This document shows positions 1 to 31,584 of a DNA stretch of 31,584 bases, piece after piece. Made by a program: the position numbers and the translations under genes. The stretch's first letter is position 1. Every line of letters begins with the position of its first letter. The DNA is from a virus. The notes beneath the pieces were generated by a model. The model was not told where the DNA came from. It did not search any database and worked only from the letters and a program-made list of their open reading frames with translations. Location of the stretch: IMG/VR virus record IMGVR_UViG_3300031643_000006, positions 1-31,584 of that record; one strand, 5' to 3'.

Positions 1-27
1 TAGTTTTGTGGTTTAGGAGAAAGTGAA

Positions 28-246
28 GTGCCGCAAGGAAAACCCTTTATATGTTGGTTGGATTATGATGGTCGTCGAAATGCCGTGCCATTGTGTGTCG
101 GCGATGAGGTCGAATATAAACTAAACGGGAAATGGTTAAGGGGCAAAATCGGCTGTAAGCGTAAGGGCGGATGGTATGTGTTCCGCCATAAAAAACAAGA
201 ATATCTTGTGGCCAGTCGTATTTCTTTGCGGTCGGTTGCGGTTTAA
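28..246 (+). CDS. Small hypothetical protein
   Basis: A 72-residue reading frame starts at GTG, eight bases after an AGGAG ribosome binding site. The product is basic and mixed in composition (it begins PQGKPFICWLDYDGR and has a central VGDEVEYKLNGKW segment). The alternating hydrophobic/polar pattern with VGDEVEY and WLRGKI suggests a small beta-barrel such as an SH3-like fold, which is inference only. It lies at the window edge, upstream of the accessory genes that precede the terminase. I do not recognise the family and assign no function. Codon use and strand agree with its neighbours. Confidence 0.5.
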   Translation: MPQGKPFICWLDYDGRRNAVPLCVGDEVEYKLNGKWLRGKIGCKRKGGWYVFRHKKQEYLVASRISLRSVAV

Positions 247-259
247 TCGAGGCTGAAAA

Positions 260-457
260 ATGAGTGAACATCCAATCCCATTTACAGGTGAATCAGTCAG
301 GGCAATACTTGATGACCGAAAGACACAGACCAGAAGGATTATAAGGCCGCAGCCGCCAGAAGGCGTTTGTGATGTATTTTATTGGGATGAACCACGATTG
401 CCCGAAAGAGTAAAGGCGGATATTGGTTGTTACTTTAATACCTCCGGGGGCTTATAA
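260..457 (+). pseudogene. Truncated ASCH-like phage protein (N-terminal fragment)
   Basis: This 65-codon frame begins MSEHPIPFTGESVRAILD and continues DRKTQTRRIIRPQPPE. That is the characteristic opening of a common phage-encoded family related to ASCH domains (PIxF, VRAIL, KTQTRR), whose members are normally well over 100 residues long. Here the frame ends with YFNTSGGL soon after the first conserved block. The part that usually follows, with conserved Trp/Arg motifs, is not found in any frame before the next gene at 520. It is therefore probably a decayed remnant, although a short expressed protein cannot be excluded. ASCH domains are thought to bind RNA or nucleotides, but no activity can be inferred for the fragment. 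Confidence 0.55.
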
Positions 458-519
458 ATAGATGAACGATAAAATCAAAGAACTACGGGCTGGGAAGGAA
501 GTATAAAAGGAGTAGTAAA

Positions 520-972
520 ATGAGAGCGAAATGGATTGTGATTGTGATGATTATGATGATAGTCTTATTTGTTGCAGGATGCGTTGAAAGCACTAACCCT
601 GCAACTGGAGCGAAGCTGTATCAGCTTGACCCGAACACGGCAGCGTTTTTGGACAAGGTAGCAGAAGGTGCTAATGTTGCTGAAATTGGCGGCAATGCTT
701 TATCTGTATTTTGGCCTATCGCTGGCCTGATAGCTGGTATTGCCGGCGGATTAGTCGGTATGTGGCGAAGACTGAAACCGCAAATTACAAAAGCACAAGA
801 AGAGGCGGATTTGTATTATAACACAGCGGCCGGTGTTGTTGCATCGATTGAAAAGTTTAAGGCCGAGTATCCAGAGGATTGGGAAAAATTGGAAGTAGAA
901 TTGACTAAACTTATAGGCGAAAGGGCGGAAGCGGTTATTCGAGCATTGAGAGGATTGCCGAAAAAGGTATAA
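520..972 (+). CDS. Putative phage lipoprotein with a second membrane segment
   Basis: The 150-residue product follows a good ribosome binding site (AAAAGGAG). It has a basic N-terminus, a hydrophobic stretch and a lipobox ending in VAGC at about residue 21, so it should be exported and lipidated by the bacterial Lgt/LspA pathway. Residues about 57-80 (ALSVFWPIAGLIAGIAGGLV) form a second, glycine-rich hydrophobic segment. The C-terminal 65 residues are charged and look helical or coiled-coil (KAQEEADLYYNT, WEKLEVELTKLIGERAEA). The function is unknown. A lipoprotein beside a late region could act in lysis (spanin-like) or superinfection exclusion, but no family signature decides between them. 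Confidence 0.7.
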   Translation: MRAKWIVIVMIMMIVLFVAGCVESTNPATGAKLYQLDPNTAAFLDKVAEGANVAEIGGNALSVFWPIAGLIAGIAGGLVGMWRRLKPQITKAQEEADLYYNTAAGVVASIEKFKAEYPEDWEKLEVELTKLIGERAEAVIRALRGLPKKV

Positions 973-1155
973 CAAAACACACAAGGCTATTGGGAAAAAG
1001 AAGAGCCGAACCTTGCCTTTTTGAAGTAAAAGAAGTATAATAAGGTTAATGATTAAGGCGGAAAAACAGGCAAGCAAGATAACTATAATCATTTAAAAAT
1101 TGCTGCACGAAAACTATATTTGGAAAGGTAATTGAATTAAGAAAGGAGAACGAAG

Positions 1156-1683
1156 ATGAAAAGGATATTGATTACAATCTGTTTATTGATTCTGATGGCT
1201 GGATGTGATACAAATTCAAGTAGAATGGTGCCAACAAGTTTTGAAGTAATAAATAAGCACCAATGCACCGTTAGTATAAATAAAATAACTGGGGGGAGGA
1301 AATCCAATCTACTTAATCCGTTTGAAACCCCACAAATACCAAATTCAGCATTTGTCGAGGCTTTAAGTAATGCATTAGCAAAATCAGGTGTTTTTCGGGC
1401 TGTCATAAAAGGTAACGGTGCAGATTATCTTCTTGATGTTACAATTCTAAGTTATAGTCAACCATTAATAGGATTTGGCTTTGATATAGATATGAAAACA
1501 AAATGGGAATTAACCGACGCAAAAACATTTTTATCTATTTGGTCAAATACCTTTGAGACAACCTACAACGGAAAACTATTCGAAGCCTTTATCGCAGTAG
1601 AAAGATTACAAAAAGCAAAAGAGGGTGCTGCACGAGTCAATATCAAGGAAGGTATCAGACAATTATCGTTATTAAATCTATAA
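1156..1683 (+). CDS. Putative lipoprotein
   Basis: A 175-residue product starts at an ATG behind AAAGGAG. The signal peptide MKRILITICLLILMAGC ends in a clear lipobox (LMAGC, Cys17), so the mature protein should be membrane-anchored. The body contains NSAFVEALSNALAKSGVF, GADYLLDVTILSYSQP and a C-terminal helical segment. This resembles a family of small bacterial outer-membrane lipoproteins of unknown function (inference from pattern only). It is the second lipoprotein gene in a row upstream of the terminase, and it reads more like a bacterial envelope protein than a virion protein. It may be a moron gene acting on the infected cell surface, for example in superinfection exclusion. Confidence 0.7.
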   Translation: MKRILITICLLILMAGCDTNSSRMVPTSFEVINKHQCTVSINKITGGRKSNLLNPFETPQIPNSAFVEALSNALAKSGVFRAVIKGNGADYLLDVTILSYSQPLIGFGFDIDMKTKWELTDAKTFLSIWSNTFETTYNGKLFEAFIAVERLQKAKEGAARVNIKEGIRQLSLLNL

Positions 1684-1762
1684 GAACAAAATAGGTGGGA
1701 ACCGCTCCTCAGTGTTTGATTGTTACAAGCTTTTGGAAAGGAGAGCATAGGAATAAGTAATT

Positions 1763-2194
1763 ATGTCTAAACGGTTAGCACAGAAGAGGTTAGACAAGAT
1801 GTTTAAGACTTATTGCGAAAAGCAATCTTCGCAGTATGTCAGCAAGAAGTGTGCAATCTCAAGAACTACAGTGGATAAATATAAAAGGCTTGAGGATTGG
1901 CGGGGCAGATTGGTAGGTATCCAACGGAAAGCACAAGCCAAACAGGATGATAATTTAGCTAACAGTTTGGCAGAGAACCTAAAAATTGTGCAATTCGCTA
2001 AGGACAAGATTGTCAAATTGATAAAAAGAGGGCAGATTACTAAAAAGCCTGCTGCTGACCTCGATAAGATGATACGATTGGAGCTATTATTGAGGGGTGA
2101 GGCGGATAGCAGGCCGGAGTTGGTGGATAATAGGCTAAAGGATATATCCACTGAAACGCTATTGATAATGCAGAGAAAATTGAAAGGAAGGTAA
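1763..2194 (+). CDS. Putative terminase small subunit
   Basis: The 143-residue, lysine- and arginine-rich protein lies one short reading frame upstream of the large terminase, the usual place for the small subunit. Its N-terminal half carries a helix-turn-helix-like segment (SSQYVSKKCAISRTTVDKYK, about residues 22-41). This is consistent with recognition of the packaging site on phage DNA before handing it to the ATPase/nuclease subunit. The C-terminal half is predicted to be helical (DKIVKLIKRGQITKKPAADL, then LDKMIRLELLLRGE), as expected for an oligomerisation region. The call rests on context and the HTH pattern, not on a recognised specific family. A transcription regulator is the main alternative. 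Confidence 0.6.
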   Translation: MSKRLAQKRLDKMFKTYCEKQSSQYVSKKCAISRTTVDKYKRLEDWRGRLVGIQRKAQAKQDDNLANSLAENLKIVQFAKDKIVKLIKRGQITKKPAADLDKMIRLELLLRGEADSRPELVDNRLKDISTETLLIMQRKLKGR

Positions 2195-2197
2195 TTC

Positions 2198-2377
2198 GTG
2201 ATAAGTTTATACTTTGAAATGAGGTCGCAGGAGGAAGGCGTGTGCAGGAGTCTATATATGGCTATTTGTCTACGTATTTGGGGCTGTTATCCTGTTTATC
2301 GAGATTTTTTCTATCCTCAAAAACCCAGCTTATTAACACGGTTCGTAATCTGGTTGTTTTTTTATAGGCATAAATAA
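2198..2377 (+). CDS. Possible small ORF between the terminase genes
   Basis: A 59-codon frame from GTG to TAA fills almost exactly the gap between the small and large terminase genes. AAGGAAGG lies a few bases upstream of the GTG. The product would contain ISLYFEMRSQEEGV, CYPVYRDFFYPQKP and a hydrophobic end (RFVIWLFFYRHK). I recognise no family. A stop-free run of this length is not improbable by chance, so support comes only from the ribosome binding site and the fit to the gap. The region may instead be untranslated. Confidence 0.25.
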   Translation: MISLYFEMRSQEEGVCRSLYMAICLRIWGCYPVYRDFFYPQKPSLLTRFVIWLFFYRHK

Positions 2378-2382
2378 TAAAG

Positions 2383-3858
2383 ATGCCAACACTCCAACAA
2401 ATAAACAGTGAGATTGACAGCAGGCGGCAAGAGGTAGAGATTGAGCTTGCCCGCAGAAGCCTGTTAAACTTCACCACTTTCACGTTTGAGGGCGATTATC
2501 AGGTAAACTGGCATCACAGGCTGGTTGCTGATGAGATAGATGCTTGGCTGGTTGCTGAGGAGCCATATAACCTTTTAATTCAAGAGCCACCGCGGCACGG
2601 GAAAAGCGAGCAATGCTCAAGACGCTTACCAGGGTATATCTTCGGTAGAAATCCAGATGCACAGGTTCTATTTGGAAGCTATTCGGCTGATTTGGCGGGG
2701 GCTATGAGTAGGGATGCTCAAAGGGTGATGTTGGGCAACCGCTATTCGCAGGTTTTTCCTCATACCAGATTGGCTACAAAGGGTAACAGGTATGATGAGA
2801 CAGCTATTAGACAGGCGAACGAATTTACGATAGTTGGTAAGCGAGGCCGATTTAGGGCTTCTGGTGTTGGGGGTGGATTGACGGGACGTGGGGCGGATAT
2901 AGGTATTATCGATGACCCATTTAAGAACAGGCAAGAGGCGGAGAGCGAAACGGTAAGAGATGGGGTTATCGAATGGTATAAATCCACTTTTCGGACGAGA
3001 TTAGAAAAAGGTGGACGGATATTGATGCTGCTTACCCGTTGGCATTTACACGATTTGGCTGGCTGGTGTATCGACAAGATGAAAATCGACCCCGAAGCCG
3101 ATAAGTGGAAAGTCATTAGTTTGCCTGCCTTGTTCGAGAAGGGTGAATTTACGCGCCCCTGTGACCACAGGCAGCCGAATGAGGCACTGTGGGTATCAAA
3201 ATACCCTGAAAGCGCCTTACGCAAGATAAAGGCCACCATAGGCACGTATGACTTTAACGCTTTATATCAGCAGCAGCCGAGTCCGCCGGGCGGAGCGGTG
3301 TTTAAGAGAGAATGGGCGAAGGTTATAGATGCAGAGGATTTGCCGCCTAATGTCCAGTGGGTGAGGTATTGGGATTTAGCGGTTACAGCTAAAACAAGTG
3401 CCGATTATACAGCTTCGGTGCAGATGGGGCGGGACCAAAACAATAATGTCTATGTTAGGCGTATTGTGAGAGAGCAGATGGAGTGGCCGGTTGGCAAAAG
3501 GATGCTCAAAACTATTGCGATTAGTGAAAAATTGCCTGTTGGGATTGAAACCTGCGGAACGCAGAAGGGATTTTTTCAGGACTTAATGGCTGATTTGGAG
3601 ATGGCGAGCATAGCTTTGTATGCGTTCAATGAAGATACAGATAAGCTTACAAGGGCGTTACCGTGGATTGCGAGGGCAGAAGCGGGGAAATTCTATCTTG
3701 TTCGAGGAAAAGGGATTGACAATTACATAGACGAATTGGTAGAATTTACAGGGCAGGGCGATAAGCACGATGACCAGGTAGATGCAACGAGTGGAGCTTA
3801 TCGAATGCTGGCAGAGTATATTGAGCCAGAAGTTTATGTGATAGGGCAATATGGATGA
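2383..3858 (+). CDS. terL: Terminase large subunit (packaging ATPase/nuclease)
   Basis: This 491-residue protein is a full-length large terminase that pumps DNA into the prohead and cuts it. The ATPase half has a Walker A motif EPPRHGKSE (about residues 68-76), a Walker B GIIDDPF (174-180) and the coupling motif LLTRWH (216-221). The RNase H-like nuclease half has YWDLAVT with Asp331, a central GIETCG and the terminal acidic motif KHDDQVDA (461-468), which supply the metal-binding acidic residues. All key residues are present and the length is typical. It overlaps the next gene by four bases (ATGA). The start at 2383 has only a weak ribosome binding site. The packaging strategy (cos or headful) cannot be read from the sequence. 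Confidence 0.96.
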   Translation: MPTLQQINSEIDSRRQEVEIELARRSLLNFTTFTFEGDYQVNWHHRLVADEIDAWLVAEEPYNLLIQEPPRHGKSEQCSRRLPGYIFGRNPDAQVLFGSYSADLAGAMSRDAQRVMLGNRYSQVFPHTRLATKGNRYDETAIRQANEFTIVGKRGRFRASGVGGGLTGRGADIGIIDDPFKNRQEAESETVRDGVIEWYKSTFRTRLEKGGRILMLLTRWHLHDLAGWCIDKMKIDPEADKWKVISLPALFEKGEFTRPCDHRQPNEALWVSKYPESALRKIKATIGTYDFNALYQQQPSPPGGAVFKREWAKVIDAEDLPPNVQWVRYWDLAVTAKTSADYTASVQMGRDQNNNVYVRRIVREQMEWPVGKRMLKTIAISEKLPVGIETCGTQKGFFQDLMADLEMASIALYAFNEDTDKLTRALPWIARAEAGKFYLVRGKGIDNYIDELVEFTGQGDKHDDQVDATSGAYRMLAEYIEPEVYVIGQYG

Positions 3859-4166
3859 CAAAGGTAGTAATAAATACTGTATACGGCGGATTTGGTTTGT
3901 CTGAAAAAGCAAAGCAGTATTTAGTTATTGCTGGTGCAGATATAAATGTTTTTTTAGATAGTTTTAAGAATTTAGACGAGAAGTATCAGAAAACGACCCG
4001 CACCAATCCTTCTTTGATAAAATGCGTAGAAGAACTTGGAGATGAGGCAAATGATAAGAGCGCAAGTTTAAGAGTAGTAAAAATTCCAGATGGGGTAGAT
4101 TGGTATATTGAAGAACATGCTGGTTTAGAATGGATTGCGGAGAGGCACAGAACTTGGTATAGGTAA
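3855..4166 (+). CDS. Conserved phage hypothetical protein (small)
   Basis: The 103-residue protein starts in an ATGA overlap with the terminase stop, implying translational coupling. It begins TKVVINTVYGGFGLSEKAK and has RTNPSLIKCVEELGDEA, then VVKIPDGVDWYIEEHAGLEW and a terminal AERHRTW. I recognise this arrangement (VINTxxGGFGLS near the start, a DP/NP-L-x-x-VEELG block, I-P-D-x-V-x-W, EHRTW-like end) as a small family found in phages and bacteria. Its function is unknown. Its membership of the packaging operon is clear from the overlap, but a structural role is not implied. Confidence 0.8.
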   Translation: MTKVVINTVYGGFGLSEKAKQYLVIAGADINVFLDSFKNLDEKYQKTTRTNPSLIKCVEELGDEANDKSASLRVVKIPDGVDWYIEEHAGLEWIAERHRTWYR

Positions 4167-4220
4167 AAAGAAAAGATAGAGAAATTGTGTTCGGGAAGGC
4201 AAACAGAATGAGAGTTAAAA

Positions 4221-4616
4221 ATGTTTGCCGATTTTGGGTTTTGGTTGATATTTTGTTTAGGATGCTTGCTAAGTAGCATTATTCTTTGGTCCGTGTTTTT
4301 GCTAAAGCGCAGAGAGCAAAAGATTATTAAGCGGGCCATAGAAAACACGCTAAATGACCTTACTATAAAGGGGATGCTCAAAAGACAAGGGGAAGTCGGT
4401 TTAGTTATCCAGCACGTTTTCAATCCTGAAGTCGTAGATACATTTATTAAGAAATTCAACGAAGCCTTTACAGAGACCGCCCACTGTATAGAGCTTCATA
4501 ATGGCGAAATAAGGCTTTGGTTTAAGATTGCCGATGTGAAAATGGCCGAAAAGATTAAGGATGAGTTGGAAGCGGCGGGATTTTATGTAGGAAACAATCG
4601 GGAAGATATTGGGTAA
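4221..4616 (+). CDS. Small membrane protein, function unknown
   Basis: The 131-residue protein has one N-terminal transmembrane segment (about residues 5-27, FGFWLIFCLGCLLSSIILW), followed by a basic stop-transfer stretch LLKRREQK. A soluble alpha/beta domain of about 100 residues follows (VGLVIQHVFNPEVVDTF, EIRLWFKIADVKMAEKI). By the positive-inside rule the soluble part is probably cytoplasmic. It sits between the terminase/hypothetical pair and the terminator-like hairpin upstream of the portal gene. No family is recognised, and no lysis or holin motif stands out. Confidence 0.65.
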   Translation: MFADFGFWLIFCLGCLLSSIILWSVFLLKRREQKIIKRAIENTLNDLTIKGMLKRQGEVGLVIQHVFNPEVVDTFIKKFNEAFTETAHCIELHNGEIRLWFKIADVKMAEKIKDELEAAGFYVGNNREDIG

Positions 4617-4657
4617 GCAGGTAAATGGATTTACCGGAAATTAAGCAGGGATGTATT

Positions 4658-4700
4658 AAGACGCTGTGGGTGTGCCGTGGACTCATAGCGTCTTTTTTTT
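4658..4700 (+). terminator. Hairpin with U-tract upstream of the portal gene
   Basis: AAGACGCTGTG pairs with CATAGCGTCTT (11 base pairs, one G-U) around a loop of about 16 bases, followed directly by eight T residues. This is a classic intrinsic terminator shape. It lies 16 bases before the portal start codon, with the portal ribosome binding site (AGGGAG) between them. There is therefore no room for a separate promoter after it, which suggests partial read-through or an RNA-processing/stability role. Confidence 0.7.
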
Positions 4701-4716
4701 ATAGGGAGATAGAACA

Positions 4717-6132
4717 ATGTTAGAAAGCGTATTTCCAGCTTGGACCGCAAAAAGAGAACAAGCTAAATATCTGGCCAGTGTTTACAAAAAAGCTGCTGGA
4801 TTGATAGAGTCAACACCTGAATTTGCTCAAGATGAGGACGAGGGCGACTGGACGTTGCTTGCCGGCAATAAGGACAGTTATAGTGAAGCTGATTTAGATA
4901 CGCTGAGAGAGCAAGCAAGAAAATTGTTCTACAAAGACCCCGGAGCAAGGGGATTGATTGGGTCAATGGTTGGTTTTATTTTGGGCCGGAATGCTTCTGT
5001 TGCGGCTACCGACGAAGATGTTCAGGCTTATTGGGACGCTTGGTGCAATGATAAGCAGAATAAGTTTGATAGACGGTCTAAAGAATTGGTGAGAAGGCTT
5101 CTGCGTGATGGCGAGTTCTTTCTGCGGCTTTTCAAGGCTAACGGACAAATCAACTATGAATACGGAGAAGAGGGTAAAAAACAATCTAAAACTGCCGATT
5201 ACTTGGCAGTAAGGTTTATAGACCCCGAAGAAATCAAGGATAAGAGCAATACACACAGTTACGGCATAGAGACAGACCCTGATGATGTTGAGACAGTTCT
5301 CAAATATCACCGATGCTTTTTTAAGAATAATATCGAAGATACTGAAGAGATAGACGCTGAGGAAATCGTTCACGGCAAGATACTGTGCGATAGTAACGAA
5401 AAGAGGGGTAAAAGTTTCTTCATAGGTATAGCCAAATACTTGAAAAATTATCAGCTTTGGCTCGATGACAGAATAAGATTAAACCGGATTCGCAATTTCT
5501 TTCATCTGGTAATTAAACCTGAAGGAGCATTTTCAGCAGAAGCATTGAAAGCAAAGTTTAAGGATGAGAGCACAACGGCGGCGGGGAGAACACCAAATAA
5601 AAAAATGCCTAAACCAGGCAGTGCTATTGTAGCTAAAGGGGTGGACTATGAGTTTAAGAACCTCAATATCAACGCCACAGATACAAAAGATGATGGGCGA
5701 AATATCGAGAGGATGATTTGTAAGGGCACACAGCTTGTTGAGGGCGTGGTTACCGGTGATTACTCAAACCAGAATTACGCATCGGCATTAGTTGCCGAGA
5801 GTCCGATGGTTAAAGCAATTGAAGATTGGCAGGATGTAATTGGTGATTATATCAAAGAGATTTTCAAAAAGATTGTCAGATTTGGCAAAACGGCAGGAGC
5901 TATACCAGAGGCTGCAAGCGAAGAGTGTTCTGTAAACTTTGATTCAATGGTTCACAGAGACTTGGAAAAGGACACTACTGCATATCAGATACACAGACAG
6001 AATGGCTGGGCTTCCGATAAGACTATATCTGCAAAGTTGGGCTATGATTATGAAGATGAACAGGCACAGATTGACATAGAAGGCGAAAAGGAAAAGAATC
6101 GTGCTCAGGCAGATGAGCCGGAATATACGTAA
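4717..6132 (+). CDS. Portal protein
   Basis: The 471-residue protein lies after the terminase and before the MuF-like gene, the standard place for the portal, the dodecameric ring through which DNA enters and leaves the capsid. The sequence is consistent with lambda-type portal proteins. It has an N-terminal segment ending in YKDPGARGLIGSMVGFILG (membrane-like but amphipathic), the clip/stem region RRSKELVRRLLRDGEFFLRL, IDPEEI, and a central helix DDRIRLNRIRNFFHLVIKP. The later region (GDYSNQNYASALVAES, about residues 349-364) matches the N-Y-S-S-x-R-A-like block conserved in such portals. The acidic C-terminus is typical. The start is supported by AGGGAG nine bases upstream. Confidence 0.88.
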   Translation: MLESVFPAWTAKREQAKYLASVYKKAAGLIESTPEFAQDEDEGDWTLLAGNKDSYSEADLDTLREQARKLFYKDPGARGLIGSMVGFILGRNASVAATDEDVQAYWDAWCNDKQNKFDRRSKELVRRLLRDGEFFLRLFKANGQINYEYGEEGKKQSKTADYLAVRFIDPEEIKDKSNTHSYGIETDPDDVETVLKYHRCFFKNNIEDTEEIDAEEIVHGKILCDSNEKRGKSFFIGIAKYLKNYQLWLDDRIRLNRIRNFFHLVIKPEGAFSAEALKAKFKDESTTAAGRTPNKKMPKPGSAIVAKGVDYEFKNLNINATDTKDDGRNIERMICKGTQLVEGVVTGDYSNQNYASALVAESPMVKAIEDWQDVIGDYIKEIFKKIVRFGKTAGAIPEAASEECSVNFDSMVHRDLEKDTTAYQIHRQNGWASDKTISAKLGYDYEDEQAQIDIEGEKEKNRAQADEPEYT

Positions 6133-6151
6133 AATGAAAGGGATTTTGAAT

Positions 6152-6547
6152 ATGGCAAAGCTAAGTGCAAAGGACAGGGAAAGGCTTGAGCAGTTGAGGG
6201 CAAGTGTGCTCGATGAAAAGGGCGACTACAGGGTAGATGCAGACTTTGATGAGTTGCAGGAACTGGCAAAATTAGAGGCAATGGCCGATGATAAATCTAT
6301 TCCAAAGGTGGTAAAACCTGAATCTACTCAAAAAGAGACACACGTAGTCGGCCCGAAAAAGAAAGCGCCGAGGATTGTTAAGAAGTGGCTGGAGCGTGGC
6401 TTTGATTATTACGGCGTGGATAAGAACGGCACCTTTATTTTATACAATAAAGACGAAGAGTTGTTTTACCGGCTGAACAGAGACCCGAATTTTGTAGATG
6501 CTTTAGCAGAAGGGCTGCCTGCCGAATATCTGGAGGGCTTGAAATAA
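6152..6547 (+). CDS. Small phage protein of unknown function
   Basis: The product, about 131 residues, begins MAKLSAKDRERLEQLRASVL. I chose the ATG at 6152 because AAAGGGA lies about ten bases upstream and the protein start is sensible. In-frame ATGs at 6101 and 6134 are alternatives. The protein is charged, with a helical N-terminal third (DRERLEQLRA, DFDELQELAKLEAMADD), a lysine/proline-rich middle and a compact C-terminal part (WLERGFDYYGVDKNGTFILY). The gene ends in a TAATG overlap with the next small gene. Its place between portal and MuF suggests a minor head protein, but no family is recognised. Confidence 0.65.
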   Translation: MAKLSAKDRERLEQLRASVLDEKGDYRVDADFDELQELAKLEAMADDKSIPKVVKPESTQKETHVVGPKKKAPRIVKKWLERGFDYYGVDKNGTFILYNKDEELFYRLNRDPNFVDALAEGLPAEYLEGLK

Positions 6548-6672
6548 TGGCTAATACAAGGAAAGATAATAAAAAACTTCAATTCAAAGAACTTGTAGCT
6601 GTGCCGAGAAAGGTAGCTAAGAGAATAACGGTGTTGGCTGAACAGATACGGTACGAAAAGAGAAGAAGATAA
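6547..6672 (+). CDS. 41-residue basic protein
   Basis: A short frame begins at the ATG of a TAATG overlap with the preceding stop and ends three bases before the MuF start codon at 6676. The product (MANTRKDNKKLQFKELVAV, then PRKVAKRITVLAEQIRYEKRRR) is strongly basic, probably a single amphipathic helix followed by a basic tail. The exact fit between two genes and the coupling overlap support translation. No function can be assigned. Confidence 0.55.
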   Translation: MANTRKDNKKLQFKELVAVPRKVAKRITVLAEQIRYEKRRR

Positions 6673-6675
6673 AAA

Positions 6676-8583
6676 ATGAACAGTCAAGAAACAATCAGAA
6701 AAGCGGTTCTCAATAGTCGCAAGAATTGGCTGCATTATACGGTCAAGCAGGAAAGGGAGATATACGCACTGCTTTCGGGTGCTGCTGATAAAATCGAGAA
6801 GAGGCTTAATCAATATGCAGTAGAGGGGAAATTGCCACCAGGACGATTGATAAGTCTTTTAGGCGCAAATACAAAACCTAATCCTGATAGTATTCGAGGA
6901 ATAATCAGGCAGTTAAGACCCGGACTGAACGGGCATATAAAAAAGGGTATGAGGCAAAGTGTTAGTTTTGGGATGCAGACTTATATATATTCGTTGCAGA
7001 ATATGAAGCTGCCGAAAAATGCGAAGCTGGGTATTGGTTCAAGTTTTATCGGGGTGGATGGTAAGATAAGGACTTATGATGTCGGCAGAGAGCTATGGAA
7101 AGCCAGCGTGTGGGGCAGAATCAATTCGGATGCAATGGATTATCTTTTGCGTACTCAATATGGCAGAATAGCATTTTCACGAAAGGTGTGGGACATTACG
7201 TGGGATGCGGAGAAGCTAATCAGAAACAGGATAAATACTGGAGTGCTTTTGGGTGAAAGCGTCGATAAGGTCGCAAGGGATATAAAGCCATACTTGGCAG
7301 AACCGAATGCAAGGTTTCATCGGGTGAGAAAAGATGGTAAATTGGTATTGAGCAAACCGGCAAAGGCATATCACCCGGGCCGCGGTGTTTACAGGTCGGC
7401 ATATCGAAACGCACGGAGATTAGCAAGAACAGAATACGCAAGGGCTTATCACGAAGGAATGGTCAGATACGTCAAAAAGAAAACGTGGCTCAAAGGTTTT
7501 ATCAGTAGAGTTGGTAGTGATAATCCGGCTCCTTATGATGAGTATGTGGACGGTAAGTTTTTCCCAAAGAACAATCCGCCTATGATTCCATACCACCCGA
7601 ATTGTGTTTTAGGTAAGACGATTGTTCAAGCAGGTGGTAATATAACTGGGGCAATAAGCCGTTGGTATGAAGGTCAAATGATTACCTTTAGCACGGCCAC
7701 TGGCCAACAACTTACCTGCACGCCCAACCACCCTATATTCTCTAATGGACAATTTATTGCTGCGAATAAACTCAATGAAAGCAACAGCGTTGTCTGCGTC
7801 AATGCTGCCAATGTGCCCATTGTCAACAGATATAATATACAAAAACCAGCCAGAATTCAGAATATAGTTAGTGCGTTGCATAAAACGAGCTCCATGTCTT
7901 CCCGCCCAGTGAAAATTTCCACCGAAGACTTCCACGGCGATGGGATAGGTAGCAAGGTCGCAATTGTAAGCTCCAATAGCTTTTTGAGGAATAGTTTGCA
8001 CGCCTCTATTTGCGAGCAATTTTCGCAGTTGTATTTCCGCTTCAGAGATAATGCCCGATTTATAAGGTTGTTTCTCGATTGTTTGGGCGTGCCTGCATTT
8101 AGTTTCCCAGGAGACTTTCATCCCTCTGCGAACTTTATTGGCTCTTTTAGTCATTCGCCTTCTCTCTTCGATAGAATAATTACCAGAGCGAAGGAAATTG
8201 GCCTGTCTTTGCCTTCTGATTTCGGTTCCAGTTTCAACCAATCTTCGTCTGATGGTGCCACGATTAACACCAAATCTCTTAGCAAGTCGTTGTTCGGAAA
8301 ATCCCGATTTGTACAAAGCGATGATTTCACTGATAGGCAAGTCGAATCTATTCCAGCTACTTCTTTTGGGTTCCTTGATAGAATTGTCCATATTGAATCC
8401 TTTCACTTTAGTGGCTATGTTTATAATTTGGAAACTACTCAATCTTACTACTTCGCAAATGGAATTGCAACACATAATTGTATGTGTTATGCTGAACCTG
8501 TGTTTACAGAAGTGCCGAATGAAGAGCTTGATTTTGCACCAACGCAAGCGGAGTTTGTTAAAACTCATAAAATAGTGGCATAA
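6676..8583 (+). CDS. MuF-like (SPP1 gp7 family) head morphogenesis protein interrupted by an intein
   Basis: The 635-codon gene encodes a minor capsid/head morphogenesis protein that acts with the portal in early capsid assembly. The host protein is residues 1-309 joined to 602-635, giving 343 residues after splicing. The region NARRLARTEYARAYHEGMVRY (about 242-262) and the terminal YHPN|CMC block are the signature of the SPP1 gp7/MuF C-terminal domain, in which HPNCxC is the best conserved motif. The intein occupies residues 310-601 and splits that motif exactly before its first Cys. The gene follows a portal, as expected. Unspliced protein would have a disrupted motif, so splicing is probably needed for function. 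Confidence 0.92.
   Translation: MNSQETIRKAVLNSRKNWLHYTVKQEREIYALLSGAADKIEKRLNQYAVEGKLPPGRLISLLGANTKPNPDSIRGIIRQLRPGLNGHIKKGMRQSVSFGMQTYIYSLQNMKLPKNAKLGIGSSFIGVDGKIRTYDVGRELWKASVWGRINSDAMDYLLRTQYGRIAFSRKVWDITWDAEKLIRNRINTGVLLGESVDKVARDIKPYLAEPNARFHRVRKDGKLVLSKPAKAYHPGRGVYRSAYRNARRLARTEYARAYHEGMVRYVKKKTWLKGFISRVGSDNPAPYDEYVDGKFFPKNNPPMIPYHPNCVLGKTIVQAGGNITGAISRWYEGQMITFSTATGQQLTCTPNHPIFSNGQFIAANKLNESNSVVCVNAANVPIVNRYNIQKPARIQNIVSALHKTSSMSSRPVKISTEDFHGDGIGSKVAIVSSNSFLRNSLHASICEQFSQLYFRFRDNARFIRLFLDCLGVPAFSFPGDFHPSANFIGSFSHSPSLFDRIITRAKEIGLSLPSDFGSSFNQSSSDGATINTKSLSKSLFGKSRFVQSDDFTDRQVESIPATSFGFLDRIVHIESFHFSGYVYNLETTQSYYFANGIATHNCMCYAEPVFTEVPNEELDFAPTQAEFVKTHKIVA
7609..8391 (-). CDS. Antisense homing endonuclease nested in the intein (HTH plus Vsr/EDxHD-like nuclease)
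   Basis: A 260-residue gene runs opposite to the intein. Its ATG (8391) follows AAAGGA with a six-base spacer; the frame stays open upstream of the ATG, so that ribosome binding site decides the start. Residues about 18-51 form a helix-turn-helix (LPISEIIALYKSGFSEQRLA, then KRFGVNRGTIRRRL). Residues about 116-190 resemble the PD-(D/E)xK/Vsr-like fold: SEAEIQLRKLL (Glu117/119), YNCDLATYPIAVEVFGGNFH (Asp145, Glu154, His161), then a hydrophobic strand WFLYIISV. Residues 217-238 (REYRVVGRAGKLLASG) look like a trailing domain seen in such phage nucleases. It would cut intein-less MuF alleles so that repair copies the intein. Cleavage is inferred, not shown. The main alternative is a fortuitous open frame, which the ordered motifs make unlikely. 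Confidence 0.85.
   Translation of the reverse strand: MDNSIKEPKRSSWNRFDLPISEIIALYKSGFSEQRLAKRFGVNRGTIRRRLVETGTEIRRQRQANFLRSGNYSIEERRRMTKRANKVRRGMKVSWETKCRHAQTIEKQPYKSGIISEAEIQLRKLLANRGVQTIPQKAIGAYNCDLATYPIAVEVFGGNFHWAGRHGARFMQRTNYILNSGWFLYIISVDNGHIGSIDADNAVAFIEFIRSNKLSIREYRVVGRAGKLLASGRAKGNHLTFIPTAYCPSYITTCLNNRLT
8398..8403 (-). promoter_or_regulatory. Ribosome binding site of the antisense endonuclease gene
   Basis: Read on the minus strand, AAAGGA is followed by TTCAAT and then the ATG at 8391. This near-ideal Shine-Dalgarno lies inside the sequence coding for the C-terminal Hint half of the intein. It fixes the start of the antisense gene and shows selection for independent translation. 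A TATAAA that could act as a -10 element lies further upstream on the same strand (8420-8425), but no good -35 partner is seen. Confidence 0.7.
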
Positions 8584-8611
8584 AAAAGAAAAAATTTAGG
8601 CTTATAACTCT

Positions 8612-8812
8612 ATGGCAGAGCAGCAATTAGAAGATAACCAAAAAAAAGACTTGACAAATACAAGTGATTTGTTGGATACTTTCAGTAAGCAGATAAGGCA
8701 AATGGCCTTTGAGCTTCAGTTTGGTGATTTGACAGTAAGGTTTAAGGTGCGAAATGGCTCGGTGAAAGAAGCTCACAGAATTTCGGATGCGATTAAACTG
8801 AGACCATTCTAA
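8612..8812 (+). CDS. Small hypothetical protein
   Basis: The 66-residue acidic-to-neutral protein begins MAEQQLEDNQKKDLTNTSD and ends DAIKLRPF. It has one helical stretch (LLDTFSKQIRQMAFEL) and a short beta-like part (GDLTVRFKVRNGSV). The gene starts 28 bases after the MuF stop codon and is followed by a strong terminator-like hairpin, so it closes the portal/MuF gene group. No family is recognised. Confidence 0.55.
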   Translation: MAEQQLEDNQKKDLTNTSDLLDTFSKQIRQMAFELQFGDLTVRFKVRNGSVKEAHRISDAIKLRPF

Positions 8813-8847
8813 AAAGTAAATACCGTTAGCCAAATTAGTTGACCAAC

Positions 8848-8907
8848 AAAAAGGCGACTGATTGAGATGCAGTAAAAATACTGTGTTTTAGTCAGCCGCC
8901 TTTTTTT
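8848..8907 (+). terminator. Terminator-like double hairpin
   Basis: AAAAAGGCG-A-CTGA pairs with TCAG-C-CGCCTTTTT (one mismatch). A second hairpin, CAGTA-AAAA-TACTG, is nested in the loop, and the right arm runs into seven T residues. It separates the MuF gene group from the capsid maturation genes. The next ribosome binding site (AAAGGA) begins only about ten bases after the T-tract, as at the other hairpins in this region. Confidence 0.72.
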
Positions 8908-8928
8908 ATTGCGCTAAAGGATTTGGAT

Positions 8929-9081
8929 ATGCCAATGCCAAAACCAGCGAAAGACGAGAAGCAAAGCGAATTTGTAAGTCGCTGTATAGCCTTTGAAACT
9001 AAAGCTGCTCCGGATAGACCAGATGAGCAGATACAGGCGATGTGCTATCAGACTTGGCGAGACAGGAATAAGGAAAAATGA
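8929..9081 (+). CDS. Small conserved phage protein upstream of the protease
   Basis: This 50-residue protein reads MPMPKPAKDEKQSEFVSRC, then IAFETKAAPDRPDEQIQAM and CYQTWRDRNKEK. The pattern P-x-P-K...E-F-x-S-R-C...P-D-x-x-Q-x-x-A-x-C-Y-x-x-W is a recognisable small phage motif. It often occurs just upstream of, or fused to, the maturation protease. The ribosome binding site AAAGGA lies about seven bases before the ATG, and the stop overlaps the next start as ATGA, so the two genes are coupled. The two conserved Cys residues might bind metal (inference). The biochemical role is unknown. Confidence 0.78.
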   Translation: MPMPKPAKDEKQSEFVSRCIAFETKAAPDRPDEQIQAMCYQTWRDRNKEK

Positions 9082-10064
9082 AAAAGTTAAGAGAAATCAA
9101 AAACCAATTTGACGGGGCGTTTAGCGAAATATCCATAGATACAGAAAAGAGGATAATCAAAAACGCTGCTTTGGTGGGGCAGGTAAGTCGAAACGGCAGA
9201 CGATATACAGTTGAGGCATTAAGGGGCGGGATAAGCAAGTATGAGGGGGCAAAGGTTTATATCGACCATCCAAACGAAAGTGACGAGAAAAGAGGCTGGC
9301 GAAGCACAAGGGACCTGGCCGGCAAGATTGAGAACGCACGTTTTGACGGCCAGAAAGTAAGGGGTGATATTCGGCTAATCAATACCGAAGGAGGCAAGTT
9401 GGCTTTTGAGATAGCGACTAACGTGCCGGACATAGCAGGAATGTCCCATAACGCTTTCGGCAAGTTTCACAAAGAAGATGGCGTGGAAGTCGTCGAGTCA
9501 ATAGATAGGGTTGTGAGTGTTGATGTGGTTACTGAACCGGCAACGAATAACGGATTTTATGAGTCAGAATTAAACGACGATAAAGGAGACAAAGATATGT
9601 TGGAGTACAAAGATGTCACGATGGTTGGTCTTAAAGAGGCCAGAAAAGACCTTGTTGAAACTCTGATGAACGAAGGGAAAGAGTCAAGGGACGACGAGTT
9701 TGAGAAGGTCATCAAGGAAAACGAGAGCCTGAAAAAGGAAAAGGACGAACTACAAAAGAAGCTCGACGAGATGGAAGTCAAAGAGGCCCTCGCAACGAAA
9801 GAGGTAGCGATTGACAAAATGCTCGAAGAGAGCAAATTGCCGGAAGAGGCAAAGACCGAGGTTTTCAAGACAACGCTGATGGCGATTTCGGTCAAGGAAA
9901 ACGAGAAGCTCGAAGATAAGGTCAAAGAGCAAATCGAGGACAGGCTCAATGCCATAGCCGGTAAGACGGGCGTTAAAAACAATACAGAGCGCACGCACAA
10001 AGAAGACGGGGATGCAACGCCTGAGTCCATCGCAAAAGACTTGAAGGGTTCAAGTTTAGAGTAA
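9078..10064 (+). CDS. Capsid maturation protease with C-terminal scaffold domain
   Basis: The 328-residue protein combines a prohead protease and an assembly scaffold. Residues 1-165 contain EALRGGISKYEGAKVYIDHP (His64 candidate) and DIAGMSHNAFGKF (Ser123 candidate nucleophile in G-M-S-H), then RVVSVDVVTEPATN. This order is typical of a large family of phage serine maturation proteases. Residues about 200-290 are almost entirely charged coiled coil (EKVIKENESLKKEKDELQKK), the usual form of an internal scaffold. The gene lies directly before the decoration and capsid genes. The protease should cleave the scaffold and itself inside the prohead. An internal ribosome binding site probably makes the scaffold alone (see 9597). 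Confidence 0.85.
   Translation: MKKLREIKNQFDGAFSEISIDTEKRIIKNAALVGQVSRNGRRYTVEALRGGISKYEGAKVYIDHPNESDEKRGWRSTRDLAGKIENARFDGQKVRGDIRLINTEGGKLAFEIATNVPDIAGMSHNAFGKFHKEDGVEVVESIDRVVSVDVVTEPATNNGFYESELNDDKGDKDMLEYKDVTMVGLKEARKDLVETLMNEGKESRDDEFEKVIKENESLKKEKDELQKKLDEMEVKEALATKEVAIDKMLEESKLPEEAKTEVFKTTLMAISVKENEKLEDKVKEQIEDRLNAIAGKTGVKNNTERTHKEDGDATPESIAKDLKGSSLE
9597..10064 (+). CDS. Nested in-frame scaffold protein (internal start)
   Basis: Within the protease gene, AAAGGAG at 9582-9588 is followed after eight bases by ATG at 9597, in frame with the protease. Translation from here would give 155 residues (from MLEYKDVTMVGLKEARKD) comprising only the coiled-coil region. This is the arrangement of lambda C and Nu3, where the scaffold is the C-terminal part of the protease gene made from its own start. 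The ribosome binding site is stronger than that of the full-length gene, as expected if many scaffold copies are needed per protease. Expression is inferred. Confidence 0.7.
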   Translation: MLEYKDVTMVGLKEARKDLVETLMNEGKESRDDEFEKVIKENESLKKEKDELQKKLDEMEVKEALATKEVAIDKMLEESKLPEEAKTEVFKTTLMAISVKENEKLEDKVKEQIEDRLNAIAGKTGVKNNTERTHKEDGDATPESIAKDLKGSSLE

Positions 10065-10137
10065 AGTAAAAACGCCAACCGAGTAAGGTTTTGACGTAAA
10101 ACTATAAACACTAACTGAATAAATAGGAGTTTGAAAA

Positions 10138-10647
10138 ATGTCCAATGTTAATAGATACCGTAGGGGGCCGAGGCAGTTGGTAGAAATACCTGTCGCCTCT
10201 GCTACGGTTATAGAAAAGGGCGATATCGTGCTTGTGGTTTCCGGTTTAGCAACTACACCGAGTCTGGTATATGTTGAAGATACATACGCCGGCAATGAGG
10301 CAACGTTGCAGGCTGCTGCCGCATTACTTGTGGCTGGTATTGCAGAGACCCCATCGGCTGCCGGCGATACCGATGATGTTCTTGTCGATGTCAGTTTGGA
10401 GGCAATCTATGAATTGCAACAGGCATCGGCGGCCGCTATTTCGTTCGGTGATTTGCTTGAGGTAGGTTGCAGTTCGTGGGCAGGCGATTCTTGGTATGGC
10501 AAAGATGATGTGGTTGACCCGATGGGCGATACCTATACGAGTCCGATTGCCGTATGTGTCAAGGCACATACTGCTGCCGAAGGTGCAGGCACGCTTTGTA
10601 AGCTGCTGCCAAGCAAGTTAATGAACAGCATTGCCGGACAGAGTTAA
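10138..10647 (+). CDS. Putative head decoration (capsid cement) protein
   Basis: The 169-residue protein lies between the protease/scaffold and the major capsid protein, the usual position of a decoration protein. It begins with a short basic arm (MSNVNRYRRGPRQLVEIPV) and continues with a beta-rich, Ala/Gly-rich domain (VIEKGDIVLVVSG, LLVAGIAETPSAAGDTDD, VLVDVSLEAIYELQQ). This resembles DUF2190-like capsid-stabilising proteins that trimerise on the mature capsid surface. The start has AGGAG about eight bases upstream. The family call is by pattern and context. Confidence 0.65.
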   Translation: MSNVNRYRRGPRQLVEIPVASATVIEKGDIVLVVSGLATTPSLVYVEDTYAGNEATLQAAAALLVAGIAETPSAAGDTDDVLVDVSLEAIYELQQASAAAISFGDLLEVGCSSWAGDSWYGKDDVVDPMGDTYTSPIAVCVKAHTAAEGAGTLCKLLPSKLMNSIAGQS

Positions 10648-10708
10648 TGAGTAATCATTGAGTTGACTAAATACCAAAGAAAGGGTTTAGAAAAAAAGGA
10701 GTTCAAAG

Positions 10709-11836
10709 ATGAGTTTTGAGAATAAAGTAGGAAAGCTGAAAGAAGTCATTAGCAACAGTGGCGGCTTCGACAAGTTTATGGCGACAATGCTTCCGAAGCT
10801 GATAGATGCGAAGAAAGACGAGAAGCCTCTGATGAAGCCGGAAGATTTTAGTTTGAAGGAACTTTACGAGGCAGTAAACACCTCACAATTTCCGATTATC
10901 ACCGGTGAGCTTTTGAGCAAAAAGGTTATGCAAGGGTTCAATGAATATCCTGGTATAGCCGACCAGTTGGTGACCAAGTTCACTTCCAAACTGAAAACCG
11001 ATACGATTCCTGGAGCGTTTCTCAAGGGGGACCTTGAGGACATTCCGGAAGGCGGCGGGTATCCGCACAGTGGTGATATAGAGGAGTTCTATGTGACTAT
11101 TGGCGGGGCGAAGAGAGGCGAAATCCTCGATATCACCGATGAGGCTATCCGATTCGACCAGACAGGGCTGATTATGCTCAAGGCGAGTAAGTTCGGTCAG
11201 AGGGCAGCCAAAGACCGCGAAAAGAGCGTAATTTACACGATTATGGATGCCACGGTAGACGGCAAGAATTATTACGCTTATTATCCGGCTGGGACCAGGA
11301 CAGCTCTGTTTAGGTCAAGTAACGGCACAAGCTCCGGTGTTGGCGGTGGCGTGCTGTATGCGAATCAAATAACCAATGTGCTTGCCGAGTACACTGATTT
11401 AGATGCCGCCGAAGCCTTGTTTACTCTTATTATGGACGAGAACGCCGACCCAATTGATGTGATGAGCAGCAATATGATACTGCTTACATCAAGGTCATTG
11501 AAAGGCACAGCTTCGCGTCTCACGAGAAACCAAGTGCTTCCGGCTATTAGTGGCACAAGCATAGGTATGCGTGAGGACAATCCATACTATCAATTAAAGA
11601 CACTGTTCAGTCCGTGGATTGACAAAGGCAATAGTGGTTTGTTCTGGTATTACGGAGATTTCAAGAGGCAGTATCTTGAAAAGGTGGTTATTCCGCTACA
11701 AATTCTTACTCGTAAAGACGACAAGAATGAAGCAGCTTGGGAAAGAGATGTCATCGCCCAGTATAAGGTGAGACGGTTCAGCAAGGTCGGATCGATTGAC
11801 CACAGATACGTAGTTGAGTCAACTGGTGCTGGTTAA
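10709..11836 (+). CDS. Major capsid protein
   Basis: The 375-residue protein follows protease, scaffold and decoration genes and has one of the strongest ribosome binding sites of the window (AAAAAAAGGAG). Its N-terminal 60 residues are charged and helical (FENKVGKLKEVISNSGGFDK), then comes a beta/alpha core (ITGELLSKKVMQGFNEYPG, GGYPHSGDIEEFYVTIGGAK, VIPLQILTRKDDKNEAAWER). The C-terminal DVIAQYKVRRFSKVGSIDHR contains the arginine-rich, aromatic end often seen in HK97-fold capsid proteins that have no detectable similarity to lambda gpE. The HK97 fold is inferred from gene order and length. A terminator-like hairpin follows. Confidence 0.85.
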   Translation: MSFENKVGKLKEVISNSGGFDKFMATMLPKLIDAKKDEKPLMKPEDFSLKELYEAVNTSQFPIITGELLSKKVMQGFNEYPGIADQLVTKFTSKLKTDTIPGAFLKGDLEDIPEGGGYPHSGDIEEFYVTIGGAKRGEILDITDEAIRFDQTGLIMLKASKFGQRAAKDREKSVIYTIMDATVDGKNYYAYYPAGTRTALFRSSNGTSSGVGGGVLYANQITNVLAEYTDLDAAEALFTLIMDENADPIDVMSSNMILLTSRSLKGTASRLTRNQVLPAISGTSIGMREDNPYYQLKTLFSPWIDKGNSGLFWYYGDFKRQYLEKVVIPLQILTRKDDKNEAAWERDVIAQYKVRRFSKVGSIDHRYVVESTGAG

Positions 11837-11867
11837 TAAAGGCTGATTCTTCCTTTCAATTTTCGAT

Positions 11868-11906
11868 GGGGCGGGCGGGTTAGCTCGCTCGCCCCTGTGT
11901 TTTTTT
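11868..11906 (+). terminator. GC-rich terminator after the major capsid gene
   Basis: GGGGCGGGCGGG pairs with CTCGCTCGCCCC (12 pairs, two of them G-U) over a TTAG loop, followed by TGTG and a run of seven T. It lies 31 bases after the capsid stop and 16 bases before the next start codon. Termination here would favour capsid protein over downstream connector and tail genes. Confidence 0.78.
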
Positions 11907-11921
11907 AGAGAGAGCCGAGAG

Positions 11922-12152
11922 ATGGCAATGACATTATCTGAGGTGGATACCAAGATAGAAGCACTTCTGGAAAGTCCACAAGTCGATTATATGATTGGGG
12001 ACAAAAAAGTATCTGCAGGCCAAAAGTTAGACCAGTTACTGAAATATAGAGAACATTTGCTTAAACATCCCACAGACACAGATTTATTAACAATGACTTT
12101 CAATACTAATGTTAATGAATTTGGTGAAGAACAGGGAGAATACGAGGATTAA
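11922..12152 (+). CDS. gpW-like head-tail joining protein (putative)
   Basis: The 76-residue protein opens MAMTLSEVDTKIEALLESPQ, then VDYMIGDKKVSAGQKLDQLL and KYREHL. A helix, a short beta hairpin containing GDKKVSAGQ, and a second helix reproduce the helix-hairpin-helix plan and length of lambda gpW-type joining proteins, which plug the portal after packaging. The pattern I-x-x-L-L-x-S-P-x-x-D-Y-x-x-G is common in phage proteins at this location. The acidic tail (FGEEQGEYED) is extra. The identification is by pattern and position. Confidence 0.6.
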   Translation: MAMTLSEVDTKIEALLESPQVDYMIGDKKVSAGQKLDQLLKYREHLLKHPTDTDLLTMTFNTNVNEFGEEQGEYED

Positions 12153-12167
12153 AGGAAAGACAATACG

Positions 12168-12374
12168 ATGACATTAAGCGACGGTGATAAGGCAGAGTGC
12201 AAGGAAATAGCAAGAGCGATAATCAAAGAAGTCTTAATAGAGCATATAGCTTCCTGTCCACACGGTAGAACAATCCTTGCCAGTAAAATGCTTTTGGTTG
12301 GTATGTGCATTGGAAGCGGTTTGGCAAGCGGCGGGACTGTATATGCTTTAGTGCAGTTTATCTCTGGGAATTAA
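12168..12374 (+). CDS. Small single-pass membrane protein
   Basis: The 68-residue protein has an N-terminal charged helix (SDGDKAECKEIARAIIKEVL), a CPHGRT turn, and a glycine-rich hydrophobic segment (about residues 44-65, LVGMCIGSGLASGGTVYALV). Cys-Pro-His-Gly after IEHIAS is reminiscent of short phage proteins with a C-x(n)-H-C-P-like motif before a membrane anchor. A holin or anti-holin role is possible in principle, but the position between joining protein and fibre gene is not a lysis cassette. Function unknown. Confidence 0.6.
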   Translation: MTLSDGDKAECKEIARAIIKEVLIEHIASCPHGRTILASKMLLVGMCIGSGLASGGTVYALVQFISGN

Positions 12375-12376
12375 AA

Positions 12377-12430
12377 ATGAGCTGGGTATTTCCAACTGGC
12401 GATAATGGTGCTCAGAAAAAGGTTTTATAG
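12377..12430 (+). CDS. Possible 17-codon leader before the propeller gene
   Basis: ATG at 12377, two bases after the previous stop and behind a weak GGGAA, opens a frame reading MSWVFPTGDNGAQKKVL that stops at 12430. It overlaps the start of the propeller gene in another frame, and the ATG at 12441 lies ten bases after its stop. It may be a coupling leader, or the true N-terminus of the propeller protein separated by a single-base indel. Nothing else supports it. Confidence 0.25.
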   Translation: MSWVFPTGDNGAQKKVL

Positions 12431-14231
12431 CGAGTGTTTAATGTTAATTGAACCAGCAGAACGAGTTCGCAGAACAGCAACATTTGTTATAGCTGCTTCA
12501 GACTCCCAAAATAAAAGGGATGCCGATTATCATTGTGACGGAACAGCCGATGATGTTCAAGTGCAAGCAGCGATAGATGCCTTGCCAACTTTGGGGGGTA
12601 AAATTGTTTTGCTTGAAGGCAATTATGTATTCACTGCGACTATATCCAGAGCGATTGACGACATTACCATTGAGGGTTGTGGCAAGAATACTTCCATCAC
12701 CTACGATGACAGCACAAGTCTCTTTGACGTAGGCAGACGGGCTGGCTGGTCTTTCCGTGATTTAGCAACCGATGGGGGCGGTATCAATCTTGGCTTCGAC
12801 GAACAGGCAGATGTTTTTAACTGCTGGAGAGCAGGGGAGAAAATAGAAAACCGAGCCGTTGGCGGTGTTGAACACGTTGCTACACTTGCCTCGGATGGTA
12901 ATGATGGCACGCACGATGTGGCTGTACAGGGTGATTATGCTTATGCCGCCTGTTATCAGACAGATGCTTTTTATGTCATTGACATATCCGACCCTGAAAG
13001 TCCATCTATAACCGCAACACTTACCGACGGCAGCGGTAGATTAGATGGCGCTCACGATGTGATTGTTGATGGAGATTATGCCTATGTAACGGTGATAAAT
13101 AGAAATTCCATTGTCTCAATCGATATATCCGACCCTGAAAATCCATCTATTGCCGATGAATTGATAGATGCAACGAAACTTGCAGCTGTTCACGCCCTCG
13201 CAAAGCAGGGTGATTATATTTACGCAGGCGGTTTGGGAGGTAATTATTTTTGCGTTATCGATGCCGGCGACCCGACGGATATGTCGGTGGTTGGTAGCGT
13301 ATCAGATGCAACTAACCTTCATTATCCCCGAGGTGTTTATCCCAGAGGCGACTACGTTTATGTAATTACTAAGGGCGGAGGCTACCTGACGGTAATAGAT
13401 GTGTCAACAAAAGACAGTCCTGCGATTACAGGCACACCGCTTCAGATAGTAACAAGTCCGACGAACAATGACTGTGCCAACTTGCGTGTCCGAGGCAATT
13501 ATGCGTATTGCACTGCGCAGGCACACAACGAGCTTGTAGTGGTTGATATTTCAAATCCTTCGTCAATGTCGGTTGTTAAACGGGTCGCTATCAATGAAGC
13601 TAACTATGTAACACTTGCGGGCAATTATGCTTTTGTTAGCGGCACAGGTGCAGTATCTGCGGCTAATGACAGAAAAGTCCACGTGGTTGATATATCTGAC
13701 CCCGCAACAGCCTCTATAATTTTTGTCTGTTATCATCCTGATTTTCAATTTGCGAGCGGGATTGCTATTGCAGGCGATTACTTATTAGGTTCGCCGAGGG
13801 ATAGAGTTGATGTGGCGCTGGTTGTTTTTAAGATACCTCGACATCCAATAGTAGACCAAAGGCGATTCACGAAAGTTGAATCACGGGCTTTGGATGCGGC
13901 AAGCGGCGATGTTACATATTCGGGATATGGTTTTAGACCTACAATTATACTTATTGATGCAATGTGGTTTGGCGCTCACGACATTTATTCCAGAGGGGTA
14001 GCTGAATACAACGACAGTGAGGAGCGTAGCAAGTGCATATATACTTCGTCAGACAGAAAAGGGTGGGCTGATTGGTGGAATGCCATCGTACTTCGTGAAG
14101 CCAGCGACAAAACACAGGTTGCTATAATCAAAGAATTTACAAATGATGGTTTTGTTCTAACGTGGACAAAGACCGGCACGCCGACATCAGCCGACGCCCA
14201 TATATTTGTTACGGCTATCAAAGAGAAATAA
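12405..14231 (+). CDS. Fibre/spike-type protein with LVIVD beta-propeller
   Basis: The product has up to 608 residues. The start is uncertain: 12405 has no ribosome binding site, and ATG 12441 (MLIEPAERVRRTA) is an alternative. Residues about 35-125 resemble the opening of pectate-lyase-type beta-helix proteins (ADYHCDGTADDVQVQAAID, GGKIVLLEGNY, ITIEGCGKN). Residues about 153-475 hold seven LVIVD repeats of about 45 residues, each with GDYAYV and VIDISDPxSPSI variants, enough for a seven-bladed propeller. The C-terminal 130 residues (YSGYGFRPTIILIDAMW, VLTWTKTGTPTSADAHIF) resemble a fibre tip domain. It probably decorates the virion and binds a host-surface ligand. A fibre gene between capsid and connector genes is unusual. 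Confidence 0.75.
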   Translation: MVLRKRFYSECLMLIEPAERVRRTATFVIAASDSQNKRDADYHCDGTADDVQVQAAIDALPTLGGKIVLLEGNYVFTATISRAIDDITIEGCGKNTSITYDDSTSLFDVGRRAGWSFRDLATDGGGINLGFDEQADVFNCWRAGEKIENRAVGGVEHVATLASDGNDGTHDVAVQGDYAYAACYQTDAFYVIDISDPESPSITATLTDGSGRLDGAHDVIVDGDYAYVTVINRNSIVSIDISDPENPSIADELIDATKLAAVHALAKQGDYIYAGGLGGNYFCVIDAGDPTDMSVVGSVSDATNLHYPRGVYPRGDYVYVITKGGGYLTVIDVSTKDSPAITGTPLQIVTSPTNNDCANLRVRGNYAYCTAQAHNELVVVDISNPSSMSVVKRVAINEANYVTLAGNYAFVSGTGAVSAANDRKVHVVDISDPATASIIFVCYHPDFQFASGIAIAGDYLLGSPRDRVDVALVVFKIPRHPIVDQRRFTKVESRALDAASGDVTYSGYGFRPTIILIDAMWFGAHDIYSRGVAEYNDSEERSKCIYTSSDRKGWADWWNAIVLREASDKTQVAIIKEFTNDGFVLTWTKTGTPTSADAHIFVTAIKEK

Positions 14232-14233
14232 AA

Positions 14234-15052
14234 ATGGCAGCTGATACTTATATTGAAAATGTAATTCAGTACAATCACTCCAATGATACAGATACTCTCT
14301 ATGGTATTGTTCGTAATATAGCCAAAGAGATTCGAGATGTAGCTAATGGTAACTTTGAAGCTCATCCTGCAAGTGGTAGTTTGGATGATTATGATATAAG
14401 TGCAGGTGTTGCCTCCGGTGGTTTATGGTCAGGCAGTTTTCCAGAGATTACAAATGGTTTTTATATTTATCAAATACGTTTGAGGGCAGGAGCAACTCCG
14501 GATTTTGCTGATATAGTTTTAGGTGCGGTAAAAGGATATTGGAATGGTGCGGTATTCGCAGAGTTCAATGTAGATGCCGCTGGTCGTATCGACCTTGGTA
14601 AATGGCTTGGTGTCGCACCACTGGCCTTGACAAGTCAATACGTGCAGACCGATGCGAAGAAAATTAATGGTAATACGCCGATGACTTTAGCCCAAATAAA
14701 TGCAGAAGTGGATACTGCAATTTCAGAGGCTTCTCTTGCGCCAGCAAGCGAATACGATACTGAGATGGCGAGAATCACTGCTGATGTAGGGACTGAGGCC
14801 AAACAGGATACAATTGCCGCTTATCTTGATACTGAAATTGCTGCCATACTTGCTGCTGTTGATACAGAAGTAGCATTTATTAAAAATGTAATGGAAGGTG
14901 ATGTTTCAATAGATATAACAACTACTCCGTGGCAAGCGGTGGTCAAGATAAAGAGCACTGACACAGAGCTTATCCGCAAAGACCTTAAAGACAAGGACGG
15001 GAATAATATCACAAGCGTAAATGCAATGATAGGTCAATACAAAGAGCCTTAA
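14234..15052 (+). CDS. Putative virion appendage protein
   Basis: The 272-residue protein starts at ATG 14234 (MAADTYIENVIQYNHSNDTD), just after the propeller gene stop; an earlier in-frame ATG at 14162 would overlap that gene and lacks support. An N-terminal globular part (about 1-140) contains GIVRNIAKEIRDVANGNFE and a beta-rich region with YIYQIRLRAGA. It is followed by a low-complexity helical stretch (EVDTAISEASLAP, GTEAKQDTIAAYLDTEIAAI) of the kind used as stalks in phage fibre and baseplate proteins. A short C-terminal beta segment follows (WQAVVKIKSTDTELIRKD). Probably a partner of the upstream propeller protein. Family not named with confidence. Confidence 0.6.
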   Translation: MAADTYIENVIQYNHSNDTDTLYGIVRNIAKEIRDVANGNFEAHPASGSLDDYDISAGVASGGLWSGSFPEITNGFYIYQIRLRAGATPDFADIVLGAVKGYWNGAVFAEFNVDAAGRIDLGKWLGVAPLALTSQYVQTDAKKINGNTPMTLAQINAEVDTAISEASLAPASEYDTEMARITADVGTEAKQDTIAAYLDTEIAAILAAVDTEVAFIKNVMEGDVSIDITTTPWQAVVKIKSTDTELIRKDLKDKDGNNITSVNAMIGQYKEP

Positions 15053-15054
15053 TA

Positions 15055-15459
15055 ATGTTTGGATTGTTGCCACAATTAGGAGTTGGTTTTGGTACTGCGG
15101 TGCTGGCTGATAGTCCATCTGCCGAGACTTATATGGAAAGTGATACGGCTGATATTCTCGACGAATGGGGTGAGACGCTAACTGTTTTGCGTGATGTTGA
15201 GACGTATAGTTCGGGAGTGGCAACGCATAGTTGGACGGTTCAGGGGACAATTTCCGGCGAATGGCAGCCGGTTTCCGGCAAAACAATTATGCTTGAGGCA
15301 AGTATGGAGACCAAGAGCGAGGCGGTGGTTTATTGCTCGATTGGTGTAGATGTTGAGGAAAATGACAAATTACAACGGACGGATGGGACGTTTATGTTCG
15401 TAAATTATATTAGAAAGCACGAAGACCATTGGGCCGTTTATTTGAAAAGAAATAAGTAA
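15055..15459 (+). CDS. Putative head closure (head-tail adaptor) protein
   Basis: The 134-residue protein lies just upstream of the HK97 gp10-like gene, where head closure proteins of the SPP1 gp16/HK97 type are found. Its C-terminal two-thirds is beta-rich: ETLTVLRDVETYSSGVATHS, ISGEWQPVSGKTIMLEA, SEAVVYCSIGVDVEENDKLQ and FMFVNYIRKHEDHWAVYLKR. The pattern of a V-x-R-D-x-x-x-Y strand, GEWQP, EENDKL and a terminal H-W-x-V-x-L strand fits the closure-protein barrel that seals the portal channel. The gene starts with ATG three bases after the previous stop. Confidence 0.62.
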   Translation: MFGLLPQLGVGFGTAVLADSPSAETYMESDTADILDEWGETLTVLRDVETYSSGVATHSWTVQGTISGEWQPVSGKTIMLEASMETKSEAVVYCSIGVDVEENDKLQRTDGTFMFVNYIRKHEDHWAVYLKRNK

Positions 15460-15460
15460 T

Positions 15461-15823
15461 ATGCGTTCTGTAGGTGGGACACAAGAGATTATCAACAACT
15501 TAATGATGCATCGCAGCAAACTTCTGCGCAGGGTGGGAGAGGCTGTTGAGAAAAGTGCTGTGGATGTGGCTAATGGTGCAAAGGCAGACCACCAGCGAGG
15601 ACAGGGGCACGGGATGGGTAGGTATGAGAACCAGGCAACTACCTTGACCAGAAGCATAACGCCAAAGTTGACGAAGGTTAATTTTGACGAGGCCGAGGCG
15701 ATTATATTTACGAATGTGGAATATGCTGCACGCGTTGAGGCGATATATCCATATCTGTGGCCTGCTATGGTAGCGAATCAGGAGAAATTCAAGAGACGGG
15801 TAAAAGAGGCTGGATATAAGTAA
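15461..15823 (+). CDS. HK97 gp10-like tail completion protein
   Basis: The 120-residue protein has an N-terminal helix (EIINNLMMHRSKLLRRVGEA) followed by AVDVANGAKADHQRGQGHGM, then LTRSITPKLTKVNFDEAEAI and FTNVEYAARVEAIYPYLWPA. This series (long helix, A-x-x-H-x-R-x-T/G, L-x-x-S-I, N-V-x-Y-A-x-x-V-E, P-F/Y-x-x-P-A, terminal basic helix) is the recognisable plan of HK97 gp10/tail completion proteins. These sit at the head-tail interface, next to the tail terminator encoded immediately downstream. It starts two bases after the previous gene. Confidence 0.8.
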   Translation: MRSVGGTQEIINNLMMHRSKLLRRVGEAVEKSAVDVANGAKADHQRGQGHGMGRYENQATTLTRSITPKLTKVNFDEAEAIIFTNVEYAARVEAIYPYLWPAMVANQEKFKRRVKEAGYK

Positions 15824-16240
15824 ATGGCTACGCTCAAGAGTGCAATTTATGATATTTTAGCGGCCGATGCACAATTAACGGATGGCAGTAATTTAGGTGA
15901 TTATTTAGGTTTAACTTCTGCTGCTCCGTATGGTGTATATTTTCGCAATCCGCCGGCGGATATTGATTTTGAGAGTTATTCGATAATCACGTTTTTTGTT
16001 AATTCGATGGCCGGTAGATTTCCGAGGGATATTTACTTTAACATAACGGCGTGGGGCAATAATTTCGAGGCGATTCTCAATAGATGTTATGAGTTATTGC
16101 ACAATGCGAATCTTGCGGATTTGGACGATTATAAAAAACTGATGATTAAGTGGGATAATTCGGGTCCGGAGTTATATTCGGATGAGTTAAGGATATACTT
16201 TCAGCAACAGCGATATTTGATTAAAGGGATAAAGTCGTGA
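15824..16240 (+). CDS. Tail terminator/completion protein (DUF3168-like)
   Basis: The 138-residue protein begins MATLKSAIYDILAADAQLTD and continues YGVYFRNPPADIDFESYSII and FNITAWGNNFEAILNRCYEL. The helix-strand pattern I-Y-x-x-L-x-x-D-x-x-L, a surface-exposed loop, then V-N-x-W-G-x-x-x-x-A-x-x-I and a terminal strand is that of DUF3168/gpU-like tail terminators, which cap the tail tube once it reaches the length of the tape measure. The start directly abuts the previous stop. Its own stop overlaps the first glycosyltransferase gene as GTGA, tying the cassette downstream to the tail operon by translational coupling. Confidence 0.75.
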   Translation: MATLKSAIYDILAADAQLTDGSNLGDYLGLTSAAPYGVYFRNPPADIDFESYSIITFFVNSMAGRFPRDIYFNITAWGNNFEAILNRCYELLHNANLADLDDYKKLMIKWDNSGPELYSDELRIYFQQQRYLIKGIKS

Positions 16241-17157
16241 AAGTGGTCTCATACTACAAATACTTAACTGATATTGCGAATGTTGGCAGGACGGGTGCCG
16301 GCGGCGGCAATTACTGGCAGGACGTGATAGGGATACTGCTGCAAAAAATGTTAGGCGACGCAATTCTGGTGGGCAGGCCGCACGGCAGAGATAGCCGTGA
16401 TATTGCAACTTATCCAGTACTCGATGATTCCTGCGATATTGCTTATTGCCAGGTCTTTGATATTCCGTGGCCGAGACCTTCTGCGAGTTTTGTTTATTCT
16501 ATTATTAGTGATTATATCAGACTTGAACCGGAACTTGAGGATTGGCTACAACGGGCAAGTCCGGATGTATTGTTTTCTACACAGTATTATAAACAAGACC
16601 TGATTGATTTGTGCAATAAGTATGGCTGCAAATGTATATTTCTGCCCTGGTTTAATGTGGAGAAAAAATCATACATAGCAGATAAATCCATAACGGCTAT
16701 GTCAACGGGTGCCGTAGGGGGAAATTATCCATTAAGAACAAATATATGCCGATATTTGAGGAGTCTTAATCGTTCAGATATTTTGGTCAAAACTACCAAT
16801 ACGCAATTGAAGTATGCTTTATCCAACGAAGAATATGAACGCAGTTTAAGCCATACGAAATACTATATCAGCGGCGGGATATATGATTTCCAGATACCGC
16901 CGAAATACTTTGAGGTCTGCAATTACGGGGCGTGTTTGGTAAGTTTTGATATGCCGATGATGAGGAAATGCGGTTTTGTCGATGGGGAAACATATATCAA
17001 ATTGAACAAACTTGAGGATATCGAAGAGATAATCGCAAGTGATAGATGGAAAGAGATTGCACCTGCAGGGCAAAAAATGGTGCAGGAGCGACATATGATA
17101 GAGATGAGAGTTAAGCAGATATTGGAGGTTTACGACGAGTGTCTGAAAACACCTTAA
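16237..17157 (+). CDS. Glycosyltransferase, GT-B type, CgeB-like
   Basis: The 306-residue protein starts at GTG in an overlap with the tail terminator gene. Its N-terminal half is an alpha/beta domain (ASPDVLFSTQYYKQDLIDLC, then CKCIFLPWFNVEKK). The C-terminal half carries the donor-binding pattern of CgeB-like glycosyltransferases: KYYISGGIYDFQIPPKYFEV, CNYGACLVSFDMPMMRKC, GFVDGETYIKLNKLEDIEEI, and a final A-G-Q-x-x-V-Q-E-R-H-M helix. These enzymes transfer an activated sugar to an acceptor. The acceptor here is unknown. Co-translation with tail genes favours a virion protein as target, with host or phage polysaccharide as the alternative. Confidence 0.75.
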   Translation: MKVVSYYKYLTDIANVGRTGAGGGNYWQDVIGILLQKMLGDAILVGRPHGRDSRDIATYPVLDDSCDIAYCQVFDIPWPRPSASFVYSIISDYIRLEPELEDWLQRASPDVLFSTQYYKQDLIDLCNKYGCKCIFLPWFNVEKKSYIADKSITAMSTGAVGGNYPLRTNICRYLRSLNRSDILVKTTNTQLKYALSNEEYERSLSHTKYYISGGIYDFQIPPKYFEVCNYGACLVSFDMPMMRKCGFVDGETYIKLNKLEDIEEIIASDRWKEIAPAGQKMVQERHMIEMRVKQILEVYDECLKTP

Positions 17158-17684
17158 AACTGGAAGTGTTGAAACAGTTTGCTGATAATAAGATTTTTGT
17201 AGAAACCGGCACACATCAGGGGAAGGGCGTAGAGGTGGCGTTAGCAGCTGGTTTTGAAAAAATCATTAGCATCGAAAGCGACCCGGATTATTTTCACAGG
17301 GCAGTAGAGAAATTCAAAATAAATACTAATGTTATCCTTGTTTTAGGTGATGGCGGCATCGTTTTGCCACAGATTTTAGAGGAGATAAATCAACAGGTCA
17401 CATTTTGGCTTGATGCTCATTATTCGGTAGGAGAGTCATTCCATAAAGATATTAGTTCCTGTCCCATACTTGATGAATTATCTGCTGTTGCAGAACACGA
17501 TATAAAGACGCATACGATATTGATTGACGATATGAGATATTTTCGTTTGGGCATCAATCAATGGAACAACATAAAACTTGCTGATATTTTAGTTGCTTTG
17601 AAGAAAATCAATGAAAAATATGTGATAAGTTACGAAAAGGGTTCTTGCGAGAAAGATATCTTAGTGGCGAAAGTGCGAAAATGA
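17139..17684 (+). CDS. Class I SAM-dependent methyltransferase-like protein
   Basis: The 181-residue protein starts at GTG with GGAGG ten bases upstream, inside the end of the preceding gene. Motif I appears as FVETGTHQGKGVEVALAAGF, followed by IISIESDPDYF (the acidic residue after strand 2 that binds SAM ribose) and LVLGDGG. A later block, VTFWLDAHYSVGESFHKDIS, and HTILIDDMRYF are typical of a small methyltransferase-like family often found in glycan clusters and phages. It probably methylates a sugar or a glycan terminus made by the neighbouring transferases, but the substrate is inferred. It overlaps the next gene by ATGA. Confidence 0.72.
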   Translation: MSENTLKLEVLKQFADNKIFVETGTHQGKGVEVALAAGFEKIISIESDPDYFHRAVEKFKINTNVILVLGDGGIVLPQILEEINQQVTFWLDAHYSVGESFHKDISSCPILDELSAVAEHDIKTHTILIDDMRYFRLGINQWNNIKLADILVALKKINEKYVISYEKGSCEKDILVAKVRK

Positions 17685-18568
17685 TTTATTTGTATGATGA
17701 TAAAAATGGTTGGGGCAAAACAATATCAAGCTACTTGAAGGGTAGAGGTTGTAAGCTGTTTCATCGAGCAGAAGAAATTGTTGAGGCAGGTTATGTATTT
17801 ATGCACGCAAGCCATTTGCCTTTAGAGGAGCGGGAAAAGGATAAAAAAATAATGGCTGAATTGGATAAGCGGAAAGGGTTGAAACTTATACCGTCAGCCA
17901 GAGAGGTTGTGCTCTACGATAATAAAGTTGCTCAATATCAGGAGTTTGGTAATTGGATGCCGGAAACATTATTAGCTGAAGATGAGCAGACAGCCTTATC
18001 GTTTGTTGACAGACTTGGTTTTCCATTTGTTTCAAAGTCAAAACAGGGTGCAGGGGCTTCTAATGCAAGACTTATAGAAAATCGAGAACAAGCGGAGAAA
18101 GAGGTAAAAGCCGTTTTTTCGGATACAGGACTGGATTGTTATGCCAACGGTGTTCAGAAAGATTATGAACTTTGGCAAAAATGGATACCAGGACTGGAGA
18201 TAAACTGGCGAATAGTAGTCTTGGCGCATAAGTATTTTATTATCACGAAACGATGGAATGAAGAGAACAGCAGATTTGTCAATGATAATGGTAAGATTAA
18301 GACGCTCTCGCATATTGCTGTTGAGGTGAAGGAAATAGTCGACCTTGCCGGAGAATTTGCAGAGGCAAATCGGTTTAAGTGGGTTGCAGTGGATATTATC
18401 AAAGAGCCGAAAACCGGAAGGTTATATGTATTAGAGACAAGTGCTGGTTGGCCTATGTGGTGGTTTGGTAATGGTATGATTTTTGATAAGGGACTGGAGC
18501 CGGTGGAATATGCGAGAGATGTGTTATGCCTTGCTGGTGATATGATATTGAAGGGAGATTTTGATTGA
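17681..18568 (+). CDS. ATP-grasp family ligase
   Basis: The 295-residue product starts at the ATG of an ATGA overlap; an in-frame earlier start at 17645 is less likely. The N-terminal pre-ATP-grasp domain (MIYLYDDKNGWGKTISSYLK) precedes a nucleotide-binding part with GFPFVSKSKQGAGASNARLI, an E-L-W-Q-K-W-I-P-G linker, RIVVLAHKYFIITKRW and the metal-site strand WVAVDIIKEPKTGRLYVLET. ATP-grasp enzymes join a carboxylate to an amine or thiol through an acyl-phosphate. The usual E-x-N of the metal site reads E-T-S here, so the Asn is replaced. It may attach an amino acid to a sugar or a protein side chain. The substrate is unknown. Confidence 0.78.
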   Translation: MIYLYDDKNGWGKTISSYLKGRGCKLFHRAEEIVEAGYVFMHASHLPLEEREKDKKIMAELDKRKGLKLIPSAREVVLYDNKVAQYQEFGNWMPETLLAEDEQTALSFVDRLGFPFVSKSKQGAGASNARLIENREQAEKEVKAVFSDTGLDCYANGVQKDYELWQKWIPGLEINWRIVVLAHKYFIITKRWNEENSRFVNDNGKIKTLSHIAVEVKEIVDLAGEFAEANRFKWVAVDIIKEPKTGRLYVLETSAGWPMWWFGNGMIFDKGLEPVEYARDVLCLAGDMILKGDFD

Positions 18569-18810
18569 AAACAATACTCTGGATTTATGATTTGAAGGGC
18601 TGGGCTTACTGGAATCGTGCTCATAAGCTGGCGGAACAGATGCCGCAATATGAGCATAAGTATATAGGAATGAGAGAGCGTTATAGTAAGTTGCAGACTG
18701 CAATGAACGAAGTTGATTTGATTGTCTGTATGTATCACGGATTGGCCCCACTAATAGCAAAATGGTCTGACAAAACAGTGATGCAAATTAGCGGGACAAG
18801 AGGACTATGA
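18565..18810 (+). CDS. Truncated glycosyltransferase N-terminal domain
   Basis: An 81-residue frame starts at TTG overlapping the previous stop (AAGGGAG upstream) and ends in an ATGA overlap with the next gene. The sequence MKTILWIYDLKGWAYWNRAH, then VDLIVCMYHGLAPLIAKWSD and KTVMQISGTRGL follows the same layout as the first 80 residues of the downstream GT4 protein (opening strand with a G-W motif, helix, then K-x-V-x-x-I-x-G). It looks like one Rossmann half without a catalytic C-terminal domain. It may be a decayed duplicate, or a small subunit pairing with a neighbour. The intact coupling overlaps argue that it is still translated. Confidence 0.6.
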   Translation: MKTILWIYDLKGWAYWNRAHKLAEQMPQYEHKYIGMRERYSKLQTAMNEVDLIVCMYHGLAPLIAKWSDKTVMQISGTRGL

Positions 18811-19724
18811 TTAACGTTTTAAGTATAGAAAATGCTTTAGGATGGAGTTGGGGAATAGTGTTTAGGTACTTGAGAAGGTTGCTTGGCAAAAAGTATAAAA
18901 TCGCAAGAATATGCAGAAAAATCAGTAAGGATATAAACATAAAATTGTTGGAGTTATACCCTTTGATATTGGCTCAAAATGTCGATAATATAACTCTGAT
19001 AAAGGAACATAGAAACAAAGTTGTTTTAAGGATTGGTGGAATGGTTATAAATGAATTGAACAAAGGTAGTCGGTATGACAAAGAACTCGCTTGTGTCGGG
19101 GCGGTAATTGCGACTAATAAACAGTTATATGATGTGGCGGAATGGGTCAATCCTAATTCTCATCTAATCCCGAATGGGATTGATTTAGAGATGTTCATAC
19201 CAGCAAAGAACAGACCGGACAGGATGTTTACGGTCGGGTTTGCAGGCAATATATGGGGGTTGGGCGGTGATTATAAGGGCTGGCAGTTTTATGTCGGGGC
19301 CACTTTGAGTTTGTGGGGTCAAGTCAAAAAGATTGAGTGCTTGCATAACGGACCGAAAGGTCAGAAGCAAATTAAACACGAGGATATGGCCGAGCAATTT
19401 TATCACAAAATCGACTGTTTGATACTTCCGAGTAAGGGAGAAGGTTGCAGTAATGTTGTTGGTGAGGCTTTGGCGTGCGGAGTGCCTGTGCTTTTAACGA
19501 AGGTCGGTTATCACGGTGAGATGCTAAGGGACGGCGAAGAGTGCTTGTTCATTAAGAGAAACGTGCAGGATATTTATGACAAGGTGCTTTCGCTGAAAAA
19601 CAACCCTGAACTGTGGCAAAAACTATCCGTGAACGGCAGAAAATTCGTTGAGAAGCATCAGGATATAAAAGTAATTGCAAAAAAATATGATGAGGTTTTT
19701 CAAAGCGTATTGAATAAAAATTAA
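18807..19724 (+). CDS. Glycosyltransferase, GT4-like
   Basis: The 305-residue protein is a retaining GT-B glycosyltransferase. The N-terminal domain ends with NSHLIPNGIDLEMFIPAKNR, the usual hinge motif (P-N-G-I-D-x-x-x-F). The donor domain follows: FTVGFAGNIWGLGGDYKGW, CLHNGPKGQKQIKHEDM, YHKIDCLILPSKGEGCSNVV and GEALACGVPVLLTKVGYHGE. The E-G-x-S/C-N-x-x-x-E-A-x-A-C-G-x-P-V block carries the E-x7-E-type nucleotide-sugar site (Glu of GEG and Glu of GEA). It is the last gene of the cassette and is followed by the structured terminator region. Acceptor and sugar are unknown. Confidence 0.86.
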   Translation: MINVLSIENALGWSWGIVFRYLRRLLGKKYKIARICRKISKDINIKLLELYPLILAQNVDNITLIKEHRNKVVLRIGGMVINELNKGSRYDKELACVGAVIATNKQLYDVAEWVNPNSHLIPNGIDLEMFIPAKNRPDRMFTVGFAGNIWGLGGDYKGWQFYVGATLSLWGQVKKIECLHNGPKGQKQIKHEDMAEQFYHKIDCLILPSKGEGCSNVVGEALACGVPVLLTKVGYHGEMLRDGEECLFIKRNVQDIYDKVLSLKNNPELWQKLSVNGRKFVEKHQDIKVIAKKYDEVFQSVLNKN

Positions 19725-19751
19725 CAATTGACCAAAAGGATAAAGGCATAG

Positions 19752-19839
19752 GCGGGTTAGCTACCCGCTAAGATGCTCATACCATCGAGCCTGTATGAGA
19801 GGCACGTTTGGGTAAAACCAGATGTGCCTCTTTTCTTTT
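19752..19839 (+). terminator. Three consecutive hairpins ending in a terminator, upstream of the tail tube gene
   Basis: Three stems follow each other almost without gaps. Stem 1 is GCGGGT/ACCCGC (19752-19768) over a five-base loop. Stem 2 is CTCATAC/GTATGAG (19776-19799) over ten bases. Stem 3 is a 13-pair stem GAGGCACGTTTGG/CCAGATGTGCCTC with two G-U pairs (19799-19830), followed by TTTTCTTTT. The last is a convincing intrinsic terminator. The preceding two make the region look like a structured leader. The tail tube ribosome binding site (AAAGGAG) starts about 14 bases further on. Confidence 0.7.
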
Positions 19840-19867
19840 GGTCACAAACAGTAAAGGAGTATTGAAG

Positions 19868-20434
19868 ATGTCAGATGTAAACAAGGTAGCGTTGGGTAAT
19901 GGCACGTTGTATATTGACGGTGTGGATGTCGGATACCTGAAGGGTAATGTGGAGTTTACCTATGGGCGTGACATCGTGGGTTTTAAGCCTTCCAATGAAA
20001 CTGGTATTGTCAAAAACTTTGTGACCGGCGAGCACGCTTCCTTAAAAGCGTCCATTGCAGAATTGAAGGCTGCAAATCTGCGGCTTGCAATGGGTATCAA
20101 TGAGGCCGTGGGTTCAAGTCAGAGCTTTCCTGATTACGAAGGTGGTCACGGTGGAGCATCTTACACGCCGGGCGATAGTGCAAGTTTTGATGTGCTTTCG
20201 CTTGGTGGTAAGAAAACGGTGGACGAGGTATCGGTACGATTTCAGCACGAACGTCCTGACGGCAAAGATGTTATAGTTGTGCTTTACAAGTGTGTGGCTA
20301 ATCCGGAAATCACAATTCCTTTCGATGAAGAAAATGTGATTTTGCACGACATCATATTTGATGCTTTAGTTGACAGCGACAGGACGGCTGGGGACCAGAT
20401 AGGCTTTATCGCCGACCAGGTGCAAGGTAGCTGA
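19868..20434 (+). CDS. Tail tube protein 1
   Basis: The 188-residue protein starts at ATG 19868 behind a strong AAAGGAG; an earlier in-frame ATG at 19808 lies inside the terminator hairpin and is discounted. It begins MSDVNKVALGNGTLYIDGVD, continues VGYLKGNVEFTYGRDIVGFK, and ends with ITIPFDEENVILHDIIFDAL and RTAGDQIGFIADQ. The pattern G-x-G-x-x-Y-x-D-G-V-x-V-G-Y-L, S-L-K-A-S-I-A-E and A-G-D-Q-I-G is a recognised phage tail tube type. The strong ribosome binding site fits a highly abundant protein that stacks in rings around the tape measure. The next gene is its paralogue. Confidence 0.78.
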   Translation: MSDVNKVALGNGTLYIDGVDVGYLKGNVEFTYGRDIVGFKPSNETGIVKNFVTGEHASLKASIAELKAANLRLAMGINEAVGSSQSFPDYEGGHGGASYTPGDSASFDVLSLGGKKTVDEVSVRFQHERPDGKDVIVVLYKCVANPEITIPFDEENVILHDIIFDALVDSDRTAGDQIGFIADQVQGS

Positions 20435-20441
20435 TTGAGCT

Positions 20442-20987
20442 ATGGCGGATACTGACAATGTAGTGCTGGGTTCGGGTGATTTGTATCTGAATGGTGTAAA
20501 CGTTGGATACTTGGCGGGCGAGGTGCAACTAAATTATCAGCGTAAGGCGTTGACGTTTAGTCCGTCCGGTTCGTCAAGTACGAACCTTATCAGTATAAGC
20601 GTGGCTACGTTGAGAGCGTCTTTTGCAGAGTTTAGCTGTGAAAACTTGAGGCTTGCTTTAGGGATAGGCGGTTCAATCGACAGCAGTGCTGGTTCGTTGA
20701 GCTATGACCCATCGAATTATTCGTTTCCTACGAATTCGACGAGTTGGGAGGGCTTGACGATTGGCAGAGAGTCTTTGAGCAACAGCACGATTGCTTTGCG
20801 GTTTGAGCATACGAAGTTGGACGGTAAAAAGATTGTGCTTATTTTATATACGGCCGTGGCTTTGAGCGATTTAAGGCTACCGTTTTCCGGCGATAAAATA
20901 ACGATATATGATGTTGGATTTATGGGTGTGCCAAATGAAGATAGACCGGCCGGGGACCAGGTAGGAATTATTTTTGAAGAGGTTTAA
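20442..20987 (+). CDS. Tail tube protein 2 (tandem paralogue)
   Basis: The 181-residue protein shares its full layout with the preceding one: VVLGSGDLYLNGVNVGYLAG (compare VALGNGTLYIDGVDVGYLKG), TLRASFAEFSCENLRLALGI (compare SLKASIAELKAANLRLAMGI), ALRFEHTKLDGKKIVLILYT (compare VRFQHERPDGKDVIVVLY) and RPAGDQVGIIF (compare RTAGDQIGFI). The two are clearly diverged tandem duplicates, yet both are full-length and intact. The gene begins seven bases after the first, without a strong ribosome binding site of its own. It may form a minor tube ring, a tail-end adaptor or a mixed tube. Confidence 0.78.
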   Translation: MADTDNVVLGSGDLYLNGVNVGYLAGEVQLNYQRKALTFSPSGSSSTNLISISVATLRASFAEFSCENLRLALGIGGSIDSSAGSLSYDPSNYSFPTNSTSWEGLTIGRESLSNSTIALRFEHTKLDGKKIVLILYTAVALSDLRLPFSGDKITIYDVGFMGVPNEDRPAGDQVGIIFEEV

Positions 20988-20989
20988 GA

Positions 20990-21364
20990 ATGGCAGAAAG
21001 AAAGGTAAATACTGCAAGAGATTATCGCATCAAAAAGGTAGATTTGGGCGGTGGTTTCGTTATTGGGATGAAGTGCAGGATTGTCGGCTTGCAATATCTG
21101 GAAGATGTATATGATAAGCCGATAGCGGAGATAAACTTTGGCTCCGGCAGAGTGAAAGACCTTGTGCGCTTGTTTACAGCATTGGCTTTGAGCACCTATC
21201 CCGATATGCCGGTCGATGATATTAAGAAGAAAATCGGTCAATTGGATATTGGTCAATTAGACAAAGTTATTAGCGAGTCGCCTGACATATTCGGGGTGCA
21301 GGTAAAAAACTCGAAAAAGCCGTCCAAAGAACAACAGGTAAAGGGCAATCTGACGGAGAGCTAA
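20990..21364 (+). CDS. Tail assembly chaperone (G-like)
   Basis: The 124-residue product begins MAERKVNTARDYRIKKVDLG. It lies between the tail tube and tape measure genes, the fixed position of the lambda G chaperone. It contains GLQYLEDVYDKPIAEINFGS, VKDLVRLFTALALSTYPDMP and DIGQLDKVISESPDIFGVQV. It binds the tape measure protein and recruits tube subunits before being released. A slippery heptamer near its end (21304) permits a -1 frameshift into the downstream frame to make the longer GT form. Confidence 0.82.
   Translation: MAERKVNTARDYRIKKVDLGGGFVIGMKCRIVGLQYLEDVYDKPIAEINFGSGRVKDLVRLFTALALSTYPDMPVDDIKKKIGQLDIGQLDKVISESPDIFGVQVKNSKKPSKEQQVKGNLTES
21304..21310 (+). promoter_or_regulatory. 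-1 ribosomal frameshift site (A AAA AAC)
   Basis: In the G frame the codons read GTA AAA AAC, so the bases form the canonical X XXY YYZ heptamer A AAA AAC. Slipping back one base here continues without a stop as LEKAVQRTTGKGQSDGELTD, then WAAIYFELSKEFGWTSDVIE, into the downstream T-like frame. The second tract, GAAAAAG at 21313-21319, is a weaker alternative. Confidence 0.75.
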
Positions 21365-21708
21365 CCGATTGGGCGGCGATTTACTTTGAGCTATCAAAGG
21401 AATTTGGATGGACATCAGATGTGATAGAAAGACTTACGTTGCAGCAGTTGGTGCATTATTTAGACAAGCTGCACGAATACAGAGAAAATATAAAACCTGC
21501 TGATTTGGAATTGGAGCAGATTAGACGGGCATTATTTACATTTTTCAGCATAAACGAAAAAGATGATAAAAAGATTGATGAGCAAATAGAAAAAAGCGGG
21601 TTTCCCAAAATGAGAGTATCTCAAAAAGCAATGGAAGCGTGGGAGCAGGCAGGGATGCCGAACCCGCAAAAATTCTTTGCGCAATACAGAGGTAAACATA
21701 ATGGCTAA
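21310..21708 (+). CDS. Tail assembly chaperone, T part (expressed as G-T frameshift fusion)
   Basis: This frame is continuous from the slippery site to TAA at 21708 and adds about 132 residues to the first 107 of G, giving a G-T fusion of about 239 residues. The block LTDWAAIYFELSKEFGWTSD just before the internal ATG-less region is a conserved start of T-like extensions. A protein starting at GTG 21421 would lack it, which supports frameshifting over independent translation. The C-terminal part (MRVSQKAMEAWEQAGMPNPQ) is typical. It overlaps the tape measure start by eight bases. In lambda, the ratio of G to GT is essential for tail assembly; the same is assumed here. Confidence 0.8.
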   Translation, partial: LEKAVQRTTGKGQSDGELTDWAAIYFELSKEFGWTSDVIERLTLQQLVHYLDKLHEYRENIKPADLELEQIRRALFTFFSINEKDDKKIDEQIEKSGFPKMRVSQKAMEAWEQAGMPNPQKFFAQYRGKHNG

Positions 21709-24325
21709 TCTTGGTGAACTTACGGTTTATCTGCGGGCGGATATGAGGGACTTCTCTACGAAGCTCCAGAAGGCCACTAAGAACCTTAAAAAGTTTACAA
21801 TCAAGACAAAGGGATTGCTGCGTGCAAACGCTGCTGCTTTTAAGAGTCTTGGCAGGGCAGTTCAGAGAATAGGCAGCACTATCGGCAAATGGGTTAAGCG
21901 TATGAGTATAGCTCTTGTAGCGGCTATATCCTTATCGATTAAAGCATTCGCTGATTTTGAGGAGCAAATAGCTAACGTTAGCACGATGCTCGATGACAGT
22001 ACGATGAGATATATGCCTAAATATGCAAAGCAATTAAAGAATATGGCGGTCAAGTTTGGAGAAAGCACAAAGACATTATCGAAGGGGTTGTATGATATTT
22101 TATCCGCAAGTATAGCACCTGCCAAAGCGCTAGATGTTTTGGCTGTTTCAACAATAGCAGCTAAAGCTGGTATGACCAATACGGGGATTGCTGCTGATGC
22201 GATAACTACTATATTGAATTCCTACGGCTATGCTGCTGAAGATGCGGGCAAAATATCTGATATATTTTTTGCGATAGTAAAGCGTGGAAAAACTACTTTT
22301 GCCCAATTAGCACCTGCCATCGGCAAGGTTGCATCAACGGCTGCCATTGCTAATGTTAGTTTTGAAGAACTTGGAGCAGCTATAGCTACAATGACACGGG
22401 CAGGTCTGCAAACAGACGTTACTATGACATCCATACGTGGCATAATGCTTGCCTTTCTGAAACCAAGCAAGGAAGCCATAGAGATGGCAAAACAGTTTGG
22501 TTTTGAACTCAATACTACAACGTTGAAAGCCATAGGGTTGACAGGTGTCTTGAAAAAATTAAAGGGAGCAACAGCAGAGCAATTAGCTGCAATAATCCCG
22601 AATGTGCGGGGTATGGCTGGTTTTGCGGCGGCACTAAAGCAAGCCGAAGGTATGGCGAGTGATTTAGATTTGATGCTTCATTCTACTGGATTGACGCAGA
22701 AAGCCTTTGCGAAGATGACAGACACTTTAGCCTTTCAACTGAAAAGATTATGGCAGGCTATAAAAATCATCTCCGTAGGTGTCGGAGAAAGATTCAAGAA
22801 AAGTATTATTGACTTGACGACTTCCATAATAAAAAACCGCTATGTGATTGAGGACTGGGCGGTTGCTTTTGCCGACAGGATTGTTTTTGTCAGGGATGTT
22901 ATGTGGAATTTTCTACGATTGATGAAGGTGGACTGGAAAGCAGGGACTGGAGTGGCATTGAATACTGTATTAGAACTCTTCGTCGGCTTCGGGAAATCAT
23001 TATCTGTGATTATGAAAAATGCTGCTATTGATGCAGCAAATGCCTTTACACAAAACTTTGGTGAAAGTTTGGGCAGGTGGTTAATTGACGTAGGAGGGCC
23101 AAAAGGTGTTTTGGGTAAATTATCCCTGCTCTCTCCCGTCATAGCAGCAGGGAGGATAGCAATAATGGAAGCGGGGGCCGGGTTAATGGAGAAGGCGGCA
23201 AAGCCTTCTCCCCCGTCCAAAATGAAAGCAGAACTAAAAGCCGTTGCTGATGCTACAATTTCTAATATAAAACGAATTAGCAAAGCTGCCGAGGAAGCTA
23301 CTGGAATTGACGTTTTAACGGGTCCGCTAAACAAACTCCAATTAAAGGATGCACAAAGACAAATACAGACTTGGTGGCGGAATGTAAGAGAATTTGTTCA
23401 GCCGACTATTGATGCGGTTATAGAACTCAAAAATCAAATGTTGCTTGTATTGGGATTTGGCAGGAAAGTCAGCAAACCGGAACCACTACCGAGAACGCCA
23501 GCAAAGGGCTTAAGGGGAAGTGCCAACAGAGAATTAAGTGAGGCAGAAAAAACAATTAGACAAATAACAGAAGCAATAGATGAAGAATTATTGATAACCG
23601 GCAGACTTAATGAAACCAGGGAGCGCTCGAGGGACTTGGTGAGGTTGCAGATAGCAGCGGAGAAGGCTTTTGGTGCTGAAAGCAAAAAGACAGCAAAGAT
23701 AATGGATGAGTACCGAAAAAAACTTAAGAGACTGGAACTTATGCAAGATTTAGCTGATATGGCGGAGAGGATGGGCGATTCTTTCGCTAATGCTTTTGAG
23801 GATATGGTATTTGAGGCTAAAAAATTCGGGGATGTGATGACAGCCCTTTTGAGAGATATTGCACGTGAGATAATGAGAACGTTTGTTACACAACCTTTAG
23901 CACGGGGTATAGCAGGATATATCGGCGGGATGTTTGGAGGCGCTCCAGGTCAAAACATTAAGACTACTCCGGCAGGCGATGTAAATCCGAGAATGGCTAA
24001 TGTCGCTCATAGCGGTGGTATTGTTGGAGCGGGAATGGCACAGAGAAAAGTGCCGGAAATGGTTTTTTCAAAAGCACCGCGACTGCACGCCGGATTACAA
24101 CCTGATGAGTTTCCGGCCATATTGCAGAGGGGCGAGACGGTTATATCTAAAAATGATATTGCAACTCAAGAACCGCCAAAAATAATTATTAACAATAATA
24201 CCGGACAATCAATGGAGCAGGAAAGAGCACCTGAATTTGATGGCGAAAAGTGGGTTGTTAGTATCGTTGCAAAGAATATAAATCAATATGGTTTACTAAG
24301 AAATTTAGTACAGGGAGTAAGATAA
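21701..24325 (+). CDS. Tape measure protein
   Basis: The 874-residue protein starts at ATG 21701 (MANLGELTVYLRADMRDFST), with AGAGG upstream. The first 320 residues contain the conserved TP901-type block: DFEEQIANVSTMLDD, GLYDILSASIAPAKALDVLA, AAKAGMTNTGIAADAITTIL and GKVASTAAIANVSFEELGAA. Hydrophobic and helical segments fill the middle. The C-terminus has SGGIVGAGMAQRKVP, then EFPAILQRGETVI, a motif common at tape measure ends. It sets tail length and is ejected with the DNA. At about 0.15 nm per residue the tail would be near 130 nm, similar to lambda. It also probably contributes membrane-passing segments during infection. Confidence 0.93.
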   Translation: MANLGELTVYLRADMRDFSTKLQKATKNLKKFTIKTKGLLRANAAAFKSLGRAVQRIGSTIGKWVKRMSIALVAAISLSIKAFADFEEQIANVSTMLDDSTMRYMPKYAKQLKNMAVKFGESTKTLSKGLYDILSASIAPAKALDVLAVSTIAAKAGMTNTGIAADAITTILNSYGYAAEDAGKISDIFFAIVKRGKTTFAQLAPAIGKVASTAAIANVSFEELGAAIATMTRAGLQTDVTMTSIRGIMLAFLKPSKEAIEMAKQFGFELNTTTLKAIGLTGVLKKLKGATAEQLAAIIPNVRGMAGFAAALKQAEGMASDLDLMLHSTGLTQKAFAKMTDTLAFQLKRLWQAIKIISVGVGERFKKSIIDLTTSIIKNRYVIEDWAVAFADRIVFVRDVMWNFLRLMKVDWKAGTGVALNTVLELFVGFGKSLSVIMKNAAIDAANAFTQNFGESLGRWLIDVGGPKGVLGKLSLLSPVIAAGRIAIMEAGAGLMEKAAKPSPPSKMKAELKAVADATISNIKRISKAAEEATGIDVLTGPLNKLQLKDAQRQIQTWWRNVREFVQPTIDAVIELKNQMLLVLGFGRKVSKPEPLPRTPAKGLRGSANRELSEAEKTIRQITEAIDEELLITGRLNETRERSRDLVRLQIAAEKAFGAESKKTAKIMDEYRKKLKRLELMQDLADMAERMGDSFANAFEDMVFEAKKFGDVMTALLRDIAREIMRTFVTQPLARGIAGYIGGMFGGAPGQNIKTTPAGDVNPRMANVAHSGGIVGAGMAQRKVPEMVFSKAPRLHAGLQPDEFPAILQRGETVISKNDIATQEPPKIIINNNTGQSMEQERAPEFDGEKWVVSIVAKNINQYGLLRNLVQGVR

Positions 24326-24326
24326 A

Positions 24327-24707
24327 TTGACAGCTTTCCCGACATTAACGCAAGGGCCGAATGTTTCAGATTTTGAGCAAGAGACAGTCGTTGACCCGAC
24401 GTTGCGAAGCCAGTTTGAGAACGGTTACCAGTTGACTCGTAATCGTTTCACGGTTGTGCCAAAAAAGTGGCAATTGGTATTTGAGTATTTGACTGATACG
24501 GATAAATCTACGCTGGAAACATTTGAAGAAACTACGGCCGGTTTTGGCGGGGCGAGCTTTGATTGGGAAAATACCGAGGATGGGACGACTTATGATGTCA
24601 GATTCGCTGAGCCTATCAAGTGGAAGTTTAATCCACTGGATGCGAGAGTTCCTTTGCGGAGATGGAGAGCAGAATTGACCCTTGTTGAGGCCAATCCGAC
24701 AAGCTGA
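24327..24707 (+). CDS. Minor tail protein (gpM-like)
   Basis: The 126-residue protein starts at TTG, one base after the tape measure stop region. It begins MTAFPTLTQGPNVSDFEQET and has LTRNRFTVVPKKWQLVFEYL, LETFEETTAGFGGASFDWEN and DVRFAEPIKWKFNPLDARVP. The pattern F-x-x-x-P-x-x-W-x-L-x-F, F-D-W-x-x-P/T-x-D-G-x-x-Y-x-V-R-F-x-x-P matches small tail-tip proteins encoded after the tape measure in lambda-like phages. They attach the distal tail tube to the tip. A gap of 109 bases follows, containing only weak hairpins and the next ribosome binding site. Confidence 0.75.
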   Translation: MTAFPTLTQGPNVSDFEQETVVDPTLRSQFENGYQLTRNRFTVVPKKWQLVFEYLTDTDKSTLETFEETTAGFGGASFDWENTEDGTTYDVRFAEPIKWKFNPLDARVPLRRWRAELTLVEANPTS

Positions 24708-24816
24708 TTATAAAACTTGAAAACATTGATACTTTACTACCTAAATTTATTTTTAGGGGCTTACAGGGCAAACCAGACCCTTATCTATTTTAACAGATAC
24801 TAAGAAAGGAACTATT

Positions 24817-25224
24817 ATGACTGGTTCGTTAGCACTTTATGCGGAGAACAAAATCTTGGAACATATTGTTGGTAAGACATCTTTTACGATGCCAGCAACT
24901 GTATATGTTGCATTGTTTACGGTTGCTCCAACGGGCGAGGATGGCACTGGTGGCACAGAGGCCAGCGCAGGTAACTATGTGCGAAAATCTACAGCAGGTG
25001 CAGATTGGGGAGCGGCTGCTGCTGGTGCAATTACCAATGCGGAGGACATCACGTTCGTTGTGGCTTCAGGAACCAACTGGGGCACAATGAACGGCTTTGC
25101 TTTGTTTGATGCAGAGTCGGGAGGCAATATGATAGCTTGGGGCGAGATAACTGTGCCAAAGACTGTTGATATTGGTGATACAGCCAAGTTTGAAGCAGGC
25201 GACTTAGATATTAGTATAGATTAA
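24817..25224 (+). CDS. Phage tail-associated protein of a common beta-rich family
   Basis: The 135-residue protein follows AAAGGAAC about seven bases upstream. It reads LYAENKILEHIVGKTSFTMP, ATVYVALFTVAPTGEDGTGG, NYVRKSTAGADWGAA and TNWGTMNGFALFDAESGGNM. This is the pattern (L-L-D-H-x-x-G, P-x-x-Y-V-A-L-F-T, G-x-x-Y-x-R, W-G-T-x-x-x-F-x-x-F-D-A) of a frequent small phage protein found among tail genes. Its precise role is unknown; a virion or tail-tip component is the best guess. The family is recognised by pattern only. Confidence 0.78.
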   Translation: MTGSLALYAENKILEHIVGKTSFTMPATVYVALFTVAPTGEDGTGGTEASAGNYVRKSTAGADWGAAAAGAITNAEDITFVVASGTNWGTMNGFALFDAESGGNMIAWGEITVPKTVDIGDTAKFEAGDLDISID

Positions 25225-25239
25225 ACCAAAGGTGCTGTT

Positions 25240-26715
25240 GTGGCGACCAAGCGTGAATGGTATATAGCTGGTGATGATGCAGAGGAAGATATATATGGCG
25301 GCCATTGGACTGCCCAGACTTTCACGATAGGCACTACGGGAGTCAACCAAGCCTTCAACATCACTTCTATAAAGATATTTGGGGATAGGACTCATCCGGA
25401 TGTAACACCATCAAATATGTACGCTGCGATAAAGGCTGTTGATGGGGATGGGAAACCAACGGGCAATGATTTGTCTACTGGTGTAATAAGTGCAAATGCC
25501 TGGCAGACAATTCCGGTATGGCACACAATCAATATGAGCGAGTGTGAGTTAGCTGCTGGAACTCAATATGCTCTTATTTTGAAATCTCCATCCAGTGATT
25601 CTTATAATTGTAACGCTTGGCGGTTCGATACGTCTGCAGGCAGTTATGCTGGCGGTAGTAGGCTTTGGTCTAATACCAGCGGAGCAATTTGGGAGATTAA
25701 GTCTGGTGATGATATGTTGTTCGAGATTTGGGGCGAGCCTGTTCCGAAATCATTAGCTGGCGAGATTATTATAGGTAGCACTACTGCCGGTGCATTAAAA
25801 CTTATTAAGACGCTGGTCGGAGAAATTATTGTTGCTGCCGCAACCAGTGGTGGTTTAAGTGTGAATACTCCTTCCTCAGGCTTATCAGCAAATATCATAT
25901 TGGAGAAAAATAAGTTACAAAGCAAGGCGGCGTGGCTGATATTGTTGGAGATAACCTTGAATGACAGTGGCAGCACGGTGCTGCGTTTTGTTAGGAATTT
26001 TGAGGATGTAATTTTCGGGGGCGAAACCTATACGGCGTTTTCATTTGAGATTGAGCCAACAGTGCTGGAAAGCAAGGGCCAGATTCCTACAGTTACGCTT
26101 CGAGTTAATAATATAACGCGTTTAATGGAATCTTATTTGCAGGATTTAGACGGGGCGATTGGTTCAGAAGTTAAAATTACTGTGGTTAATTCTGATTATT
26201 TGACGGGGGACTACAGTGAACTTGAACTGACTTATGATGTATTGGCTTGCGAGAGCACTGCTCAATGGGTGGTGTTTACTTTAGGCGCACCGAGTCCATT
26301 GAGGCAACGGTTTCCGCTGGAAAAGTATTTGGCGTTGCATTGTCATTGGCGTTTTGAAAGTGTTGAGTGTGGTTATGATAATCAAAAATCCATTGAAGGA
26401 ATAACGCTGCCAAGCGGTTCAGAGGTTTCGGTAGAAATAACAGGACATCCATTTTCTACGGACGACAGCGTTAAATTTGCCGATGTTGGCGGAACTACCA
26501 AACTAAACGATTATATCTTTACCATAACAAAGACCGATGCTGATAATTTTACTTTGAATAATACAGATGGTGATGATTTTACGGCGTGGACTTCCGAGGG
26601 GACCGCCGGTTTTGCAACTTGCAAGCGGACTTTAGCAGATTGCCGGATTCGAGAAAACGCTACGAGATTCGGAGGGTTTCCTGGTATGCGCTCGGGAGGT
26701 GTTAGAATTGCGTAA
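25240..26715 (+). CDS. Minor tail protein L-like, fused to an N-terminal beta-sandwich
   Basis: The 491-residue protein starts at GTG. Residues about 1-165 form a beta-rich domain (WTAQTFTIGTTGVNQAF, MYAAIKAVDGDGKPTGNDLS, YALILKSPSSDSYNC) resembling carbohydrate-binding or choice-of-anchor beta-sandwiches. A repeated linker follows (LAGEIIIGSTTAGAL, LVGEIIVAAATSGGL). Residues about 225-491 are gpL-like, with Cys368, Cys377, Cys461 and Cys468 and the end motif CKRTLADCRIRENATRFGGF. Lambda gpL binds an iron-sulfur cluster through four such cysteines. About 75 residues between the second and third cysteines hold an inserted domain (VEITGHPFSTDDSVKFADVG, NDYIFTITKTDADNFTLNN). It connects the tail tube to the tip. 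Confidence 0.82.
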   Translation: MATKREWYIAGDDAEEDIYGGHWTAQTFTIGTTGVNQAFNITSIKIFGDRTHPDVTPSNMYAAIKAVDGDGKPTGNDLSTGVISANAWQTIPVWHTINMSECELAAGTQYALILKSPSSDSYNCNAWRFDTSAGSYAGGSRLWSNTSGAIWEIKSGDDMLFEIWGEPVPKSLAGEIIIGSTTAGALKLIKTLVGEIIVAAATSGGLSVNTPSSGLSANIILEKNKLQSKAAWLILLEITLNDSGSTVLRFVRNFEDVIFGGETYTAFSFEIEPTVLESKGQIPTVTLRVNNITRLMESYLQDLDGAIGSEVKITVVNSDYLTGDYSELELTYDVLACESTAQWVVFTLGAPSPLRQRFPLEKYLALHCHWRFESVECGYDNQKSIEGITLPSGSEVSVEITGHPFSTDDSVKFADVGGTTKLNDYIFTITKTDADNFTLNNTDGDDFTAWTSEGTAGFATCKRTLADCRIRENATRFGGFPGMRSGGVRIA

Positions 26716-27121
26716 TGTGGACTATACAGATTTGCTTGGCAAACCGTTCAGACTTGGGGGAAGAGGGCCGGATTATTACGACTGTTGGGGTTTGTGTCTT
26801 GAGATAGGCAGACGTGTCGGTATTGAATATCCAGCCGATTTTACGCCGGAAGATACCGCAGAACAGGATAAAGCCATTCGTTCAGGATTGGATAAAGATT
26901 TTATCAAGTTAGAAAAACCGGAGCCTTATTGTATAGTGACTTTCAAAGTCACACCACCTTTTGTTGACCATTGCGGGATAGTGCTGCCGGACTGTAAGCA
27001 TTTTTTACATATTATGCGGAGTCATTCGGTAGCAGTGCAACGGTTAGACCACAAAATTTTAGCGAAACGAATTGACGGTTTTTATAAATTGAGAACAGAT
27101 GCAGATAGTCAAAATCAATAA
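26708..27121 (+). CDS. NlpC/P60-like tail tip peptidase (gpK-like)
   Basis: The protein has about 137 residues. I prefer the TTG at 26708, which has GGAGG eight bases upstream; the GTG at 26699 sits on top of that site. The gpK-like NlpC/P60 core is visible: PFRLGGRGPDYYDCWGLCLE carries the catalytic Cys in DCWGL, and VDHCGIVLPDCKHFLHIM carries the catalytic His in D-H-C-G-I-V. Such domains cut murein peptides and help the tail pass the cell wall. It lacks the additional N-terminal JAB/Mov34 domain of lambda gpK, and is therefore the short version. It overlaps the gpL-like and J-like genes on either side. Confidence 0.82.
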   Translation: MRNVDYTDLLGKPFRLGGRGPDYYDCWGLCLEIGRRVGIEYPADFTPEDTAEQDKAIRSGLDKDFIKLEKPEPYCIVTFKVTPPFVDHCGIVLPDCKHFLHIMRSHSVAVQRLDHKILAKRIDGFYKLRTDADSQNQ

Positions 27122-30100
27122 TCCGTTTCAGCGTCAATTGCGGGATGTTGAACTCATCGAATATACAGGGCAAACAATAAAGGATTTGCTCGCGGAGCAT
27201 CTTCGATGTGTAAAAGAAGAGCACGGTATTGATATATCGTCGCAGGACGCAAAAGATGTTATGCGAATAAGCATCAACGGCTTAATTATCCCCCCTGAAT
27301 TTTGGTGCTCAACGAAGCCACAACAAAGCGACCAGATAATTTTTATGCCTATTGTCGGCAAAGGGCAAACTGAAAAGCAGATACTTAATATCGCTATACT
27401 GATTGTTGTTGTTGCTATTGTCGGCCCTTGGGTGGCAGAAGGATTTTGGGGGGCTGTAGCTGCCGGGACAGTTATTGCTGGAACGGGAGTGTTGCTTAAT
27501 ACTTTGACTCCGCAACCCTCGATGAAAAGCCCTAATATGGAGGATTTTGACGCTTCACAGATTTATGGTTGGAGTCCGCGCACTACGCAAAAGCAGGGAA
27601 TTATAGTGCCGAAATTTTACGGCAAAAACAAGCTCTATGGTAATGTCATTGCGGTACACACAGAGGTAGATAGTGAAGACGATACACAACAAACCTTAAA
27701 AATGCTTGTTTCACTTGGTTCTGGGCCGGTTAAGGGCATTGTAGCTAATTCGATTAAGATAAATGACCAACCGATAGGCAATTTTTCCGATGTTAATACG
27801 GAAGAAAAACGGGGTTTAATCGACCAGACTGTAAGTAGTTATTTTGGCGAGACCAAGCCAGAATACAGGCCAATGATAATCGTCGAGAACGGAACGCCAC
27901 GAACATACGTTACGCCGGATAAAGACTTTGACGATTTGGAGATTGAGTTGTTTTTTGATAAGGGGATTTTTTATGCGAATAACCAGGGGGGATTAAGTGA
28001 GCATAGCATCGGTGTGAAAATCGAGATAAGTGTAGCGGATGCTGATAGTTGGTCAACGCTTGTCGAAGATACCATTACAAATAATACGACGAGTCCAATT
28101 CGTAAGAGTTATACAACCGGAACAGCTTATACCGGTGGCAGTTCGCCTACGGTTACAAATGGTGATAAATACGATATAAAAGTAACAAAGACCAGCTCCG
28201 ATGAAACATCGTCGAGATATGGCGACCAGTTAAGACTTGGAAGTGTCAGGGAGGTAATCAATGATGATTTTACTTATCCCAGAACTGCATTACTCGCTAT
28301 TGAGGCGTTGGCCACAAACCAGCTTTCGGGCGCAATAAATGTTAGTTGTGTTCAAGAAGGAGCAATCGTTCAGACTTATGATGGGGCAAGTTGGTCGATA
28401 GAATACTCTACTAATCCGGCTTGGGTGCTTTACGATATTTTGACACAACCTGTTATTAGCGGCGATGGTGATGGGACACCGTATGCAATAGAAAGATACG
28501 ACGGTATAAATCCGTCAAGGATTGATACCGCTAAGTTTTATGAGCTTGCTGTATGGTGCGACGTTACTGCCGATATTGATGATGGCGAGGGCGGAACGGA
28601 AAAGCGCATTACTTTCAATGGCGGATTTGATATAGGCACTACGATGTGGGATGCGGCGTTGAAGGTATGCGAGATAGCACGCTGCATTTTAGTTTGGAGT
28701 GGCATTGAGCTTACGCTTGCAATCGATAAGGCGGCTAATCCTGTTCAGATGTTTACGGTTGCTAATATCATAAAGGACAGTTTCAAAGAAACATTTTTAC
28801 CGCAATCTGAAAGAGCGAGCGAAATTGAGATTCATTACAGAGACGAAAAGCAGGATTTTGAGAGAGTGCCGTTTACGATACTAAGTAGGAATATCGACAA
28901 TGCAAGCAGTCGAATAACGCTTGAATTGTTCGGGATTACAAAGCAAACAGAGGCTTGGCGGGCAGGCAAATACCGGTTGGCTCAAAACGAACTGTTAAAA
29001 TCAGTAATTGAATTTACTGTTGATATTGACGCCATCGCCTGCACGATAGGCGATGTGATTTACGTTCAGCACGATGTGCCGGAGTGGGGTGCTGGCGGCC
29101 GAGTTGCATCAGGGACAACTTTGTCTATCGTGGTGGACCAAGATTTGGAATATGCAAACGGTTCGACTTATGAGGTTTTGGTTAGAAAAAAAGATGACAA
29201 GATAAATGTAAGAACGGCAACAAGCAAATATAATGCTATCACAGGTGTTGACCAGGGACAGAAACAATTTGAGATAAGTGATAATTATGCCAATGAATAT
29301 ATTGAGGGAGATAGTATCAAGATTGTCGATTCAACAGGCAATGATGGTACTTATACGCTGGCTACGGGGGCCGTGCACGATGCTGGGACTACAACAATAA
29401 CCGTAAATGAGACAATACCGGATGGGACAGTTGATGGTGGGCTATACAATCTGAGGCGTATAGTAGTTAATTCTGTTTTTGTAAATGCTGATGCGGTGGC
29501 AGAAGCACCTGACAAAAACGATGTTTATGCTTTTGGCATACAAAATTTAACGGCCAGAGAATATCGAATAGTCGGGCTTCGTAAGACCGCAGAGCAGAGA
29601 ATAACGATTACTGCGATTGAATACAATGCGTCGATTTATGGCAATGATACAGGAACACCGGAAATTGCCGGCGAGGAAGGAACGCAGCCGCCGGAATCCG
29701 GCGGCACTGTGGTTATTGACCCTACTTGGCCTGGTATAGAAGACCGCTACCCGCAGGAAGTAACTATTGGTCCACCAGTTTTAGACGTTCCACAGATAAC
29801 TGATGTTATTTTTTCTGATGACATTGCAAATAAAAAGGTTACGTGGACAGCCGGTATTTTGACATATAAGGGGGCGGCGTATGCAATATCAGCAGAGGCG
29901 ACCGGCGATACAAATAAATATATCTATTGGGATGCGAATAATAATCCGACAACTCTACAGACCACAAATACGCTATCTGAGGCGGTAGGGGAACGCAAAT
30001 TTATTCTGTGTGTTAATAATAATGGTGTGGCTTGGCCGATTGGGATAGGCAGGCCATATTGGGGCGAGATGCTAACCGTTGAAAACCTTGCTGCATTAAC

Positions 30101-31178
30101 CGCTCAATTGGGCGATGTATTAGCTGGCTCTATTACAGGAACGATTATTACTGGTGGAATTTTGAGAACAGCGACAAGTGGTCGCAGAATAAAGATAGAT
30201 GCTGATGGTATCAAATTGTTGTATGGAGGGTCTGCGGGGAGGATAGGGACTCTGGCTAATGGTGGGAGCGATATTGTGATAGGGGCTGCTATTATAAAAA
30301 CCATAGCAGATAGTATGGTTTGGGTATCTCCAACAAGTCATAATGACACATCGGGCAAATGGCAAGAAGAGGCCAAGGCCTATGATGGAAATACAGGGAC
30401 GGGTGCCTTAGGTACTTGTGACCCAATGGAGGGCACGGGCTATCTTGAATTAACACACTCAGCAATTAACTGTGATAAAATTCGATTTTGGGTAAATACA
30501 ATGGACGCAGGTGCATTGGACGCTGTGCAGGTGTATTATGAAGGCGGCTGGCACGATACCTCATATAGCTATGCCGCCGGTCAATGGGTAGAGGCAACAA
30601 TTCCGGCAGGGACAAAAAGCGTAACAAAGATAAGATTTAGTGCCAGGAGTGAGGACGAAGAGGAAGGTGGGGGTTTACGCCTTTACGAAGTTGAGTTCAA
30701 TCAAATTATTCCAGGTATAACGAATGCTGCTCAAGCAGTAATTTCTTGTGATGCCAGTGAATTTGCTGTTGGGAACAAGGTAAAAATAACAGAAGTTGTG
30801 GGAATGGAAGAAATAAATTATGCAAATGCCGGTCTATTAGAAATTGTGGATATTGCCGGAGGGAACGATTCTATGACGGTGGATTTTGATTCGAGTGCAA
30901 GCGGAGCTTATGTTTCTGGAGGTAAGGCACAGGTTGGAAGTGGTGAGATTATAGGTTCTGGATATTTAGCGTCTATAAATAGTTCAGCAGCCGGCAGGGA
31001 GATTCCATTTAGAGTTGAATCGGAACAGACTGTCGCAGATTTTCATTACTTTAATCGAAACAATACGCCGAGCGGTGCTGCTGAAGTTGGTGATACTTGT
31101 GTGGTTCAAGGTGTGCATTATACTTGCACGGTTGCTGGTGAACCTGGAACGTGGGTAAAAACAGGAACTCAAACATAA
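27099..31178 (+). CDS. Tail tip attachment protein, I-J fusion (central fibre)
   Basis: The 1359-residue protein joins a gpI-like N-terminal part to a J-like protein. Residues 1-90 look ubiquitin/MoaD-like (ISINGLIIPPEFWCS, SDQIIFMPIVGKG), followed by two hydrophobic helices (about 95-137). The J hub then follows, with SQIYGWSPRTTQKQGIIVPK, FYGKNKLYGNVIAVHTEV and NPAWVLYDILTQPVISGDGD, then ITAIEYNASIYG. After about residue 870 come a Pro/Gly linker and receptor-side modules. These include a discoidin/F5-8-like beta-sandwich at about 1070-1205 (WQEEAKAYDGNTGTGALGTC, KIRFWVNTMDAG) and a C-terminal tail. It closes the tail tip and probably binds the host receptor. It is longer than lambda gpJ. 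Confidence 0.88.
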   Translation: MQIVKINNPFQRQLRDVELIEYTGQTIKDLLAEHLRCVKEEHGIDISSQDAKDVMRISINGLIIPPEFWCSTKPQQSDQIIFMPIVGKGQTEKQILNIAILIVVVAIVGPWVAEGFWGAVAAGTVIAGTGVLLNTLTPQPSMKSPNMEDFDASQIYGWSPRTTQKQGIIVPKFYGKNKLYGNVIAVHTEVDSEDDTQQTLKMLVSLGSGPVKGIVANSIKINDQPIGNFSDVNTEEKRGLIDQTVSSYFGETKPEYRPMIIVENGTPRTYVTPDKDFDDLEIELFFDKGIFYANNQGGLSEHSIGVKIEISVADADSWSTLVEDTITNNTTSPIRKSYTTGTAYTGGSSPTVTNGDKYDIKVTKTSSDETSSRYGDQLRLGSVREVINDDFTYPRTALLAIEALATNQLSGAINVSCVQEGAIVQTYDGASWSIEYSTNPAWVLYDILTQPVISGDGDGTPYAIERYDGINPSRIDTAKFYELAVWCDVTADIDDGEGGTEKRITFNGGFDIGTTMWDAALKVCEIARCILVWSGIELTLAIDKAANPVQMFTVANIIKDSFKETFLPQSERASEIEIHYRDEKQDFERVPFTILSRNIDNASSRITLELFGITKQTEAWRAGKYRLAQNELLKSVIEFTVDIDAIACTIGDVIYVQHDVPEWGAGGRVASGTTLSIVVDQDLEYANGSTYEVLVRKKDDKINVRTATSKYNAITGVDQGQKQFEISDNYANEYIEGDSIKIVDSTGNDGTYTLATGAVHDAGTTTITVNETIPDGTVDGGLYNLRRIVVNSVFVNADAVAEAPDKNDVYAFGIQNLTAREYRIVGLRKTAEQRITITAIEYNASIYGNDTGTPEIAGEEGTQPPESGGTVVIDPTWPGIEDRYPQEVTIGPPVLDVPQITDVIFSDDIANKKVTWTAGILTYKGAAYAISAEATGDTNKYIYWDANNNPTTLQTTNTLSEAVGERKFILCVNNNGVAWPIGIGRPYWGEMLTVENLAALTAQLGDVLAGSITGTIITGGILRTATSGRRIKIDADGIKLLYGGSAGRIGTLANGGSDIVIGAAIIKTIADSMVWVSPTSHNDTSGKWQEEAKAYDGNTGTGALGTCDPMEGTGYLELTHSAINCDKIRFWVNTMDAGALDAVQVYYEGGWHDTSYSYAAGQWVEATIPAGTKSVTKIRFSARSEDEEEGGGLRLYEVEFNQIIPGITNAAQAVISCDASEFAVGNKVKITEVVGMEEINYANAGLLEIVDIAGGNDSMTVDFDSSASGAYVSGGKAQVGSGEIIGSGYLASINSSAAGREIPFRVESEQTVADFHYFNRNNTPSGAAEVGDTCVVQGVHYTCTVAGEPGTWVKTGTQT

Positions 31179-31191
31179 AGGAGATTAAGAA

Positions 31192-31434
31192 ATGATAATC
31201 GAGGTCGATATACCGGATGGAAGTAATGAATTGGAAGAACTGCAAGCGGTTGTTGCAAAAGCAAACCTTGAGCATCCTAAAAATCCGATTACAGAAGCTC
31301 AATATGTAAATAACATCGTAACTGGTTATTTTCGGAATCGGGTTAAAAATGAATATCTCGGATACGCAAAGAATCAAGACACGGCAGTGTTAAAAGAAAA
31401 ATTCGGTAGTCTATCGAGCATAAGGAGTAAATGA
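31192..31434 (+). CDS. Small hypothetical tail-region protein
   Basis: The 80-residue protein has a good ribosome binding site (AAAGGAG, 10 bases before ATG). It begins MIIEVDIPDGSNELEELQAV, then ITEAQYVNNIVTGYFRNRVK and ends LKEKFGSLSSIRSK. The opening strand, an A-x-Y-V-N-N-I-V-x-G-Y-F-x-x-x-V helix and a terminal charged helix resemble small accessory proteins found among tail fibre genes of many phages. It may be a fibre-assembly partner. It is followed after one base by the start of a fibre gene. Confidence 0.6.
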   Translation: MIIEVDIPDGSNELEELQAVVAKANLEHPKNPITEAQYVNNIVTGYFRNRVKNEYLGYAKNQDTAVLKEKFGSLSSIRSK

Positions 31435-31435
31435 A

Positions 31436-31584
31436 ATGGCAGCTAATTTTCCAACAAGTTTGGATGATTTTACGAATTACGTTGATGGTACGACAGTTAT
31501 GGAAGCCGCAATACTAAACAATATGCAGGCTGCAATAGAGGCGATTGAGGCTAAAGTAGGGATTACTGATAGTGCTGTAACTGC
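31436..31584 (+). CDS. Tail fibre protein, N-terminal part (cut by window end)
   Basis: An open frame starts at ATG 31436, with AAGGAG about eight bases upstream, and runs off the window. The visible 49 residues read MAANFPTSLDDFTNYVDGTT, then VMEAAILNNMQAAIEAIEAK and VGITDSAVT. The pattern F-P-T-S-L-D-x-F-T-N-x-x-D-G-T, an N-containing helix and A-I-E-A-x-E-x-K-V-G is the familiar N-terminal attachment region of phage fibre and structural proteins in this position. The C-terminal receptor-binding part lies outside the window. Confidence 0.75.
   Translation, partial: MAANFPTSLDDFTNYVDGTTVMEAAILNNMQAAIEAIEAKVGITDSAVT

Follow-up and report, generated by a model that had tools for sequence, protein, structure and literature searches.

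An intein in a phage MuF-like capsid gene overlapped on the opposite strand by a gene for a predicted Vsr/EDxHD-type nuclease

Homing nucleases of the EDxHD (Vsr-like) class are exemplified by I-Bth0305I, which is encoded by a phage group I intron (reviewed in PMC3943268), and fractured genes with split inteins are reported to carry a free-standing Vsr-like nuclease between the gene halves (Dassa et al. 2009). Homing genes that run antisense to their element are described in myxomycete rDNA group I introns, for example I-DsqI (PMC9548176), and the ShiLan domain is a hidden, out-of-frame HNH nuclease in a phage methylase (PMC11855218). The antisense homing genes of group I introns and the out-of-frame, same-strand nucleases are the nearest precedents for the locus presented here, in which an intein of a MuF-like minor capsid gene is overlapped by a Vsr/EDxHD-type nuclease gene antisense to it. 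An earlier note made from the sequence alone had proposed this arrangement, and that central claim held, with the role of the nuclease in mobilising the intein remaining presumed.

The window, by which we mean the whole stretch of 31,584 nucleotides of viral DNA that was analysed, contains the MuF gene between a portal gene upstream and a head-maturation protease gene downstream (Table 1). The intein forms residues 310-601 of the MuF reading frame, closes with VYNLE...ATHN followed by Cys+1, and matches PF14890 with 37.5 bits against a cut-off of 35.8. Three related contigs (L156, L157 and L158; 83-87% amino acid identity) encode an uninterrupted MuF protein of 343 residues that reads ...HPN/CMCYAEP... 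exactly at the intein junction (slash), with homology to the window on both sides, and these exact empty alleles therefore establish that both intein boundaries are right. Profile searches including Pfam and PHROGs gave no nuclease match in the sense frame of the intein, and the element is thus not an intein with an in-frame nested endonuclease; its nuclease sits on the minus strand. With Cys1, a TxxH block B, a terminal HN followed by Cys+1, a Hint profile match and exact empty alleles, 7603-8478 meets the criteria for an intein, splicing itself being inferred. The earlier description of a complete intein with Cys1, TPNH, HN then Cys and no endonuclease in its own frame held on the strength of the PF14890 match, the empty alleles and the absence of any sense-frame nuclease match. 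Downstream of the MuF gene, at 8858-8895, lies a terminator-like hairpin with a T run.

Table 1. Coordinates of the features of the locus, in positions of the window
Feature	Position	Strand	Basis
MuF-like minor capsid (head morphogenesis) gene with in-frame intein, 635 aa	6676..8583	+	PHROG head-morphogenesis matches; intein-less relatives are 343 aa
N-extein, 309 aa, C-terminal end ...IPYHPN	6676..7602	+	77-78% DNA identity with intein-less alleles up to the junction
Intein, 292 aa: Cys1, block B TPNH, block F VYNLE, terminal HN	7603..8478	+	PF14890, 37.5 bits; exactly absent from L156-L158
C-extein, first residue Cys+1 (CMCYAEP...)	8479..8583	+	sequence; intein-less alleles
Block F (Y-VYNLE) region	8416..8433		His to Tyr in the window
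Nuclease gene P0001, 260 aa, codon-complementary phase to intein	7609..8391	-	homologues, fold, substitution pattern, codon avoidance
Shine-Dalgarno GAAAGGA, six bases ahead of nuclease ATG	8398..8404	-	sequence
Helix-turn-helix (HTH) DNA-binding region, about residues 20-52	8236..8334	-	HTH Pfam matches; three helices with pLDDT about 97; HTH structures in structural match list
EDxHD/Vsr-like catalytic core, about residues 117-211: E119, D145, E154, H161, R173	7759..8043	-	profile matches to 3r3p and 3hrl; Vsr and I-Bth0305I structural matches; conservation

The minus-strand gene starts at an ATG, codes over 7612-8391 and ends in a TAA (7609-7611) that pairs with TTA, the Leu3 codon of the intein; its codon position 1 lies opposite plus position 3, so that the codons of the two strands are exactly complementary. 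The mechanical minus-strand ORF begins further out, at 8568, and homology begins near the ATG of the 260-residue gene. A tblastn search with the 260-residue protein returned 122 GenBank phage records at E <= 0.01, with Gordonia, Pseudomonas, Salmonella, Klebsiella, Cronobacter, Mycobacterium, Aggregatibacter, Vibrio and others as hosts; homologues also occur in 276 stretches of a viral contig collection, and a plasmid collection gave two matches. The window nuclease contains no TTA, CTA or TCA codon, for which P is about 10^-3.6 given the codon usage of the window's own exteins. Because homologues, fold, substitution pattern and codon avoidance agree, the frame is not a product of chance, and it is a real protein-coding gene. 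Six other long minus-strand ORFs of the window had no PHROGs match, and a sigma-70 promoter scan near the minus-strand start of the window yielded matches at chance level only. The claims that this is a 260-residue gene with its own Shine-Dalgarno at a six-base spacing, and the only convincing minus-strand gene in 31 kb, both held, the latter on the strength of those six ORFs.

The fold assignment combines sequence profiles with structure prediction. A profile built from minus-frame proteins only matched PDB 3r3p, the catalytic domain of I-Bth0305I (E 3e-7), and the endonuclease-like protein 3hrl (E 8e-7); with this profile, Vsr itself (1cw0) fell short of significance by sequence (E 0.29). 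The single-sequence fold of P0001 was poor (pLDDT 42.9), and a usable model was obtained only with an alignment of relatives, from which AlphaFold2 gave a mean pLDDT of 88.4 and a pTM of 0.74. VIA-align ranked Vsr first for this model (Z 11.3, 114 residues, 2.8 A) and I-Bth0305I third (Z 10.2, 95 residues, 3.0 A), and aligned N-terminal residues 14-58 with HTH domains. Foldseek against the PDB was weak, with a best E of 0.017 (probability 1.00) for 3r3p, and the structural claim rests on the VIA-align Z-scores and the sequence profile. Among 83 aligned relatives, D145 and E154 are invariant (83/83 each), R173 is kept in 81, E119 in 79 and H161 in 70. In the 3r3p chain, Ala is aligned with both D145 and H161, and the exact EDxHD motif cannot be matched to it residue by residue. 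The MTES_1575 model was matched by 16 of the 23 members of the first set described below, P0001 itself falling below the Pfam cut-off, and some family members match DUF559 and antiphage models weakly. The model and profiles show a protein that joins an N-terminal HTH to a Vsr/EDxHD-type nuclease fold, with catalytic activity inferred. The earlier note had predicted the HTH, which held for residues about 20-53, and a Vsr/EDxHD-like core, which held for Glu119, Asp145, Glu154 and His161 and failed for Glu117, kept in only 9 of the 83 relatives. It had also stated that the proposal would fall if profile and structure searches found no nuclease fold; the fold is present, and this refutation was not met. 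In one relative (L163:2100-3189, on its reverse complement) the HTH part of the profile matches the nuclease ORF twice, marking an extra copy of that region.

Our searches showed that an intein with an antisense nuclease is a widespread family of more than 100 distinct, widely scattered phage sequences, which corrects the view of the locus as a one-off. The first set, of 23 sequences, comprised the window and 22 phages; none of them has a break in its minus ORF, which stood in the same phase, as read from coordinates, wherever the MuF-intein ORF was matched. The full 23-sequence profile was too diverse for collection scans and was replaced by subgroup profiles, with which IMG/VR scans added 123 loci (117 sequences after removal of identical ones); the opposite strand was fully open over the whole nuclease, always in the codon-complementary phase, in 122 of these, and the remaining one is a free-standing nuclease beside an intein-less MuF gene. 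Seven bacterial-genome loci have the same antisense arrangement, and the exteins of the family are MuF, VG15, minor capsid 2 or portal-MuF proteins. Searching with only the 67-residue N-terminal end of the sense intein found 80 loci, every one (80/80) with an antisense nuclease match. This query overlaps the nuclease C-terminus; most relatives were found through the nuclease or the overlapping intein segment, and mini-inteins without a nuclease may be under-sampled. Acinetobacter Obolenskvirus BUCT629 and L131 carry the nuclease as a gene of its own, convergent with MuF and immediately behind it. We considered whether these two could be a fractured gene with a split intein and rejected it, as their MuF gene is uninterrupted and lacks an intein, and the nuclease follows it. 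Apart from the free-standing case, the phage records that we looked at annotate only the sense frame; that of phage Snoke names the intein and lacks the nuclease. The PHROGs "head protein" family phrog_15127 seems to take in intein and linker as if they were capsid protein.

The start signals of the nuclease appear to be embedded in a splicing motif. Block F was recognisable in 99 inteins, and in 77 of them the residue ahead of the V-Y-N/D-L motif is His, encoded by CAT (68) or CAC (9); read on the other strand, these codons give ATG and GTG. Of the 77, 65 use CTC for the block F Leu, a codon that accounts for 24.5% of Leu in the exteins, and its complement helps to form a GAGG about eight bases before the start, as with TTCGAGGTTATAAACATG in the Jerseyvirus relatives. 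It is therefore likely that in most relatives the nuclease start codon and a GAGG Shine-Dalgarno are written in the complement of H-VYNLE, the true start not being proved locus by locus: nuclease homology begins near the block F codon in many loci and 30-100 codons further on in others. The window has Tyr in place of His (TAT, complement ATA) and has lost the GAGG Shine-Dalgarno, and its nuclease start has probably moved downstream to the ATG served by GAAAGGA.

The pattern of substitution indicates which strand is constrained in which part of the overlap. Across 20 pairs from different lineages, codon differences at plus positions 1, 2 and 3 number 2427, 1829 and 3734 outside the overlap, the usual wobble excess at position 3, and 1714, 630 and 1204 inside it, where the excess falls on position 1, the wobble position of the minus strand. 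This flip in periodicity is seen in 19 of the 20 pairs (chi-square on positions 1 and 3, P about 1e-66), as in ES2 and L106, which differ at 48/36/77 positions in the extein and 58/11/28 in the overlap; more weight attaches to the sign pattern than to the P-value, since not all pairs are from unrelated groups. In deciles 5-8 of the overlap, divergence at minus four-fold sites (0.43-0.48) is close to the synonymous divergence of the extein (0.433), and the sense residues are therefore nearly free there. Over deciles 0-1, where blocks A and B of the intein lie opposite the nuclease C-terminus, minus four-fold sites diverge by 0.12-0.13 and sense four-fold sites by 0.24-0.25, showing that both proteins are constrained and that the N-terminal blocks of the intein are truly dual-coded. 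The earlier proposal that the intein linker is a passive reading of the other strand thus held in part: the divergence pattern shows a linker passive over its middle only. In this phase both frames can stay open only if neither uses TTA, CTA or TCA, and these codons make up 0 of 3799 Leu/Ser codons in 116 nested nucleases versus 10 of 33 in the free-standing BUCT629 nuclease; since open frames were a criterion for the nested set, it is the comparison with the free-standing copy that is informative. The window, at about 7920-7960, and most relatives, at the same place, carry a conserved EDFHGDG-like sense motif in the intein linker that is the complement of the catalytic stretch around AVEV. 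Although this motif resembles a conserved intein motif, it is likely a shadow of the other strand.

Comparison of relatives also revealed signs of movement and of decay. The closely similar MuF genes of Kagunavirus Snoke and fEgEco06 have inteins at HPN/CRSTT and TST/CRARDG, each site being empty in the other phage. Several copies have lost all or part of the nuclease: L180 has six minus-frame stops inside an open intein of 350 residues, L206 a 188-residue intein with a truncated nuclease, and L223 and L235 have 191-residue inteins without the part between HTH and catalytic core. Such a series, in which the nuclease dies and the intein persists, is what a homing cycle predicts and likely reflects one, homing itself being inferred. 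The earlier note would have been contradicted by relatives that keep the sense linker and lack the antisense frame; no intact relative of this kind was found, and the few that have lost the frame are visibly decayed. In L228:3001-4200 a frameshift breaks both the sense intein frame and the nuclease, marking either a dead copy or a sequencing error. The window and L155 share an identical tract of 1616 bases (6877-8492) that includes the intein, and their differences cluster to either side of it; we set this tract aside as evidence of co-conversion, suggestive as it is, since ordinary mosaic recombination fits too. Between 6545 and 6672 the window (6546-6671) and this 99% relative (L155:2542-2996) differ in segment and in length.

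We interpret the locus as a mobile intein with two functions on opposite strands, the nuclease being its homing enzyme, and assign this reading a probability of about 0.87. In this model the plus strand would encode a domain able to splice itself out of the MuF capsid protein, and the minus strand, in complementary codons, would encode the separate 260-residue HTH and Vsr/EDxHD-type nuclease, expressed independently of splicing. During mixed infection the nuclease would cut intein-less MuF alleles at the HPN/C insertion site, and repair off intein-bearing genomes would copy splicing and nuclease functions together. The data show an intein with an empty site and a minus gene that is truly coding, together with the class of its fold, its fixed association with the intein and its decay within open inteins; splicing, minus-strand transcription, cleavage and homing are inferred. 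Because of the family, the fixed association and the decay series, homing is the most likely function. The strength of this reading is limited by the lack of RNA, protein or cleavage data and by promoter matches in the window that do not exceed chance; independence of expression from splicing, which the earlier note had put forward, is likewise kept as an inference, without data on minus-strand transcription or cleavage.

The most sceptical alternative holds that the minus frame is a compositional ghost whose likeness to a nuclease arose by chance. This phase is indeed prone to spurious antisense ORFs, long complementary frames are common, and the window has other long minus-strand ORFs. Against it stand the homology, the fold, the conserved start signals, the improbable absence of TTA, CTA and TCA from the window nuclease and the lack of any family match for the six other ORFs; the inverted periodicity and the free-standing homologue already refute it, leaving this explanation all but excluded. 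More credible, yet still unlikely, is a real DNA-binding nuclease that is not a homing enzyme, perhaps a phage-exclusion or repair nuclease or a regulator living in the intein. The Vsr/DUF559 superfamily does include repair and restriction enzymes, and the weak DUF559 and antiphage matches of some members could be read in this way. However, the nuclease is tied to inteins of MuF-type genes in essentially all loci, a homing nuclease is among its nearest solved relatives by profile and by fold, and, in the manner of homing genes, it degenerates in copies whose intein is still open.

A further possibility is that the plus frame no longer splices, so that MuF is interrupted, the nuclease is the real element and the open plus frame is a relic. 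The nearly unconstrained middle of the sense linker favours this view, but the splicing blocks are conserved under sense constraint (the low minus four-fold divergence of the first two deciles), no intact nested copy has a plus-frame stop, the plus frame is open in decayed copies and the C-extein is in frame, making it very unlikely. The mobile intein with an antisense homing nuclease remains our preferred reading. A bolder version of it, which we would not yet favour, sees an old and widespread class of mobile element in which intein and nuclease co-evolved as one overlapping, codon-complementary pair with start signals in the complement of a splicing motif. If this were true, nuclease mRNA would be antisense to capsid mRNA, and the choice of strand would separate or antagonise nuclease and late capsid expression.

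These results define an intein architecture without precedent in the literature searched, in phages that are easily grown (Salmonella Jerseyvirus, Gordonia, Pseudomonas). They also provide a large natural set of antiparallel overlapping genes in which both functions can be identified and constraint measured per strand, with natural decay series that show the effect of releasing one strand. Finally, they expose a systematic annotation gap, since the nuclease is nearly always missed and its antisense shadow seemingly stands in phrog_15127. No intein with an antisense nuclease came up in the full-text literature searched; precedents in older work on Vsr-like homing nucleases (Dassa 2009, Taylor 2011) are not excluded.

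Comparison with described systems places the locus between several of them. Like inteins with nested in-frame LAGLIDADG or HNH endonucleases, it has a Hint domain in a conserved motif, a sporadic distribution, exact empty alleles and a nuclease between splicing blocks; unlike them, its nuclease is a separate gene on the opposite strand with its own start and ribosome-binding site, and overlaps the N-terminal splicing blocks. It shares with I-Bth0305I the profile and fold of the catalytic domain and the pairing of a DNA-binding module with that domain, whereas I-Bth0305I belongs to an RNA intron and the window nuclease is antisense in an intein, has its HTH at the N-terminus and shows only about 10-13% identity in structural alignments. 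The fractured genes of Dassa et al. (2009) tie the same nuclease class to inteins, but the intein of the window is contiguous and its nuclease antisense to it. In the I-DsqI type, as here, the homing gene runs opposite to the strand of the splicing element and is expressed from that strand (for the window, by inference), although the element there is an RNA intron, the homing gene is a peripheral insertion and the splicing element is not translated through it. The ShiLan domain resembles the locus as a mobile insert that is open in the host frame with its nuclease in another frame, and differs in that its nuclease is an HNH enzyme on the same strand, without a recognisable splicing domain.
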